Assembly: GCA_902778455.1 (NCBI GenBank)
Contig: CACYXR010000002.1
Span: 62,001 to 126,000, forward strand
DNA length: 64,000 bases
Origin: an uncultured Selenomonadaceae bacterium
GTDB taxonomy: Bacteria; Bacillota; Negativicutes; Selenomonadales; Selenomonadaceae
Direction: 5' to 3'
Shown: positions 1 to 64,000 of the stretch, piece by piece
How the letters are laid out: each line of letters begins with the position of its first letter
Position numbering within the stretch: the first letter of the stretch is position 1
Notes under the pieces: generated by a model
The model's input: the letters and a program-made list of their open reading frames with translations, nothing else
What the model was told of the DNA's origin: nothing
Databases searched by the model: none
Position numbers and translations under genes: made by a program

Positions 1-36
1 AACAAGGCGCGAAAGGCGGCTGCTGTGGGAAAATAA
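1..36 (+). CDS. 3' end of an upstream gene (partial)
   Basis: The first 36 bases read as eleven codons (NKARKAAAVGK) followed by TAA, ending just before the ribosome site of the next gene. A basic, Ala/Lys-rich tail like this is common at protein ends but does not identify a family. Another frame is also open here, so this is only the most economical reading. Confidence 0.35.
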   Translation, partial: NKARKAAAVGK

Positions 37-53
37 TATCGGAGGGAATACTT

Positions 54-1388
54 TTGTTTCGACATTTTAAACCCGTGTGGTGGCAGATGTTTTGTACAAT
101 TATGGTGTGGACGCTTTTATCTGGCGCATGTTTTGCGACGGTAAAAGATATTCAACCGACGATGAAGCCGGACAAGACGCCGTCAACTGCAAGGAGCGGT
201 GCGAAAACGGAAGCTGCCTCGGAAAAACGCGGGCGTGTTCCGAAGGAAGAACCGATGATCCGCGTTGGATTAAGCGAAGGGCAGGCATCGGCCATTCTCA
301 CTGCGGATGACGCCTATGTTGTTCGCGATGCTTTGACGGGGCAAGGGCTCGACAAGTTTTCGGGTAACACTCTGACGACGATTACAGTCAAAGAAAAAAA
401 GCTTGCTATCAATGGCAAGGCAATTTCCGCCAAGGCGGTTCGTTTTTTGATTGCGGATTCCAGGACGATGCGCTATCTTTCTGTCGCCGGAAAGAAGTAT
501 CATGGAAATATTGTATTGACATTAGCGAAAGACGGGACAATTACCGTAATCAACGAAGTTAAGCTTGACGATTATATCGGAGGTGTCATTTCGGAGGAGA
601 TGAGCCCCAGTTGGCCGATGGAGGCGTTGAAAGCACAAGCGGTAGCCGCCAGGACGTTTGCAGTCTATTCATTGGGACTTCACAACGAGGACGGCTATGA
701 CGTTTGTGCGACGACGCATTGCCAAGTCTACGGCGGAATTGAATCGGAAAGTCCCGAGGGGCTTCGTGCGGTTTCGTCGACGCGCGGGGAGATAATGACG
801 TATCAAGGAAAGCCGATTTATGCGGCGTTCCATGCGTCTTCCGGTGGTATGACCGCAGGCAGTGAAGAAGCGGGGGGGATCGCGCTGCCCTATTTGAAAG
901 CAGTGCGAGATCCACTGGACAATGCTACGCCAAACCGGGAATGGCAGGTATCCATGACAGCAAAGGAACTTGCTTCGGATTTGGCAGCCGCCGGTTTTCG
1001 GGTTGGAACTTTGAAAGCAATTGAATTGACGCCGCTGAAAATCGGGGAAGGTGCGGCGGATCGTTACGCGTCCGGACGCCTGAAACAGATTCGTTTTATC
1101 GGTACGGCGCAAACCGTTGTTGTGCCCGGCCCGAAGCTTCGCTGGATTGTCGGGCTGCCAAGTACGTTGGCTGATATCCGCTATGGAACGGAGAAGAAAA
1201 CGATACCCAACGAAAAAGGCAAGATTGAGATTTCGGGGCCAGATACTGTAATTGTTTTTCAAGGTACCGGGCGCGGGCATGGAATCGGTTTTTCTCAATG
1301 GGGCGCAAAGGCGATGGCGGCAAAAAAGAAATACCGGGATATTTTGAGCCATTACTATAAGGACGTGGAATACTCCTTCTTATTTTAA
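54..1388 (+). CDS. SpoIID/LytB domain protein, exported
   Basis: This 444-residue protein starts at TTG, with GGAGGG about eight bases upstream. Residues 10-28 form a hydrophobic segment, so it is probably exported or anchored in the membrane. The SpoIID/LytB domain fills the C-terminal two thirds: the [29 protein letters not shown] block at about 172-205 holds the Glu that is catalytic in SpoIID of sporulating Firmicutes, and [10 protein letters not shown] lies near 409. SpoIID proteins are lytic transglycosylases acting on glycan strands lacking stem peptides. A low-complexity Lys/Ala/Thr stretch follows the signal. It runs into queA with a 17-base gap and probably shares its transcript. 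No other sporulation gene is in the window, so a general cell-wall role is likely (inference). Confidence 0.88.
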
Positions 1389-1405
1389 AGGGGCATAAAA
1401 GAGGA

Positions 1406-2443
1406 ATGTTGTTATCGGATTTTGACTATGAACTGCCGGAAGAGCTGATTGCCCAGACACCGGTGGAGCCGCGCAATGCTTCGCGGCTGATGGTTCTCGA
1501 TCCTATAAAAAAAACAATCGAGCATCGTCATTTTTTTGAGTTGCAGCAGTTTCTTTCTCCGGGCGACACATTGATTTTCAACGATACGAGAGTGATTCCG
1601 GCACGTCTGATTGGACGCAAGGAGCCGACGGGCGCACGGGTGGAAGTTTTGCTTTTGCGTCGCGTTGAAGGCGATACTTGGGAGACATTGGTAAAGCCCG
1701 GAAAAAAAGCCTTACATGGAACGACGATACGCTTCAGCGATGAGATTTCCTGTGAAATTACGGGGCATACCGATTTCGGTGGTCGTCTGGTGACATTTCA
1801 TTATCAGGGGATTTTCGAGGAAATCCTTGACCGCTTGGGAGAAACGCCGCTTCCGCCCTATATCCATGAAGAACTGAAAGACCGCGAGCGATACCAAACA
1901 GTCTACTGCCGCGAATCCGGCTCGGCAGCCGCGCCTACTGCAGGGCTTCACTTTACGCCTGAGCAGATGGACGAACTAAAAAGATTTGGCGTGAATCTTG
2001 GTTTTTTGACCTTGCATGTCGGGCTCGGCACCTTTCGTCCGGTGAAGGTGGAGCGTATCGAGGAACACGTCATGCACAGCGAGTATTATTCTATCGGCGA
2101 GGATACGGCGAGATTGATCCGAGAGACGAAAGCAGCGGGAAAGCGTGTCGTGGCCGTTGGCACGACATCTATACGGACTTTGGAGTCGGCGGCTGTCGGA
2201 AAAAACGAGGTTTACGGAAAATCGGGAGAAACGAATATTTTCATTTATCCCGGTTATGACTTCAAAATTGTTGACGCCGTCGTCACGAATTTCCATCTCC
2301 CGAAATCGACGCTGATTATGTTGATCAGTGCGTTTGCGGGCAGAGAGTTTACGTTGGAGGCATATCGGGAAGCCGTGAAAGAGAAATACCGTTTCTTTTC
2401 TTTTGGGGACGCGATGTTCATTTCTCGTCCAAGGGAAAGGTAA
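1406..2443 (+). CDS. queA: tRNA preQ1(34) S-adenosylmethionine ribosyltransferase-isomerase
   Basis: QueA moves the ribosyl group of S-adenosylmethionine onto preQ1 in the tRNA wobble position, making epoxyqueuosine. The 345-residue length is normal for the family. The N-terminal [14 protein letters not shown] and [10 protein letters not shown] blocks, the central [13 protein letters not shown] motif near residue 170 and the C-terminal [16 protein letters not shown] block are family hallmarks. It starts at ATG 17 bases after the spoIID-like gene. The usual next gene, tgt, is not here: queA is followed by a terminator and the ECF genes. Confidence 0.96.
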
Positions 2444-2465
2444 TCGTTACAAATTATATCTTTAC

Positions 2466-2504
2466 CGTCAACGCAAGATTTTAATTGCGTTGACGTTTTT
2501 TTTT
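2466..2504 (+). terminator. Terminator after queA
   Basis: CGTCAACGCAA and TTGCGTTGACG form an 11-bp stem around a TTTTAA loop, followed by nine Ts. It ends the spoIID-queA transcript. Confidence 0.85.
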
Positions 2505-2513
2505 ATATATAAT
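2485..2513 (+). promoter_or_regulatory. Possible promoter of the ecfA1-ecfA2-ecfT-truA operon
   Basis: TTGCGT (2485-2490), a 17-base spacer and TATAAT (2508-2513). The -35 element lies inside the descending stem of the queA terminator, so the two signals overlap. The perfect -10 and spacing support it; the weak -35 limits confidence. Confidence 0.45.
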
Positions 2514-2574
2514 GTAGGGCGCATTGTAGAAATGCAACGCGGAAATTTTTATCGGGTACGAAGTTGCCCGGGGG

Positions 2575-3414
2575 ATGATGAAATTGGCTTTTATTGAAAT
2601 AGAGGACCTTTGCTTTTCCTATCCGTCGGAGCGAGGCGACAGGAGCATGGCTCTCGACCATGTGGATCTTTCGATTGAGGAAGGGGAGTTCGTCGCGATT
2701 CTCGGCACGAACGGCTCGGGGAAATCAACGCTGGCCAAACAGCTCAACGCGATTCTTTTGCCGACGTCCGGCGTGTGTCGAGTAGCAGGTATGGATACAA
2801 GGGCGGCGGAGCGTCTTTGGGATATCCGGCAGACCGTGGGCATGGTGTTCCAAAATCCAGACAATCAGATTATCGCGGCTATCGTCGAAGACGACGTCGC
2901 TTTCGGTCCCGAAAATCTTGGCGTGCCTTCCGATGAGATTCGCCGCCGCGTCGATGAGTCGTTGGCGGCGGTAGGTATGACGTCCTTTCGTGGTTTCGCA
3001 CCGCACCTTTTGTCCGGCGGACAGAAGCAGCGCGTCGCGATTGCTGGGACGTTGGCGATGAAGACGAAGTGCCTTGTATTGGACGAGCCTACGGCGATGC
3101 TTGATCCCGTCGGACGCAGGGAAGTGTTGGAAACGGTACGGCGACTTCACCGGGAATCGGGTATTACAGTGGTCTATATCACGCACTTTATGGAGGAAGC
3201 GGCTGCGGCTCAGCGTATCGTCGTGATGGAGGACGGCAAGATTGTTGAAGATGGGAGCCCGAAGGCTATTTTCGGCCGTGTGGACGCTATGCGAAAGCGC
3301 GGGCTTGACGTGCCGCTGGCGGCGGAGGTCGCCTGGAAACTCCAAAAGCAGGGAATCCAATTGCCGGAAAATATTGTGACAAATGAGGAATTGGCGGTGG
3401 CGTTATGCCGATAG
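2575..3414 (+). CDS. ecfA1: Energy-coupling factor transporter ATPase 1
   Basis: This is one of two ABC ATPases that power an ECF-type vitamin/metal importer, working with EcfA2 and EcfT on the cytoplasmic face. It has Walker A GTNGSGKST near residue 45, the Q-loop FQNPDNQI, the ABC signature LSGGQKQR and Walker B LVLDEPTAMLDP, followed by the switch His in YITHFMEEA. The 279-residue length is typical. Two ATGs in tandem sit right after GGGGG, and a TTG three codons in is also possible, so the exact start is uncertain by up to three codons. It overlaps ecfA2 by 10 bases. No substrate-binding S component is in the window, so this may be a shared (group II) module. Confidence 0.94.
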   Translation: MMKLAFIEIEDLCFSYPSERGDRSMALDHVDLSIEEGEFVAILGTNGSGKSTLAKQLNAILLPTSGVCRVAGMDTRAAERLWDIRQTVGMVFQNPDNQIIAAIVEDDVAFGPENLGVPSDEIRRRVDESLAAVGMTSFRGFAPHLLSGGQKQRVAIAGTLAMKTKCLVLDEPTAMLDPVGRREVLETVRRLHRESGITVVYITHFMEEAAAAQRIVVMEDGKIVEDGSPKAIFGRVDAMRKRGLDVPLAAEVAWKLQKQGIQLPENIVTNEELAVALCR

Positions 3415-4274
3415 AATTAAGGGACGTGACCTACACCTATATGAAGGGAACGCCCTTTGAACGGACGGCGCTCCAAAATGTTTCGTTGACGATTGCCGAC
3501 GGCTCTCTGACGGCGATTGCCGGTCATACGGGATCGGGAAAATCTACGCTCGTCCAGCATCTGAACGGTCTCCTGCACCCGACGAAGGGAGAGGTGCTGG
3601 TAGATGGCGTGAACCTTGCGGGAAAAAAGGAAGAAGCGGGGCTTGCGCGCCGCAAAGTCGGTATGGTGTTCCAGTATCCGGAGCAGCAGCTTTTCGAGGA
3701 AACGGTGGCGGCGGATATCGCCTTCGGACCGAAAAATCTGGAGCTTTCCGAGGACGAGGTCAACCGCCGCGTGCGTTCGGCGATGGAGTTCGTACAGCTT
3801 GACTATGAAACTTACAAGGATGTTTCTCCGTTTCGCCTCAGCGGCGGGCAAATGCGCCGCGTGGCAATAGCGGGCGTTTTGGCGTTGAAGCCTGATTATC
3901 TTGTGCTGGACGAACCTACGGCGGGTCTTGATCCGCAGGCGAGGGAAGAACTGCTGCGGCGGATTGTGGATTTGCACCGAAAGAAAAAACTCACGATTAT
4001 TGTCGTCTCGCACAATATGGAGGATATAGCCCGCATGGCGGAGCGCGTCGTTTTCATGCACGATGGTCATGTGCTGGTTGACGCGCCTCCGTCCAAGGCG
4101 TTTCTCGCCGATGAAAAAATGCGGGAGGCAGGGCTTACAGCTCCGCCCACGGTTGCCTTGCTTTCGATTCTTCGGGACAAAGGGCTTCAGGTGGATGCAG
4201 ATGCGTTCACGGCAGATGAGGCGGTCAAGCGGATTTTGAAAGCGATACAGAAAAAAGGAGGAGCGAAATGCTGA
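3405..4274 (+). CDS. ecfA2: Energy-coupling factor transporter ATPase 2
   Basis: This is the second ATPase of the ECF module and is expected to heterodimerise with EcfA1. It shows Walker A GHTGSGKST, Q-loop FQYPEQQLFE, signature RLSGGQMRRVAIAG and Walker B YLVLDEPTAGLDP with the switch His in VSHNMED. The FQYPEQQLF sequence is characteristic of EcfA2 rather than EcfA1. It overlaps the neighbours on both sides (10 bases with ecfA1, 7 bases with ecfT), which indicates translational coupling and equal expression. Confidence 0.94.
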   Translation: MPIELRDVTYTYMKGTPFERTALQNVSLTIADGSLTAIAGHTGSGKSTLVQHLNGLLHPTKGEVLVDGVNLAGKKEEAGLARRKVGMVFQYPEQQLFEETVAADIAFGPKNLELSEDEVNRRVRSAMEFVQLDYETYKDVSPFRLSGGQMRRVAIAGVLALKPDYLVLDEPTAGLDPQAREELLRRIVDLHRKKKLTIIVVSHNMEDIARMAERVVFMHDGHVLVDAPPSKAFLADEKMREAGLTAPPTVALLSILRDKGLQVDADAFTADEAVKRILKAIQKKGGAKC

Positions 4275-5071
4275 CGGACATTACCATCGGGCAGTTTTTT
4301 CCGGGCACGTCGATCTTGCATCGATTGGATCCACGGGCGAAGCTCCTGCTTTTGCTCGTTTTGATGGCAGCGATTTTCGTTTTCGACACGCCGGGCGGAT
4401 ACGCGGTTTTGACGGGGCTTGCTTTGTTGCTTGCGGCAACTTCGGGCGTTCCTTTGTCCATGTATTTTCGTTCGTTGCGCCCGCTTTGGTGGATTCTCGC
4501 GTTTACGTTTTTGATTCATCTTTGTGCGACGCCGGGCGAAGTGTTCTTTCATTTCTGGATTTTCGATATGACAAAAGAGGGGTTGTCGCGGGGCTTTTTT
4601 CTCTGTCTGCGGCTGACGCTTCTGATTTTGTTTTCGTCACTTTTGACCTTCACGACGTCGCCGCTTTCACTGACCGACGGCATGGAACGGCTCTTGCGCC
4701 CGCTGAAGGTCGTCGGCGTGCCCGCACACGAATTGGCAATGATGATGACGATTGCGCTTCGTTTCGTTCCGACGCTGATTGAGGAAACGGACACGATCAT
4801 GAAAGCGCAGCAGTCGCGCGGCGCGGATTTTTCGACTGGCAATGCGTTGAAGCGCGTCCGCCATCTTGTGCCGATTCTAGTGCCTTTGTTCATTTCCTCG
4901 TTCCGCAGGGCGGACGAATTGGCGACGGCGATGGAGGCGCGCTGCTATCGGGGCGGTGAAGGCCGTACGCGGATGAAGGAACTTCATGTCGGCGGCATCG
5001 ATTATGCGGCGGCGGGGGTGACCGCGCTGCTCTTTGCGGCTATGGGCGCGATGAAAATGGCAGGTATCTGA
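4268..5071 (+). CDS. ecfT: Energy-coupling factor transporter transmembrane protein
   Basis: EcfT is the membrane scaffold that couples ATP hydrolysis to toppling of the S component. The 267-residue protein has several hydrophobic segments (about 28-60, 70-90, 105-130 and the C-terminus) and the cytoplasmic coupling-helix region with the Ala-Arg-Gly-type signatures: SRGADF near 178 and MEARCYRGG near 220. The N-terminal SILHRLDPRAKL motif is also typical. It overlaps ecfA2 upstream and shares its final A with the start of truA, so the four genes form one operon. Confidence 0.93.
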   Translation: MLTDITIGQFFPGTSILHRLDPRAKLLLLLVLMAAIFVFDTPGGYAVLTGLALLLAATSGVPLSMYFRSLRPLWWILAFTFLIHLCATPGEVFFHFWIFDMTKEGLSRGFFLCLRLTLLILFSSLLTFTTSPLSLTDGMERLLRPLKVVGVPAHELAMMMTIALRFVPTLIEETDTIMKAQQSRGADFSTGNALKRVRHLVPILVPLFISSFRRADELATAMEARCYRGGEGRTRMKELHVGGIDYAAAGVTALLFAAMGAMKMAGI

Positions 5072-5874
5072 TGAAACGGGAGCACAAGGAAGAAATGAAG
5101 CGGCGGGCGCGGAATATCTGCCTGATTGTCGCGTATGACGGAACCGATTATCATGGGTTCCAACGTCAGACGCCGCCAGTTGTCGCGGTGCAGAATGTAT
5201 TGGAAGAAAAACTTTCGCGTGTGTTCGGCGACGCGGTGGAGCTGGCGGCCGCGGGACGGACGGATGCAGGCGTCCACGCAGCTGGGCAGGTCGTGAATTT
5301 TTTCACGGACGGAACGATTCCAATAGAGCGCGTACCTCGCGCAGTGAACAGCCTTTTGCCGCCTGATATTGTCGTTGACCGTGCCTTTGAGGCGGATCGG
5401 AATTTCAGCGCGCTCCATTCGGCAAAGGAAAAAACATATCACTATCGTATTTTGACGGGCGAGACGCCAAATCCGTTTCTTTGCCGCTACGCATGGCATA
5501 TCCGTCAGTCCCTGGACGTGACGGCTATGGAAAACGCGGCAAAAATTCTTTTGGGGACACACGATTTTTCTTCGTTCCGTGCAGCAGGCGGTGCGCCGAT
5601 ATCGCCGGTTCGTACGATGGCAAGAGCGGAGTGCATACGCAACGGATGGGAGATTTCGTTTGTTTTCACGGCGGACGGCTTCTTGTATCATATGGTGCGG
5701 AATCTTGTGGGCACATTGGCAGACGTAGGCAGGGGGTTACTTTCGCCCGAGAAGTTCGCGTTGATATTGGCGTCGAGGGATCGCCAAAGGGCAAGCGCAA
5801 CTGCGCCCGCATGCGGACTATGCCTGACACGGGTGGAATATGACGCAGACTGGTACGAACTGCCGGAGGATTGA
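5071..5874 (+). CDS. truA: tRNA pseudouridine(38-40) synthase
   Basis: TruA isomerises uridines 38-40 in the anticodon arm. The catalytic Asp is in GRTDAGVHA near residue 63; the YDGTDYHGFQRQ motif near the N-terminus and the C-terminal FLYHMVRNLVGTL block are also diagnostic. The 267-residue length is standard. The start ATG overlaps the ecfT stop by one base (TGATGA). A second in-frame ATG nine codons on is possible. The ecf-truA order is common in Firmicutes, where truA rides on the ecf operon. Confidence 0.95.
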   Translation: MKREHKEEMKRRARNICLIVAYDGTDYHGFQRQTPPVVAVQNVLEEKLSRVFGDAVELAAAGRTDAGVHAAGQVVNFFTDGTIPIERVPRAVNSLLPPDIVVDRAFEADRNFSALHSAKEKTYHYRILTGETPNPFLCRYAWHIRQSLDVTAMENAAKILLGTHDFSSFRAAGGAPISPVRTMARAECIRNGWEISFVFTADGFLYHMVRNLVGTLADVGRGLLSPEKFALILASRDRQRASATAPACGLCLTRVEYDADWYELPED

Positions 5875-5901
5875 TATCAAATACGTGGAGACGCTATTCT
5901 C

Positions 5902-5929
5902 TTGCTTTTTCCTGCATTTGGGGTATAAT
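5902..5929 (+). promoter_or_regulatory. Promoter of the large activase gene
   Basis: TTGCTT (5902-5907), a 16-base spacer and a perfect TATAAT (5924-5929) lie about 70 bases before the TTG start of the activase gene. Confidence 0.6.
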
Positions 5930-5995
5930 AGATTCATTAAATATGAAGAAAATTCATTTTGCAATCCATGAATTTTTTGCAGGTGGTGCAGGGAG

Positions 5996-8900
5996 TTGGC
6001 TTCGGCTTTAAGCGTCGGAATTGACATCGGTTCCACGACAATCAAGGTCGTGGTTTTGAACCAGGCTAAGGAAATCATTTATAAAAAATATGCGCGTCAT
6101 TTTTCGGAAATCAGCAAGGCGTTGCATGAGAATTTGTCGGCGCTGCGGGACGTCGTTGGCTCGCGGCGTTTTTCCTTTGCTCTGACGGGGTCGGCGGGCA
6201 TGGGCGTCGCGCAGCGTGTCGGGCTTCCGTTCGTGCAGGAGGTCATCGCTTGCGCGTCAGCGGTGAAGTCGCTGATACCGCAGACGGATACGGCAGTGGA
6301 GCTCGGCGGCGAGGACGCGAAAATCACTTATTTCGGCGGCGCGTCGGAGCAGCGCATGAACGGCGTCTGCGCGGGCGGCACCGGCTCCTTTATCGACCAC
6401 ATGGCGGCTCTTCTCTCGACAGATGCGCTGGGGTTAAACGCGTTGGCGGAAAAAGGACGGCAAATTTATACCATCGCTTCCCGCTGCGGCGTCTTTGCGA
6501 AGACGGATATTCAGGCACTGATCAACGACGGTGTGGAAAAAGCTGATATCGCGCTTTCGATTTTCCAGGCGGTGGTCAACCAGACCATCGGCAATCTCGC
6601 GCAGGGGCGTCCTATCAGCGGGCATATCGCGTTTTTGGGCGGGCCGCTTTATTTCCTGTCCGAACTGCGCAAACGCTTTATTGAAACTTTGAAGCTGACG
6701 CCGGATGAAGTCATGCCGGTCAAGGACGGTTGTTATTTTGTGGCGATGGGCGCGGCCCTTTCCGAAGACGGCGAGGATATGGATTTTTGCCGTCTCGCGA
6801 AAAGTATTGAATGCGCAAGGGAAGATGCGGCGATGCAGACGCGTTCTTCGACTTTTGTGTTGTTCCGCGACGCGAAGGAATACGAAAATTTTCGGAACCG
6901 TCATGATAAAGATCGTGTGCCGAGAGGGGAGCTTTCCTCTTATCTGGGCCCCCTGTATCTCGGAATCGACGCGGGGTCGACGACGACAAAGCTCGCCGTA
7001 ATCGGCAAGGACAAGGAGCTTTTGTATACGGCATACGGCAGCAATGAAGGGCTGCCGCTTCAGACTGTCATTAAAGAATTACGGGCGTTTTATGCTGAAA
7101 TGCGCCCCGGTCAGTATATTGCGTCGGTGATGACGACAGGCTACGGTGAGGGCATTGTCAAGGCGGCGATTCATGCCGACGGCGGCGAGGTCGAAACTTT
7201 CGCACACCTTCATGCGGCGCAGGAGTTTTGCCCTGAGGTCAGTTTCGTGTTGGATATCGGCGGGCAGGACATGAAATGCTTTTTCGTCCATCAGGGCAGT
7301 ATCGGCAATATCACGTTGAACGAGGCGTGCTCGGCAGGGTGCGGTTCGTTTATCCAGAATTTTGCTCAAGGGCTTTCGATGACAACGGAGGAATTTGCGG
7401 CAAAGGCTATCGATTCGCGGGAGCCTGTAGATCTCGGCACGCGCTGTACGGTTTTCATGAATTCCCGTGTCAAACAGGCGCAGAAAGAAGGCGCCCCCGT
7501 CAGCGACATTTCGGCGGGGATTGCGATTTCGGTCATCAAGAATGCACTGTTCAAGGTCATGCAGCTTCGCGATGTGAAGTCGCTCGGCGAGCATATTGTC
7601 GTACAGGGCGGTACGTTTTACAATGACGCGGTGCTTCGTGCGCTGGAAGTCCTGCTGCAGCGCGACGTCATTCGCCCTGATATCGCTGGCGTCATGGGGG
7701 CGTACGGCGCGGCGATTCTCGCGCTGGAAAGCGGCGTGGAGAAGTCGTCAGTGCTTTCCGCGGATGCGTTGGACGCGTTTTCCGTGGAGACAAATTCTTA
7801 TCGCTGCAAAGGGTGCGGCAACCAATGCCTGATTACCGCGTCCACGTTCTCGGACGGCGGAAAGTATTTTTCGGGCAACCGTTGTGAGCGCGGTATCGGA
7901 AAGCAACGCTCCGAGAGCAAGGTGCCCAGCATCTATCAATATAAATATGATCGGCTGTTCAACTATTACCAGCCGCTTGAAAATGCGAAGCGGGGCAAGA
8001 TTGGGATTCCGCGTGTGCTCAATATGTACGAGGACTATCCGTTCTGGTTCACGTTCTTCACGAAGCTCGGTTATGAGGTCGTACTATCAGGCAAGACCTC
8101 TGTCCGAACCTATTATCGCGGCATGGCGACGGTGCCGTCGGATTCACTCTGCTATCCGGCGAAGCTGGTTCACGGGCATATCGTCGACCTCGTCGAGCGG
8201 GGGGTGCCGAAGATTTTCTACCCGTGTATTCCTTACAATATGGAGGACAAGGCGCATCCCTCGGATGACCATTACAGCTGCCCTGTGGTGGCGTCCTACG
8301 CGGAGAATATCCGCGGCAATATGGATGTGCTTCGGGAAAAGGGAATACGGTTCATGCAGCCGTTCCTGCCGATTTACGACGAAAAACGCATGGTCGAACG
8401 GCTGACGGAGGAACTGGCGGAGGAGCATCTCGGAAAAGATGAGATTGCCGAGGCGGTCAAGGCGGCGTACGCGGAGCTGGCGCATTATAAGGAAGACGTG
8501 CGTACTTACGGGAAGCAGATTCTCGAACTGGTCGAGCGTGAGCATTTGCCCGCGATTTTGCTGGCGGGTCGTCCGTATCATATCGATCCGGAAATCAATC
8601 ACGGCATTCCGGAGATGATCCAGTCCTACGGTTTGCCCGTGCTCTCGGAGGATATGGTCTACCGCTTGCCGGTGGAAAGCGATGACACGTTGGGTATTGT
8701 CAATCAATGGAGTTATCATGCGCGTCTTTATCATGCAGCAAGCTTCGCCGCGAGCCACGACAATATAGCTTTGATCCAGTTCAGCTCCTTCGGCTGCGGG
8801 CTGGACGCGATTACCACGGGACAGGTCAAGGAAATTTTAGAGGCACATCATCGCCTTTATACGATGATTAAACTGGACGAGGTCTCGAACCTAGGCGCGG

Positions 8901-10237
8901 CGCGTATCCGTGTCCGTTCGCTGATGGCGGCGCTTGCCCGAAGGGAAAGTGTGCCATACGAGCCGATGCAGCGGAAAGACCGGCCGCATTTTACGAAGGC
9001 GTGCAAAGAAATGCATACGATTCTTGCACCTCAGATGTCCCCGATTCACTTTGAACTGTTGGAATCAGTATTTCGGGCTTACGGCTATCGTCTTGTGATT
9101 CCGAAAACGATGGATCGTCAGGCGATTGACGTCGGTCTATGTTATGTGAACAACGATATGTGCTATCCGGCGATTGTCGTTATCGGACAAATGCTTTCCG
9201 TGCTCCGTTCCGGAGTCTGCGATCCGGACAAGACGTCGATTATGTTGTTCCAGACGTGCGGTGCGTGCCGTGCGACGAACTATTTGAACCTGATGCGTGC
9301 TGCGTTGAAAGATGCCGGATTCGGGCAGGTGCCCGCTTTTGCTTTCATGGGACGCGAAAGCGAAACGGACGATTTTGTCATGACTCGGAGCTGTTATACG
9401 GATATTGTCAAGGCGGTCGTCTATGGCGATTTGTTGATGCGCGTGAAGAATCGCGTAAAGCCGTATGAGATTGAACCGGGTTCGACGGAACGGCTCTATC
9501 GGGCGTGGATGAAGCGCGTCAAGGCAGAGCTCTCCGACGGCAACTATTTCAAATATCGGCGAAATCTTCGGCAGATTGTCCATGATTTCGATATCCTGCC
9601 CATCGAAGAGACGCTTTGGAAGCCGAAGGTCGGTATTGTCGGCGAAATTCTCGTCAAATATCATCCGGTGGCGAACAATCAATTGGAAGAGCTTTTGTTC
9701 GACGAGGGCGCGGAAGTCGTCATGCCGGATCTCTTGAATTTCATGGAGTACATGGCTTATGACGATATTGTAAAGCGCAAGCTTTTGGCGGGGGGGCGTA
9801 TGGATCGCTGGAAGGCGGAACTTTCTATCCAAATGCTGGAATTATTCCGGCATCCGATGGCGGACGCGCTGAAAAAAAGCCGTCGCTTCGAGCCGCCGTC
9901 AACCATCAAGGAACTGGCGGAGTTGGCAAGCCGTCAGGTGTCTTTGGGCAATATGGCGGGCGAGGGGTGGTTCCTGACCGGTGAAATGATGGAACTGGCT
10001 GAACGCGGTGTGCCGAATATTGTATGCCTTCAGCCTTTCGGTTGCCTGCCGAACCATATCACGGGCAAGGGCGTCATGCACGCGCTCCGCGAGCGTTATC
10101 CGGACAGCAATATCATAGCACTGGACTGCGATGCGGGCGCAAGCGAAGTCAACCAAGTCAACCGCATCAAGCTGATGCTTTCTGTTGCACGGGAAAAAGC
10201 GCCGGATAAGATGGATATAACAAATACTGCAGGGTAA
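5996..10237 (+). CDS. Double 2-hydroxyacyl-CoA dehydratase activase-type protein (BcrA/BadF/HgdC family fused to DUF2229)
   Basis: This 1413-residue cytoplasmic protein carries two ASKHA ATPase domains of the dehydratase-activator type in tandem: one begins with VGIDIGSTTIKVVV near residue 7, the other with LGIDAGSTTTKLAV near 320. Each keeps the two Cys positions that hold the dimer-interface [4Fe-4S] cluster in HgdC-type activators (CAGGTGSF with SRCGVF; CSAGCGSF with TRCTVF). A CKGCGNQC...NRCERG metal-binding segment follows near 603-630, then DUF2229 and a C-terminal region like the HgdB-type dehydratase subunits. Such proteins are widespread in anaerobic Firmicutes with no settled substrate; ATP-driven electron transfer to a low-potential centre is the family mechanism, its application here is inference. 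Start is TTG after GCAGGGAG. It is monocistronic. Confidence 0.88.
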   Translation: MASALSVGIDIGSTTIKVVVLNQAKEIIYKKYARHFSEISKALHENLSALRDVVGSRRFSFALTGSAGMGVAQRVGLPFVQEVIACASAVKSLIPQTDTAVELGGEDAKITYFGGASEQRMNGVCAGGTGSFIDHMAALLSTDALGLNALAEKGRQIYTIASRCGVFAKTDIQALINDGVEKADIALSIFQAVVNQTIGNLAQGRPISGHIAFLGGPLYFLSELRKRFIETLKLTPDEVMPVKDGCYFVAMGAALSEDGEDMDFCRLAKSIECAREDAAMQTRSSTFVLFRDAKEYENFRNRHDKDRVPRGELSSYLGPLYLGIDAGSTTTKLAVIGKDKELLYTAYGSNEGLPLQTVIKELRAFYAEMRPGQYIASVMTTGYGEGIVKAAIHADGGEVETFAHLHAAQEFCPEVSFVLDIGGQDMKCFFVHQGSIGNITLNEACSAGCGSFIQNFAQGLSMTTEEFAAKAIDSREPVDLGTRCTVFMNSRVKQAQKEGAPVSDISAGIAISVIKNALFKVMQLRDVKSLGEHIVVQGGTFYNDAVLRALEVLLQRDVIRPDIAGVMGAYGAAILALESGVEKSSVLSADALDAFSVETNSYRCKGCGNQCLITASTFSDGGKYFSGNRCERGIGKQRSESKVPSIYQYKYDRLFNYYQPLENAKRGKIGIPRVLNMYEDYPFWFTFFTKLGYEVVLSGKTSVRTYYRGMATVPSDSLCYPAKLVHGHIVDLVERGVPKIFYPCIPYNMEDKAHPSDDHYSCPVVASYAENIRGNMDVLREKGIRFMQPFLPIYDEKRMVERLTEELAEEHLGKDEIAEAVKAAYAELAHYKEDVRTYGKQILELVEREHLPAILLAGRPYHIDPEINHGIPEMIQSYGLPVLSEDMVYRLPVESDDTLGIVNQWSYHARLYHAASFAASHDNIALIQFSSFGCGLDAITTGQVKEILEAHHRLYTMIKLDEVSNLGAARIRVRSLMAALARRESVPYEPMQRKDRPHFTKACKEMHTILAPQMSPIHFELLESVFRAYGYRLVIPKTMDRQAIDVGLCYVNNDMCYPAIVVIGQMLSVLRSGVCDPDKTSIMLFQTCGACRATNYLNLMRAALKDAGFGQVPAFAFMGRESETDDFVMTRSCYTDIVKAVVYGDLLMRVKNRVKPYEIEPGSTERLYRAWMKRVKAELSDGNYFKYRRNLRQIVHDFDILPIEETLWKPKVGIVGEILVKYHPVANNQLEELLFDEGAEVVMPDLLNFMEYMAYDDIVKRKLLAGGRMDRWKAELSIQMLELFRHPMADALKKSRRFEPPSTIKELAELASRQVSLGNMAGEGWFLTGEMMELAERGVPNIVCLQPFGCLPNHITGKGVMHALRERYPDSNIIALDCDAGASEVNQVNRIKLMLSVAREKAPDKMDITNTAG

Positions 10238-10289
10238 TCATAAATAATAGCCGTTTGCTATGACAGCTTTAGGGAAAGACAAATAAAAT

Positions 10290-10326
10290 GAAGGCGCACG
10301 GGATAAATTTCTCGTGCGCCTTCGTT
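10290..10326. terminator. Bidirectional terminator between the activase gene and the hydG group
   Basis: GAAGGCGCACG (10290-10300) pairs perfectly with CGTGCGCCTTC (10313-10323). It separates two convergent transcription units; the T-rich tract is better on the minus strand side (ATTTTATTTG). Confidence 0.75.
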
Positions 10327-10348
10327 ATTGACCGGATGAAAATTCTTT

Positions 10349-10594
10349 TTAGGATATAATACTTTTTTCCATCATTTGATACCATTCCGACAATTTTTGT
10401 GGTGCCAATCTTCGGATTTCATTCTCGTTTTTGCCGAAAGCCCAGCGTACGCCGACGCCGCCGTGGGAGTTATCGCAACTCGAAGTCCAGCCGCCGTGGT
10501 ATGTGACGAAGAACCGTCCGTCATCAAGTTCGCCGTCATTTTTAGTATCCTCGGCGAAGCGCAGGCAGATTTCCGTGTATTCTTCGACGTTCAA
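10349..10594 (-). CDS. Small protein translationally coupled to hydG, unknown function
   Basis: This 81-residue acidic protein starts at TTG, overlapping the TGA stop of hydG by four bases (TTGA), so it is probably translated by coupling. It has no signal peptide or membrane segment. Notable features are two Trp, a GGWTSSCDNSHGGVGVRW stretch near residues 34-51 with Gly, His and one Cys, and a C-terminal helix EIRRLAPQKLSEWYQMMEK. I do not recognise the family. Its position at the end of a hydrogenase-maturation transcript suggests a role tied to HydG, but this is inference. The convincing overlap and normal codon use argue for a real gene. Confidence 0.6.
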   Translation of the reverse strand: MNVEEYTEICLRFAEDTKNDGELDDGRFFVTYHGGWTSSCDNSHGGVGVRWAFGKNENEIRRLAPQKLSEWYQMMEKSIIS

Positions 10595-12039
10595 AACCGG
10601 AAATCCCTCATGCCGTCATGAAGCTCTTTCAGGTATTCGGCTGCCTTTGCACGGACGGCGGGACTGGGAATTTCCTGAAGCTGGGCTTTAATGACCAATT
10701 CGCCTTTTTTCTGTGTTTCTTCGCTGGCGTAGTCTTCCAGATATTCCTTCAGCGTCATCAGCGCGTTAGGTAAGCAGCAATTCTTGATCTGACCGCTTTT
10801 GCAGAGAGACATGAATCGGTCGCCTGTGCGCCCCGCGCGGTAGCAAGCCGTACAAAAGCTCGGTACATACCCCAGGTCGAGAAGCCATTGAACCACCTCA
10901 TCCAACGTCCGAGTGTCGTTTACGTCGAATTGGGCAGAATTTTCCTCCGGCAGTTCCTTTGTATCGTAACCGCCGACACTGGTGCAGGAGGCGCCGGATA
11001 TTTGCGAAATGCCAAGATCGAGAACGCGTTCCCGGCTTTCCTGTGATTCCCGCGTCGAAACAATCATGCCCGTATAGGGTACGGCAATCCGGATAACTGC
11101 AACGAGTTTTGCAAAAGTATCATCGTCGATTGCGTTAGAGAATGCAGAAGGATCGATGTCGTCTGCGGGGCGGATGCGCGGCACGCTGATCGTGTGCGGA
11201 CCGACGCCGTGTACTGCTTCCAAATGCTCAGCGTGCATCAATAGCCCGACAAAATCATAGCGATAAAGGTTCAGCCCGAATAACACGCCGCAGCCCACAT
11301 CGTCGATGCCGCCTTCCATCGCACGGTCCATCGCCTCGGTATGCCAGGCATAATCGTGCTTCGGTCCGGCCGGATGCAACTTTTCATAATTATTTTTGTG
11401 GTAGGTCTCCTGAAAGAGAATATAGGTGCCAATGCCAGCTTCCTTCAGGCGGCGGTAATTTTCCACTGTCGTTGCAGCGATATTGACGTTGACGCGACGG
11501 ATGGCGCCGTTTTTGTGCTTGATGGAGTATATCGTCTTGATGCTTTCCAGCACATATTCAATCGGGTTATTTACCGGATCCTCACCGGTTTCCAACGCGA
11601 GCCTTTTATGCCCCATATCTTGGAGTGCGATTACTTCGCGGCGAATTTCATCTTGCGTCAGCTTTTTCCTTCGAATGTTTTTGTTTTTCGCATGGTAAGG
11701 GCAGTAGACGCAAGCGTTGATGCAATAGTTGGACAGGTACAGCGGTGCGAAGAGAACAATGCGCTGCCCGTATAATTCTTCTTTGATTTTCTTCGCCAGA
11801 GAAAACATTTTCTCATTAAGATCAGGCAACTCGCAGGCGAGTAATACTGCCGCTTCCCGGTGTGACAGTCCTTTGCAGTCGCCGGCACGATCGAGAAGCG
11901 ATTCGATCAAGGCACGGTTTGACTTATTTTCCTCGGCGTAGGCGAGAGTATCCATAATTTCGCCGTGATGGATGAACTCCTCGGCATGCAAGGATTTTGG
12001 ATTATATTTTATATTGTCCATGATCTCACTCCTTATCAT
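10591..12039 (-). CDS. hydG: [FeFe]-hydrogenase H-cluster radical SAM maturase HydG
   Basis: HydG cleaves tyrosine to p-cresol and dehydroglycine, giving the CO and CN ligands of the [FeFe]-hydrogenase H-cluster. The 482-residue protein has the radical SAM cluster motif CINACVYC (CX3CX2C) near residue 106, and the C-terminal auxiliary-cluster Cys set CTAC...CKSGQIKNCC near 393-421 that separates HydG from ThiH and HydE. The GDRF and RAGRTG elements between them are also typical. The regulator gene upstream overlaps its start by 14 bases. HydE, HydF and the hydrogenase are not in this window, so maturation genes are dispersed in this genome. Confidence 0.95.
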   Translation of the reverse strand: MIRSEIMDNIKYNPKSLHAEEFIHHGEIMDTLAYAEENKSNRALIESLLDRAGDCKGLSHREAAVLLACELPDLNEKMFSLAKKIKEELYGQRIVLFAPLYLSNYCINACVYCPYHAKNKNIRRKKLTQDEIRREVIALQDMGHKRLALETGEDPVNNPIEYVLESIKTIYSIKHKNGAIRRVNVNIAATTVENYRRLKEAGIGTYILFQETYHKNNYEKLHPAGPKHDYAWHTEAMDRAMEGGIDDVGCGVLFGLNLYRYDFVGLLMHAEHLEAVHGVGPHTISVPRIRPADDIDPSAFSNAIDDDTFAKLVAVIRIAVPYTGMIVSTRESQESRERVLDLGISQISGASCTSVGGYDTKELPEENSAQFDVNDTRTLDEVVQWLLDLGYVPSFCTACYRAGRTGDRFMSLCKSGQIKNCCLPNALMTLKEYLEDYASEETQKKGELVIKAQLQEIPSPAVRAKAAEYLKELHDGMRDFRF

Positions 12040-12286
12040 CCGCGATTTTCGTGTAGACCGTTTTCGTGCTGACGTCCTTTAAGGCGCCGAGTTTACCGGA
12101 AAGAGCGCTGATGACGTCCGCGGGAGCGTCGAGAACGACGCTGATGACAGAAATACCGCGTTCCTTGTATGGTACCCCCATGCGTCCGATGATGTAGTCG
12201 CCGTACTCGTGCAAAATTGCGTTCATTTTTTCGGCCGCCGAACGGTCACTGACGATAATGCCAATTAAAGCCACCCTGTTTTCCAT
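12026..12286 (-). CDS. TM1266-family putative iron-only hydrogenase system regulator
   Basis: This 86-residue protein matches the TM1266 family, ACT/NikR-C-like ferredoxin-fold proteins encoded beside [FeFe]-hydrogenase maturation genes. The N-terminal MENRVALIGIIVSD strand, the central EYGDYIIGRMGVPY block and the VVLDAPADVISALSGKLGAL helix are typical. A strong GGGGGG ribosome site precedes ATG. It overlaps hydG, so the two are co-expressed. The ligand and the regulatory mechanism of the family are not established, to my knowledge. Confidence 0.9.
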   Translation of the reverse strand: MENRVALIGIIVSDRSAAEKMNAILHEYGDYIIGRMGVPYKERGISVISVVLDAPADVISALSGKLGALKDVSTKTVYTKIADDKE

Positions 12287-12319
12287 AAAACTCCCCCCAA
12301 ATAATTAAATCAAACAGGA

Positions 12320-12404
12320 AATAAAAATCTCCCCTGCAAATACGCGGGGAGACAATAGTTTCCGATTTTCCCGCGCTCGGCGTCAGAACACCTTCCGCCT
12401 TGCT
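12320..12404 (-). promoter_or_regulatory. Structured leader with competing hairpins (candidate riboswitch or attenuator)
   Basis: Between the predicted start of transcription (about 12403) and the first gene lies a leader of about 117 bases. A small stem GGCG/CGCC (12399-12396 with 12382-12379) is followed by CGCGGG (12375-12370), which can pair with CCCGCG (12348-12343). That pairing uses three of the Cs needed for the terminator stem, so the two structures exclude each other, as in an antiterminator/terminator switch. I could not match the 5' part to a known riboswitch class by eye. Confidence 0.5.
12322..12352 (-). terminator. Leader terminator hairpin upstream of the TM1266-hydG genes
   Basis: On the minus strand TCTCCCC and GGGGAGA (12346-12352 with 12328-12334) pair and are followed by TTTTTA. 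The hairpin lies between the promoter and the first gene, so it is an attenuator rather than an operon end. Confidence 0.65.
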
Positions 12405-12410
12405 GTGAAT

Positions 12411-12439
12411 ATTATAACAGTAAACGGAGGATGTGGCAA
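12411..12439 (-). promoter_or_regulatory. Promoter of the TM1266-hydG operon
   Basis: On the minus strand TTGCCA (12439-12434), a 17-base spacer and a perfect TATAAT (12416-12411). Confidence 0.75.
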
Positions 12440-12480
12440 ATGCGGGAGCGGGCCATAGATCTTTCTCACGAATTTATCAC

Positions 12481-12530
12481 GAAAAAATAGCATGATTCCC
12501 TGAAACATAAGGAGTTCATGCTATTTTTTC
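12481..12530 (-). terminator. Terminator of the feo operon
   Basis: GAAAAAATAGCATGA (12481-12495) pairs perfectly over 15 bp with TCATGCTATTTTTTC (12516-12530). Read on the minus strand the stem ends in a T6 tract, just after the last feo gene; it is symmetrical and could act both ways. Confidence 0.85.
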
Positions 12531-12551
12531 GTAATAGTATGCACCTGATAT

Positions 12552-12704
12552 TTATTTTCCGCAATGCGGACAGCTTGCACAGCTCGTGCAGCCTGATTCC
12601 GTGCCGCAGCAATCGTGTTTGTCGTCGGCAAAATTACGGTAGATGTGGCGCGCGGCGGCAATGAGAGCGACGCCGATGACAGCGCCTAAGATATAAGTTG
12701 CCAT
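12552..12704 (-). CDS. FeoB-associated Cys-rich membrane protein
   Basis: This 50-residue protein follows feoB on the minus strand. One N-terminal membrane helix (YILGAVIGVALIAAA, residues 4-18) is followed by a basic stretch and a tail with CC, CTSCASCPHC. The helix plus Cys-rich tail is the layout of the small proteins encoded after feoB in many Firmicutes and Bacteroidetes, which may handle ferrous iron at the FeoB pore (inference). The ribosome site GAGGTG overlaps the feoB stop codon. Confidence 0.85.
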   Translation of the reverse strand: MATYILGAVIGVALIAAARHIYRNFADDKHDCCGTESGCTSCASCPHCGK

Positions 12705-12716
12705 GATGTTTTCACC

Positions 12717-14615
12717 TCAAAATCCCATCAGCCTGCCGCCTTGATAAACGAGCAGGGATACAACCCACGCAACCGCAAACATGTATGCGGCGGAAAAGCC
12801 CATCCATTTCCACGAGCCGGTTTCTTTCTTGATTGTGCCAAGCGCGGTGACGCAGGGCGTGTAAAGCTGGGAGAAGACCATGAACGCTACGGCGGACATG
12901 GTGGTGAACGCGCTCGCCATGCCGCTCTGCATCAGCGTGGCGGCAGTTTCCACTGCGTCCTCCGCCTCGGCGGAGATTTCGCCGACGCCGTAGAGGATGC
13001 CCATGGTCGAGACCACCGACTCCTTGGCGAGAATGCCTGTGATGACGGCGGCGCCCGCTTCCCAAGAATCGAATCCGTGGAAGATGAACAGCTTCGACAT
13101 ACCCGTGCCGAGAGCGGCGAGGAAGCTCTCGTTCATTTCCTCGGTCATACCGCTGGAATTGAAGTTGCCGAGGAACCAGATCAGTACGGACATCGCAAAG
13201 ATAATCGTTCCGGCCTTGATCAGATAGCCCTTGCCCTTGTCCCAGGTTTCCAGCAGGACGGTTTTCGCGTCCGGCAGGCGGTAGGGGGGAAGCTCCAGCA
13301 GGAAGGTCGAGCCTTGCTCCTGGAAGACTGTGCCGCCCAAAAGCTTTGCGGCGACAATCGCCATCACGACGCCAAGAATATACATGGCAAAGACGACGTT
13401 CGCTGCATTGTCCGGAAAGAACATTGCGGCGAACAGCGCCATGATCGGCAGCTTCGCGCCGCAGGTCAAAAATGGCGTCACAAGAATCGAGGTCATGCGG
13501 TCCTTTTCCGAATCCAACGCCCGAGCGCCCATGATAGCGGGGACAGCGCAGCCGAATCCCATCATCAGCGGCATGATGCCTTTGCCGGTCAGGCCGACGC
13601 GGCGCATGATCGGGTCGGTGATGAAGGCGACCCGTGCCATGTAGCCGGTGCCGTCAAGAAAGCTCAGGCAGAAGAACAGAACGAAAATCAGAGGAACGAA
13701 AGTCAGCACGCCGCCGACGCCGCCGATGACGCCGTCCACAATCAGCGACTGCATCCAGTCGGCGACTTCCCAGGATTCCAGCGTCTCGGTCACGGTTTCG
13801 GTCAGCGGTCCGCCGATAAAGTCGTCCAGCGCGTCAGCCATCGGCTGACCAATCCATTCAAAGGTAATCTGGAATACCGCATAGAGCATGACGAGGAACA
13901 GCGGCAACGCCGTCCAGCCGTTGGCCAGCACCGCGTCGATTTTTTCTGTAAGGTCAGAGCTGGCGCCGTCAACGGTAACGCACTCTGCAACTACATTGTC
14001 AATGAACGCATATCGTTCTTCGATTATTTTTTCTTCGAGGGCATCGGCGGCAAGTCCGGTTTCGCGGAGCTTTTCGATGCGGGCGATATGGGCAAGCACT
14101 TTTTCGCTGGGTTTGTATTTTTCCATCATCGTTGAGGTGAATACATCAAGCAATGTGTTGATACTGCTGCGGTTTCGTGCCGTCGTTTCGACCACCGGCA
14201 TTCCGAGTGCCGCGCCAAGCTTTTCCGTATCCACGCGGATGCCATGGCGTTTCGCCTCGTCCTGCATATTAAGGTCGAGCAATAACGGGATGCCCTGTTC
14301 CAAAAGCTGGATGGTCAGGTAAAGGTTGCGCTCCAAATTCGACGAGTCCAGTACGTCCACGACGAGGTCGGGCTTTTCGTTCAGCAGGTAATCAATGACG
14401 ATTTTTTCCTCTGGGGAGCGCGCGTTGACGCTGTATGTACCCGGCAGGTCGACCACCGAAATGTTCCGGCCCTGGTGAGAGAGATAGCCGATTTTTTTGT
14501 CCACGGTCACCCCCGGCCAGTTGCCGATTTTTTGCCGTGCGCCGGTCAGTTCGTTGAAAATGGTGGATTTCCCCGTATTTGGATTGCCCGTAAGGGCGAC
14601 TGCCAAAGAAGACAT
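12717..14615 (-). CDS. feoB: Ferrous iron transport protein B
   Basis: FeoB is the membrane permease for Fe2+ with a cytoplasmic G-protein domain. The G1 motif GNPNTGKS is at residues 10-17, switch I follows (GNWPGVTVDKK), G3 DLPG is at 56-59 and the NMQD G4 motif is near 118. The C-terminal two thirds contains the two GATE regions and about eight membrane helices, with GCAVPAIMGAR and FLTCGAKLPI, the conserved Cys-bearing motifs of the permease. At 632 residues it is a shorter, Firmicutes-type FeoB. It lies between feoA and the small Cys-rich gene. Confidence 0.96.
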   Translation of the reverse strand: MSSLAVALTGNPNTGKSTIFNELTGARQKIGNWPGVTVDKKIGYLSHQGRNISVVDLPGTYSVNARSPEEKIVIDYLLNEKPDLVVDVLDSSNLERNLYLTIQLLEQGIPLLLDLNMQDEAKRHGIRVDTEKLGAALGMPVVETTARNRSSINTLLDVFTSTMMEKYKPSEKVLAHIARIEKLRETGLAADALEEKIIEERYAFIDNVVAECVTVDGASSDLTEKIDAVLANGWTALPLFLVMLYAVFQITFEWIGQPMADALDDFIGGPLTETVTETLESWEVADWMQSLIVDGVIGGVGGVLTFVPLIFVLFFCLSFLDGTGYMARVAFITDPIMRRVGLTGKGIMPLMMGFGCAVPAIMGARALDSEKDRMTSILVTPFLTCGAKLPIMALFAAMFFPDNAANVVFAMYILGVVMAIVAAKLLGGTVFQEQGSTFLLELPPYRLPDAKTVLLETWDKGKGYLIKAGTIIFAMSVLIWFLGNFNSSGMTEEMNESFLAALGTGMSKLFIFHGFDSWEAGAAVITGILAKESVVSTMGILYGVGEISAEAEDAVETAATLMQSGMASAFTTMSAVAFMVFSQLYTPCVTALGTIKKETGSWKWMGFSAAYMFAVAWVVSLLVYQGGRLMGF

Positions 14616-14691
14616 GATTCGTTTCCTTTCTGTATTGAGGATAAAATTTACGATAATGGAAATTTAGATTAAAGTTTTTTCTGAATAATTA

Positions 14692-14916
14692 CTATGCGAT
14701 TGCTTCAACCTCGATCGAAGCTGCGTCGTCCCGGCGAAGCGCCAAATGATACGATCGCACGCGCAGCGCCATTGGGTCTCCGAGCGGCGCGGAGCGCAGA
14801 ACCGTCACCGCAGTGCCGGGGACAAGACCCATCGTCATCAATCGATTTTTCAAGGGCGATTCCGCGACAGAACGGATGACAAACCGCTGCCCGGACATTC
14901 CTTCCCGTAAAGTCAT
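14692..14916 (-). CDS. feoA: Ferrous iron transport protein A
   Basis: This 74-residue SH3-fold protein assists FeoB. It has the family pattern MTLREGMSGQRFVIRS...RLMTMGLVPGT, with the MGL-PG turn near residue 32, and ends EVEAIA. GAGGAGG precedes ATG. FeoA is the first gene of the feo operon, 76 bases before feoB. Confidence 0.93.
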   Translation of the reverse strand: MTLREGMSGQRFVIRSVAESPLKNRLMTMGLVPGTAVTVLRSAPLGDPMALRVRSYHLALRRDDAASIEVEAIA

Positions 14917-14945
14917 TTTGGTTCCTCCTCATCCATATGAATTTT

Positions 14946-14971
14946 ATAATCATTTTAATTTTCATTATCAA
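14946..14971. promoter_or_regulatory. Probable Fur box in front of feoA
   Basis: Read on the minus strand the sequence TGATAATGAAAATTAAAATG-ATTAT resembles the Fur consensus GATAATGATAATCATTATC. It overlaps the -10 element and predicted start of the feoA promoter, as expected for iron-dependent repression. The right half matches less well. Confidence 0.55.
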
Positions 14972-14998
14972 TATACTGCTTTTTGCAAGATTCGTCAA
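14970..14998 (-). promoter_or_regulatory. Promoter of the feo operon
   Basis: On the minus strand TTGACG (14998-14993), a 17-base spacer and TATATT (14975-14970). Confidence 0.7.
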
Positions 14999-15048
14999 GA
15001 CCGAAATTTTTCCAAAACCGGAAAAACTTCTTTGACGACCGCGTGTCG

Positions 15049-15077
15049 TTGACAGTGCGGGTGCTTTACGATATACT
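15049..15077 (+). promoter_or_regulatory. Promoter of recG
   Basis: TTGACA (15049-15054), a 17-base spacer and TATACT (15072-15077), about 50 bases before the ATG. Confidence 0.75.
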
Positions 15078-15126
15078 TGTTCGCATTGGTAATGGAAATA
15101 TTAAGGAAGCAACGTGGAGGAAGCGG

Positions 15127-17187
15127 ATGGAACTATTTGACGGCGTCGGCGGGCTTTCTGGCGTCGGGGCGAAACGAGCGGCGGCGCTTTCGCGTCTCGG
15201 TATTTCAACGCTGTTTGATTTGCTGTCTTATTATCCGCGCGCCTATATCGATCAGAGCACGGTTCGTCAGTTCTCGACGCTGACACCGGGGACAGAGGCC
15301 ACCGTTTTGGGCACCATTGTCCAGTCAAGTGAGCGAAAAGCGGTGCGGGGCATGAGTGTTTTGACCGTACGCTTAAGTGACGGCACTGGTTATTTGTCGA
15401 TTACATGGTTCAACCAGCCTTATCTTGCGAAAAAAATGGTCGTCGGTCGGCGCGTCCTTGCGACGGGGAAAGTCGATTATGCTTACGGCGGGCATGGCGG
15501 CCTTGCGATGACGCAAATGGCGGCTTTCGAAGTACTTGAGGACGGCGAGGCGGCATCGCGAGGCAATGTGCTTCCCGTTTACGCGGCGACCTCCGGCCTG
15601 AAGCAAAAATTTCTCCGCGACCTGATGAGGCAGGCGATTCAGAAAAAGCCGGAAATGCCGGAAGTGATTCCGGAAAGCGTACGTTCACGTTATACATTGA
15701 TGGGGCGAGACGAGGCGTTCCGTTTCGTTCATTTTCCGCCGTCGATGAAAGCATTGTCGGAGGCGCGGGCACGGCTCGCGTTTGAAGAATTGTATCTGAT
15801 TCAGTGCGGACTGCTGCTCTTGAAAAAGAAGACGCAGGATAAGGAGCAGGGGGTCCGGCATTTGATGAACGGGAGTCTTGTGAAAAAAGTCGAGGCGGCG
15901 CTCCCGTTCCAATTGACGGAAGGGCAGGAAAAGGCCTGGAAAGAGATTGCTGCCGATATGGAAAAGCCGACGCCGATGCGGCGGCTCGTACAGGGCGACG
16001 TCGGCTCGGGCAAGACCGCCGTCGCGCTTCTCGCCCTCGTCAAGACTGTGGAAAACGGCTATCAGGGCGTCCTGATGGCGCCGACGGAAATCCTCGCGCG
16101 CCAGCATAGCGAGACATTTTCGCGGCTTCTGGCGGGCACGGGCATCCGCATCGGGCTGCTTTCCGGGAAACTTTCGCCCAAGCAGCATGAGGAAACGCTT
16201 GCTGAGATTGCGGCGCATAAAATCGACATAGTCATTGGGACCCACGCGTTGATTCAGGACAAGGTTTGTTACGATGAGCTGGGGCTTGTCGTGACCGACG
16301 AGCAACATCGTTTCGGCATCGCCCAGCGTGCCGAGCTGAAAAAGCGGGGAGAAAAGACGCCGGATGTGCTCGTCATGACGGCGACGCCGATTCCTCGGAC
16401 GATGACCTTGACGGTTTACGGCGATCTTGACGTGTCGCGCATCGAAAGCTTGCCGCCGGGGCGAAAGCCGGTGCGGACTTTCGTGCGGACGGAGGAACGG
16501 CGTGGGCTGATATATAACTTCGTGAAAAAGGAAATCGAGGCTGGGCGGCAGGCTTATGTTGTCTGTCCGTTGATCGAGGAAAGCGAGGAATCGGACCTGC
16601 CGTCGGCTGAAGCAATTTACGAAGAGCTTTCCGGCGGTATATTTTGGGGCATTCCTTGCGGACTGGTGCATGGCAAGCTGAAGCCGAAGGAAAAGGAAGA
16701 GGCCATGCGCGCGTTTTACGAAGGGGAAACGAAGCTTCTCGTCGCGACGACGGTCATTGAGGTCGGCGTGGACGTGCCGAACGCGACTGTCATGGTAGTG
16801 GAGCACGCCGAGCGATTCGGCCTTGCGCAGCTTCATCAGCTTCGCGGGCGTATCGGTCGGGGAAAATATCAATCGTACTGTATCTTGATCGGCGGCGGGA
16901 AAGAGGGAGCCGAGAATGAGCGCCTGCGCGCGATGGAGCGCACGGCCAGCGGTTTCGCTCTCGCGGAAGAGGATTTGCGGCTTCGCGGGCCGGGACAATT
17001 TTTCGGTTCGATGCAGCATGGGCTGGGCGACCTCAAAATCGCGAACGTGCTCCGCGATACGGATATCCTGATCCGCGCAAGGCGCGCGGCGATGGAAACG
17101 ATGGAAGAGGCGCGGGATATGCGTTATGTGCTGGAGGTATTGCGGCTGAACTATAGCGACCGCTTCGGAAAAATCATGGACGCGTAA
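15127..17187 (+). CDS. recG: ATP-dependent DNA helicase RecG
   Basis: RecG remodels stalled forks and branch-migrates Holliday junctions. From the ATG at 15127 (GGAGG six bases upstream) it is 686 residues, the usual family length; a longer reading back to 14983 would run through the promoter and is rejected. An N-terminal wedge domain with helix-hairpin-helix-like GVGAKRAAALSRLGI is followed by helicase motifs: GDVGSGKT (Walker A), TDEQHRFG (DExH), TATPIPRT and the C-terminal LHQLRGRIGRG. Family A repeat copy 1 lies downstream. Confidence 0.96.
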   Translation: MELFDGVGGLSGVGAKRAAALSRLGISTLFDLLSYYPRAYIDQSTVRQFSTLTPGTEATVLGTIVQSSERKAVRGMSVLTVRLSDGTGYLSITWFNQPYLAKKMVVGRRVLATGKVDYAYGGHGGLAMTQMAAFEVLEDGEAASRGNVLPVYAATSGLKQKFLRDLMRQAIQKKPEMPEVIPESVRSRYTLMGRDEAFRFVHFPPSMKALSEARARLAFEELYLIQCGLLLLKKKTQDKEQGVRHLMNGSLVKKVEAALPFQLTEGQEKAWKEIAADMEKPTPMRRLVQGDVGSGKTAVALLALVKTVENGYQGVLMAPTEILARQHSETFSRLLAGTGIRIGLLSGKLSPKQHEETLAEIAAHKIDIVIGTHALIQDKVCYDELGLVVTDEQHRFGIAQRAELKKRGEKTPDVLVMTATPIPRTMTLTVYGDLDVSRIESLPPGRKPVRTFVRTEERRGLIYNFVKKEIEAGRQAYVVCPLIEESEESDLPSAEAIYEELSGGIFWGIPCGLVHGKLKPKEKEEAMRAFYEGETKLLVATTVIEVGVDVPNATVMVVEHAERFGLAQLHQLRGRIGRGKYQSYCILIGGGKEGAENERLRAMERTASGFALAEEDLRLRGPGQFFGSMQHGLGDLKIANVLRDTDILIRARRAAMETMEEARDMRYVLEVLRLNYSDRFGKIMDA

Positions 17188-17228
17188 TATTCTTTTTTCA
17201 GAATGGATTGTTACGATTACAATACTTC

Positions 17229-17346
17229 CTTGCCCTCCTCTATGGGGAAGTGAACCGCCGAAGGCGGTGGGTGAGGTTTCGGGCAACGTTGATAAGACCT
17301 CATCCGGCACCCTTTGGGTGCCACCTTCCCCAAAGGGAAAGGCAAG
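17229..17346. repeat. Family A hairpin repeat, copy 1
   Basis: About 118 bp between recG and the VTT gene. The left half contains CTTGCCCTCC and a GCCGAAGGC hairpin ending in GGTGAGG; the right half is its mirror, CCTCATCCGG, an ACCCTTTGGGT hairpin and CCTTCCCCAAAGGG ending in GGCAAG. The other copies are at 19512, 21623, 34948 and 56278. Confidence 0.85.
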
Positions 17347-17370
17347 TTCTATGGACAGGGGGGATGAATA

Positions 17371-18087
17371 TTGCGCGTCAAATCGGAAGGCACGGTCAAG
17401 CTCGCTGCCTTTTTTTTGCTCGTTTTGCTGATTGCGGGCATTTGGCTTCTTTGTCCCGGGGAGTGCGCCCGCCTTTGGCACATCATGACCTGCGGGGATA
17501 TGCAGGAAACGATTGATTTTATTCGCTCCTTCGGCGTTTGGGCAATGTTTTTCAGCTTCTGCCTCGACGTCCTCGTCAACGCCCTCGGCTTTTTGCCGTC
17601 TATTTTCATCTCGACGGCGAACGGCGTGCTTTTCGGCGTCGTGCCGGGCGTCATCGTATCATGGCTTGCGGAAACGACGGGCGTGATTATAAGTTTTTTC
17701 CTGATGCGGACGATCCTGCGGGACTCGGCGGAAAAGCTGATACAGAAAAGTCCATACCTGACCAGGCTCGACGAATTCAGCGGGGAAAAAGGTTTTCAAC
17801 TGATGCTGGTTGCGCGCACGCTGCCGTATTTTCCTTCGGGCATACTGACGGCTCTCGGCGCAGTCAGCCGCATCAGTGCCAAAGATTATATGCTTTCCAA
17901 TCTAATAGGAAAGTTCCCGTCGACGGCTTTGGAAGTCATTATCGGACATGACGCGGTACTGTTCCATGAGCACATGGATCGTCTGGCGCTTGTAGTGACG
18001 CTGGCGGCGGCCGTTTACGCCGCGCTCTGGTATGTGCAGAAACGGCGGGGAAAGAAAGATAAGAACGACAGCAATGCAAATGAATAA
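17371..18087 (+). CDS. VTT-domain (DedA/TVP38 type) membrane protein
   Basis: This 238-residue protein has about five hydrophobic segments: 9-28, 50-75, 85-110, 150-185 and 210-228. The central F-ARTLPYFPSGILTALGAVSRI stretch (around 150) corresponds to the conserved F..R-P..P element of VTT/TVP38 proteins. Family members are thought to move or scramble lipids or handle undecaprenyl phosphate, but the substrate here cannot be told. The start is TTG after GGGGGG. The C-terminal tail is highly charged (KKRRGKKDKNDSN type). Confidence 0.8.
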   Translation: MRVKSEGTVKLAAFFLLVLLIAGIWLLCPGECARLWHIMTCGDMQETIDFIRSFGVWAMFFSFCLDVLVNALGFLPSIFISTANGVLFGVVPGVIVSWLAETTGVIISFFLMRTILRDSAEKLIQKSPYLTRLDEFSGEKGFQLMLVARTLPYFPSGILTALGAVSRISAKDYMLSNLIGKFPSTALEVIIGHDAVLFHEHMDRLALVVTLAAAVYAALWYVQKRRGKKDKNDSNANE

Positions 18088-18111
18088 TAATTATGGGGGA
18101 CAATTTACTCA

Positions 18112-19506
18112 ATGGAAAAGAAGAACAATTCCTTTTCGGGGACGGTAGGTTTTATCCTTGCGGCTGCGGGCAGCGCAATCGGGTTGGGAAATATCTGGAG
18201 ATTCCCGTATTACGCGGCAAAAAACGGCGGCGGCGTATTTCTGGCCACATACCTGTTTTTGCTTTTGACCTTCGGCATCACGCTTTTGATTACGGAAATC
18301 TCTATCGGCCGAAAGACGAAGCACAGCCCGCTCAAGGCCTATGGAGTGATTCATCCGCGCTGGCGCTGGATCGGAATATTTTCCACGCTTGTACCGTTCA
18401 TTATTCTTCCTTATTACTGTGTGATCGGCGGTTGGGTGCTTAAATATTTCACCGTCTTTTTGTGCGGCAATCTTGAGCATGCCGTGGATCCCGGATATTT
18501 CGGGGCCTACATTACGGGCATGGCGCAGCCGCTGGCGTTCATGGCGGTTTACATTTTTCTGACTGCATTTGTCATTTATCGGGGCATTAACGAAGGCATA
18601 GAAAAAATGTCGCGGATACTGATGCCGATTCTTTTGCTCCTGGTCATCGCCATCGCCATTTTCTGCCTGACCATTAGCCACAATGACGGTACAGTGACCC
18701 GCACTGGCCTGGAAGGCCTGTGGATTTACCTTGTCCCGGATATTTCCGGGATGACGGTCGGGGATTTCTTTTCGGTAATTTTGGACGCCATGGGACAGCT
18801 CTTTTTCTCCATCAGCGTCGCTATGGGCATCATGATCGCTTACGGCGCTTACTTTGATGATTGCGGGAACATTTTCAAGAGCGCGACGCAAATCGAGTTC
18901 TTTGATACCTTCGTAGCCTTTCTCGCCGGCGTCATGATTATTTTGCCGGTCTATGTGTTTTTGGGAAAAGAGGGCATGAGCGCTTCCGGGCCTTCGCTCT
19001 TGTTCGTTTCGATGCCGAAAGTCTTTAACGCGATGGGCGCTGTCGGCCATGTCGTCGGCGCGGCCTTTTTCCTGATGGTTTTCTTCGCGGCGCTGACCAG
19101 CTCGATTTCCATCATGGAAGCCGTGATCTCGTCGCTGATGGAAGCGTTCTCCTGGTCGCGGGAAAAAGCGACGATCATTGAGGGGATTATCGCGGTCGCT
19201 ATTGGCGTTCTCGTCTGCCTCGGCTACAACGTGCTGTATTTTGAAATGCCTCTGCCGAACGGCGCGACGGGACAGATTCTTGACCTGTTCGACTTCTTCA
19301 GCAACAATATTTTCATGCCGGTCGTCGCCATCGCCACATGCCTTTTGATTGGCTGGGGCGTGACGCCCGCTGTCGTAATCGAGGAAATGACGAAAAACGG
19401 AGAGGAGTTCCGATTCAAGGGGATATATTCCGTGATGATCCGGTTCATCGTTCCGCTCCTGCTGCTGATTCTGTTTTTGCAATCCGTCGGGATATTGAAG
19501 GTGTGA
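18112..19506 (+). CDS. Sodium-dependent transporter, NSS family
   Basis: This is a 464-residue Na+-coupled symporter of the neurotransmitter:sodium symporter family (LeuT fold). The N-terminal helix 1 signature AAAGSAIGLGNIWRFPYYA (residues 16-34) binds Na+ and substrate in LeuT; the partially unwound helix 6 is SISVAMGIMIAYGAYF near 236. About eleven membrane helices are visible, as in many bacterial members. Amino acids are the likely substrate (inference). GGGGGAC precedes the ATG. Family A copy 2 directly follows the stop. Confidence 0.92.
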   Translation: MEKKNNSFSGTVGFILAAAGSAIGLGNIWRFPYYAAKNGGGVFLATYLFLLLTFGITLLITEISIGRKTKHSPLKAYGVIHPRWRWIGIFSTLVPFIILPYYCVIGGWVLKYFTVFLCGNLEHAVDPGYFGAYITGMAQPLAFMAVYIFLTAFVIYRGINEGIEKMSRILMPILLLLVIAIAIFCLTISHNDGTVTRTGLEGLWIYLVPDISGMTVGDFFSVILDAMGQLFFSISVAMGIMIAYGAYFDDCGNIFKSATQIEFFDTFVAFLAGVMIILPVYVFLGKEGMSASGPSLLFVSMPKVFNAMGAVGHVVGAAFFLMVFFAALTSSISIMEAVISSLMEAFSWSREKATIIEGIIAVAIGVLVCLGYNVLYFEMPLPNGATGQILDLFDFFSNNIFMPVVAIATCLLIGWGVTPAVVIEEMTKNGEEFRFKGIYSVMIRFIVPLLLLILFLQSVGILKV

Positions 19507-19511
19507 TGAAA

Positions 19512-19650
19512 TTGACCTTCCCATCTGGGGAAGGTGGCGCACGAAGCGCGTCGGATGAGGTTTTGTCAACGTTGCTGAAAACCTCGCCCACAGTTCTCGC
19601 GGTCCCCGAAACAAGCCACTGGACTGTTTCGCCCCTATGGGGAAGGCTTG
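19512..19650. repeat. Family A hairpin repeat, copy 2
   Basis: About 139 bp between the NSS transporter and dapB, starting TTGACCTTCCCATCTGGGGA and ending CTATGGGGAAGGCTTG. It keeps the GGTGGCGCACGAAGCGCGTC and GGATGAGGTTTT blocks; the right half has CAGTCCACTG-type pairing (CACTGGACTGTTTCG) as in copy 5. Confidence 0.8.
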
Positions 19651-19675
19651 TATTCATGTATTTTTTAATGTTTCC

Positions 19676-19705
19676 TTGCTTTTTACAGGGAATATGTGTT
19701 ACAGT
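19676..19705 (+). promoter_or_regulatory. Possible promoter of dapB-asd
   Basis: TTGCTT (19676-19681), an 18-base spacer and TACAGT (19700-19705), about 65 bases before the dapB ATG. Confidence 0.4.
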
Positions 19706-19771
19706 AAATACGTTATTTTTTGAAGGCTTTTGCTTTCAGCGTTTTCCTTGGCATTATTTGGAGGCGATGAC

Positions 19772-20560
19772 ATGGTTAAGGTTTTGGTGAACGGCGCTTG
19801 CGGGCGCATGGGGCAGTCCGTGGTCAAAGCGGTGCTGGCTGACGAAGAGCTTTCTCTGGTCGCGGCAGTGGACATCCGCGCAGAGGAAGACGCGGGCACT
19901 ATGGTCGGGCAGTCTCCCTGCGGAGTACCGGTGACGACGAATCTCGCGGACGCCATCGACAAGGCGCATCCCGACGTCATGGTGGATTTCACGCGTCCGG
20001 ACGTGGCGCTGCAAAACGCGATTACGGCGATTGAAAGCGGCGTTTCGCCTGTCATCGGCACGACCGGACTGAATGACGATGCGAAAAAGCAGCTTTCGAC
20101 ACTGGCAGAAAAGAAAAAAACGCCGTGCTTCATCGCTCCGAATTTCGCGATCGGCGCGGTACTGATGATGATGATGGCAAAACAGGCTGCGAAATATATG
20201 CCGAATGTTGAGATTATCGAGCTGCATCACGACAACAAGCTCGATGCTCCTTCGGGTACAGCGCTCCAGACGGCGGAACTGATCCGCGAGGTGCGCGGCG
20301 ATATGCGGCAGGGCCATCCCGACGAAAAAGAGACAATCCCCGGCGCGCGGGGCGCGGTCGTCGGAGGATTGCACATCCACAGCGTACGGCTTCCGGGCTA
20401 TGTCGCCCATCAGGAGATCATCTTCGGCGGGCTGGGACAGACACTCTCGATTCGTCATGACTCGATGGATCGCGAGTCCTTCATGCCGGGCGTCGTGCTG
20501 GCGTGCAAAAAGGTCCGCTCGCTCTCCGGGTTGGTAGTCGGATTGGAAAAGTTGCTGTAA
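19772..20560 (+). CDS. dapB: 4-hydroxy-tetrahydrodipicolinate reductase
   Basis: DapB reduces 4-hydroxy-tetrahydrodipicolinate in the diaminopimelate/lysine pathway. The Rossmann motif VNGACGRMGQ begins at residue 4, and the substrate site HHDNKLDAPSGTA lies near 151-163. With the ATG at 19772 (GGAGG eight bases upstream) the protein has 262 residues, as usual; an upstream GTG/ATG-type extension back to 19730 lacks a ribosome site and adds nothing conserved. It is followed at 18 bases by asd, the enzyme that makes the pathway's aspartate semialdehyde. Confidence 0.95.
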   Translation: MVKVLVNGACGRMGQSVVKAVLADEELSLVAAVDIRAEEDAGTMVGQSPCGVPVTTNLADAIDKAHPDVMVDFTRPDVALQNAITAIESGVSPVIGTTGLNDDAKKQLSTLAEKKKTPCFIAPNFAIGAVLMMMMAKQAAKYMPNVEIIELHHDNKLDAPSGTALQTAELIREVRGDMRQGHPDEKETIPGARGAVVGGLHIHSVRLPGYVAHQEIIFGGLGQTLSIRHDSMDRESFMPGVVLACKKVRSLSGLVVGLEKLL

Positions 20561-20578
20561 AGAAAGGAAAGAAACGAT

Positions 20579-21610
20579 ATGAAGAAGTACAATACGGCGA
20601 TTCTCGGCGCTACGGGTGCGGTAGGGCAGGAATTCCTGAAGCTGATCGAGGAACGGGACTTTCCCTTTGACAACCTGAAGCTTCTCGCGTCAAAGCGTTC
20701 GGCGGGCACGAAGCTAACGGTCAAGGGCAAAGAATACGTTGTTGAGGAAGCGACGGAGGACTCCTTCAAGGACGTAAAAATCGCGCTGTTTGCCGGCGGC
20801 TCCATCAGCAAGACCTTTGCTGAGCCTGCGGTCAAGGCGGGTGCAGTAGTCATCGACAATTCCTCGACCTTCCGCATGGATCCGGATGTGCCGCTGGTGG
20901 TGCCCGAGGTCAATCCCGAGGCCATCTCGCAGCACAAGGGCATCATCGCAAACCCGAACTGCTCGACAATCATCATGGTCATGGCGCTTAAGCCGCTGCA
21001 TGACGTGAAAAAAATCAAGCGCGTCGTCGTTTCGACCTATCAGGCGGTTTCCGGCGGCGGCAAGGAAGCGATGGCGGAGCTGGAGCAGCAGGTGGACGAC
21101 ATCGTGAACGGCCGTCCGGTCAAGGCGGAAATCCTGCCCGGCGCAAGCCTTGCCAAGCATTACCAGATTGCGTTCAACCTGATTCCGCAGATTGACGTCT
21201 TCAAAGAAAATCTCTATACAAAAGAAGAAATGAAGATGATCGATGAGACGCGGAAAATCATGTCCGCGCCGGATATGCGCATCACGGCGACCACGGTGCG
21301 CGTGCCTGTCTACCGCAGCCATGCGGAGTCGGTCAATGTCGAATTCGAGGACGAGGTCACGGAGGAAGCCGCGAAAAAGGCATTTGCCGCATTCCCCGGT
21401 CTCATCGTGAACGACAATCCCGATGAAATGGAATATCCGATGCCGCTTTTCACGTCCGGCAAGGATGACGTCGAAGTCGGACGCATCCGCAAAGACTACT
21501 CGGTGGATCACGGACTGAATTTCTGGCTCTGCGGCGACCAGATCCGCAAAGGCGCGGCGCTCAACGCGCTGCAGATCGCGGAGTATATGATAAAACACGA
21601 GATGGTTTAA
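20579..21610 (+). CDS. asd: Aspartate-semialdehyde dehydrogenase
   Basis: Asd reduces aspartyl phosphate to aspartate semialdehyde, the branch precursor for lysine, diaminopimelate, threonine and methionine. The 343-residue protein shows the NADP-binding ILGATGAVGQEFL, the catalytic Cys in NPNCSTI near residue 126, the SGGGKEAM element and the His-containing RVPVYRSHAESV block. AAAGGAAAG precedes the ATG. It forms an operon with dapB, and family A copy 3 follows it. Confidence 0.96.
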   Translation: MKKYNTAILGATGAVGQEFLKLIEERDFPFDNLKLLASKRSAGTKLTVKGKEYVVEEATEDSFKDVKIALFAGGSISKTFAEPAVKAGAVVIDNSSTFRMDPDVPLVVPEVNPEAISQHKGIIANPNCSTIIMVMALKPLHDVKKIKRVVVSTYQAVSGGGKEAMAELEQQVDDIVNGRPVKAEILPGASLAKHYQIAFNLIPQIDVFKENLYTKEEMKMIDETRKIMSAPDMRITATTVRVPVYRSHAESVNVEFEDEVTEEAAKKAFAAFPGLIVNDNPDEMEYPMPLFTSGKDDVEVGRIRKDYSVDHGLNFWLCGDQIRKGAALNALQIAEYMIKHEMV

Positions 21611-21622
21611 TATGTTTTAAAT

Positions 21623-21764
21623 CTTGCCTTCCCCTTGAGGGGAAGGTGGCAGCCGAAGGCTGACGGATGAGGTGTAAAAACGTAACGCTTGACACAAACG
21701 CAAGGTTGTTGCCACCTCATCCATCGCTAAAGCGGTCCCCCTTCCCCTCAAAAGGGAAGGCAAG
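21623..21764. repeat. Family A hairpin repeat, copy 3
   Basis: About 142 bp between asd and ireB and the cleanest copy. CTTGCCTTCCCCTTGAGGGG, then a GCAGCCGAAGGCTG hairpin and GGATGAGGTG; a variable middle; then CACCTCATCC, a CGCTAAAGCG hairpin and CCTTCCCCTCAAAAGGGAAG ending in GCAAG. The outer ends are an inverted repeat. Confidence 0.9.
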
Positions 21765-21792
21765 GTTTGTTTGACGACTAGGAGGGAACAGA

Positions 21793-22065
21793 ATGGATTG
21801 GGTCAGCGACGAGACAATGCTGTTTCGACCCGCGGCGGAAGAAAACGCGGCGGAAAAAACAATCAAAAGAGTCTGCGCGGCGATGGAAGAAAAGGGCTAC
21901 AATCCTATCAACCAGCTTGTCGGCTATCTGCTTTCGGGCGACCCGGCCTATATCACGAGCCACAATGACGCCCGCAGCATCATTAGGAAAATCGAACGTG
22001 ACGAGCTCCTGGAGGAATTCGTGCGTTTCTATCTCGCGCAGATGAAAAAAGAGAGCGGGAAATGA
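21793..22065 (+). CDS. IreB family regulatory phosphoprotein
   Basis: This 90-residue protein belongs to the IreB (DUF965) family, small phosphoproteins that in Enterococcus are targets of the PASTA kinase IreK and affect envelope stress resistance. The conserved core [30 protein letters not shown] (residues 37-66) is nearly invariant in the family, and an N-terminal Thr (DETMLF) is in place for phosphorylation. It overlaps ruvX by four bases. The usual alaS upstream is absent, with asd and a repeat in its place. Confidence 0.94.
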
Positions 22066-22484
22066 CGGAGCAGCGGATTCTCGGCCTTGACGTCGGCGAC
22101 AGGACGGTGGGCGTCGCGGCCAGCGATCTTCTGCTGATGACCGCGCAGGGCGTCGAGACCATCCGACGGGAGACGTTGGAAAAAGATTTATCGCGTCTGG
22201 ACGAGCTGATGCGCGAATACGACGCCGTGAAACTCGTCGTCGGTCTGCCGCGCAATATGAACGGCACGGAGGGCGAGCGCTGCGAAGTCGTGCGTGCTTT
22301 TTCCGACGCCATCAAGGAAAAGCGTCCCGACGCGGAAATCATTTTCCGGGACGAGCGCCTTTCGACAGTCGCGGCCACGAAATCTCTGATTGCGGCGGAC
22401 GTCAGCCGAAAAAAACGCAAGAAGGTCATCGACAAAATGGCGGCGGTCTTTATCCTGCAAGGATATTTGGACAGCCTAATATGA
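22062..22484 (+). CDS. ruvX: YqgF/RuvX family putative pre-16S rRNA nuclease
   Basis: This 140-residue RNase H-fold protein is related to Holliday junction resolvases and acts in 16S rRNA 5' end maturation in E. coli (YqgF). The first catalytic Asp is in [13 protein letters not shown] (residues 8-20), the second acidic site in [11 protein letters not shown] near 96, and the third Asp in [14 protein letters not shown] near 125. The gene overlaps ireB (ATGA), a conserved pairing in Firmicutes. A terminator follows. Confidence 0.92.
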
Positions 22485-22489
22485 AAATG

Positions 22490-22552
22490 AAAAAACCGGC
22501 GATCGAGCTATGCTTCTCTTGGGGAGCACGGCGGCGATTGCCGGGTTTTTTG
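22490..22552 (+). terminator. Terminator after ruvX
   Basis: CCGGCGATCG (22496-22505) pairs with CGATTGCCGG (22535-22544) with one mismatch, flanked by A6 on the left and GT6 on the right. Confidence 0.8.
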
Positions 22553-22585
22553 TTTACATCTATCATGCAAAATATGTATATCAAC

Positions 22586-22623
22586 TTGACAACAAGCAAT
22601 ATCAAAGGATATACTTTGTATAT
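22586..22623 (+). promoter_or_regulatory. mazEF promoter with palindromic operator
   Basis: TTGACA (22586-22591), an 18-base spacer and TATACT (22610-22615). The -10 element lies inside a perfect 15-base inverted repeat ATATAC-TTT-GTATAT (22609-22623), a likely site for autorepression by the antitoxin. Confidence 0.7.
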
Positions 22624-22643
22624 ACAGTAAGGAGGGGATTGTT

Positions 22644-22889
22644 GTGACTGCAGCGATTCAAAAATGGGGAAACAGTCAAGGCATTCGAATTTCCCGCGAG
22701 CTGCTTGCCGCGCTTAAATGGCGAGTTGATGAACAAATTCGTCTTACGGTTGAAAATAATAAACTGATTATTGAGCCCGTCTCCCCGCCTGAGAAAATAT
22801 CTTTGAAAGATGTATTTGCCGGTTATTCCGGTGACTATGAACCTTTTGAAGTAAACTGGGGAGAAAGGGTCGGAAACGAAGTATGGTAA
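22644..22889 (+). CDS. mazE: MazE-type antitoxin (AbrB/SpoVT fold)
   Basis: This 81-residue protein has the MazE DNA-binding start IQKWGNSQGIRISRELLAAL (residues 5-24) and a C-terminal acidic/aromatic tail (SGDYEPFEVNWGE) of the kind that blocks the toxin. The start is GTG after GGAGGGG. It overlaps mazF by seven bases. It should neutralise MazF and repress the operon through the upstream palindrome (inference from the family). Base composition is more AT-rich than the neighbouring operons, which suggests acquisition. Confidence 0.92.
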   Translation: MTAAIQKWGNSQGIRISRELLAALKWRVDEQIRLTVENNKLIIEPVSPPEKISLKDVFAGYSGDYEPFEVNWGERVGNEVW

Positions 22890-23215
22890 GGCAAGGAGAT
22901 ATTATCAAAGTCAGCTTCAGCCCGCAGCGGGGGCACGAACAAGCGGGATATCGACCTGCTTTGATTGTGAGTAACGACCTTTTTATTGAAAAGACAAAAA
23001 TGGCGATTGTTTGCCCGATTACGAATTCTAACAATGGTTTTCCACTGCATGTTTCACTGGACAATCGTACGGTTACTACCGGATTCGTTTTATGTGAGCA
23101 CTTGCGAACGCTTGACTTGACAGCAAGACCGTATAATTTCGTGGAACGAATACCTGCCGACATTTTGCAAAAAGTAATCCAATTAACTACTGCCGAATTA
23201 GAAATAATATTATAG
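22883..23215 (+). CDS. mazF: MazF/PemK-type mRNA interferase toxin
   Basis: This 110-residue endoribonuclease shows the family start RQGDIIKVSFSPQRGHEQAG (residues 3-22) with the catalytic Arg region, followed by RPALIVSNDLF and CPITNSNNGFPLHV. The C-terminal part FVLCEHLRTLDLTAR corresponds to the conserved -DQ-R-LD element of MazF, with EHLRTLD here. It is complete and follows mazE with overlap, so the module looks functional. Confidence 0.93.
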   Translation: MVRQGDIIKVSFSPQRGHEQAGYRPALIVSNDLFIEKTKMAIVCPITNSNNGFPLHVSLDNRTVTTGFVLCEHLRTLDLTARPYNFVERIPADILQKVIQLTTAELEIIL

Positions 23216-23286
23216 CTTTGGACCGAATAATCTATGACCTTTTTCTTATTTCTTGCTTTTTTTATAAATTTTTTATAGAACGCTAT

Positions 23287-23313
23287 TAAGAAAAATCCGT
23301 GTTTTGCCGATAA
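23287..23313 (+). promoter_or_regulatory. Sigma-28 (SigD/FliA) type promoter of flagellin
   Basis: TAAG (23287-23290), a 15-base spacer and a perfect GCCGATAA (23306-23313), the flagellar sigma factor consensus, 70 bases before the flagellin start. Confidence 0.85.
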
Positions 23314-23382
23314 CATGGGTGAAAGAATAAATTTGGGCTGTGCTTTTGGGCAGGACGCCTGAGATTTAGCGGAGGGATTGTC

Positions 23383-24750
23383 ATGGCGGGTATGGTTGTA
23401 AAGAACAATATGTCGGCGACGAATACGCTGAACGTGTTGAGCAGGAACGCGAACGAGCTGACGAAGAGCCTGCGGAAGGTTTCTTCCGGAATGCGAATCA
23501 ACAGCGCGGGCGACGACGCCTCCGGGTACGCGATCGGCGAGCGAATGGCCGTACAGATGCGGAGCCTCGACCAAGATAATCGCAATACGCAGAACGGCAA
23601 CAGCATGCTGAAGGTCGCCGAGGGCGCCGTGGCGAATACCGTGGAGATTATTACGACGCTGAAGGAGAAAGTGCTGAATGCGGCGAACGACACGAATACC
23701 GACGACGACCGCGCGCAAATTCAAAAAGAACTCAATCAGATGGTTGATCAGATTGATGATAACGCCAATGTCACATACAATGGCATGTATATGATTGATG
23801 GAACGAAAAATAATGTCAGCAATCAGACTTCGACGCATTTGACAAATCGAAGCCTTGCGACAAAATTGAGTAATGGTTCGAATGTGAGCTTGACGACGGC
23901 GTTAACGAAATTAGAGGATGTTACGGGGCGCAATTTAGGAATTCAAGTGGGCGATACAATTACTCTTTCTTGGGTCAAGAAGGGAATAACAAATATTGTG
24001 TCCTATGAAGTGAAAGGCTCTCCTATGCCTACGCGTTTAGGGTATCTGTTTAGTGGCTCTGGTGGAACGCCGGTTACTAAGGATGCGATTACGAAACTTC
24101 AGGAAGATTTCGGAACTCCTCAGATTAGCGAAAAAATTGGAAAAGATTCTTTAGGGAATGATGTTTATACGCCGGATTACGAGAAGGCGATTACGTATCC
24201 TGCAAAACATTCCGGTGTGGATAATCAGATTTCCGGCCTGACAATTTGTGTGACGGACAAGGACGGTAACATTAACAAGTCGGCGAACACGATTCTCGAC
24301 AATTTCGAGGAATCTATTCGAGCGGAAAATAGTTCCGAGGACAACTCCATCATACTCCAGACCGGAACGAAGGCGAATCAGGCCATTAAGATTCCGCTGT
24401 CCGATATGCGGGCGGTGTCACTGGGGTTGAAAGCGACCGATGGCACGACGCTGAACATCTCAACGCAGAAGTTCGCGAACGCTGCGGTTAATGTGCTTGA
24501 CTGTGCTCTACAAAAGTGCTTGAACCAGCAGACGCGGATTGGCTCCGTAGAAAGTCGCCTCGAATACACGTCGGCGAATCTTACAGTAGCAAGCGAGAAC
24601 ACCCAGTCCTCGATGTCCACGATCCAGGACGCCGACATGGCTGCGGAAATGACCGCCTACACAAAGAGCAACGTCCTGCTTCAAGCAGCCCAGTCCATGC
24701 TTGCGCAGGCAAACCAAAACAGCAGCTCAGTACTGAGCCTGCTTCAGTAA
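23383..24750 (+). CDS. Flagellin
   Basis: This 455-residue filament subunit has the conserved N-terminal D0/D1 helices (about residues 1-145: NNMSATNTLNVLSRNANELT, SSGMRINSAGDDASGYAIGE) and the C-terminal D1/D0 helices (about 360-455, ending SMLAQANQNSSSVLSLLQ). The central residues 146-350 form the variable exposed domain, and the DNA there is visibly more AT-rich than the ends. ATG follows GGAGGG by six bases. It stands alone with its own sigma-28-type promoter and terminator, away from other flagellar genes, so it is regulated as a late class gene. Confidence 0.95.
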   Translation: MAGMVVKNNMSATNTLNVLSRNANELTKSLRKVSSGMRINSAGDDASGYAIGERMAVQMRSLDQDNRNTQNGNSMLKVAEGAVANTVEIITTLKEKVLNAANDTNTDDDRAQIQKELNQMVDQIDDNANVTYNGMYMIDGTKNNVSNQTSTHLTNRSLATKLSNGSNVSLTTALTKLEDVTGRNLGIQVGDTITLSWVKKGITNIVSYEVKGSPMPTRLGYLFSGSGGTPVTKDAITKLQEDFGTPQISEKIGKDSLGNDVYTPDYEKAITYPAKHSGVDNQISGLTICVTDKDGNINKSANTILDNFEESIRAENSSEDNSIILQTGTKANQAIKIPLSDMRAVSLGLKATDGTTLNISTQKFANAAVNVLDCALQKCLNQQTRIGSVESRLEYTSANLTVASENTQSSMSTIQDADMAAEMTAYTKSNVLLQAAQSMLAQANQNSSSVLSLLQ

Positions 24751-24765
24751 AAAGAATACAAGAAA

Positions 24766-24796
24766 CGCGAAGCCGCCCAGAGGGGCGGCTTTTTGT
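24766..24796 (+). terminator. Terminator after flagellin
   Basis: AGCCGCC (24771-24777) pairs with GGCGGCT (24784-24790) around a short loop and is followed by T5. Confidence 0.85.
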
Positions 24797-24898
24797 CATC
24801 CATCAATTTGGAAAAATATCAATCTTCATAATGTCCTTTGCAAGATAAAATATGGAGAAAACCGTTTTCGTCAATTTAGTTCTTCGAGAGCCGTATCT

Positions 24899-25129
24899 TC
24901 AAATATTGTTTTCATAGACCAGTGCCTTCAATTCTTTGTCAGTAAGAACCGTTCCTGTTCCATCATGCATTTGTTGAAATGCACGATCGATTTTAGCGAG
25001 ATACGAAGCGTTGCGTGCAGCTTTCATAATTGCTTCTCGCGAAAATTCTTCGACGCTGACGTTTTCGGCCGCTGCTTGCGCCTGCACGAATTCGATATCC
25101 GCAGGGCTTAAATCAACTGTGATAGACAT
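24899..25129 (-). CDS. Small ribbon-helix-helix-like antitoxin, no toxin partner
   Basis: This 76-residue protein begins MSITVDLSPADIEFVQAQAA, a beta strand followed by helices as in RHH/RelB-type antitoxins, with VSVEEFSREAIMKAA as the second helix and an acidic tail (DGTGTVLTDKELKALVYENN). The start at 25129 has GGGGAG seven bases upstream; a longer reading to 25225 would include the promoter. No RelE/ParE-like gene is adjacent: downstream is flagellin on the other strand. It is either an orphan antitoxin or one acting on a distant partner. Confidence 0.65.
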   Translation of the reverse strand: MSITVDLSPADIEFVQAQAAAENVSVEEFSREAIMKAARNASYLAKIDRAFQQMHDGTGTVLTDKELKALVYENNI

Positions 25130-25169
25130 TTCAATCTCCCCTTTCGACATATACTTGATCCTTATTTTT

Positions 25170-25198
25170 ATCATATCCCCAAAAACGCAAAACTTCAA
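25170..25198 (-). promoter_or_regulatory. Promoter of the antitoxin-like gene
   Basis: On the minus strand TTGAAG (25198-25193), a 17-base spacer and TATGAT (25175-25170). Confidence 0.65.
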
Positions 25199-25280
25199 GG
25201 TTGCTCTAACAGTTTTCGCTCCCAAGTTCTTTAGGACGCAAGATTCATGCGGTTTTTCAATTTTTTAGCTCTTTCGTCCC

Positions 25281-25309
25281 TTGCACCGAAAGAATCGTCT
25301 ATCTATAAT
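25281..25309 (+). promoter_or_regulatory. Promoter of the tpsA gene
   Basis: TTGCAC (25281-25286), a 17-base spacer and a perfect TATAAT (25304-25309), about 60 bases before the start. Confidence 0.75.
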
Positions 25310-25371
25310 AAAATCAGCTAAATATAAGAATTATGATACGTTAGGCGTAGTGTCTTCATGGATGGGGAGAA

Positions 25372-28300
25372 GTGAAGTCAATGGGTAAAACGTCGCAAAA
25401 GGAAAAAAGATTAGCCGGGCGGGTGAGTCTTGCACTCGCGGCCGGTATGTTCAGTGTTGTCCCGGTGGCACATGGAATGCCGACCTTTGACAAGGTGAAT
25501 TCGGCTAATCCCGGCACCAATGTTACTTTTGGCGGCACGGCGGCTCAATCGGGGGCAAAACCAGCCAGCGGTGCGGTCATTGACAGTAACCTGACAAATA
25601 CGATTATTGACTGGAAGGATTTTTCTGTTGCTAACGGTGAACATGTGAAGTTTGCCGACAACAAGAACTTCATGAACATCGTCACGGGAAAGGCGACTTC
25701 AGCCATTGACGGTCGGATCAGCGGCAGCGGCGATATTTATCTGATTAACCCTAACGGTGTCATCTTCAACAACACGGCAAAGGTAGACGTCGGGAATCTC
25801 TATGTCTCGACGAAGAACGCCAGCGACGCGATGAAAACTGCCTTTCTTGCGGGAAATGCCACAAATGAGCAATCGAGCTTTTCCAGTATCATCAGTGCGG
25901 AGAATACGAATATTGCGACGACAGACGTCGTGAATCTCATTGACAGCACAACAAACGGCTATGTGCAAGCGGAAAAGGTGGTCATGGAAGGCCGCAATAT
26001 CCGTTTTTTGAATTCTTCTTCGGTTGTTGCGGCTGGAACGGTCAATGCAGACACCGGAGCGATTTCCGGCCAGTCGGCAAATGCGACTCCTGATAATCTC
26101 GTTTTGCGTGCGAATACTTTTAATAGCGCGGCAGGGACAGGGTATATCCATGTGGGCGACGCAAACGGAAATTATGTTTATAAAGCTGAGTATACGGATA
26201 GTGCCAATACAAGGACAAATCCGAAAAACCTTGCGGTAAACGATAGGAAAAATGCAGAAAACACTTACGGCGTTGTGAATTACTCGTTGGTTCGTACGGC
26301 GAATGGTACGAATGCGGCAGACGATTTGAGCTATATCAATTCTCATTTGTCCGACAACTTTATGTTGGCTATTGATATTGATGCGATAGGAATGGATCGA
26401 ACAATTGGTTTAGCAAAAGGTGATTATGATGGAAATTTAGTAAATAATGGTGCAGAAGCTTTTTCGGGCCATTTTGACGGTATGCAATATGTTATTCGGA
26501 ACTTTGCACCAACAAAAGACAAGAATGGTAATGATTTAATCGACGATTTCGATAACGCGGTTGGTTCTTTTGCGGGATTGTTTGCCTATACGAATGGAGC
26601 CACGATTGAAAATGTTGGTATGGAAAACGCGAAAATCCAAACGTATCAGGCGGGAAGCATTGTCGGATACGCAGATAATACACGGCTTCGAAATGTTTGG
26701 AACACTGGAGACAGCGGACAAATAGGTGTAAGCGATTCTGTTCTTACTGTTGGGGGTATTGTCGGGGTTGCTGTTAATAAAACGCAAATGTCAAATGCCT
26801 ATAATGCTGGAAAAGTTTACGGCGCGGGATTAATAGGCTATCTGAATTTCAGCAGCATTCAAAATGCATACAATACAGGGTATACACAACCATCAGGTAG
26901 TGGCGATATTTTTGGAGTGTACAATATTTGTGAAAACGGTAGTTCGATATCGAATACGTATTCAGCAGTCAAGTACTTACATCCTTCCATATCAGGCACT
27001 GAAAAGGTGGGGACTGAGCTTGCGGAAGGTGATTCATCTACCCTTACGAAGTCTTCATTCATTTCTTCTGCGGTTACCCTTTCCTCATGGATTGCCGGAG
27101 CCGGTGATTCTATCTCCGCCGATGGCGGCAGCGGAAAGACCTGGCGGTACTATGCGAATTTGCCGACGGTTGACAATGGCACGAGCGCTGAGCAACTGGC
27201 CTTGAAGCGGGCGTCTTTGCCGATGCTGACCGCGTTCTTCAAGGGCACGGTCTCCACGGATTACAACTACATGGGGGAGTGCTATGATGCAAATCAGGTG
27301 CTGGGTCCCGATGAAAAGTTGAACTCCCTAAATGACAATCCCGCGCATAAGGTCTATGACGCGACAGGTGTCTTTAAGTATGAAGAGGCAGCAAATGGCT
27401 CTTATATGATCGATGCAAAAGGGAACTATGTTCTTGCGCCGAGCAATACGGCCGAAAATGTAAAGCGTTATAATCGTATAACTTCCACGGATGATCCTTC
27501 TTCTTCCACATATTTGAACTATCTAGGCATGAATGCCGATTCTTCTCTCATTACCATCAACGACCGCAAGGATGTTGTCGGCAGTGCGGAGAAATTTGCC
27601 CTTTTGTCCAGCGGGCAGCAGGGCTATGACCTGTACGGGAACAATTTCAAGATTAACAAGCGTAACGTCACGATTGACGTGACAAGCAGCGGCGCAGATA
27701 AGGTATATGATGGCTTGGCGTCGAACACATACTCCGGCGATACGTTGACTTCTGTCATGGATGGCGTGATTGCGGGGGATACTGTTACGCTGTCTGGAAC
27801 GGTTACCTATGATTACGGAACAAAGGATGTTGCCTACGATGACGAAGGCAATGTTACAACCAAGACAGTCACGATTGTAAAGAGCGGCTTGGATTTAGGT
27901 GGCGTCAGCGCGGGCAATTACAACAAAAATTTTTCAAATGGTTCGGACACGATTCAGGCGACGATTTCCAAGCGTAAAGTTGCGGTGGGGCTTAATACGT
28001 CCACGGGCATTGACAAGACTTACGACGGCACGACGGCTGTGCGGAACGAGGGCGCCGCGTTCTTGCCGAGCGCGAATGTTACGCTGAAAGAATTGACCAC
28101 GGCGCAAGATAGCATAGGACTTGAAGACGTCAAAGATGGCAATGTCGTCAAAGTTAAGGGCATCAAATCTATGCTTGAGGACGACAATGTAACGCTATTC
28201 AAGGGCTACGACGCGACGAATAATGAACATGCTGCAACCGCGACTTACGCGGACAAAAATGTTGCATTTGACGGCGATACGGTTACAACGAAGACGGTCA

Positions 28301-31300
28301 GCTATACGGGCATCAAATTGACGGGCGAGGACGCTGCCCTTGCCAATTATGAGCTGACCGACGTAGCGGGCAATGCACTGATTACCGGTACGGCGACAAG
28401 CGCGACGCTGACGGGCACAGGAAAAATCAAACAACGCGTAATTGATGATTTTGGTACGGCGGCGGCGGAGGCGAATGCGTCTTATCTGAAAGTTTACGAC
28501 AACAAGAATGATAAGGATTTAACCGGCGATCCCGAGCAAGTGAATATCGGCACTGTTTCCGATGCGGATGCGGCGGCCGGTACGACGCTGACCGGACTTA
28601 TTTATGCGGATCGGAACGACGTCACGTTCCAGACGTCGGGCAAGGTCTATTACAAGGACGCGCAGGATAACCTGACGGTGAATGCGGCGGGTTCCGGTAT
28701 CAAAGACGCGCAGAACAAGGATACCTCGGCGGCTTATGCCGTGCTGGGCGTCGAGATTGCGAATCCGACGGCGACGGCGGCGAAAAACTATGTCATCACT
28801 GCAGGCACGGGCGCAAAACGGACCAATACCGACGATGTCAAGGTAATTTCGAAGCGCAATATTGACGTTGCACTCGTAAATGCTACGAATATTGATAAAA
28901 CATACGACGGCGATGCGACGGTCGGTGCTGCTTATACGACATGGAACGAATCGACTTCAAAGGCAAAATATGCCGTCAATGCGACGAAGCTGGTTAACGA
29001 CACAACGAATCTCACGGACGACGGGGCGCGCGTCAGTGTCGCGGCGACTTATGCGGTGCAAACGGGCCATGGTGAGACAAACGCGGCGGATGTGGCGCTG
29101 GACAATTCCACTGCGAAAAATGTATTGCTTAACAACTCAGGCGAAGCGCTCGAGAATCAAAAGGACGTCGTCTATACGATTAAAGTTACGGGCGACGCGG
29201 CGGCGAACTATACGGTAAACAATGCGCCTGCCTCGACTGGCGCAACGCTGACCGGCACAGGGCGCATCAAGCAAGCGCAGCTGACGGTAATTTATCCGAC
29301 GGACTATACTACCGTAAGCAAGGACTACGACGGAACCTCTACGGCAAGCAAGGGAGGTCTCGCCGTTTCGGGCTGGATTGGCGACGACGCAACGACATAC
29401 AATGACGCAACTATGCGGGCGAATATCTTTGATATTTCCAAGGTTTCGGCGAACTATGTCAATGAATCGGCGCACGACACCGTGACGAATGCGGGCAACT
29501 GGGGCGTCGAGTATGATAACCTTGCGTATCATTATGATGTGGGTACGCAGACTGCGACAGGCGCGCTGAAGAGCAAGAATTATAAGATTACGGATACGGA
29601 ATACGGCAAGGGCAGAATCCTGAAACTGCATATCTCGAAGCAGAATTTGATTGAATGGACGAATCCCGATAATTTCAACAACGGTACCAATGCGTCCGAA
29701 ACGCCTAAGACGCTGACGGAGGGCTACGAAGCGACGACGACTTACGGCAGTACCAAGCTGACGGGATACACGGTGGACGATTTTATCCAAAAAGCTACGC
29801 CAACCTCGGGGATTTTGGCGGAAGATTGGGATACCATCAAGGAAAATATCACCATCGCACAGGCAATCTATGAGAACGCGCCGAGCGAGATTGGGCGCGT
29901 CGTTGGCGACGCGGGAACGTATACTGGCGGCGTTCATGTGTATTTCAATTTCTCGCGCAACGAATTGACAAATTACACGTTTGAAAATCTTGACGACAAT
30001 AAGTTTGACCAAGGCGGATACAATGGGGTAATTACGCCGAAGGATGTTACTGTGTCGCTCAAGCAGAACGCGCCGACGGTGACGAAGGTTTATGATGGTG
30101 AAACCACGGTCAAGGCGACCGGTATTACGGAAGCGACAGGGAAAGTTACCAGTTCGGCGGCTTATTTCCAAGTGGACGGCACGATGGGGAATCAGACGTT
30201 GGCGCTGTCGGACAACAAAACCGTAGCGGATTATGATACGAAAGATGTCGTCAGCGCGAACGAGAAGCGGATTACTTATAAGGGATTCCAGCTTGCCGAC
30301 GGTACGGGAACGAACGGCGGCAAGGCGTATAACTATAATCTGACGGTCAATGAAATCCAAGGCGTCGGCACGATTACTGCACGCAAAGTCAAAGTGACGG
30401 GCGTAGGCGCTTTGGCGGACAAGACATATAGCGAGACGAATTCCGAGCCTGACACGGCAGTGATAGGTGCTCCTAATATTACCCTTGCGGAAGCGGAAGA
30501 TTACGGGACTGCCCTTTTGGGAAACGTGGGCGAGCCAGGGACTACGATCAATGCACTTAATCCGGTGCAGGGAACGTATGGCGATCTCACGGGTACGACC
30601 TTTGTCGCGAACGGGAACGTCAATCGTACGCGCAATCAGGACGGCACGTATACAGCGGCACAGAATCGCGACATCCAGTATACGGGTGTGGACACTTTCC
30701 TTGGGACGAACTATGAGCTTGTGACAAATACCACAGACAATACAAAACCGACGGTTACAAAGGTCGGGAATGCTTACTATGTTTACGGCGTGGGAAAAAT
30801 CAATCCGGCTAATCGGACGGTAACAGTTACAGGAATTTCCAAGGAGTACGACGGAAACAACGTTATTGAAAAAGCCGATCTTGCTTTTGGACTTGGTAAC
30901 GGTGAATCATGGCTGGATAATATCACAGTTACAGCCGGGAAATACCATGACAAGAATGTGGGGACAGCGGATCTTTCAGTGGCTCTTGCCCTGCTCTATG
31001 ACGATGCCAACGAGACATATCACAACTATAATGTAGCGGTTGACGCCGGAACGCCGTTGCCGACGACGGGCACTATCACCAAGAAAAACATCACGGTGTA
31101 TCTTGCACAAAAGGATAGTCCAACCGCACAAAAGGCGGCCATTACGAAGACTTACAATGCGACGGTTGATTTGAACGCCGCTTCGCTTGCGAACGCGCAG
31201 GCGCAAGGCTGGGTCGTGTCCGACGGCTTCATTACGGGCGACAATATTTGGGTAAAGGCGGGCACGGTCAAGTATACCGGAACGGGTACGGAGGCAGCCA

Positions 31301-34300
31301 AGACTGCAAACCAAAACAAGGCGGTTACTTATTCCGATTTTGCGACGCAAGGAACGGACGCGGGTAATTATAACGTGACGACGACGACACTTACCGGCGT
31401 CGGCGTCATCAACAAGAAGAATATTGAGTTCGGAATCGACAACAATACGCTCTTTGAAAAAGACTACAACAAGAAAACGACGTTCACGAGTGCAAATGAT
31501 ACTGCGCTTGCTACGGCAGTCGGAACTTGGTGGGACACCGTAAAAGCAGGCACGGACGGTTTGGGCGTGGATGCCGGGCAGCTTACGGGCGTTTATGGCA
31601 CTTGGGATCCGACTACGGCGACGTTCACGGAAAATTCTCATGTCAAGTACACGAATAACGTAATTGCTCCAGAAAATGTTACGACACAAAACGTATATTA
31701 CACGGTGGTGCTGACCGAGGAGGCGGCGAAAAACTACAATATCACGAACGGCACGACGGCGAAGGTGCTGAACGCGGACGGTTCCACGCGCCTTGAAAAC
31801 ACAAAGTATTTCCAAAATGCGATGGGTAAGGGCAAGATCAAGCCGCTGGCGGTAACGATGGCCAATGTGTCTTCCAACAGCAGTGATATTTACAAGGTCT
31901 ATGACGGCAGCGCGTCAGTTGCTGGTTATAATCCGACACAGCAAAAGAGCATGACTGCGCAGGATTATTTCAAGGTGTTCTATGACGCAGACAAAGACGG
32001 CGTTTTTGACGAGGAAGATTTCAACCTCGGCTATGATGTGACGGCGACATTCAACAATGAGAACGCCGGAACGGGTAAGGCTGTGACGTATACCAGTTTC
32101 TCCTTCCATGAGCCGGATGCTTTGGGGGACTATACGCTTAATCCCGAAGCGCTTGATAACTATTACAATGGTACGGCGGAATATCGGGCAACAGTTGATG
32201 CGGCCCAAGGTAACGGCAATCATCGTACGGGGGATGAATACGGTGTTCCGACTACGGGCAGCATTGCGCGGCGGCTCTTGGTGATTACGCCGAGTAGTAT
32301 GGACACCGTCCACACGAAGACGTATGACACAACGACAACAGTCTCGAACGCGCCGACGTATACAGTTAATCAGCAAAGTCTGACGAACGACGACGGGACG
32401 GGGCGCGTCGGCAATGACGTCGTAACGATAACGTATACGGCGAACTTTGCCAATACGAACAACGAAGGTGCGGCGAACGTAAACCTCAGCAATGGTGAAC
32501 CAACTTTCAAGAAGGTTGAGTATGTTTATAAGCTGGACGATGCGGCTGCGGTGAACTACACACTGGCTGGCGCACCGAATACAACGCCGACATATAGTCA
32601 AGTTACTGCGGATGGCAAGACGCTGACATATACGCAGACTGGAAAGAGCAAAATCCTGCAGAAAGAAGTTGAAGTAGGCTTTGTGAACGGTGCCGGGACG
32701 TTTAACAAAACCTATGACAAGTCTGCTTCGATTTTCGGAACGGACGGTAAGTTGATTGATGAATCTTACAAGAACGCCGATGATTCACGCAAGATGCTCG
32801 CTGACATTCTCAGCCTGACAGGGGTTTATGTTGAAGATGCAAATAATGTTACGTTGGATTTCACTACGGATGGAAAAATACCTACGGCAAACTACGTAGA
32901 CGCAAATGGAGATGCAGATGCGAATGTTGCGTTCTCCAACGGCGTGGTCACGACAAAGAAAGTCTATATTCAGAACCTGAACCTGACCGGAACGGGCGCA
33001 AGCAACTATGTCGTCAAGGCGGTCAAAAAGCAAGGCGATACCGCCGGGGCGAATACGCTGGAAGGCAGCGGCACGATCGCGCAACGTAAGGTCGATGTGG
33101 CTATAAACGCCCAGCCTTCGAAAGTATACGATGGAACAAAAGAAGTCGTGGATACGGATGGGACGACGGGCTACGCGGGCAGAACGCTTACGGCTGCCGA
33201 TGCCTATATCAAAGTTGCGGATGGAGTAAATGACGGCCTTGCACCTGCCAACGAAGGGCTTGGGATTGAAGCCGACACGATAGATGACGTTCAAATTACT
33301 GTGGAAAGCGCTCTCTACAGCGACAGGAACGCAGGGACAGGACTCGGCGTGACATACTCGCTAAAATGGGACAACGCAAATTACGATCTGGTACACACGA
33401 ACATTTCCACGGAGGGTGAAATCAAGAAACGCACGCTGACGCTGAAAGCTGGTGCGACTGCTGACAAGACGTATGACGGCACGACGGCAATCACGGACGC
33501 TGCGCTGGAGAGCCTGTTTGAAAACGTAGCCGATCGGGACAAGGGAAAGAAAATGGCCGATATTACGACTACGACCGCTTATGCTTCGCCAGATACGGGA
33601 GCGGCTGCCGACAGCGTGACGGGAGCGGAACAGGAAGTGCAGTTCACCTATACGCTGACGGAAGAAAACGATATACGAAAAAATTATCAACTTGATAATA
33701 CAGGCAGCTACGAAGGGGAGTTTAACGGCACGGGGCATATCAACCGTGCGCCGCTGTTGTTGGTACCTACGCCGGTGACTTATTATCCCGATAATGTTCC
33801 GGCGAGCGGGTATGGCGGAACGGTGCAAGGCTTTGCAGGAGAGGATAGTCTTGCGGATGGCTATGCGTTGACCTTCGACCGCGGCGGTAATACTCAAACG
33901 GCAGTGGGAAGTTATACTTTGCTCGGCTATGTGAACGGGGTTAATCCGACAGCGGCAGGCGGAAAAGTGTATTACAACAATTTGGTTCATAATACTGTGA
34001 CCGACACGAATACGCCGACCGGCAATTATTACTTCGTGGAGACGGTTCCGAATCAGGCGTTGACGATTCAGGCACGGCCAGTGGTTCCTGATCCTCCGGG
34101 ACCAAACCCGCCCGAACCTAACCCGCCGACGCCTGATCCAACACCGGCTCCGACGCCAACGCCAACACCGGCTCCGACGCCTGCTCCTGTTCCAACACCT
34201 ACTCCTGCTCCGATACCGGCAGTTCCGGCGACTCCGGAGCTTCCGAGGGATGCGGTGGTGATTTCGGATGTGGTGCAGGATGCGACGATTTCGGATCGGA

Positions 34301-34932
34301 AGTTTACGCCGGACGATTATTCGTACAACCGAATTTCCAAGGACCCGGATGTGTCGCATGTGAACCGGGAGTCTTCGGCTGCGCTCCAGTATTCGGAAAA
34401 AGGCGTGAATGTGGACGATGCTTCGAGGTCGGGGCTGGCTTCGCTGGCGGATATCCGGGGCGCGGGCTCGGTTGTGAATCTGGAAGGAGCTTTGATTCGG
34501 ACGTCGACGTCGAAGGAGCAGCCGGAAGAGGTTGCGGCGGAAGCGGCGCTGCCTTTGGCGGAGACAGGCTCGGATGTAACAATTACGTCGACGTTTGAGG
34601 CTGTTTCGGATGTATCGTTGGCGCCGACGTCGGAGACGATTTCGGATACAACATTGACGCCGATTTCCGCCGAGACAGAGGAGAACGATATTTCGAGTAT
34701 TGATCTGGAGTATGCCGACAATACGCGCAGTTCGCAGTCGATGCTGGAGATTTTGACGAAAGCAAGCAACAATGCCGAGAAGAAGGGGACGTCTATTGTG
34801 ATCGATACGCAGGACGAGGACGAAGAGGACGAAGAGGAGAAGAAAACGCGCCGTGCGATTTTCGCCGATCGTTCGAATATCGGGATCGAGACGCTTGGCA
34901 ATGGTGTGAATTTGAACCGGATGATAGGATAA
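25372..34932 (+). CDS. Giant two-partner-secretion exoprotein (TpsA, filamentous-hemagglutinin N-domain, YDG/MBG repeats)
   Basis: This 3186-residue protein has an N-terminal signal (LAGRVSLALAAGMFSVVPVAHG) and a TPS secretion domain at about 35-175 (NP-GVIFNNTAKVDVGNL is the hallmark). Residues about 330-560 hold GLUG-like repeats (TIENVGMENAKI, GGIVG). From about 770 to 2780 about fifteen YDG repeats follow, each opening with K-YDG-type sequence (DKVYDGLAS, DKTYDGTTA, TKVYDGETT and so on), then an MBG-like segment, a Pro/Thr-rich stretch at about 2903-2963 and an acidic tail. It is probably a surface adhesin exported by the adjacent TpsB. Start: GTG 25372 is given, but ATG 25381 has better spacing from GGGGAG. 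Residues about 325-550 are coded by AT-richer DNA. Confidence 0.9.
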   Translation: MKSMGKTSQKEKRLAGRVSLALAAGMFSVVPVAHGMPTFDKVNSANPGTNVTFGGTAAQSGAKPASGAVIDSNLTNTIIDWKDFSVANGEHVKFADNKNFMNIVTGKATSAIDGRISGSGDIYLINPNGVIFNNTAKVDVGNLYVSTKNASDAMKTAFLAGNATNEQSSFSSIISAENTNIATTDVVNLIDSTTNGYVQAEKVVMEGRNIRFLNSSSVVAAGTVNADTGAISGQSANATPDNLVLRANTFNSAAGTGYIHVGDANGNYVYKAEYTDSANTRTNPKNLAVNDRKNAENTYGVVNYSLVRTANGTNAADDLSYINSHLSDNFMLAIDIDAIGMDRTIGLAKGDYDGNLVNNGAEAFSGHFDGMQYVIRNFAPTKDKNGNDLIDDFDNAVGSFAGLFAYTNGATIENVGMENAKIQTYQAGSIVGYADNTRLRNVWNTGDSGQIGVSDSVLTVGGIVGVAVNKTQMSNAYNAGKVYGAGLIGYLNFSSIQNAYNTGYTQPSGSGDIFGVYNICENGSSISNTYSAVKYLHPSISGTEKVGTELAEGDSSTLTKSSFISSAVTLSSWIAGAGDSISADGGSGKTWRYYANLPTVDNGTSAEQLALKRASLPMLTAFFKGTVSTDYNYMGECYDANQVLGPDEKLNSLNDNPAHKVYDATGVFKYEEAANGSYMIDAKGNYVLAPSNTAENVKRYNRITSTDDPSSSTYLNYLGMNADSSLITINDRKDVVGSAEKFALLSSGQQGYDLYGNNFKINKRNVTIDVTSSGADKVYDGLASNTYSGDTLTSVMDGVIAGDTVTLSGTVTYDYGTKDVAYDDEGNVTTKTVTIVKSGLDLGGVSAGNYNKNFSNGSDTIQATISKRKVAVGLNTSTGIDKTYDGTTAVRNEGAAFLPSANVTLKELTTAQDSIGLEDVKDGNVVKVKGIKSMLEDDNVTLFKGYDATNNEHAATATYADKNVAFDGDTVTTKTVSYTGIKLTGEDAALANYELTDVAGNALITGTATSATLTGTGKIKQRVIDDFGTAAAEANASYLKVYDNKNDKDLTGDPEQVNIGTVSDADAAAGTTLTGLIYADRNDVTFQTSGKVYYKDAQDNLTVNAAGSGIKDAQNKDTSAAYAVLGVEIANPTATAAKNYVITAGTGAKRTNTDDVKVISKRNIDVALVNATNIDKTYDGDATVGAAYTTWNESTSKAKYAVNATKLVNDTTNLTDDGARVSVAATYAVQTGHGETNAADVALDNSTAKNVLLNNSGEALENQKDVVYTIKVTGDAAANYTVNNAPASTGATLTGTGRIKQAQLTVIYPTDYTTVSKDYDGTSTASKGGLAVSGWIGDDATTYNDATMRANIFDISKVSANYVNESAHDTVTNAGNWGVEYDNLAYHYDVGTQTATGALKSKNYKITDTEYGKGRILKLHISKQNLIEWTNPDNFNNGTNASETPKTLTEGYEATTTYGSTKLTGYTVDDFIQKATPTSGILAEDWDTIKENITIAQAIYENAPSEIGRVVGDAGTYTGGVHVYFNFSRNELTNYTFENLDDNKFDQGGYNGVITPKDVTVSLKQNAPTVTKVYDGETTVKATGITEATGKVTSSAAYFQVDGTMGNQTLALSDNKTVADYDTKDVVSANEKRITYKGFQLADGTGTNGGKAYNYNLTVNEIQGVGTITARKVKVTGVGALADKTYSETNSEPDTAVIGAPNITLAEAEDYGTALLGNVGEPGTTINALNPVQGTYGDLTGTTFVANGNVNRTRNQDGTYTAAQNRDIQYTGVDTFLGTNYELVTNTTDNTKPTVTKVGNAYYVYGVGKINPANRTVTVTGISKEYDGNNVIEKADLAFGLGNGESWLDNITVTAGKYHDKNVGTADLSVALALLYDDANETYHNYNVAVDAGTPLPTTGTITKKNITVYLAQKDSPTAQKAAITKTYNATVDLNAASLANAQAQGWVVSDGFITGDNIWVKAGTVKYTGTGTEAAKTANQNKAVTYSDFATQGTDAGNYNVTTTTLTGVGVINKKNIEFGIDNNTLFEKDYNKKTTFTSANDTALATAVGTWWDTVKAGTDGLGVDAGQLTGVYGTWDPTTATFTENSHVKYTNNVIAPENVTTQNVYYTVVLTEEAAKNYNITNGTTAKVLNADGSTRLENTKYFQNAMGKGKIKPLAVTMANVSSNSSDIYKVYDGSASVAGYNPTQQKSMTAQDYFKVFYDADKDGVFDEEDFNLGYDVTATFNNENAGTGKAVTYTSFSFHEPDALGDYTLNPEALDNYYNGTAEYRATVDAAQGNGNHRTGDEYGVPTTGSIARRLLVITPSSMDTVHTKTYDTTTTVSNAPTYTVNQQSLTNDDGTGRVGNDVVTITYTANFANTNNEGAANVNLSNGEPTFKKVEYVYKLDDAAAVNYTLAGAPNTTPTYSQVTADGKTLTYTQTGKSKILQKEVEVGFVNGAGTFNKTYDKSASIFGTDGKLIDESYKNADDSRKMLADILSLTGVYVEDANNVTLDFTTDGKIPTANYVDANGDADANVAFSNGVVTTKKVYIQNLNLTGTGASNYVVKAVKKQGDTAGANTLEGSGTIAQRKVDVAINAQPSKVYDGTKEVVDTDGTTGYAGRTLTAADAYIKVADGVNDGLAPANEGLGIEADTIDDVQITVESALYSDRNAGTGLGVTYSLKWDNANYDLVHTNISTEGEIKKRTLTLKAGATADKTYDGTTAITDAALESLFENVADRDKGKKMADITTTTAYASPDTGAAADSVTGAEQEVQFTYTLTEENDIRKNYQLDNTGSYEGEFNGTGHINRAPLLLVPTPVTYYPDNVPASGYGGTVQGFAGEDSLADGYALTFDRGGNTQTAVGSYTLLGYVNGVNPTAAGGKVYYNNLVHNTVTDTNTPTGNYYFVETVPNQALTIQARPVVPDPPGPNPPEPNPPTPDPTPAPTPTPTPAPTPAPVPTPTPAPIPAVPATPELPRDAVVISDVVQDATISDRKFTPDDYSYNRISKDPDVSHVNRESSAALQYSEKGVNVDDASRSGLASLADIRGAGSVVNLEGALIRTSTSKEQPEEVAAEAALPLAETGSDVTITSTFEAVSDVSLAPTSETISDTTLTPISAETEENDISSIDLEYADNTRSSQSMLEILTKASNNAEKKGTSIVIDTQDEDEEDEEEKKTRRAIFADRSNIGIETLGNGVNLNRMIG

Positions 34933-34947
34933 GAAAAAAGTGCTAAT

Positions 34948-35084
34948 CTTGCCTTCCCCTTTGTGGAAGGTGACGCGCGAAGCGCTACGGATGAGGTGTT
35001 TAGACGCAGAATTTATCTAAAAATAGCGTCGAATAACCTCACCCACCGCTAAAGCGGTCCCCCCTCCCCATAGGGGAGGGCAAG
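34948..35084. repeat. Family A hairpin repeat, copy 4
   Basis: About 137 bp between tpsA and tpsB: CTTGCCTTCCCC, ACGCGCGAAGCGCT, GGATGAGGTG, a variable middle, CCTCACCC, CCGCTAAAGCGG and CCTCCCCATAGGGGAGG ending GCAAGG. Its presence inside an apparent two-gene operon could tune the relative amounts of exoprotein and transporter (inference). Confidence 0.9.
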
Positions 35085-35107
35085 GAGGAATAAACTATAA
35101 GGGGATT

Positions 35108-36775
35108 ATGGGGATGAAGGGAAAATATTTCCGCAGGCTGTCTCTTGGGGTAGCGGCAGCCGTAATGCTCGGCGTATGGACAGGAAACGCGGAGGCGGTT
35201 TCGTCTCTTTCAAAGCCGGGCGAGGAGATCGAGAAGGCGCAGCCCGGGGCGGATGCGTCGGTGAAGACGGATTTGCCCGCGATTCCTTCGGAGCAGCAGG
35301 AGACTCGATTCACGATTTCCAATGTCCGCTTGGATGCGCAGGAGCTGAAGCTGAACAAGGAGGCTTTGGCGGGGATTCTGTCGGAAAGTGTCGGCGTGGA
35401 GACGACGCTTTCTGCTTTTAATCAGACGGTGGACAAGGTGACGGCGTATTGCCGGGCACACGGGTATCCGGCGTCGGCGGCGTATGTGCCCGCGCAGGAG
35501 AGCTCGGACGGCACGGTGACGATCAAGGTGATTCCCGGTCGGTACGGCGAGGTGCGGATCGAGAACAACAGCCGTTTGCAGGAGGATGTGATCCGCGGCT
35601 TTTTGAAGGGGTTGAAGCCGGGGGAGATTATCCGTACGTCTTCGCTGGAGACGGCTCTGTATTCGATTTCCGATCTTTCCGGGACGAAGGCGATCGGCGT
35701 CCTGAGTCCGGGCAAGGATTTCGGGACGAGCGATTTGACGGTGCGTGTGGAGGACGGCAAGAACACGAATACTGTGCTTTACGCGGAGAATTACGGCTCG
35801 AAGTCGTCGGGGCGGTACCGTTTCGGATTGCAGGAGAGCTTATACAATGTCGGCGGTACGGGCGGACGCATTAATGTGGGCGCTCTGATTTCCAATGATA
35901 ATCTGCACAATTATTATGCGAATTATGAGACGTTGGTCGGTCACGGCGGAACGAAGCTTGGCATCGGCTACAGCCGCATGGATTATACTTTAGGCGGCAC
36001 TTGGCGCGATACGCTTGGCGCGAGCGGCACGGCGGACACGATCAGTGTGTTCGGCAGCCGTCCGATTTATCATTTGGACGATCGAAAGCTGGGATGGCGG
36101 TTCGGGTATGATTTCCGATTGCTGAAGGATGAAATGAAGATGTTCCCGGAGTTGAATTCCAAGAAGCATTCGCACAGCGTTCATGTCGGGCTGGAAGGAT
36201 ACAATCGTTGGACGGGTGCGGCGGCGGATTACAATGTGACGCTTACAGCAGGGACGCTGGGGACGGATTCGGATTTTGCGGAACGGCAAGCGGAGGCCGG
36301 GGATACGAAGGGCGCGTACTCGAAACTGGAAGCATCGGTGACGGGAGTGCAGGCGCTCGGTCATCAGACGGATGTGATGCTGAAGGTTTCGGGACAGACG
36401 GCGTTCAACAATCTGGACAGCTCGGAGGATATGTATCTCGGAGGTGCGAACGGCGTGCGCGCGTATCCGCAGGGCGAGGGCTCCGGCGACGACGGCGTGC
36501 TTGGCACGTTGGAGCTGCGGTATCACACGAATTTGCCGGGGCTGACGCTCAGCACGTATTTTGACGCCGGGTGTACACGGGCGTATCATCATAGTGTTGA
36601 CGGATGGAACAATACGACGACGCTGAAAGGCTGGGGCGTCGGCGTCAGTTACTCAAGACCGAACGATTGGTTTGCGCGATTCGATTATGCGCGCCGTATC
36701 GGAGGCTTCGATGGGATGTCGAACGATGCTGCGTCGAAGGATCGTATGTGGTTTATTGTGGGCAAGATTTGGTAA
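35108..36775 (+). CDS. Two-partner-secretion outer-membrane transporter (TpsB, ShlB/FhaC/HecB family)
   Basis: This 555-residue protein has a signal peptide (about 1-29, LSLGVAAAVMLGVWTGNAEA), POTRA-like domains (about 58-200, with GYPASAAYVPAQ and VTIKVIPGRYGEVRIENNS) and a beta-barrel from about 205 to the end. The barrel starts YGSKSSGRYRFG, and the protein ends in MWFIVGKIW, with the terminal aromatic residue expected for outer-membrane proteins. It should export the TpsA upstream. A conserved GVRAYP element near 452 is the family's FhaC motif. An alternative ATG lies two codons on. Confidence 0.93.
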   Translation: MGMKGKYFRRLSLGVAAAVMLGVWTGNAEAVSSLSKPGEEIEKAQPGADASVKTDLPAIPSEQQETRFTISNVRLDAQELKLNKEALAGILSESVGVETTLSAFNQTVDKVTAYCRAHGYPASAAYVPAQESSDGTVTIKVIPGRYGEVRIENNSRLQEDVIRGFLKGLKPGEIIRTSSLETALYSISDLSGTKAIGVLSPGKDFGTSDLTVRVEDGKNTNTVLYAENYGSKSSGRYRFGLQESLYNVGGTGGRINVGALISNDNLHNYYANYETLVGHGGTKLGIGYSRMDYTLGGTWRDTLGASGTADTISVFGSRPIYHLDDRKLGWRFGYDFRLLKDEMKMFPELNSKKHSHSVHVGLEGYNRWTGAAADYNVTLTAGTLGTDSDFAERQAEAGDTKGAYSKLEASVTGVQALGHQTDVMLKVSGQTAFNNLDSSEDMYLGGANGVRAYPQGEGSGDDGVLGTLELRYHTNLPGLTLSTYFDAGCTRAYHHSVDGWNNTTTLKGWGVGVSYSRPNDWFARFDYARRIGGFDGMSNDAASKDRMWFIVGKIW

Positions 36776-36780
36776 AGGCA

Positions 36781-36825
36781 TTCGCCGCGCTGCGGGAAAA
36801 CATCCCGACGCGCGGCGATTTTTTC
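36781..36825 (+). terminator. Terminator after tpsB
   Basis: TCGCCGCGC and GCGCGGCGA form the outer stem with an inner GGG/CCC pairing, followed by T6. Confidence 0.85.
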
Positions 36826-36863
36826 ATTGGACGATGATATTTTCCGGTATTTTCCAGAAAGGT

Positions 36864-36892
36864 ATTGACTTATTCATAGTGCGGTGCTATGA
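36864..36892 (+). promoter_or_regulatory. Promoter of the cobalamin-riboswitch transcript
   Basis: TTGACT (36864-36869), a 17-base spacer and TATGAT (36887-36892), just ahead of the riboswitch. Confidence 0.75.
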
Positions 36893-36924
36893 TGGCAATG
36901 TCAGGATATGACATTGATAATTGA

Positions 36925-37112
36925 ATATGGATTGGATTGGGTGTCGAGAGACTTAATAGAAAAGCCGGTTGAAGGCCGGCGCGGTCCCGCCACTGTATCA
37001 GGGAGCAACTTTGCAATAGTCCACTGGGGAAAGCCTTGGGAAGGCGCAGAGAAGCGATGAACTGGAGCCAGGAGAACTGCCCGATTGACGATCACCGTTA
37101 AAACCTGCGAGG
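36925..37112 (+). ncRNA. Cobalamin (AdoCbl) riboswitch
   Basis: The element shows the class signatures in order: GCCGGCGCGGTCCCGCCACTG near 36976, AGTCCACTGGG-AAAGCCTTGGGAAGGC near 37018-37045, GATGA near 37056 and the B12 box GAGCCAGGAGAACTGCC at 37065-37082, with a closing arm near 37095-37112. It controls cbiK and perhaps the gene after it. The 766 bases between tpsB and cbiK contain, in order, a terminator, a promoter, this riboswitch, a second terminator and two family C repeat units. Confidence 0.95.
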
Positions 37113-37188
37113 GATGGGGAAGGGGATTGAGAGATCCAAAACGATTGCACGAGGTGCAAGTGTTTTTGTGATTTCATGGTTTCGATTT

Positions 37189-37222
37189 AAAGCTCTTTTC
37201 CTTTGTAGGAAAAGAGCTTTTC
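37189..37222 (+). terminator. Riboswitch-linked terminator
   Basis: AAGCTCTTTTCC pairs with GGAAAAGAGCTT around a short loop and ends in TTTTCGTTT. It lies about 80 bases beyond the riboswitch and is probably its expression platform. Confidence 0.75.
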
Positions 37223-37226
37223 GTTT

Positions 37227-37377
37227 GTCACAAGGTTTTCCCTATGGTTTTGTGTTCGGCTCCATAGGGAAGCACTGCTCATACATTTCATTCATTTTTT
37301 TCGGGTCGCTTTGCGGCTCGGGCCGGGGGATGCCCCCGGCCTCCCTCCTCTTTTTTGAAAGAGGGAGGATTGCGAAT
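37227..37377. repeat. Family C repeat, unit 1
   Basis: This unit begins GTCACAAGGTTTTCCCTATG and includes the stem TTCCCTATGG/CCATAGGGAA, then CACTGCTCATACATTT and two GC-rich hairpins (CCGGGGG/CCCCCGG and CCTCCCTC/GAGGGAGG). Unit 2 follows directly. Confidence 0.75.
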
Positions 37378-37500
37378 GTCATAAGGTTTTCTCCATGGTT
37401 TCAGCTCTATGGAGAAGCATTGCTCATACATTTTTACCTTCGCCGCTTCTGCGGCGGGCCTCCGAAGTGGATTTTGGAGGCTTCCTTTTTCCAACAATGC
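37378..37500. repeat. Family C repeat, unit 2
   Basis: This unit begins GTCATAAGGTTTTCTCCATG and matches unit 1 through GCATTGCTCATACATTT. Its stem TTCTCCATGG/CTATGGAGAA differs from unit 1 at several positions, mostly with matching changes on the other strand. It is followed by CGCCGCTTCTGCGGCG and GCCTCCGAAG...TTGGAGGC hairpins. Confidence 0.75.
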
Positions 37501-37541
37501 CGAGGGGCATAAAATAAAAAAATAGAAAGAGGAGATTTGAA

Positions 37542-38549
37542 ATGAGAAAGTCTTGGAAGAATCTGTTGGCAGCTTCGTTGGCATGCACGACACTAGTCGG
37601 GTTTTCGGCGACGGCTTCGGCGGCGTACACGCTGAGCGAGGAGGTCAAGGCTCCGACGCCCGCTTTGAAGCAGGCGGCGCAGATCGGCGTGCTGGTTCAT
37701 TCAACGCCGGAGCTCCAGGATCTGGAAAACAAGGACGCCATCGTGGTCATGAGTTTTGGCACCACTTTTAAAGAGACGCGCGCGAAGACAATCGAGGCGA
37801 CGGTTGCGGACATTCAGGCAGCGCATCCGGGTGTCAAGGTTGTGACGGCGTTCACATCCCATATTATCATCGACCGTATCCAGGCGAAGGAAGGCATCAA
37901 GTATCCGACGCCGGAGGAAGCGTTGGAGCAGCTCCAGGAAGAAGGTTACACCCGCGTGGCGCTGACTTCGCTGGACGTGATTCCGGGCATGGAATATGCT
38001 TATGATACGGCTGTGTTCAATCTCTACAAGAACAATTTCAAGAAGATGACGATGGGCGAGCCGCTGATGTACTGGATGGGTCAGGAAGAGCAGCGCGATG
38101 ATGTGCTGGATTTCGTCAATGCCTTGAAGTATGAGCTGAAGGATGCGAAGCTGGAGAAGGACGAGGCAGTGCTCTTCATGGCGCACGGCACGCCGCATCC
38201 GGCGAACGCTTATTATCCGGTCATCAATAGCCGGTTCCATCTGACGACTCCGCCGATGCGCAATGCTTATGTTTATACGGTCGAGGGCTGGCCCGGATTG
38301 ACCGAAGCCATTCATCGCCTGAAGAGGAAAGGCTTCAAGAAGGTTCTGCTTGTGCCGATCATGATGGTGGCCGGCGATCATGCTACCAACGATATGGCAG
38401 GCGACGAGCCGGATTCCCATAAGTCGATCCTCGAGAAGGAAGGCTTCAAGGTACGCGCATATCTGCACGGTCTCGGCGAGAACCCCGAGATTCGCAAGCT
38501 GTATGTTGCACGTGCCAACGAAGCTTGGGATGTACTGCAAGCGAAATAA
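37542..38549 (+). CDS. cbiK: Sirohydrochlorin cobaltochelatase CbiK, exported form
   Basis: CbiK inserts Co2+ into sirohydrochlorin in the anaerobic cobalamin pathway. The 335-residue protein shows the VVMSFGTTFKETR element near residue 68 and the metal-binding His in LFMAHGTPHPANAYYP near 213-228. Unlike the cytoplasmic enzyme (about 260 residues) it begins with a clear signal peptide (LLAASLACTTLVGFSATASA, cleavage near 28), so it should be periplasmic, as in the Desulfovibrio CbiK(P) form. A periplasmic enzyme may serve metal or haem handling instead of B12 synthesis (inference). GAGGAG precedes the ATG. The cobalamin riboswitch upstream controls it. Confidence 0.93.
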   Translation: MRKSWKNLLAASLACTTLVGFSATASAAYTLSEEVKAPTPALKQAAQIGVLVHSTPELQDLENKDAIVVMSFGTTFKETRAKTIEATVADIQAAHPGVKVVTAFTSHIIIDRIQAKEGIKYPTPEEALEQLQEEGYTRVALTSLDVIPGMEYAYDTAVFNLYKNNFKKMTMGEPLMYWMGQEEQRDDVLDFVNALKYELKDAKLEKDEAVLFMAHGTPHPANAYYPVINSRFHLTTPPMRNAYVYTVEGWPGLTEAIHRLKRKGFKKVLLVPIMMVAGDHATNDMAGDEPDSHKSILEKEGFKVRAYLHGLGENPEIRKLYVARANEAWDVLQAK

Positions 38550-38567
38550 GATTTTTTGAGAGAGGAG

Positions 38568-38607
38568 AGAGCTGCCGTCAGAATTTTTTCTGCGGCGGCT
38601 CTTTTTG
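38568..38607 (+). terminator. Terminator after cbiK
   Basis: AGAGCTGCCG (38568-38577) pairs with CGGCGGCTCT (38593-38602) with one mismatch, followed by T5. It falls before the CobN-like gene, so read-through is needed for co-expression. Confidence 0.7.
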
Positions 38608-38623
38608 GCACGAAGGACTGGAT

Positions 38624-39697
38624 ATGAAACGACAAAGAGCGGAGTATTTGCAGCCGCCCATGCGGATGGCGGGAAGCTTTGGGGAAATCGCAGAACTGGA
38701 GTATATGCTGGTCGCGTTTTTTCATTTGCGGATGATTGAGCCTTGGAATCTGGAAACGATCAAGGCGAAGGTCAAGAAACAGGCGGCGGCGTGCCATTTT
38801 TCGGACAATCTGGCGGAAGAATGGGAGTTTGACGCCTATGCGGCAGCTTTATACCGAACAGTCTTTGATTTGAAACACAGCCCAATCCGTACGGGGCTCC
38901 CGGACGCGCCGCTTTCGGCCGGTGAAGATCGGGTGGAATATTTTTTGCTGCTGGCCCATGAGGGGTACGGATCTTTTGGCGCACTGCTTCGTTTTTTGGC
39001 GGCGGAGGCCGGATATACGCCCGAGGAGCTTTGTGAACATCCGGGATTGATGACGGAGGATGAGCAGACGTATGGGCAGTGTTATGACGCTTTGCTCGAT
39101 CGGTTCCGAGATTTTTTGAAAAGGATGGATGACGAAGATTTTTCCCGTGCATCGGCTATACAGGCAGCGGATGGGCATAAGGACTGTGTAAGATTGACTT
39201 CGCTTCTTATGGGCGTTTCGGATGAGGCGACGCGGCTTTCGGCGAGGACGTCGATTTCGACGCGGTGTGTTTGGCCGCGTCGGGTACGGGGGTGTTCCGA
39301 CGATACGGAGGAGATTCAAAGACGTTTCCGAAGCGAAGCGATGAATCCGCTGTTTATTGAAGGAATGGCGGATTACGGACGGCGCGGCGCGATGGCGTTG
39401 GCGGCGTATGTGTCGCGAAGCTGCCAATGGGATGCTCTTTGTCAGGGGCTTGATCATTGGATGTACGAGGCGCTGGCGCAGATGTATGCGCTTCGTCCCG
39501 AGGTGCAGCGCTGGATGTACAAGGTGTGTCCGGGAGCTCTCCGTCATTTGACGGGAAGCCTGATCGCGGCGGCGCACAGCTCGCGCTGGCACGCGAGCCT
39601 GAAAACACGAATGGAACTTTTGTGGCTGTACCGTTCGTTGGAGAAGCCGCAGAGGGTTCGACACGAGAAGGCAGAAACGGAGAAGAGGCAAGCATAA
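38624..39697 (+). pseudogene. CobN/cobaltochelatase C-terminal remnant, internally deleted
   Basis: This 357-residue frame matches only the C-terminal region of CobN-type chelatases, whose full length is about 1200-1300 residues. Residues about 84-125 (DLKHSPIRTGLPDA...VEYFLLLAHEG) correspond to the CobN block with IRDGLH, here altered to IRTGLP. Residues about 250-330 (EAMNPLFIEGMADYGRRGAM, WDALCQGLDHWMYEALAQ) correspond to the final CobN domain (NPKWIEGMKRHGYKGA, WDAT-DDWMYE). Between them the segment TSISTRCVWPRRVRGCSD looks out of frame; another frame reads GEDVDFDAVCLAASGTG there, suggesting paired frameshifts. The metal-insertion core is missing. ATG is weakly preceded by AAGGA. It is probably a decayed gene, but the open frame means a stand-alone protein cannot be excluded. 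Confidence 0.6.
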
Positions 39698-39734
39698 AAA
39701 ACGGCGGCACGAAAAGATGTGTCGCCGTTTTTTG
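39697..39734 (+). terminator. Terminator after the CobN-like remnant
   Basis: AAAAAACGGCG and CGCCGTTTTTT form a long stem around GCACGAAAAGATGTGT, with a T6 tract. Confidence 0.85.
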
Positions 39735-39765
39735 TGATAAAATAGCAAGAGAAAGGGGAATATCT

Positions 39766-40293
39766 ATGAATCGTTGGCTGGTCGTGTATTCGTCCGTTAC
39801 GGGAAATACGAAAAAAATCGCAGAGGCCTTTTGCGAAGAGGTTGGCGGAACGCTTGCACGTGTGGAGGAGGCCAAGGAACCGGAAGGGTACGACGCGGTG
39901 GCAATCGGATATTGGCTTTGGCGCGGCGGTCCAGACCCGAAGACGGCGGCGTATCTTTCGCAGCTTTCCGGCGTGAATGTGGCTTTTTTGGAGACGCACG
40001 CGGCGGACAACCGGAGCGAGCATTCCGTGACGGCGTTCGCAAGGGCGGCGGCGCGTCTCGGAAAGGATTGCCGTGTGCTGAATGTTTTCGAGTGTCAGGG
40101 GCAGGTGCCGGAGGCGGTGCGCGAGAAGCGAGCGAAGCTGGAGGCGGAAAAGCCGGCAGATCCACACGCGAAATCGCAGGGCTGGAAGACTTCCGTTGGC
40201 CATCCCGACGAATCCGACGTCGCAGCGGCAAAGGAGTTCGCACTTCGGACGGATAAGAAGCTCAGCTATTTTTTGAAGAAGGATAATGCTTGA
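39766..40293 (+). CDS. Short flavodoxin-family protein
   Basis: This 175-residue protein starts MNRWLVVYSSVTGNTKKIAE, where SSVTGNT is the FMN phosphate-binding loop of flavodoxins. The following GYDAVAIGYWLWRGGPD loop (about 43-60) and CQGQVPEAV near 109-117 place it in the short flavodoxin family that has GYW-RG and a C-terminal Cys-containing stretch, which also includes the BilS partner of bilirubin reductase. The partner here is unknown. ATG 39766 follows AAAGGGGAA. An upstream extension in frame back to 39457 lies inside the preceding gene and is not used. It stands alone between two terminator/promoter regions. Confidence 0.85.
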   Translation: MNRWLVVYSSVTGNTKKIAEAFCEEVGGTLARVEEAKEPEGYDAVAIGYWLWRGGPDPKTAAYLSQLSGVNVAFLETHAADNRSEHSVTAFARAAARLGKDCRVLNVFECQGQVPEAVREKRAKLEAEKPADPHAKSQGWKTSVGHPDESDVAAAKEFALRTDKKLSYFLKKDNA

Positions 40294-40311
40294 CGGGAAC
40301 TTTTCTTTGCA

Positions 40312-40340
40312 TTGACAGTTTTCTTGTCTTTCGTTATGAT
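40312..40340 (+). promoter_or_regulatory. Promoter of purE-purC-purM-purN
   Basis: TTGACA (40312-40317), a 17-base spacer and TATGAT (40335-40340), 38 bases before purE. Confidence 0.8.
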
Positions 40341-40378
40341 GTATAGAAGAGTTTGCACATACTGGGAGATGATTTTTA

Positions 40379-40864
40379 ATGAAGGTTTTGATTATCATCG
40401 GCAGCGATTCGGATTGGCCGGTCATGAAGCCGGCGGCGGAGACTCTGAAGCAGTTCGGCGTGGAGGCCGAGGTGACGGTGGCTTCGGCGCACCGTACCCC
40501 TGCTCGGGTGGAGAAGCTGGTGAAGGAAGCGCCGGAGCGCGGCGTCGGCGTTTTCATCGCGGCGGCCGGCGGCGCGGCGCATTTGGCGGGCGTGGTGGCG
40601 AGCCATACGGTTTTGCCCGTGATCGGCGTGCCGATCAATGCGACGCCGCTGAACGGGATGGACGCGCTTTTGGCGACGGTGCAGATGCCGTCGGGCATTC
40701 CTGTGGCGACGATGGCTGTCAATGGCGCAAAAAATGCCGCGCTTTTCGCTGTGCAGATTTTGGCGGGACAGGACGCAAGGCTTGCGGAGAAGCTCAAGGA
40801 GCATCGGGAAACGCTGGCTAAGGAAGTTGAGAAAAAGGCAGCCTATGTCGCATCCCAGGGTTGA
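40379..40864 (+). CDS. purE: 5-(carboxyamino)imidazole ribonucleotide mutase
   Basis: PurE converts N5-CAIR to CAIR in purine synthesis. The 161-residue protein has the substrate-binding [10 protein letters not shown] near residue 7 and the SAHRTP motif with the active-site His near 43. The class I type normally works with PurK, which is not in this window. A strong promoter precedes it, and purC follows after 63 bases. Confidence 0.96.
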
Positions 40865-40927
40865 GGGTGTGACACGGGCTGCTTTTTGCACTTTAATTTC
40901 TTATAAGTAATGGAGGAAAGAAAAAGG

Positions 40928-41641
40928 ATGGAAAAGAAAGAAGCTCTTTACGAGGGCAAGGCAAAGATCATGTACGCGACGGACAAGGCGGATGAGCTCC
41001 TGGTCTATTACAAGGATGACGCGACGGCGGGCAACGGCGCGAAAAAAGGCACGATTGCCGACAAGGGCGTGATGAACAACAAGATGACTGCGTTTTTCTT
41101 CGGGCTTCTGGAGAAAGAAGGAATCAAAACACATCTCGTCAAGGTGACGGGAGAGCGTGAGATGCTGGTCAAGAAGATGGATATGGTCCCGCTGGAGGTC
41201 ATCGTGCGGAATGTGGCGGCAGGCAGCTTTTCTCAGCGCTTTGGCGTTAAGGAAGGTACGCCGCTGAAGATTTCGACGGTGGAGTTTTGCTATAAAAACG
41301 ACGATCTCGGCGATCCGTTCATGAACAATTACCATATCGCGGCGCTTGGTTTGGCAACGTCGGCGGAAGTCGCCGAGATTGAGAAGCAGGCGCTGAAGGT
41401 CAATGATATTTTGAAGGCGTTCCTGAAGGAAAAGAAGGTCGATTTGATCGACTTCAAGCTGGAATTTGGCCGTCTTGACGGAAAGATTGTGCTCGGCGAC
41501 GAGATTTCGCCGGACAATTGCCGCTTCTGGGACAGCGATACCCATGAGAAGCTGGATAAGGATCGTTTCCGCCGTGATCTCGGCAATGTGGAGGATGCGT
41601 ACAAGGAAATGCTGCGCCGTTTGACGGGTGAGGAGCGCTGA
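40928..41641 (+). CDS. purC: Phosphoribosylaminoimidazole-succinocarboxamide synthase
   Basis: PurC joins CAIR with aspartate using ATP. The N-terminus [12 protein letters not shown] is the ATP-binding signature and ...[17 protein letters not shown] and [22 protein letters not shown] (about 175-200) are diagnostic. From ATG 40928 it has 237 residues with GGAGGA ten bases upstream; the ATG at 40910 is part of that ribosome site. It runs directly into purM with one base between stop and start. The usual purF between purC and purM is missing here. Confidence 0.96.
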
Positions 41642-41642
41642 A

Positions 41643-42695
41643 ATGGCAGCGAAATTGACGTATCGGGACGCGGGCGTCGATATCGACGCGGGAAATCGCT
41701 CTGTGCAGCTCATCAAGGACAGCGTGCGGGCGACGTACCGCCCGGAGGTGCTGGGGGATCTTGGCGGATTCGGCGGGCTTTTTGCGTTGGACACTAAAAA
41801 GTTCAGGGAGCCGGTATTGGTTTCCGGCACGGACGGCGTCGGCACAAAACTGAAGCTGGCGTTCATGCTGAACAAGCATGATACGGTCGGGCAGGACGCG
41901 GTGGCGATGTGCGTCAACGATATTCTTGTGCAAGGCGCGGAGCCGCTGTTCTTCCTCGATTATTTAGCTGTCGGGAAGCTGGATCCGGAGCAGGTGGCGA
42001 CGGTGGTCAAGGGCGTTGCGGCGGCTTGCAAAGAGTCTGGCTGTGCGCTGATCGGCGGCGAGACGGCGGAGATGAACGGCTTTTATCCGGACGGCGAGTA
42101 CGATATTGCGGGCTTTGCCGTCGGCGCAGTGGAAAAGTCGGAGATTATCACGGAAAAGCGCGTGCAGGAAGGCGATGTTTTGATAGGATTGCCGTCCAGC
42201 GGGCTTCATTCCAACGGGTTTTCCCTTGTGAGAAAGATTGTTTTCGAGGTCAAGGGATTCAAGGGCGACGAGTGCATTCCCGAGCTTGGCGATAAGACGC
42301 TGGGGGAGGTTCTACTGACGCCGACGCGGCTTTATCCGCGGGTATGTCTGCCGCTGATTCGCGATTTCCGTTTGCATGGCATGGTGCATATCACAGGCGG
42401 CGGGTTTTACGACAATATCCCGCGCGCTTTGCCGGATGGTTTCGGCGTCGAGATCGATACGTCGGTGTGGAAGATGCCGCCGATTTTCAAGCTGCTCCAG
42501 GAGTGGGGCGGCGTTGAGTGGCCGGAGATGTACCGCACGTTCAATATGGGCGTCGGCATGATCCTGATGGTCGGATTGGAGGACGCCGACGCGGTGACGG
42601 CGGCTCTCGACAAAGCGGGCGAGACGTCGTATCGGATCGGACGCGTGACGCGGAGCGGCGAAGTTGTGCTCAAAGGCGGCGTGTTCCATGAGTAA
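41643..42695 (+). CDS. purM: Phosphoribosylformylglycinamidine cyclo-ligase
   Basis: PurM closes the imidazole ring to form AIR. From ATG 41643 (GAGGAG upstream) it has 350 residues. The start [13 protein letters not shown], the [15 protein letters not shown]-loop near 68 and [15 protein letters not shown] near 130 are conserved. It overlaps purN by eight bases. A longer reading beginning 15 bases earlier would start inside purC and is not favoured. Confidence 0.96.
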
Positions 42696-43299
42696 AGAAA
42701 TTTTGGGCGTTCTCTGTTCTGGACGCGGAACGAATTTACAGTCAATTATGGCGGCGGTGGACAGCGGGCAGATTCCAGCGCCTGTCGGCGTTGTACTGGC
42801 GGACAAGCCCGATGCGAAAGCTTTGGAGCGTGCGGAGAAAGCGGGCATCCCGCATTTTTGTGTGGATCGCAAACAGTACGCGGACAAGCAGGCGTTCGAG
42901 GAGGCGCTTGTCGAAAAGCTGCGGGCGCACGGCGTCACACTTGTCATTCTTGCGGGGTTCATGAGGATATTGAGCCCGTATTTCGTGCATGAATTTCCGG
43001 GGCGTATCCTGAATATCCATCCGTCGCTTTTGCCGTCTTTTGGCGGAGCTCATGCCCATCGTGATGTGCTGGCTTATGGCGTCAAGGTGTCGGGCTGTAC
43101 GATTCATTTTGTAGATGAAGGCATGGATTCCGGCCCGATAATTTTGCAGACGGCGGTGCCGGTACTGGACGACGATGACGAGGACACATTGGCGGCGCGG
43201 GTACTGGAGCAGGAGCATAAGCTGTACCCAAGGGCGATATCATTGTTTTTAAATGGAAAACTGAAAATCGAAGGACGGAAAGTTCGGATTTTGGAATGA
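42688..43299 (+). CDS. purN: Phosphoribosylglycinamide formyltransferase
   Basis: PurN transfers a formyl group from 10-formyl-THF to GAR. The 203-residue protein shows [13 protein letters not shown] near the N-terminus, the catalytic region [10 protein letters not shown] and [20 protein letters not shown] near 111-130, and the catalytic Asp in [11 protein letters not shown]. It overlaps purM (ATGAGTAA). The terminator after it ends this purine operon. Confidence 0.95.
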
Positions 43300-43305
43300 A
43301 GTAAG

Positions 43306-43341
43306 AAAGCCTTTCGGAAGATTAGTTCCGAAAGGCTTTTG
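43306..43341 (+). terminator. Terminator after purN
   Basis: AAGCCTTTCGGAA and TTCCGAAAGGCTT form a perfect 13-bp stem, followed by TTTT. Confidence 0.85.
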
Positions 43342-43345
43342 TTCA

Positions 43346-43477
43346 TTAAGGAAACACTGATTAAGTCAATTCGTGCATCTGTCGAGGGATTTTTTCGACT
43401 GTCTAGGAAAAGCCCTCGAAGGCGTAGCATCGCTACGTCGAGAGAGGCGCGGAGGGACTTATTCAGTGGTTCCTTAA
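43346..43477. mobile_element. Family B MITE-like element, intact copy
   Basis: 132 bp with terminal inverted repeats of about 22 bp: TTAAGGAAACACTGATTAAG at the left and CTTATTCAGTGGTTCCTTAA at the right, with few mismatches. The inside has the palindrome GTAGCATCGCTAC and CTCGAAGG. It carries no gene. It lies between the purN terminator and the 3' end of the convergent HD-GYP gene. Truncated copies are at 52020 and 56343, both in the opposite orientation. Confidence 0.8.
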
Positions 43478-43478
43478 G

Positions 43479-45401
43479 TCAGCTTCTTGCGCCGCTGCCG
43501 TACAGGATGCCATGTACTGTTTCCAAGGTAATTAATGCGTTCAGCGGCTTTGTGATGAAGTCGTTGATATCAAGCTCTTTGATTCGCTTCAGCATCTCTC
43601 CGCCTTTTTCCGATGTCATGATCACAATAGGGGTGTGGCTATTTTCACGAATAGCCCAGCACAGGACAATACCATCTGTGTTGAGCGATGTTATGTCAAG
43701 CAAGATGAGTGAAATATCATTTTCGTTGAGCACCGCAAGAGCTTTTTCCGCACTCTCGGCTTCCAAGACTCTGACGTTTTTCATTTTGCCAAGAATCTCC
43801 CGGACGGTTTCGATGTTTTGGGGATCGTTTTCCACCACTAAAATATTTTTCGTCCCGGAGTCTTTTTGGCGCATCGAATAATCCGTGTCTTCGTCAATCA
43901 TCTGAAGCATAATATCGGCAATTGCCGGATCGAATTGGGTGCCCTTTCCTTTCTCGATTTCTCTCCGGATGACGTCCTGCGGCAATGCGCGCCTGTAGAT
44001 TCTGTCGCTCGCCATTGCGTCATAAGCGTCCGCCACCGCAAGGATGCGCGCGACTTCCGGGATGTCCTCTCCTGAAAGGCCGTTTGGGTATCCTTTTCCG
44101 TCATAGCGCTCGTGGTGATACTTCGCGCCATAGCTGATGCGCGTGTCGTCGTGGATGTCCCGTAAGATATTATATCCGTTGACCGGATGGATGCGTATGT
44201 AATTGAACTCCTCTTCCGTGAGTTTTCCGGGCTTGTTGATGACTGAGATGGGGATGCGGATTTTTCCGACGTCATGGAGCATTCCGGCATAGTAGATTAC
44301 TTTTTGATCTTCTTCGGACTTGCCCATCCGTTTCGCTATTGCCAGCGCGTAGTCGGCGACGCGGTGCGAATGTCCGCTCGTATAACGGTCTTTCGCGTCT
44401 ATTGTCGAGGTGAGGGCGTGGATGATGTTCACATTCATGCGGTCCAGGCGTTCCCGGCTCGCTTGCTCCAAGCTCTCCGCAAGGGCTATTTTCCTCGTGG
44501 AAATCATGCAAAACACTACGATGATCCCAAATATGAGTGCGGAAAGCAGGACGCCGGCGGCGATTTGCATCCAGAGGTCGTGGAACAGCCGTGTATTGCT
44601 CACGACTATGACGACATAGAGGCCGTTTGAAAGCCGCTGGGAAAATACAGTGCATCGTTCTCCGTCAATGTCCGCTTCAAATTCATTTCCGGTGTTTTCG
44701 TAAATTTTCGAGAGCATTTGCCCACGCTCACCCGGCCCAAAATAGGATTTTCCTCTTTCTTCCTTGTCGCTGTGGGCGACTACGAGCCCGTTGCCGTCCA
44801 GAATGAGTCCATAGCCCATTCCGTTGATGTTCATATTTTCCGTAATTTGCTGTACTTCGTTCAGCACGATGTCAAGCGCGATTACGCTTTCCCCGTCGGA
44901 AAGCAGCTGACTGAACGAGACGACGATATCCTTGGTTTGCGCGTCAATGTATGGCGCGGTCATCACCATTTTGTTGCCCGAGTTTTTCGCATCTATGTAC
45001 CAGCTTCTCTCCGTAGCCACATAGTCCGCAGGGGGAACCCATCCGACGCCGTCGATATATTCGCCGTGCATATATCCGTATATGCCGGTAAAATTTTCAT
45101 CGAACTGTCTTTGCATGGCGACAGTTTCCGCTTGGATATACCCAAGTATTTCTTTATTGCCGGCGCCTCCCTTCGCCATGAAGTCAACGGATTCCGCCGC
45201 AAACCACAGCACATCCCGGCCCTTGTCCATGTAATTCTCGATCATTGTCGCCTGGCTTTTCATGTTGCCGACGCCAAGTTCCTTGATATTCGCCGAGGAA
45301 CTGCGGAAAAAGGAGGTGAATATATACGCGAGCATAATTGATTGCAGGACAAAAATAACTATGACCGTCAACCAAAAATATTTTGTTTTGGAACCTTTCA
45401 T
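43479..45401 (-). CDS. Membrane-bound HD-GYP protein with extracytoplasmic sensor and C-terminal receiver domain
   Basis: This 640-residue protein has a membrane helix at about 8-30, a periplasmic Cache-type sensor to about 280 (with FTGIYGYMHGEY and MVMTAPYIDAQTK), a second helix at about 282-304, an HD-GYP domain at about 325-510 (HDVGKIRIP, then HHERYDGKGYPNGLSGEDIP) and a receiver domain at about 518-638 whose phospho-acceptor Asp is in LILLDIT. HD-GYP proteins degrade cyclic di-GMP. The receiver at the C-terminus, after the output domain, is unusual: it is usually N-terminal. The Asp is retained, so phosphorylation by a separate kinase is plausible. Gene ends beside the family B element. 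Confidence 0.88.
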   Translation of the reverse strand: MKGSKTKYFWLTVIVIFVLQSIMLAYIFTSFFRSSSANIKELGVGNMKSQATMIENYMDKGRDVLWFAAESVDFMAKGGAGNKEILGYIQAETVAMQRQFDENFTGIYGYMHGEYIDGVGWVPPADYVATERSWYIDAKNSGNKMVMTAPYIDAQTKDIVVSFSQLLSDGESVIALDIVLNEVQQITENMNINGMGYGLILDGNGLVVAHSDKEERGKSYFGPGERGQMLSKIYENTGNEFEADIDGERCTVFSQRLSNGLYVVIVVSNTRLFHDLWMQIAAGVLLSALIFGIIVVFCMISTRKIALAESLEQASRERLDRMNVNIIHALTSTIDAKDRYTSGHSHRVADYALAIAKRMGKSEEDQKVIYYAGMLHDVGKIRIPISVINKPGKLTEEEFNYIRIHPVNGYNILRDIHDDTRISYGAKYHHERYDGKGYPNGLSGEDIPEVARILAVADAYDAMASDRIYRRALPQDVIRREIEKGKGTQFDPAIADIMLQMIDEDTDYSMRQKDSGTKNILVVENDPQNIETVREILGKMKNVRVLEAESAEKALAVLNENDISLILLDITSLNTDGIVLCWAIRENSHTPIVIMTSEKGGEMLKRIKELDINDFITKPLNALITLETVHGILYGSGARS

Positions 45402-45510
45402 CTGATTTCAGTCCTTTGAAACATTCAAATGATATCAGCAATTGCACGGTAAAAGTATATCACAGGCGAGGATTTGCCGCAATAATTGTATATTGTACGC
45501 ATTTCTTTCT

Positions 45511-45538
45511 TTGCAGGAACAGGAAAACATGATAAAAT
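45511..45538 (+). promoter_or_regulatory. Possible promoter of the purH-purD pair
   Basis: TTGCAG (45511-45516), a 16-base spacer and TAAAAT (45533-45538). Confidence 0.5.
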
Positions 45539-45589
45539 GAAAACAAACATATTCCATTGTGGTGCGAATATTTCACAGGAGGCATAGTG

Positions 45590-46183
45590 ATGAAAATCAA
45601 GCGAGCACTAATCAGCGTTTCGGACAAGACGGGGGTTGTGGAGTTTGCGAAAAAGCTCAACGCAGCAGGGATCGAGATCGTTTCCACCGGCGGTACGATG
45701 CGCGCGCTGAAAGAGGCGGGGATTCCCGTGCTTTATGTCAGCGACGTGACGGGCTTTCCGGAGATCATGGACGGGCGTGTCAAGACGCTGAACCCTTATA
45801 TCCATGGAGGAATTCTCGCTGTGCGGGACAATCCGACACATCAACAGGCGATGAAGGAGCACAAGATTATCCCGATTGACCTTGTGGCGGTTAATCTTTA
45901 TCCATTCAAGGAGACAATTGCAAAGCCGGGCGTGACTTTGGCCGAGGCTATCGAGAATATCGACATCGGAGGCCCTGCAATGATCCGTGCGGCGGCAAAG
46001 AATTTCAAGTTTGTCACCGTGGTGACGAATCCTGCGCGCTATGACGAGGTGGCGGCGGCGATCCTTTCCGACGGTGCGACCAGCGGGATGCTCCGCATGC
46101 AGCTGGCGCAGGAGGCATTCGCACATACGGCGGATTATGACGCGCATATCCAGGCGTATTTGAAGGAACAGATTGAGAAGTAA
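45590..46183 (+). CDS. IMP cyclohydrolase (N-terminal PurH domain alone)
   Basis: This protein is the MGS-fold cyclohydrolase half of PurH, which closes FAICAR to IMP. From ATG 45590 (AGGAGG seven bases upstream) it has 197 residues, whereas bifunctional PurH has about 510. The motifs [47 protein letters not shown] and [17 protein letters not shown] are complete. The AICAR transformylase half is missing and not broken off: a clean stop is followed 13 bases later by purD with its own ribosome site. The transformylase must be encoded elsewhere. Confidence 0.93.
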
Positions 46184-46196
46184 AGGAGCGACTGCT

Positions 46197-47474
46197 ATGA
46201 ATATATTGCTGATTGGCAGCGGCGGGCGCGAGCACGCGCTGGCGTGGAAGCTCAGCCAGAGCAAGCATACGGATAAATTGTATGCCGTTCCCGGCAATCC
46301 GGGCATCGCAAAATTTGCCGAATGCATTTCGGGGGTTTCGATTGAAGATAATGACGCGATTGTTGCGCTGGCAAAGGAAAAAAATATCGGGCTTGTGGTG
46401 GTCGGCCCTGAGGTGCCGCTGGTGAACGGCGTCGTGGACGCGCTTACGACGGCGGGAATCAAGGCGTTCGGCCCGACAAAAGACGCTGCCGAGTTGGAGG
46501 GTTCTAAGGTTTACGCGAAGGTCGTTATGCGGCGTTATAAGATTCCAACGGCACGCAGCGAAGTTTTCGGCGACCCATCCCGCGCCCATGTTTATGTCCG
46601 GCAGATGCGGCAGCCTTTCGCAATCAAGGCGGACGGTCTTGCGGCGGGCAAAGGCGTGATTTTGACAAAGACGGCAGACGAGGCTGTCGAGGCCATCGAT
46701 CTTTTAATGAAAGAAAAGGCTTTCGGCGATGCCGGGAATCGCGTCGTCATCGAGGAGTTTATGGAGGGCGAGGAAGCATCGGTATTGGCGTTCACCGACG
46801 GCGAGACGATTGTGGCAATGCCGGCATCGCAGGATCACAAGCGGGTGAACGACGGCGATGAGGGACTCAACACCGGAGGCATGGGAGCTTACGCGCCCGC
46901 GCCGGTCATTACGCCGGAGCTTTCCGAGCGCGTGATGGAGGAAATCCTGAAACCAACCATTGAGGGAATGAAAAAGGAAGGTCGCCCGTACAAAGGATGC
47001 CTGTATGCGGGGCTGATGATTACCGCAAAGGGGCCGAAGGTGGTCGAGTTCAATGCGCGATTCGGCGACCCGGAGACCCAGGTGGTGCTGCCGCTTTTGA
47101 AAAGCGATCTCGTCGAGGTCATGCTGGCCTGCGTGGATGGGAAGCTGGCAGAGACGAAAATCGAATGGGCAGACGAGGCAGCGGTTTCCGTGGTAATGGC
47201 TTCCGGCGGCTATCCGGGCGATTATGAAAAAGGCAAAATAATCGCGGGTGTCGATGAGGCCGAGAAAAGCGGTGCTTTGGTATTTCACGCGGGCACAGCG
47301 GAAAAGGACGGGGCGCTGGTCACGGCGGGAGGACGTGTGCTGAATGTGGTCGGCGTCGCGAAGGATATTCCCGAAGCGGTAAAAAAATCTTACGCGGGCG
47401 TCGATAAGATTTCTTTCGACGGCGCGCACTATCGGAAAGATATCGCGCATCGGGCTTTGGAGCGACTGAAATAA
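46197..47474 (+). CDS. purD: Phosphoribosylamine-glycine ligase
   Basis: PurD is the ATP-grasp enzyme that makes GAR. From ATG 46197 (AAAGGAG upstream) it has 425 residues. It begins MNILLIGSGGREHALAWKL and shows FAIKADGLAAGKGVIL near 140, and the metal-binding NARFGDPETQ near 284. It is 13 bases after the split purH gene, so both are expected on one transcript. Confidence 0.96.
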   Translation: MNILLIGSGGREHALAWKLSQSKHTDKLYAVPGNPGIAKFAECISGVSIEDNDAIVALAKEKNIGLVVVGPEVPLVNGVVDALTTAGIKAFGPTKDAAELEGSKVYAKVVMRRYKIPTARSEVFGDPSRAHVYVRQMRQPFAIKADGLAAGKGVILTKTADEAVEAIDLLMKEKAFGDAGNRVVIEEFMEGEEASVLAFTDGETIVAMPASQDHKRVNDGDEGLNTGGMGAYAPAPVITPELSERVMEEILKPTIEGMKKEGRPYKGCLYAGLMITAKGPKVVEFNARFGDPETQVVLPLLKSDLVEVMLACVDGKLAETKIEWADEAAVSVVMASGGYPGDYEKGKIIAGVDEAEKSGALVFHAGTAEKDGALVTAGGRVLNVVGVAKDIPEAVKKSYAGVDKISFDGAHYRKDIAHRALERLK

Positions 47475-47488
47475 AACAGGGAAGAATG

Positions 47489-47522
47489 AACGGGCGAGAA
47501 CATTTTTTTGTTCCCGCCCGTT
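47489..47522 (+). terminator. Possible terminator after purD
   Basis: AACGGGCG and CGCCCGTT pair with an extended GAAC/GTTC stem. The loop is ATTTTTTT but the tail after the stem is not T-rich. Its right arm abuts the -35 element of the rpsB promoter. Confidence 0.5.
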
Positions 47523-47549
47523 GCATTCGGTTGTTCTGTATGGTATAAT
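47521..47549 (+). promoter_or_regulatory. Promoter of rpsB
   Basis: TTGCAT (47521-47526), a 17-base spacer and a perfect TATAAT (47544-47549). About 100 bases of leader follow, possibly the S2 autoregulatory leader; I cannot confirm its fold by eye. Confidence 0.8.
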
Positions 47550-47654
47550 CGCTTGCAGTGTGAAAACGCACGCGTGCCGAGCGCCGTGCTGTGCCTTTGT
47601 TTTAAGGTGAAGCGGCGGATGAAGTGCGCGGAGGAAAAAACAGGAGGTAGTATC

Positions 47655-48377
47655 ATGGCAGTTATTTCAATGAAGCAGCTTTTAGAGGCGGGCGTCCACT
47701 TCGGTCATCAGACGCGCCGTTGGAACCCGAAGATGGCGAAGTACATCTTCACGGAGCGCAACGGTATTTACATCATTGACCTGCAGAAGACGGTCCGCAA
47801 GGTCGACGAGGCGTTCAACTTCGTACGCAGCGTCGCTCAGGAAGGCAAGAAGGTGCTGTTCGTCGGTACGAAAAAGCAGGCGCAGGAGGCTGTGAAGGAA
47901 GAAGCGACCCGCGCTGGTATGTTCTATGTCAACGAACGTTGGCTCGGCGGTATGCTGACGAATTTCCAGACGATCCAGAAGCGTATCAAGCGTCTGAAGC
48001 AGCTTGAGCAGATGGAGCAGGACGGTACGTTCGAGGTGCTGACTAAGAAGGAAGTGCTCGCGCTTCGTCACGAGATGGAGAAGCTCGAGAAGTTCCTTGG
48101 CGGCATCAAGGAAATGAACCGTTTGCCAGGCGCGCTCTATGTTGTCGATCCTCGCAAGGAACGCATCGCGGTGGCGGAAGCCCGCAAGCTGGGCATTCCT
48201 ATCGTAGCGATTGTCGACACGAACTGCGATCCGGACGAAATTGATTATGTGATTCCGGGCAACGACGACGCAATCCGCGCAGTCCGCCTCTTGACGAGCC
48301 GCATGGCGGACGCCGTCATCGAAGGCAGCCACGGCCAGGACGAGCCGGAGGAAGCGGCGGATAAGGACGCTGAATAA
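47655..48377 (+). CDS. rpsB: 30S ribosomal protein S2
   Basis: S2 binds the head-platform region of the 30S subunit. From ATG 47655 (AGGAGG) it has 240 residues. It shows the family start [20 protein letters not shown] and the block [16 protein letters not shown]. The C-terminus is acidic ([12 protein letters not shown]). An in-frame extension back to 47508 lies in the promoter and leader and is rejected. tsf follows, the standard arrangement. Confidence 0.97.
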
Positions 48378-48390
48378 AAAGAAATTTCAG

Positions 48391-48425
48391 GGGTAAGGGA
48401 CAAATTATCCCTTACCCTTTTCTTT
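48391..48425 (+). terminator. Hairpin between rpsB and tsf
   Basis: GGGTAAGGGA (48391-48400) and TCCCTTACCC (48408-48417) form a perfect 10-bp stem followed by TTTTCTTT. It may reduce tsf expression relative to rpsB. Confidence 0.8.
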
Positions 48426-48462
48426 GCATACTATACAATACATTAAGAAAGAAGGATAAAAT

Positions 48463-49362
48463 ATGGCACAGATTACGGCGGCAATGGTTAAAGAGCTCCG
48501 CGAGATGACGGGCGCCGGTATGATGGACTGCAAGAAGGCTCTGGCAGAGACGGACGGCGACAAGCAGAAAGCGATTGATTATCTCCGCGAGAAGGGGATT
48601 GCAAAGGCCGAGAAGAAGGCCGGACGTATCGCGGCGGAAGGTGCTGTGGGCGCTTATGTCAGTGAGGACGCGAAGGTCGGCGCGGTGGTCGAGATTAACT
48701 GTGAGACGGACTTCGTTGCGAAGACGGATAAATTCCACGCAATTGTCGATAAGCTGGCGAAACATATTGCAAACACGAATCCTGCCGATATGGATGCTCT
48801 GAACGAAAGCACGCTGGACGGCAAAAAGGTTTCGGAGATTGTATTGGAGGCCATCGCCGAGATTGGCGAAAAGGTTTCGCTTCGCCGTTTCGCGCGCTAT
48901 GCTTCCGAGAGCGGTCGTGTTACCAGCTACATCCATATGGGTGGTAAGATTGGCGTGCTGGTCGAGCTTTCCGGCGGCGAGGCCGAGCTTGGTAAGGATA
49001 TCGCGATGCAGATTGCGGCGGCAAATCCGTCCTGCGTCGATCGTTCCGGTCTTGATCCCGCGGCACTTGAGCATGAGCGCGAAGTGTTGACGAAGCAGGC
49101 TATCGAGGAGAATAACGCGTTGCCTGAAGGCAAGCGTCGTCCTGAGGCGATCATCGCAAAGATGGTGGACGGGCGTCTTCAGAAGAATTTCTATAAAGAG
49201 GCCTGCCTTGTAGAGCAGCCCTTTGTCAAGGATCCGGAGCAGACGGTCGCGAAGGTGCTCGGCAGTGTCGCTGTGAAGCAGTTCGCTCGCTTCCAGCTTG
49301 GCGAAGGCATCGAGAAGAAGCAGGAAGATTTTGCGGCGGAGGTTGCTGCACAGATTAAATAA
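48463..49362 (+). CDS. tsf: Elongation factor Ts
   Basis: EF-Ts recycles EF-Tu by exchanging GDP. The 299-residue protein has the start LREMTGAGMMDCKKAL-ET and DGDKQKAIDYLREKG near 30, then INCETDFVAKT near 79, all diagnostic. GAAAGAAGG precedes the ATG. A strong terminator follows, so pyrH has its own promoter. Confidence 0.97.
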   Translation: MAQITAAMVKELREMTGAGMMDCKKALAETDGDKQKAIDYLREKGIAKAEKKAGRIAAEGAVGAYVSEDAKVGAVVEINCETDFVAKTDKFHAIVDKLAKHIANTNPADMDALNESTLDGKKVSEIVLEAIAEIGEKVSLRRFARYASESGRVTSYIHMGGKIGVLVELSGGEAELGKDIAMQIAAANPSCVDRSGLDPAALEHEREVLTKQAIEENNALPEGKRRPEAIIAKMVDGRLQKNFYKEACLVEQPFVKDPEQTVAKVLGSVAVKQFARFQLGEGIEKKQEDFAAEVAAQIK

Positions 49363-49373
49363 ACTGGTGAGGA

Positions 49374-49408
49374 GAGAACACGAAAACAAATTTCGTGTTC
49401 TCTTTTTT
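49374..49408 (+). terminator. Terminator after tsf
   Basis: GAGAACACGAAA (49374-49385) pairs with TTTCGTGTTCTC (49391-49402), a perfect 12-bp stem with T6. Confidence 0.9.
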
Positions 49409-49440
49409 CAAATAGAATGCTTCCAATCGGAAAATATGTG

Positions 49441-49469
49441 TTTCCAATTTTGCCAAAAGGATATATAAT
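49441..49469 (+). promoter_or_regulatory. Promoter of pyrH-frr
   Basis: TTTCCA (49441-49446), a 17-base spacer and TATAAT (49464-49469). Confidence 0.6.
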
Positions 49470-49474
49470 AATAG

Positions 49475-50783
<1,309 letters not shown>

Positions 50784-50784
<1 letters not shown>

Positions 50785-50999
50785 TGACGCCGGATGTCTT
50801 GGGACGTTCCGCGGAAGAAGCGTATCGGCTTCTTTCGGATGCGGGTGTGAAGTACACGACGGAGCTGACGCGCCCCACGAGGTATTTTTTTCCCGTGGAT
50901 GAAGCGAGGCTATATGTGGTTCGAGCAATCAATTGCTCGGATCATTCCTGCCGCCTGACCTTGGCGGCGAAGCAGATAAAATCACGGGAGGAGGTGTAA
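50784..50999 (+). CDS. Small PASTA-like protein
   Basis: This 71-residue protein begins at ATG 50784, which overlaps the frr stop, with GGAGG four bases upstream inside frr. The N-terminal half TPDVLGRSAEEAYRLLSDAG resembles a single PASTA domain (V.G.S..EA...L..AG), the fold that binds cell-wall peptides in Ser/Thr kinases. There is no signal peptide or membrane helix, so a cell-wall role is doubtful. The C-terminal half with INCSDHSCRLTLAAKQ contains two Cys. Function unknown; it may be a small accessory gene of the ferredoxin downstream. Confidence 0.6.
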
Positions 51000-51005
51000 G
51001 ACGAC

Positions 51006-51176
51006 ATGGCATACAAGATTGGAGACGATTGCATTTCCTGCGGTTCCTGCGCGGCGACTTGCCCGGTCGGAGCTATTTCGGAGGGCGAGAAGCACTACGA
51101 GATCGATCCGGAGAAGTGCGTGGAGTGCGGAGCCTGCGCGGCTGGCTGCCCGGTTTCGGCGATTGCCGCTCCTTGA
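51006..51176 (+). CDS. 2[4Fe-4S] ferredoxin
   Basis: This 56-residue protein has two perfect cluster motifs, CISCGSCAATCP (residues 9-20) and CVECGACAAGCP (38-49), each CX2CX2CX3CP, as in clostridial-type ferredoxins. It carries low-potential electrons in the cytoplasm. The start has GGAGGAGG, though it partly overlaps the previous stop. It could supply electrons to IspG, which needs a reduced ferredoxin or flavodoxin and is encoded a few genes downstream (inference). Confidence 0.92.
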   Translation: MAYKIGDDCISCGSCAATCPVGAISEGEKHYEIDPEKCVECGACAAGCPVSAIAAP

Positions 51177-51190
51177 TGGGAGAGAATGAG

Positions 51191-51228
51191 AGGTCCCTCT
51201 TGGATTTTGCGAGAGGGACCTGTTTTTC
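51191..51228 (+). terminator. Terminator after the ferredoxin gene
   Basis: AGGTCCCTCT (51191-51200) and AGAGGGACCT (51212-51221) form a perfect 10-bp stem followed by GTTTTT. Confidence 0.85.
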
Positions 51229-51248
51229 GTTTCGTGCGGAGGGCAGAT

Positions 51249-52034
51249 ATGTGGAAAAAACTATTATTGGGTTCCCAGTCCTCCAATGAGGCAGTGGAAA
51301 ACCCTTTGTATAACGGCATCGATCGTGGAAGATTGCCCGTGCATACGGCTATAATCATGGACGGGAACGGACGCTGGGCTGAAGGGCGCGGGCTGCTTCG
51401 GACGGCGGGCCATACGGCGGGCGTGGACGCATTGAAACAGGTTTTGAAGGTCGCTATCGATCTTGAATTGCCGGCGCTTACTGTATACGCGTTTTCGACA
51501 GAAAATTGGAAGCGGCCTCATACGGAGGTCGATTTCCTGATGCGGCTTTTCGTGGACTATTTGACGAAAGAGATTGACGAGATGGACGAAGACAATGTGA
51601 AGCTTCGTTTTCTCGGCCGTATAGATGAACTTTCGCCTGCTCTAAAGGATTTGGCACAAGTTGCGGTGGAACGGATGAAGGACAACACGGGCGTCTGTTT
51701 CAATGTAGCGATGAATTACGGCGGAAAGGATGAGATACTGCGCGCAACGAAGGAAATTGTACGGCGTGCGCAAGCGGGAATACTTTCACCGGAGGATGTG
51801 GACGAGAATCTATTTGAGAGCTGTCTCGATACGGAAGGATTGCCGCCCGTCGATTTTCTCATCCGTACCAGCGGCGATATGCGCCTCAGCAATTATCTGC
51901 TTTGGCAGGCAGCTTATGCGGAGTTTTGGTTTACGGATACAAACTGGCCGGACTTTACTCCCGCTTGTTTTGTGGAAGCGCTCAAAGATTTCGGGAAACG
52001 CAAGCGACGTTTCGGAGGATTAAGGAACCACTGA
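51249..52034 (+). CDS. uppS: Undecaprenyl diphosphate synthase (isoprenyl transferase)
   Basis: UppS makes C55 undecaprenyl diphosphate, the lipid carrier for peptidoglycan. From ATG 51249 (GGAGGG) it has 261 residues; an in-frame reading from 51186 would include the preceding terminator. The active-site motif [17 protein letters not shown] is near residues 33-49, with FSTENWKRP and the C-terminal [30 protein letters not shown]. The final residues RNH and the stop come from a family B element inserted at the 3' end. Confidence 0.96.
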   Translation: [261 protein letters not shown]

Positions 52035-52146
52035 ATAAGTCCCTCCGTGCCTCTGCCGGATCTTTTTCCGACTGCCGTCGTCAAATCCCTCTCGACGTAG
52101 CGATGCTACGCCTTCGAGGTCTTTTCCTAGACAGTCGAAAAAATCT
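52020..52146. mobile_element. Family B MITE-like element, truncated copy fused to the end of uppS
   Basis: It begins TTAAGGAACCACTGAATAAG at the uppS stop region and contains CTCGACGTAGCGATGCTACG and CTTTTCCTAGACAGTCGAAA. Relative to the copy at 43346 it has extra sequence in the middle (CCGGATCTTTTTCCGACTGC) and lacks the right terminal repeat. Confidence 0.75.
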
Positions 52147-52174
52147 CATAAAGATATTATTTTGAGGTGTAGTT

Positions 52175-52999
52175 TTGGCGATTCGTATAATTTCGGGAAT
52201 CATCGGAATAGCTATTGCCGCGTTTATCATTCAAACGGGAGGCGCGGCATTCGGTGCTGCGGTGCTCCTGCTGATGCTGGTAGGATGGCATGAGTACGCG
52301 CAGGCGTTCCGCCACAAAGATTTGGCGCCGGCATACTGGAGCGGTATGGCGGCAATGTTGTGTTTTTGGGGCGCAGTTTATTTTGGAAGAATCGAGTTTT
52401 TATCGGCGGCAGCGACTTTGTTTTCACTTTGGCTGATGCTTGAGGCTGTGCTGTTTTATAAAAAATATTCCGTTCCGCAAGCGCTTGTTTCTGTTGCGGG
52501 CGTCATGTATGTAGGGTTGTCTCTTGTGCATTTGCTGCTGCTTCGTTTTTGGAAGGCCTCGGAATTGGTTTCGACGCCTGTCGGTGAGATGGAGACGGGA
52601 TGCGCATGGCTCTGGATTGCCCTGATCGGCACATGGGCCAGCGATACTTTTGCCTATTTCTCTGGTTTTGCTTTTGGAAAGACAAAACTTTGTGAGACAA
52701 TCAGTCCAAAGAAAACAAGGGAGGGTTTTTACGGCGGTGTCATCGGGACAGCAGTTTCCGTTGCTGTGCTTGGCCATACGATAGGACATTCCTTGATTTC
52801 GATGGCCGTGCTTGGCGTCGTGATTGCACTTGTGGCAACAGTGGGAGATCTTGTGGAGTCGGTGGTGAAGCGGTATACCGGAATCAAGGATTCGGGCGTG
52901 CTGATTCCCGGCCACGGCGGAGTGCTTGATCGTTTTGACAGCGCGATGTTTGTGATTCCGTTCGTGTATTATTTCCTGCAGATTATGGAGGGATTTTAA
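52175..52999 (+). CDS. cdsA: Phosphatidate cytidylyltransferase
   Basis: CdsA makes CDP-diacylglycerol for phospholipid synthesis. The 274-residue protein is membrane-embedded throughout (about eight hydrophobic helices). The C-terminal signature SVVKRYTGIKDSGVLIPGHG and GVLDRFDSAMF is diagnostic. The start is TTG after GAGGTG. It is followed directly by dxr (GTG right after the stop). Confidence 0.93.
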   Translation: MAIRIISGIIGIAIAAFIIQTGGAAFGAAVLLLMLVGWHEYAQAFRHKDLAPAYWSGMAAMLCFWGAVYFGRIEFLSAAATLFSLWLMLEAVLFYKKYSVPQALVSVAGVMYVGLSLVHLLLLRFWKASELVSTPVGEMETGCAWLWIALIGTWASDTFAYFSGFAFGKTKLCETISPKKTREGFYGGVIGTAVSVAVLGHTIGHSLISMAVLGVVIALVATVGDLVESVVKRYTGIKDSGVLIPGHGGVLDRFDSAMFVIPFVYYFLQIMEGF

Positions 53000-54163
53000 G
53001 TGGCGGTGAAACGGCTCTCCATTCTCGGCTCAACCGGCTCGATTGGCACGCAGACACTTGACGTTGTGCGTAGTCATCCCGAGCTTTTTCAAGTCGTTGC
53101 GCTTGCGGCGAATACCAGTGACGAAGCTTTGGAACGGCAAATTGAGGAATTTCATCCGGTTGTTGCCGTGCTTGTTGATAAAAAGGCAGCGAAGCTGCTT
53201 CGTGAAAGATATCGGGGAAAAACAGAGATATTGAGCAGCGAAGATGGCTTGCATATTGCGGCGACATGCGGCGAGGCTGATACAGTTGTAACCTCGATGG
53301 TAGGTTTTGCGGGACTTGCGCCGACGTTGGCGGCCCTCCAAGCCGGAAAGACTATAGCTCTTGCGAATAAAGAAACACTGGTAGTCGCGGGCGAGCTTGT
53401 GATGACACTGGCAAAGGAAAAGGGCGTTTCCATCCTGCCTGTGGACAGCGAGCACTGCGCACTTTTTCAATGCTTGCAGGGCGAGCGTCGCGATGCAGTG
53501 GAGCGTCTAATTTTGACGGCTTCAGGCGGACCGTTTCGGGGCAAATCAACGGAAGACTTGAAATCGGTCACGGTGGCAGATTGCCTGAAACATCCGACTT
53601 GGTCGATGGGCAAGAAGATTACCGTCGATTCGGCGACTTTAGTCAACAAGGGGCTGGAAATCATTGAGGCGCATTGGCTGTACGATGTGCCTTATGAGAA
53701 CATCGAGGTTGCCGTGCATCCGCAGAGCATCGTACATTCGATGGTGGAATTCCGTGACGGTGCGGTGATGGCGCAGCTTGGGCTGCCCGATATGCGCCTG
53801 CCGATTCAATATGCACTGACTTATCCTTCACGAGAGCCTGCGAATTTCGGGCGAATGGATTTTAAGACGCGGATGAGTCTTTCCTTTGAGCCGCCGGATA
53901 TGAAAACATTTCGCGGTCTTGCGCTTGCTTACGAATCGGGCAAAGCAGGCGGCATAATGCCTTGTGTGCTGAACGGGGCGAACGAGGAGGCAGTTGCAGC
54001 TTTCCTCGCCGGACGTATCGGTTTTTTGGATATTTACGATTGTATCGAGCGAGCGCTAGGTGAGCAGGAAAATGTTTCGCAGCCTTCATTTGAGACGCTT
54101 TGCGAAGCGGATGCGCGCGCACGGGCTTTTGTGCGCGGTTTTTGGGAGCATAAAGAGGTGTAA
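53000..54163 (+). CDS. dxr: 1-deoxy-D-xylulose 5-phosphate reductoisomerase
   Basis: Dxr makes MEP, the committed step of the non-mevalonate isoprenoid pathway. The 387-residue protein has the Rossmann NADPH site LSILGSTGSIGTQTLDVV, the LANKETLVVAGELV motif near 120 and the metal and substrate region PVDSEHCALFQCL near 148. The start is GTG, touching the cdsA stop, with GGAGGG upstream. IspG, a later enzyme of the same pathway, is two genes on. Confidence 0.96.
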   Translation: MAVKRLSILGSTGSIGTQTLDVVRSHPELFQVVALAANTSDEALERQIEEFHPVVAVLVDKKAAKLLRERYRGKTEILSSEDGLHIAATCGEADTVVTSMVGFAGLAPTLAALQAGKTIALANKETLVVAGELVMTLAKEKGVSILPVDSEHCALFQCLQGERRDAVERLILTASGGPFRGKSTEDLKSVTVADCLKHPTWSMGKKITVDSATLVNKGLEIIEAHWLYDVPYENIEVAVHPQSIVHSMVEFRDGAVMAQLGLPDMRLPIQYALTYPSREPANFGRMDFKTRMSLSFEPPDMKTFRGLALAYESGKAGGIMPCVLNGANEEAVAAFLAGRIGFLDIYDCIERALGEQENVSQPSFETLCEADARARAFVRGFWEHKEV

Positions 54164-54165
54164 TC

Positions 54166-55203
54166 ATGGGATTGACGATTCTGGCGTCAGTTTTCGTTTT
54201 CGGCTTGCTTGTGCTTTTTCATGAGTTTGGGCATTTCGTCATGGCAAAAGCGACGGGTATGCGCGTAGATGAGTTTGCCATCGGTTTTGGGCCGAAAATT
54301 GTCAGCAAGCAGATCGGTGAAACGATCTATTCTATCCGTTGTGTCCCTTTGGGGGGATTCAATGATATTGCCGGTATGGTTCCTGCGGAAAATGACGCGG
54401 GAGAAAGAGGCTATTGCGAAAAGTCGGTCTGGAAGCGGATGCTGGTTATCGTGGCGGGGCCGCTGATGAATTTTTTGCTTCCGATTGTAATCTTTTTCCT
54501 GATTTTCATGATTGTGGGGGTCAGCTCGCCTTCAACTCGTCCGGAACTGGGCGAGGTCATGCCGGATCAGCCGGCGGCGATGGCGGGACTCAAAAAAGGC
54601 GATCGAATTGACGCGATCAACGATGAACCTGTCCATGAGTGGGATGATATTGTGCGTATTGTGCGCGGAGCGAACGGAAGCCCGATGAAGGTTTTCTATC
54701 ATCGGGGCAATGAAGCTCGGCAAGCGACGGTCATTCCTGTTCATGACAAACAGGAGAATCGCATGATGATTGGTGTTATGGGAGCTCTGGACACCAGACA
54801 GCCCGGCGTAATAGAAGCGGCGGAGACAGCAATTTGGAAAACCGGTTATGTAATATATCATATGATTGAAGGGCTCGTGCAAATTTTCACCGGGGAGGCT
54901 GCAGCAGAATTGGCAGGACCTTTGGGGGTTATGCAGATGACCGGTACGGTGGCGAAGCTTGGCTTTACCGCATTGATGAACTTTGCCGCATTACTAAGCT
55001 TGAACCTTGGAATAATCAATCTGTTGCCTGTTCCAGCACTGGACGGCGGCCATTTCGTAACACTGCTCCTTGAGGCAGTACGCGGGAAACCGTTGGGCGA
55101 GAAAGCGCTACATTATACGCAAATGGCTGGAATCACGGTATTGGTGGCGTTGATGCTTTTCGCGACAAAAAATGACATCGTGCGTATATTTTTCGGGGGC
55201 TGA
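54166..55203 (+). CDS. rseP: RIP metalloprotease RseP
   Basis: RseP is a site-2 protease that cleaves membrane anti-sigma factors and signal peptide remnants in the membrane. The zinc motif HEFGH is at about residues 19-23 within the first helix, a PDZ domain lies at about 115-190 (MAGLKKGDRIDAINDEPVHE) and the C-terminal NLLPVPALDGGHF has the third zinc ligand. The 345-residue length is normal. It sits two bases after dxr. Confidence 0.94.
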   Translation: MGLTILASVFVFGLLVLFHEFGHFVMAKATGMRVDEFAIGFGPKIVSKQIGETIYSIRCVPLGGFNDIAGMVPAENDAGERGYCEKSVWKRMLVIVAGPLMNFLLPIVIFFLIFMIVGVSSPSTRPELGEVMPDQPAAMAGLKKGDRIDAINDEPVHEWDDIVRIVRGANGSPMKVFYHRGNEARQATVIPVHDKQENRMMIGVMGALDTRQPGVIEAAETAIWKTGYVIYHMIEGLVQIFTGEAAAELAGPLGVMQMTGTVAKLGFTALMNFAALLSLNLGIINLLPVPALDGGHFVTLLLEAVRGKPLGEKALHYTQMAGITVLVALMLFATKNDIVRIFFGG

Positions 55204-55207
55204 TAAT

Positions 55208-56278
55208 ATGGAGCGGAAAAAAACACGGCAGATCCATATCGGCTCGGTAGCTGTCGGCGGCGGCGCGCCTGTTTCCGTGCAATCGATGACTAATACAAAA
55301 ACGGCTGATATTCCCTCGACAGTTGCGCAAATTCACGCTCTGACAGACGCGGGGTGTGACATAGTACGTTTGGCTGTACCGGATATGGACGCAGCGAAGG
55401 CTCTGGGAGATATTATTCGTACCGTGGATGTTCCATTGGTCGCCGATATTCATTTTGATTATCGTCTGGCACTGGAGGCAATTCATCAAGGCATAATGGC
55501 ACTTCGCCTGAATCCCGGCAATATAGGCGGTGAGGATCGAGTCAGGGCTGTGGTGCGCGAGGCGAAGGCAGCGGGCATTCCCATCCGTATCGGCGTAAAT
55601 GGCGGTTCCCTGGACAAAAAGCTTCTGGAGAAATATGGACGCGTCACCGCAGAGGCGCTTGTTGAGTCTGCGATGGAGCATATCCACATTCTTGAAGCAT
55701 TAGATTTTTATGATATGAAAATATCATTGAAAGCCCATGACGTACCGCTGACGCTGGCGGCTTACCGTTTAATGAGCGAAACGGTTGAATACCCACTTCA
55801 TCTTGGTATTACCGAGGCGGGGACTCCGACCACGGGGATGATAAAATCCGCTGTTGGCATTGGCGCTTTGCTCGCCGAGGGAATCGGTGATACCATCCGT
55901 GTTTCCTTGACCGGCGATCCTGTAGTTGAGGTGCGCGTGGCAAATGAGATTTTGAAATCGCTTGGCATGCGCGAATACGGACCGACGATGATTTCCTGTC
56001 CGACCTGCGGACGCACGTCCATCGATCTTCCAACAATCGCCGCCGAAGTCGAAAAAAAACTGAAAGACATAAGAGAGCCTATTACTGTCGCGGTTATGGG
56101 ATGCGTAGTCAACGGTCCCGGCGAGGCGCGGGAAGCGGATGTCGGAATCGCGGGAGGAAAGGGGGAAGGGCTCGTCTTCCGCAAGGGCGAGATTTTGCGG
56201 AAGGTGCCGGAAGCGGACCTTGTCAGTGAATTGTTCAAGGAGATTGACGTGCTGCTTGACGAACGGCGAGCAAATTAG
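55208..56278 (+). CDS. ispG: (E)-4-hydroxy-3-methylbut-2-enyl-diphosphate synthase
   Basis: IspG reduces MEcPP to HMBPP using a [4Fe-4S] cluster. From ATG 55208 it has 356 residues, the bacterial length. It shows PVSVQSMTNTKTAD near the N-terminus, the TIM-barrel and the C-terminal cluster region CPTCGRTSID and MGCVVNGPGEAR, with the three cluster Cys. An upstream extension in frame begins inside rseP and is not used. Family A copy 5 starts at its stop codon. Confidence 0.96.
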   Translation: MERKKTRQIHIGSVAVGGGAPVSVQSMTNTKTADIPSTVAQIHALTDAGCDIVRLAVPDMDAAKALGDIIRTVDVPLVADIHFDYRLALEAIHQGIMALRLNPGNIGGEDRVRAVVREAKAAGIPIRIGVNGGSLDKKLLEKYGRVTAEALVESAMEHIHILEALDFYDMKISLKAHDVPLTLAAYRLMSETVEYPLHLGITEAGTPTTGMIKSAVGIGALLAEGIGDTIRVSLTGDPVVEVRVANEILKSLGMREYGPTMISCPTCGRTSIDLPTIAAEVEKKLKDIREPITVAVMGCVVNGPGEAREADVGIAGGKGEGLVFRKGEILRKVPEADLVSELFKEIDVLLDERRAN

Positions 56279-56515
56279 CCTTCCCCGTTGGTGAATGTGG
56301 CAGCCGAAGCTACACGAATGAGGTTTTGTCGTCATCTTAACGTTAAGGAACCACTGAATAAGTCCCTCCGCGCCTCTGCCGGGTCTTTTTCCGCCTGTCG
56401 TCGTCAAATCCCTCTCGACGTAGCGATGCTACGCCTTCGAGAAAAAATCTCACCTGCCGCTTAAGCGGTCCCGAAACAGTCTGCTGGACTGTTTTTCACT
56501 ATAGGAAATGGCAAG
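56278..56515. repeat. Family A hairpin repeat, copy 5, interrupted by family B
   Basis: The left half begins CCTTCCCC and keeps GGCAGCCGAAGCTACACGAA and GAGGTTTTG; the right half, CTCACC, CCGCTTAAGCGG and GGACTG-type sequence ending AGGAAATGGCAAG, resumes at about 56450. The two halves are separated by about 107 bp of family B sequence, so B was inserted into A. The 259 bases between ispG and proS hold only these repeats plus the proS ribosome site. Confidence 0.85.
56343..56450. mobile_element. Family B MITE-like element, truncated copy nested in family A
   Basis: It begins TTAAGGAACCACTGAATAAG and contains TCGACGTAGCGATGCTACG then CCTTCGAGAAAAAATC. It closely matches the copy at 52020 over its first 80 bp, and lacks the right terminal repeat. 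Confidence 0.75.
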
Positions 56516-56537
56516 ATTCATAGAGGAGGAAATCACA

Positions 56538-58244
56538 TTGCGTACATCACAGCTTTATGCGCCGACGCTTCGGGAAGTTCCGGCGGAGGCCGAGGTCACC
56601 AGCCACAAACTTATGCTCAGGGCGGGCATGATCCGAAAGGCCGCCGGCGGGCTTTATACTTATCTGCCATTGGCATGGCGAACAATCAAGAAAATCGAGC
56701 AGATCATCCGTGAGGAAATGGATGCTGCGGGCGGACAGGAAATTGCTATGCCGATTGTCCAGCCTTCGGAGCTTTGGAAAGAAACTGGGCGCTGGGAGGT
56801 TTACGGCGATGAGATGTTCCGCGTCAATGATCGTCACGGGAGAGAGTTTTGCCTCGGACCGACGCACGAAGAAATGGTGACGTCCATTGTGCGGGATGAG
56901 GTGCGTTCTTATAAGCAGCTTCCGCTGATGCTTTACCAAATCCAGAACAAGTACAGGGACGAGATTCGTCCGCGTTTTGGACTGATGCGCGGACGAGAGT
57001 TCATCATGAAGGATCTTTATTCATTTGATAAGGATGAAGAGGGGATGCGCGTCTCTTACAAAAAAATGTACGATGCGTATACGAATGTCTTTACTCGCTG
57101 CGGACTGACTTTCCGCCCTGTCGAAGCAGACAACGGCGCCATCGGCGGAGGCGGTTCCCATGAGTTCACAGTGCTGGCGGACGCCGGTGAGTCGAACATC
57201 GCTTATTGTGAGAAATGCGACTATGCGGCCAGCGACGAGAAAGCGGAGCTGAAGACAATTCGTGCCGAGGGTGAAGAATTGTTGCCGTTGGAAAAAGTCG
57301 CTACGCCGGGAACAAAAACAATCGCATTGGTGGCCGACTATTTAAAAGTTCCGGTGGAAAAGACTATCAAGGCTGTCGCTTATCAAAATGAAAAGGACGA
57401 GGTTATTCTTGTTTTTGTCCGCGGTGACCATGAGGTCAACGAAGTTAAGGTGCTGAATGCCGTCGGCGCTATTGCTCTTCGCATGGCGGACGAGACAGCG
57501 ATTCGTAACATCGGCGGAGAGCCTGGCTTTATGAGTCCCATTGGAGTCAAGAAGGGAACGAAAATCGTTGTTGACGCGACAGTGATGGAAATGCAGAATG
57601 CAGTCGCGGGAGCCAATGAGGTTGACGTTCATTATAAAAATGTTACGCCGAAGCGCGATTTCGGTGAGCCGATTATCGCCGATCTCAGACTTGTGCAGGA
57701 AGGCGATCCGTGCCCGCATTGCGGTGCACCGCTGAAAATGACGCGCGGTATTGAGGCAGGGCAAGTTTTTATGCTCGGCACGAAATACAGCGAAGCGCTC
57801 CATGCAACTTTCCTGGACGAAAGCGGCAAGGAAAAGCCGTTGGTCATGGGGTGTTACGGTATCGGCGTCGGCAGGACGATGGCAGCGGCCATTGAACAAA
57901 ACAATGACAAAGACGGTATTATCTGGCCGCGGGCTATCGCACCGTTTGAAGTGGTGGTTGTGCCCGTCAACGCGAAAGTGCCGGAACAGCTTGAATTGGC
58001 GGAAAAGATTTACGGCGAATTGAAAACGGCGGGTGTTGATGTATTACTGGATGACAGGAAGGAACGCGCAGGCGTCAAGTTTAAGGATTGCGATCTAATC
58101 GGCTATCCGATTCGCGTCACTGTCGGTCCGAAGGCTGTTGAGGAAGGTTTAATTGAGCTTCGCATCAGAAAATCCGGTGATACGTTTAACGAGACTCAGA
58201 ATAATTATCTCGCAAAAGTTCAAGAGCTATTGGGAAATCTATAA
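56538..58244 (+). CDS. proS: Proline-tRNA ligase
   Basis: ProS charges tRNA(Pro). From TTG 56538 (GAGGAGG eight bases upstream) it has 568 residues, the bacterial editing-type length; an ATG at 56508 lies inside the right end of the family A repeat and has a poor ribosome site. Motif 2 region [20 protein letters not shown] and [10 protein letters not shown] lie near 85-115, the YbaK-like editing insertion is about 224-407, and motif 3 with [12 protein letters not shown] is near 437. Confidence 0.95.
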
Positions 58245-58279
58245 AACGATACCGTTTCGACGATTGCCGTTGCACAAGG

Positions 58280-58316
58280 GAGTCAATGTTCACATCGAAC
58301 ATTGGCTCTTTTTTTG
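58280..58316 (+). terminator. Terminator after proS
   Basis: GAGTCAATGTTC (58280-58291) and GAACATTGGCTC (58297-58308) form a 12-bp stem with one G-T pair, followed by T7. Confidence 0.85.
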
Positions 58317-58320
58317 CGAT

Positions 58321-58349
58321 TTGCCTTTTTGTGGCATTCGTAATAAAAT
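58321..58349 (+). promoter_or_regulatory. Possible promoter of pheS-pheT
   Basis: TTGCCT (58321-58326), a 17-base spacer and TAAAAT (58344-58349). Confidence 0.6.
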
Positions 58350-58413
58350 AAAGTGGCATATGAAATTTTGGCAATTATTTCGGAAATAATATTTTTCCGT
58401 TTAGGAGGCAGTT

Positions 58414-59445
58414 ATGGAGGAGAAAATCGCACGACTGAAACAGGCGGCGGCGGATAAAATCCGACAGCATGCGGATACGCTTTCTGCGCTGAATGATATC
58501 CGCGTGGAATTTTTGGGAAAGAAGGGCGAGTTTACAACACTTTTACGCGGCCTAAAGGAGCTGGCACAAGAAGAGCGCCCGAGGATTGGCCAGATTGTCA
58601 ACGAGGCACGAGGGCAGATTGAAGCGCTTTTGGAGAAAAAGAAGGAGGAACTCCACGTTCGCGACATGGAAGAAAAGCTCGCGAACGAAAAGCTGGATGT
58701 GACGCTGCCGGGCCGACATCAATGGCGTGGGCATCTTCATCCTTTGACGCTGACACTTGACCGGATTAAGGCGATCTTTATGGATATGGGCTTTACGGTC
58801 GAGGAAGGGCCCGAAATCGAGCGTGATTATTTCAATTTTGAGGCATTGAATCTGCCGAAAGACCATCCGGCACGAGATATGCAGGATTCTTTCTATATTA
58901 CCGAGGAAATATTAATGCGTACGCAAACGTCACCTGTGCAAGCGCGTACGATGCAGGCTCACGAACCCAATACGCCAATTCGTATGATTGCGCCGGGACG
59001 AGTCTATCGCCGCGACGATTACGATGCAACTCATTCACCGATGTTTACACAGGTTGAAGGGCTTGTGATTGACAAGGGCGTGCGTTTTTCCGACCTTAAA
59101 GGGACGCTGGAGTTGTTTTTGCATCGGATTTTCAATGATAATATCGGTGTACGGTTTCGTCCGAGCTTTTTCCCGTTTACCGAACCCAGTGCGGAAGTTG
59201 ATATTTCCTGTGTAATGTGTCACGGAAAAGGTTGCCGTGTCTGCAAGGGCACGGGGTGGCTGGAAATCCTTGGTGCAGGTATGGTACATCCGCATGTGCT
59301 GGAAATGAGCGGTTACGATCCGAAGCAGGTCACAGGCTTTGCGTTTGGTCTCGGGGTAGAGCGTATCGCAATGCTGTCTTATGGGATCGACGATCTTCGC
59401 TTGTTCTACGACAACGATCTGCGCTTCTTGCGCCAGTTTGAATAA
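58414..59445 (+). CDS. pheS: Phenylalanine-tRNA ligase alpha subunit
   Basis: PheS is the catalytic subunit. The 343-residue protein has an N-terminal coiled-coil region (about 1-90), motif 2 near 200-215 ([20 protein letters not shown]) and motif 3 with [14 protein letters not shown] near 316. It includes a Cys-rich stretch [16 protein letters not shown] near 265-280, a zinc-knuckle-like insertion found in many Firmicutes PheS proteins. It is followed by pheT after 36 bases. Confidence 0.96.
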
Positions 59446-59481
59446 CGGAAGAGCATTTGACGACAGAAGGAGAAAGCTTAT

Positions 59482-61917
59482 ATGCAGGTATCAATTCAAT
59501 GGCTGAAGGATTATATTGATTTTGACGAAACGCCGGAACAGCTCGCGGATAAATTGACGATGGCGGGCATCCCTGTGGAAAATGTCGTTCGTGCGGACGC
59601 GGGATTGGACAAGGTGGTGACTGGAAAACTTACGGAAGTCGTGCCGCATCCCGATTCCGATCATTTACAAGTCTGCACGGTGGATGTAGGTGAAAAAGAG
59701 CCGCTGACCATTGTGACCGGCGCGCCGAATGTTAAGCAGGGGCAGGTGGTTCCTGTGGCGCTGGTAGGCGCACATCTGCCAAACGGGCAGAAAATTTCAA
59801 AGGGAAAACTGCGCGGAGTGCCTTCGATGGGTATGCTCTGTTCGGCGGACGAGTTGAAAATGGAGCTTGCGAATTTGCCGGAAGAACAAAAGACAGGCAT
59901 TTATATTCTGCCCGACGATACTCCGGTCGGGCAACCCGCAGCGAAAGCTCTCGGCCTTGACGATTGCGTGCTGGAGTTCGAATTGACCGCGAACCGGGGC
60001 GATTGTTTCAGTGTTTTCGGCATCGTGCGGGAAATTTCCGTATTGACAGGAAAGCAGCCGCATTGGCCTGAGATTGTTGCAAAGGAAGACGACGAGGCCA
60101 TAGCGCAGGATATGGTGAAAATCAACATCGACGCGCCTGACCTTTGCTCGCGTTTTTCCGCTCGTGTGCTGAAAAACGTGAAAATCGGCCCGTCGCCGGA
60201 ATGGATGCAGAAGCGGCTGGAGGGAGCAGGCATTCGCGCTATCAACAACGTCGTCGATGTAACGAATTTCGTGATGGTAGAGCTTGGCCAGCCGATGCAC
60301 GCTTACGATTACGACGAGGTCAAAGGGCATTCGTTGACGGCGCGTCGTGCCGAAGAAGGGGAAAATGTTCACACGCTTGATGATTCTTCGCGGCTTGCGA
60401 AGGGCGGCGAACTGGTGATTGCCGATGCGGAAAAGCCGGCAGGGCTTGCAGGCGTCATGGGTGGACTGGAAACGGAGATCACGGAAAAGACGACGACGGT
60501 CGTATTGGAGGCGGCGTCCTTTAACGGACCTTCGATTCGCCGGACTTCCCGTTCAATCGGGCTTCACTCTGAGGCATCGGGTCGTTTCGAGCGCGGCGTG
60601 GATACGACAGGGACGGTTCGTGCCCTTGATCGAGCGGCGCAGCTGCTTTCGGAAATGGGTGCATGCACGGTGACGAAAGGCGTCGTCGATGTGTATCCCG
60701 TCAAAAAGGATGCTGTGACCGTGGCGTTCACGGCGGCGGAGGTCAATGGGCGACTTGGAACGGAAATTCCCGGTGTAAAAATGAAAGAAATCCTTGAAAA
60801 TCTTGGATTTGTTGTCGAGAACTCTGGAACGGATGCGTACAGGCTGACTGTTCCATCTTGGCGTGGTGATGTGTCCTGCATGGAAGATATTTCCGAGGAA
60901 GTCGCTCGCATTTACGGCTTTGATAATATTTCATCCACGACGCCGCAAGGCGCGGTCATGGAAGCTCGGCAGAGTGCACGGCAGGCGTTTTCGGACAAGA
61001 TTCGTCATGTTTTGGTGTCTCTTGGCATGGATGAGGCGCGTTCCTTTGCATTCACGCATCCGTCGCTTTTTGACAAACTGAATGTGCCGGAAGACAACGT
61101 ACTCCGCTGTGCAATTCCTATTATGAATCCGCTGACGGATGAATATCCGTTGGTACGTACAACGCTTTTGACGAATCTCATGGAAAACGCCGTTCGTAAT
61201 TTTTCACGTAAAAACGAGGATATTCGGCTCTTTGAGATTGCTCCTGTTTTTTTGCCAAAAGCGTTGCCGGTGACAGAGCAACCGGATGAGGTCCTGAAAT
61301 TGGAAGGCCTTTTGACCGGCCGGCGGGAGCCTGTGGGCTGGGGACAGGATGGCGCACTGCTTGATTTTTACGATGCAAAGGGGGTAGTAGAGCAACTTTT
61401 TGAGGCTCTCTCCATTTCGCGTTACACTGTCGAGCCGGGCGAGCATTTCGCTTTGCATCCGGGCAAGACAGCGGTATTCAAGAAAGGGAGGGATGTGCTC
61501 GCGGTGGTCGGAGAAGTCCATCCGGCTGTGCAGGAGGCTTTTGGCGTCACGAAAAAGATGTATATTTTTGAGATGGATGTGGCGACGCTCCTCTCGAATG
61601 CATCGAAGACTTTCACGTCACAGCAGCTTCCCAAATATCCGGGGATTGCCCGTGACCTTGCCCTGATTGTTTCTGAGGGGACGGCTGCAACGGATGTGGA
61701 ACGTGTTATCAAGAAAAACGCCGGACCGTATTTCAAGGATGTTACATTGTTTGATCTTTACACGGGTAAACAAATCGGAGAAGGGAAAAAGAGCCTTGCT
61801 TTTGCACTGCGGTTCCAGTCCGGTGAAAAGACGTTGACGGACGAGGAAGTCGATATGGCAGTGAAGAAGATTATCGAGGCGGCGGGGAAGGAATTTGGCG
61901 CAGAGCTTCGTATGTAA
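59482..61917 (+). CDS. pheT: Phenylalanine-tRNA ligase beta subunit
   Basis: PheT is the structural, tRNA-binding and editing subunit. In its 811 residues an N-terminal tRNA-binding (OB) domain (about 42-155), B3/B4 editing domain (about 210-390, with RRTSRSIGLHSEASGRFERGV near 353), B5 and the C-terminal ferredoxin-fold anticodon-binding domain (about 718-810, PKYPGIARDLALIV) are in the usual order. It ends just before zapA. Confidence 0.96.
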   Translation: MQVSIQWLKDYIDFDETPEQLADKLTMAGIPVENVVRADAGLDKVVTGKLTEVVPHPDSDHLQVCTVDVGEKEPLTIVTGAPNVKQGQVVPVALVGAHLPNGQKISKGKLRGVPSMGMLCSADELKMELANLPEEQKTGIYILPDDTPVGQPAAKALGLDDCVLEFELTANRGDCFSVFGIVREISVLTGKQPHWPEIVAKEDDEAIAQDMVKINIDAPDLCSRFSARVLKNVKIGPSPEWMQKRLEGAGIRAINNVVDVTNFVMVELGQPMHAYDYDEVKGHSLTARRAEEGENVHTLDDSSRLAKGGELVIADAEKPAGLAGVMGGLETEITEKTTTVVLEAASFNGPSIRRTSRSIGLHSEASGRFERGVDTTGTVRALDRAAQLLSEMGACTVTKGVVDVYPVKKDAVTVAFTAAEVNGRLGTEIPGVKMKEILENLGFVVENSGTDAYRLTVPSWRGDVSCMEDISEEVARIYGFDNISSTTPQGAVMEARQSARQAFSDKIRHVLVSLGMDEARSFAFTHPSLFDKLNVPEDNVLRCAIPIMNPLTDEYPLVRTTLLTNLMENAVRNFSRKNEDIRLFEIAPVFLPKALPVTEQPDEVLKLEGLLTGRREPVGWGQDGALLDFYDAKGVVEQLFEALSISRYTVEPGEHFALHPGKTAVFKKGRDVLAVVGEVHPAVQEAFGVTKKMYIFEMDVATLLSNASKTFTSQQLPKYPGIARDLALIVSEGTAATDVERVIKKNAGPYFKDVTLFDLYTGKQIGEGKKSLAFALRFQSGEKTLTDEEVDMAVKKIIEAAGKEFGAELRM

Positions 61918-61932
61918 ATAAGGGGCGATAAT

Positions 61933-62175
61933 ATGGACCAAAAAGTTGTCGTTGAAATTTTTGGCGAAAAATTTTCGCTGAAGACCGACCAGAACCCAGA
62001 ATATCTCCAGAAACTGGCGTCCGTTGTCGACAAGGAAATGCGCACGGTTTCGCGGCAGGTAAACAATCTTGCTCCTGTGCGCATTGGAGTCCTTGCCGCT
62101 CTGAAGCTTGCCGATGAGTACTTCCAGCTCAAGAAGGATTTCGATGAAATGGCGGAATTGGCGAGAAAAAGATAG
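61933..62175 (+). CDS. zapA: Cell division protein ZapA
   Basis: ZapA cross-links FtsZ filaments at mid-cell. The 80-residue protein has the family pattern VEIFGEKFSLKTDQNPEYLQKLASVVDKEM at 5-34 followed by a C-terminal coiled-coil helix (LAALKLADEYFQLKKDFDE). It sits 15 bases after pheT, a conserved order in Firmicutes. Confidence 0.9.
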   Translation: MDQKVVVEIFGEKFSLKTDQNPEYLQKLASVVDKEMRTVSRQVNNLAPVRIGVLAALKLADEYFQLKKDFDEMAELARKR

Positions 62176-62180
62176 GGATG

Positions 62181-62209
62181 TTGCCGATAGGAGGAATTCA
62201 TGCTATAGT
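62181..62209 (+). promoter_or_regulatory. Promoter of the DUF47-PiT pair
   Basis: TTGCCG (62181-62186), a 17-base spacer and TATAGT (62204-62209), about 40 bases before the first gene. Confidence 0.65.
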
Positions 62210-62249
62210 GTAGTAGGATTCGGTTGTATACAATGTGCGGGGGGATCGC

Positions 62250-62876
62250 ATGTTCAATTTTCAACGCAAAAATACGGAGTTTTTCGATCACTTTGTCGAG
62301 AGCGCCAAATGCTTTTACCGAGGAGCATTGATGCTCGACGAGGTCATGCTTGATTATACGCAGGCAGCGGACAAGATGAAGGCAATTATCGATCTGGAGC
62401 ATGAGGCGGATGCGGTGAATGACCAAATTATCGATGAACTGAACCAGACGTTTATCACGCCGATTGACCGCGAAGATATTTTTGCATTGGCCAATGGCCT
62501 TGATGACGGCGTCGATTATTTGCAGACAACGTTACAGAGGATTGTCATTTATCGGACGGGCGCGGCTAAGGCCGGAGTCGTTTCGATGACGAAGCTGCTT
62601 TTGGAATCGACAAGTGAATTGATTAAGGCATTTGAGTATTTAAAGGATATCAAGAAAAACAGGGAGCTCATATTGGAGGCCACACATAAGATAGGCAGGC
62701 TGGAAAGCGAAGGGGATCGCGTCTATCGTCAGGAAATTGCGTTCCTTTTCGACAATGTGAAGGATCCGATTGAGTTGATTAAGTGGAAGGATATTCTGGA
62801 AAATCTGGAGGACACGCTCGATCATTGCGAAGACGTTTCGGATATGATTCGCGGCGTGGTCATGAAATATGCCTGA
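62250..62876 (+). CDS. DUF47 (PhoU-like) phosphate transport regulator
   Basis: This 208-residue protein is an all-helical PhoU-like DUF47 member encoded with PiT transporters. Conserved Asp/Glu clusters near 52-62 (DLEHEADAVNDQIIDEL) and DREDIFALANGLDDGVDYL near 77-95 fit the family's metal-binding repeats. GGGGGAT precedes ATG; a GTG 15 bases earlier is less favoured. It overlaps the transporter gene by eight bases, so it probably regulates or stabilises the carrier. Confidence 0.9.
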   Translation: MFNFQRKNTEFFDHFVESAKCFYRGALMLDEVMLDYTQAADKMKAIIDLEHEADAVNDQIIDELNQTFITPIDREDIFALANGLDDGVDYLQTTLQRIVIYRTGAAKAGVVSMTKLLLESTSELIKAFEYLKDIKKNRELILEATHKIGRLESEGDRVYRQEIAFLFDNVKDPIELIKWKDILENLEDTLDHCEDVSDMIRGVVMKYA

Positions 62877-63864
62877 ACTTCAGTATATGATTTTTACGGT
62901 CATTGGGCTTGCGCTGATTTTCGACTTTATCAACGGCTTTCACGACACAGCGAATGCAATCGCGACCTCCGTTTCGACACGGGCGATTTCGCCGAGGAAT
63001 GCGATTATGATGGCGGCTGTCTTGAATTTTCTCGGTGCCATGTATTCGACGGGTGTTGCGAAGACCATCGGAAGTGATATCGTCAGCAGCGCAATCCATG
63101 TGGATGAGCATGTATTGATTGCGGCTTTGGTCAGCGCTGTTTTTTGGAATCTTTTCACTTGGAAGTTGGCGTTACCGTCCAGTTCGTCTCACGCGATGGT
63201 GGGTGGAATCATCGGTGCGGTACTCGTTTCTGCAGGCGTCATAGGGCTGAATCTTGTCGGCATTGGGAAAATTATTCTTTCTTTGATTTTATCGCCGTTG
63301 ATTGCCATCATTACAGGCTATCTTGTGATGCATCTTTTGTATTTTCTGTTCGGGCAATGTACGCCTTATATCGTCAACGGACGTTTTAAGAAAATGCAGC
63401 TCGTTTCTGCGGCGATGATGGCGTTTTCCCATGGCTCAAACGATGCACAAAAGTCAATGGGTATTATTACGCTGGCTCTTCTTTCCGGCGGCTATATCGA
63501 TGTGTTCGAAGTTCCGACAATCGTAAAGATTTTGGCGGCGACAGCGATGGCTATCGGTACGGCGATGGGTGGATGGAGCATCATCAAGACTATCGGCGGC
63601 AAAATTTTCAAGCTGGAGCCAATCAGCGGTTTTGCGGCGGATCTCAATTCTTCGCTCGTCATTTTTTCGGCAACAGTGCTTCATCTTCCGGTCAGTACGA
63701 CGCATGTCGTTTCCGGTTCGATTATGGGCGTTGGCACGGCAAAGCGAATTCGTGCGGTACGCTGGGGCGTCGCACAGCAAATGCTGGTCGCATGGGTGCT
63801 TACCATACCGTGCACGGCATTGATTGGTTCGTTGGTCTATCAGATTACGCTTTGGATTTTTTGA
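62869..63864 (+). CDS. Inorganic phosphate transporter, PiT family
   Basis: This 331-residue permease imports phosphate (probably as a metal-phosphate complex or with H+/Na+). The family signature DFINGFHDTANAIATSVSTR is near residues 23-42, the second repeat has SHGSNDAQKSMG near 187, and ALPVSTTHVVSG-type sequence (LPVSTTHVVSGSIMGVG) near 276. About ten membrane helices are visible. A terminator follows. Confidence 0.94.
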   Translation: MPELQYMIFTVIGLALIFDFINGFHDTANAIATSVSTRAISPRNAIMMAAVLNFLGAMYSTGVAKTIGSDIVSSAIHVDEHVLIAALVSAVFWNLFTWKLALPSSSSHAMVGGIIGAVLVSAGVIGLNLVGIGKIILSLILSPLIAIITGYLVMHLLYFLFGQCTPYIVNGRFKKMQLVSAAMMAFSHGSNDAQKSMGIITLALLSGGYIDVFEVPTIVKILAATAMAIGTAMGGWSIIKTIGGKIFKLEPISGFAADLNSSLVIFSATVLHLPVSTTHVVSGSIMGVGTAKRIRAVRWGVAQQMLVAWVLTIPCTALIGSLVYQITLWIF

Positions 63865-63882
63865 GTAGAATGAGGTGGTTTG

Positions 63883-63917
63883 GCTTGGAAGGGCGAAGGC
63901 TTTTCCGGGCTTTTTTG
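63883..63917 (+). terminator. Terminator after the PiT gene
   Basis: GCTTGGAA (63883-63890) and TTCCGGGC (63903-63910) pair with two G-U pairs, followed by T6. Confidence 0.7.
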
Positions 63918-63945
63918 TTTTCATGGATAGGAGGAATATAAGGAT

Positions 63946-64000
63946 ATGGGCGAAAAGGAAGCGACGAAAAAAACGCTGCGGGAGCTTTCGAAGGGACAGG
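63946..64000 (+). CDS. 5' end of a further gene (partial)
   Basis: ATG 63946 follows AGGAGGAATATAAGGAT and opens a frame (MGEKEATKKTLRELSKGQ) that runs off the end of the window. Eighteen residues are too few to name the family. Confidence 0.5.
   Translation, partial: MGEKEATKKTLRELSKGQ

What the first reader, a model, noticed from the sequence alone, without database searches (positions are those of the whole stretch)
12287..12440. Leader with mutually exclusive hairpins in front of the TM1266-hydG genes
A strong minus-strand promoter (TTGCCA-17-TATAAT) is followed by a leader of about 117 bases with a terminator stem (TCTCCCC/GGGGAGA plus T5) and an alternative pairing CGCGGG/CCCGCG that takes three of the same bases. 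A short GGCG/CGCC stem lies 5' of them. This is the layout of an attenuator or riboswitch acting on [FeFe]-hydrogenase maturation. I could not assign it to a known class by eye. It could be a new sensor, for example of iron, S-adenosylmethionine or tyrosine, but the ligand is pure inference.
Basis: partly seen in the sequence, partly recalled or inferred. Interest (0 to 1): 0.6.

Follow-up and report, generated by a model that had tools for sequence, protein, structure and literature searches.

The report
New attenuator RNA before hydrogenase-maturation genes
The window holds a short RNA switch-like leader, belonging to a previously undescribed RNA family that sits in front of genes for building the [FeFe]-hydrogenase active site in many Bacillota, and it most likely stops or permits transcription of those genes in response to a signal that is still unknown.

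Summary
The promoter, 5' hairpin, alternative pairing CGCGGG/CCCGCG and terminator are all at the stated place. The leader is conserved in all eight congeneric genomes in which the locus was found, although the flanks have diverged.

Following the gene TM1266 outward showed that most TM1266 genes in Negativicutes and many in Clostridia carry such a leader. A covariance model built from the commonest type finds it in front of TM1266-hydG, TM1266-hydE-hydG-hydF and hydE-hydF. It also finds it before TM1266 plus an SsuA-type transporter, and TM1266 plus NifH-like/Hyp genes. Covariation is strong: 101 double-change cells against 24±5 in shuffles, and 120 against 39±5 on 29 sequences not used in the model. 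No Rfam family matched and no paper in the held library describes it.

In the types tested the 3' strand of the conserved domain doubles as the antiterminator; own partners pair better than permuted ones (-13.3 against -10.3±0.4 kcal/mol). This predicts an OFF switch acting by transcription termination.

The window's version is a reduced form: it keeps hairpin P1 and lacks P3/P4. Its homology to the family is supported but statistically modest. The signal (small molecule, metal, or a protein such as TM1266) is unknown.

The parts
12411..12439 (-). sigma-70-type promoter TTGCCA-17-TATAAT
   Evidence: sequence; TATAAT kept in the seven congeneric loci examined for spacing, 6-8 nt before the leader's GCAA; no 5' end mapping
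12375..12403 (-). P1 hairpin: GC-AA-GGCG-[GAAGG..UUCUGA]-CGCC-GA-GC; the conserved element after the promoter and probable site of recognition
   Evidence: nearly invariant in congeners apart from the loop; aligned by model R2 to P1 of the wider family; P1 covaries in the wider family
12370..12376 (-). antiterminator 5' strand GCGCGGG; its first two bases are also the 3' strand of the outer P1 pairs
   Evidence: sequence; folding of truncated transcripts; partner-swap test over leader types
12342..12348 (-). antiterminator 3' strand CCCGCGU, inside the terminator's 5' arm and loop
   Evidence: sequence
12323..12352 (-). intrinsic terminator UCUCCCC...GGGGAGA + U5
   Evidence: fold; equivalent terminator in all 8 congeners
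12287..12301 (-). Shine-Dalgarno sequence (GGGGGGAG) and spacer of TM1266
   Evidence: sequence; GGGGGGA/GGGAGGA kept in congeners
12026..12286 (-). TM1266-family protein (86 aa), first gene under the leader
   Evidence: TIGR03959 116.6 bits; PF21699, weak NikR_C; relative with solved structure 2nzc
10591..12021 (-). HydG, H-cluster radical SAM maturase; the ATG at 12021 looks a better start than the ATG at 12039 listed by the ORF tool (inference)
   Evidence: TIGR03955 921.9 bits

Best explanation
It is a cis-acting transcription-attenuating leader RNA, a shortened relative of a previously undescribed leader family in front of TM1266 and hydrogenase-maturation genes in Bacillota. As RNA polymerase leaves the promoter, hairpin P1 (with the NAAGG/UCUGA internal loop) folds first. 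If nothing holds P1 closed, its outermost 3' bases and the following GGG (GCGCGGG) pair with the terminator's 5' arm, forming an antiterminator, and TM1266-hydG is transcribed. When a signal holds P1 (in larger members the P1/P3/P4 core) closed, that strand is not available, the terminator forms and transcription stops: an OFF switch. Shown by comparison: the conserved domain, the two exclusive pairings and their co-evolution, and the gene association. Inferred: the transcription start, the direction of the switch, and that a signal exists. Unknown: the signal. A metabolite or metal tied to H-cluster or metal-cofactor assembly is my first choice for the large members. For the window's short form, direct recognition of P1 by a protein is about as likely.
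For: Conserved leader in 8 congeners, found only at this locus. Family model R1: P1 has 5 of 6 pairs with double changes. Enlarged set: 101 double-change cells against 24±5 in shuffles and 9-31 when pairs are slid. 29 sequences not used in the model: 120 against 39±5, all six P1 pairs and five of six P4 pairs with double changes. Class-wide, 38 R1 matches; apart from an SsuCBA-type transporter site (L153) and a TM1266 remnant (L154) they lie before TM1266 genes. In 80 named TM1266 loci, 29 matches, all on the sense strand, 27 upstream of TM1266. hydE-hydF directly under the RNA in L160. Partner-swap test of antiterminator strands: -13.3 against -10.3±0.38 kcal/mol over all types, and -12.48 against -11.26±0.28 within the largest group, none of 5000 permutations as good. 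Co-transcriptional folds of the window's group. Window leader against R2 with filters off: best match is the leader on the correct strand, aligned to P1, 11.0 bits, E 0.019 for 311 nt. Congeners L118 18.3 bits and, with R1, L007 17.5 bits at the same element.
Against: No expression data, start mapping or binding data. Within the genus P1 hardly varies, so there is no covariation in the window's own group, and the antiterminator duplex taken alone is not better than shuffled leaders. The window's link to R2 is modest (E 0.02-0.2 depending on the leader and the amount of sequence searched) and rests on P1 only. P3 and P4 are absent.
Confidence: 0.72

Rival explanations
1. Protein-controlled attenuator: TM1266 (a small ferredoxin/ACT/NikR-C-like protein) or another RNA-binding protein holds P1 closed, so that the TM1266 operon is controlled by its own product. 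(This and the riboswitch reading are two versions of the best explanation and differ in the signal only.)
For: The leader tracks TM1266 across very different downstream genes: hydG, hydE, NifH-like/Hyp, SsuA-type transporter, and genomes lacking a HydG over cut-off. Leader architectures differ (window type, R1/R2 type, R3 type, f2 type) while the P1 internal-loop duplex UCU-GA/NA-AGG recurs in several, even in permuted strand order. The window form is a small hairpin. TM1266 has weak NikR_C similarity and a relative of solved structure.
Against: Two sites lack TM1266 in cis (L153, L160). No RNA binding by this family is known to me. Larger members have many conserved unpaired bases, as aptamers do.
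Confidence: 0.35
2. Metabolite or metal riboswitch: the P1/P3/P4 core is an aptamer for a compound or ion of H-cluster or related metal-cofactor assembly (iron, SAM or its products, tyrosine, a sulfur compound).
For: Three-stem core with conserved joining bases and covarying stems. One regulon joins hydE, hydF, hydG, TM1266, SsuA-type transporters and NifH-like/HypFCD genes. Helix P3 and the antiterminator share a strand.
Against: No ligand was tested. The window's form lacks P3/P4, so a pocket that needs them cannot exist there. The gene set points to no single ligand.
Confidence: 0.45
3. Not a switch: an ordinary terminator plus a conserved 5' hairpin that stabilises the mRNA or sets a fixed read-through level; the alternative pairing is chance.
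For: In the window alone the alternative pairing is not better than shuffles, and the z-score of the fold is only -1.6.
Against: Antiterminator strands co-evolve with their terminator partners between and within leader types. Strong covariation in the P1 and P4 domain whose 3' neighbour is the antiterminator.
Confidence: 0.12
4. Translation-coupled attenuation (leader peptide) or a T-box.
For: Same general layout: promoter, alternative hairpins, terminator.
Against: No ATG between start and terminator in the window leader and no conserved leader ORF in congeners. No T-box or other riboswitch match in Rfam even at relaxed E-values.
Confidence: 0.02

Closest known systems
Terminator/antiterminator riboswitches of the OFF type (from established knowledge, e.g. 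SAM-I, purine)
   Same: Structured 5' domain whose closing 3' strand also forms the antiterminator; intrinsic terminator before the first gene; biosynthetic regulon.
   Different: No sequence or structure match to any of 4227 Rfam families; ligand unknown; the window form has only one short hairpin.
Autogenous ribosomal-protein-type leaders (from established knowledge)
   Same: Leader stays with one small-protein gene while architectures diverge, and a small internal-loop duplex recurs in different strand order.
   Different: TM1266 is not a ribosomal protein; no RNA binding shown; two sites lack TM1266.
czcD (NiCo/iron) riboswitch, cobalamin and SAM riboswitches
   Same: Considered because of the metal and SAM chemistry of HydG/HydE.
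   Different: None reaches even a relaxed E-value in the leaders; the only Rfam gathering-level match in the window is a cobalamin riboswitch far away.
Orphan motifs of Stav 2019 (PMC6429828) and Brewer 2021 (PMC8632094)
   Same: Conserved leader RNAs found by comparative work; some in Negativicutes or its orders (ldh2, gltD, SLH).
   Different: Neither main text mentions hydrogenase, hydG, thiH or nitrogenase; supplements and the 2017 survey of 224 motifs could not be read.

Membership tests
TM1266/hyd leader family (model R2, this work) | P1 hairpin with stem-NAAGG...YCUGA-stem right after the promoter | tested here: met
   GGCG-GAAGG..UUCUGA-CGCC aligned to P1; window 11.0 bits, congener L118 18.3 bits
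TM1266/hyd leader family (model R2, this work) | P3/P4 core (AUCGUNCUGA ... AAGGCGA) | tested here: not met
   in congeners L118 and L005 nearly all of that part of the model is skipped (1-2 residues); in the window it is replaced by 11 unmatched residues. The window is therefore called a reduced relative, not a full member
TM1266/hyd leader family (model R2, this work) | 3' strand of the conserved domain pairs with the terminator 5' arm | tested here: met
TM1266/hyd leader family (model R2, this work) | located in front of TM1266/hydrogenase-maturation genes | tested here: met
Known Rfam riboswitch or leader families | covariance-model match | tested here: not met
T-box | T-box sequence and specifier loop | tested here: not met
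   no Rfam T-box match at E<=10
Leader-peptide attenuator | short translated ORF before the terminator | tested here: not met
   no ATG in the window leader before the terminator
Riboswitch (functional definition) | direct ligand binding that alters expression | not testable with these tools
   needs in-line probing and reporter assays
Intrinsic-terminator attenuator | mutually exclusive terminator and antiterminator conserved by evolution | tested here: met

The most novel reading that the evidence does not exclude
A new riboswitch class dedicated to [FeFe]-hydrogenase H-cluster (and related metal-cofactor) assembly across Bacillota. Its recognition module, the P1 internal-loop duplex, is kept even when the strands are circularly permuted (R3 type) or the rest of the aptamer is lost (window genus).
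Probability: 0.35. Interest if true: 0.88.

Novelty: new variant of a known kind. Interest (0 to 1): 0.72.

Why it matters
How cells decide when to build the elaborate [FeFe]-hydrogenase active site is poorly known to me from the literature, and TM1266, a conserved companion of HydE/F/G, has no assigned function in the papers I could search. A conserved RNA in front of these genes, found in Negativicutes and several clostridial lineages, gives a direct handle: its ligand or binding protein would reveal what signal controls H-cluster assembly and probably what TM1266 does. It also widens the regulon to SsuA-type transporters and NifH-like/Hyp clusters, which suggests where to look for that signal.

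Tried and rejected
1. Rfam at gathering and relaxed thresholds for the window and 49 related loci: no family explains the leaders. The weak miRNA-like match is the bidirectional terminator hairpin at 12475-12536, not the leader.
2. Judging the alternative pairing from the window alone: not significant, so I turned to comparison.
3. Leader ORF or T-box: rejected.
4. hydG as the gene the leader follows: rejected, since f32 genomes have leader + TM1266 but no HydG above cut-off.
5. A second copy in the window genus: the only extra pattern hit is inside leuS.
6. A false R1/R2 match: L167 lies in rpsL.
7. Literature searches for TM1266, hydG, hydE or hydrogenase with riboswitch or leader: nothing relevant.
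8. Regex extraction failed for part of the loci; one search is the valid version.

Full report
1. What is there. Read on the minus strand, 12440-12287 contains a sigma-70-type promoter (TTGCCA 12439-12434, 17 nt, TATAAT 12416-12411), a 5' hairpin P1 (12403-12375), GCGCGGG (12376-12370), an intrinsic terminator (12352-12323) and a strong Shine-Dalgarno sequence before TM1266. TM1266 (TIGR03959, 116.6 bits) is followed by hydG (TIGR03955, 921.9 bits). Upstream on the same strand lie feoA, feoB and a small Cys-rich ORF, closed off by a hairpin that looks like a bidirectional terminator at 12475-12536. From sequence alone the leader is not remarkable: z = -1.6, and the alternative pairing is within the shuffled range (p = 0.24).

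2. Conservation in the genus. The genome has one TM1266 gene. Seven genomes of the genus have it next to hydG, and an eighth keeps the leader at a contig end (L118). Related contigs in a named collection are labelled uncultured Selenomonadales, Selenomonadaceae and Schwartzia sp. (RGIG4989, roe-deer rumen). In all eight the block GCAARGCGGAAGG-(variable)-CUGACGCCRAGCGCGGGAAAA is kept, 6-8 nt after TATAAT where measured (seven loci), while upstream sequence, P1 loop length (up to about 40 extra nt) and the spacer to the terminator vary. Truncated transcripts are predicted to fold into the antiterminator in seven of eight; full transcripts form the terminator in all eight.

3. The wider family. 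TM1266 occurs in 107 of 341 Negativicutes genomes. I took the DNA in front of these genes and found leaders before most of them, of several types; some f2 genera have a short untranslated region without a leader. The commonest type has P1 (GGU..ACC and a three-base inner stem, often with NAAGG..UCUGA), an A-rich joint, P3 (UCGUNCU/AGGCGA) and P4, then AUAG, then a terminator. On 25 sequences (A1) 47 cells change on both sides against 15.6±3.5 in shuffles. Model R1 over 341 genomes gives 38 matches, in front of TM1266 genes with two exceptions: L153, in front of an SsuCBA-type transporter, and L154, before a TM1266 remnant. Over a phylum sample R1 also hits genomes outside the class. There it precedes TM1266-hydG, TM1266-hydE(-hydG) and, in L160, hydE-hydF without TM1266. 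With 44 sequences (A4, model R2) the double-change count is 101 against 24±5, and P3 gains compensatory changes (C-G to U-A, 4 cells).

4. A check on sequences outside the model. TM1266 loci from named genomes were searched with R2: 29 matches, all on the sense strand, 27 upstream of TM1266, including Caproiciproducens galactitolivorans (L182, 88 bits) and Ruminococcus spp. The operons are mostly TM1266-hydE-hydG-hydF or TM1266-hydG. The 29 sequences give 120 double-change cells against 39±5, with all six P1 pairs affected. That alignment is fitted to the model, and its weakest matches (around 20 bits) carry little weight on their own.

5. Exclusive pairings co-evolve. The antiterminator strand differs completely between types (window genus GCGCGGG; main type AAGGCGAG..AUAG; f32 type GGCGAAAGCAC; f2 type GCAAGAUGC), and the terminator arm changes with it. 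Own pairs average -13.3 kcal/mol against -10.3±0.38 for permuted partners, and -12.48 against -11.26±0.28 within the main group, with none of 5000 permutations as good. The sequences are related, so these numbers show the direction of the effect rather than an exact probability. The R3 type was not in this test. In the four types tested the shared strand is the 3' strand of the conserved domain or directly overlaps it, which predicts that a stabilised domain frees the terminator.

6. Where the window's RNA belongs. R2 aligns the window leader to P1 and leaves P3/P4 unmatched: 11.0 bits, best of four matches in 311 nt scanned without filters, E 0.019. Its congener L118 scores 18.3 bits, and L007 scored 17.5 with R1. 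The same P1 motif, the same position after the promoter, the same gene and the same switch logic argue for descent by loss of P3/P4. The statistics are moderate, so I call it a reduced relative rather than a full member.

7. A third architecture. In 23 Negativicutes genomes the leader (R3 type) has UCU-GA-stem...stem-RA-GGA, with strongly covarying stems (36 double-change cells against 13±3). The matches lie in front of TM1266 genes (compare places). This looks like the same duplex as P1 of the other types with the strand order reversed, as if circularly permuted. If homologous, it points to this internal loop as the recognised element. I did not test the homology formally.

8. What it responds to. 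The gene set (hydE, hydF, hydG, TM1266, SsuA-type transporters, NifH-like/Hyp genes) suggests cofactor assembly with radical-SAM enzymes and metal centres. f32 genomes carry leader + TM1266 but no HydG above cut-off, so the signal is not specific to HydG. TM1266 itself (weak NikR_C similarity, relative 2nzc) is a candidate binder. No evidence here separates a ligand from a protein.

9. Novelty. No Rfam 15 family matches the leaders at relaxed E-values. No paper found in the held library describes a leader for these genes. Two large motif surveys do not mention hydrogenase genes in their main text. The supplements and the 2017 survey could not be read, so prior listing under a neutral name cannot be excluded.

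Noticed in passing
L040, L047, L050, L059, L062, L067, L068, L083 (upstream of TM1266): Another leader type in family f2/g31: CAUCUCACAUCAAAA...UUGCGAUGnAAGAUG, several with a terminator CGCAUCUG... that can pair with its 3' strand. Different sequence, same logic.
   Followed up: partly
L061, L071, L076-L078, L080-L082, L085-L089, L093, L094, L096, L097, L099, L102, L103, L107 (upstream of TM1266): R3-type leaders in which the P1 internal-loop duplex appears with its strands in the opposite order (UCU-GA-stem...stem-RA-GGA), as if circularly permuted.
   Followed up: partly
L155, L156, L157 (family f32): Operon TM1266 - NifH-like (not seen as a separate ORF in L155) - two nitrogenase component 1-like proteins - HypF (HypC or HypD following in some) under the R1-type leader, in genomes without a HydG over cut-off. 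The function of the nitrogenase-like pair is not assigned.
   Followed up: partly
L153:4979-5074 (-): R1-type RNA directly in front of an SsuCBA-type ABC transporter without TM1266; related SBP genes follow TM1266 in L171, L172, L174, L187, L239, L259. A possible clue to the signal.
   Followed up: partly
L255:3019-4065 (+): A radical-SAM protein resembling HydE lies after the TM1266-SBP pair, with a BKACE-like enzyme further downstream; not classified with a family model.
   Followed up: no
window 36922-37098 (+): Cobalamin riboswitch, 98.1 bits, the only Rfam gathering-level match in the window.
   Followed up: no
window 12475-12536: Strong near-perfect hairpin with A-run and T-run, probably a bidirectional terminator between the feoAB genes and the leader; it gives spurious miRNA-family matches.
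   Followed up: no
window 12552-12704 (-): Small 50-aa Cys-rich ORF directly after feoB, without an NCBIfam match; probably a FeoB-associated small protein (inference).
   Followed up: no
L154:4620-4748 (-): R1-type leader in front of a truncated TM1266 remnant, upstream of CoA-transferase genes: a decaying second copy.
   Followed up: partly
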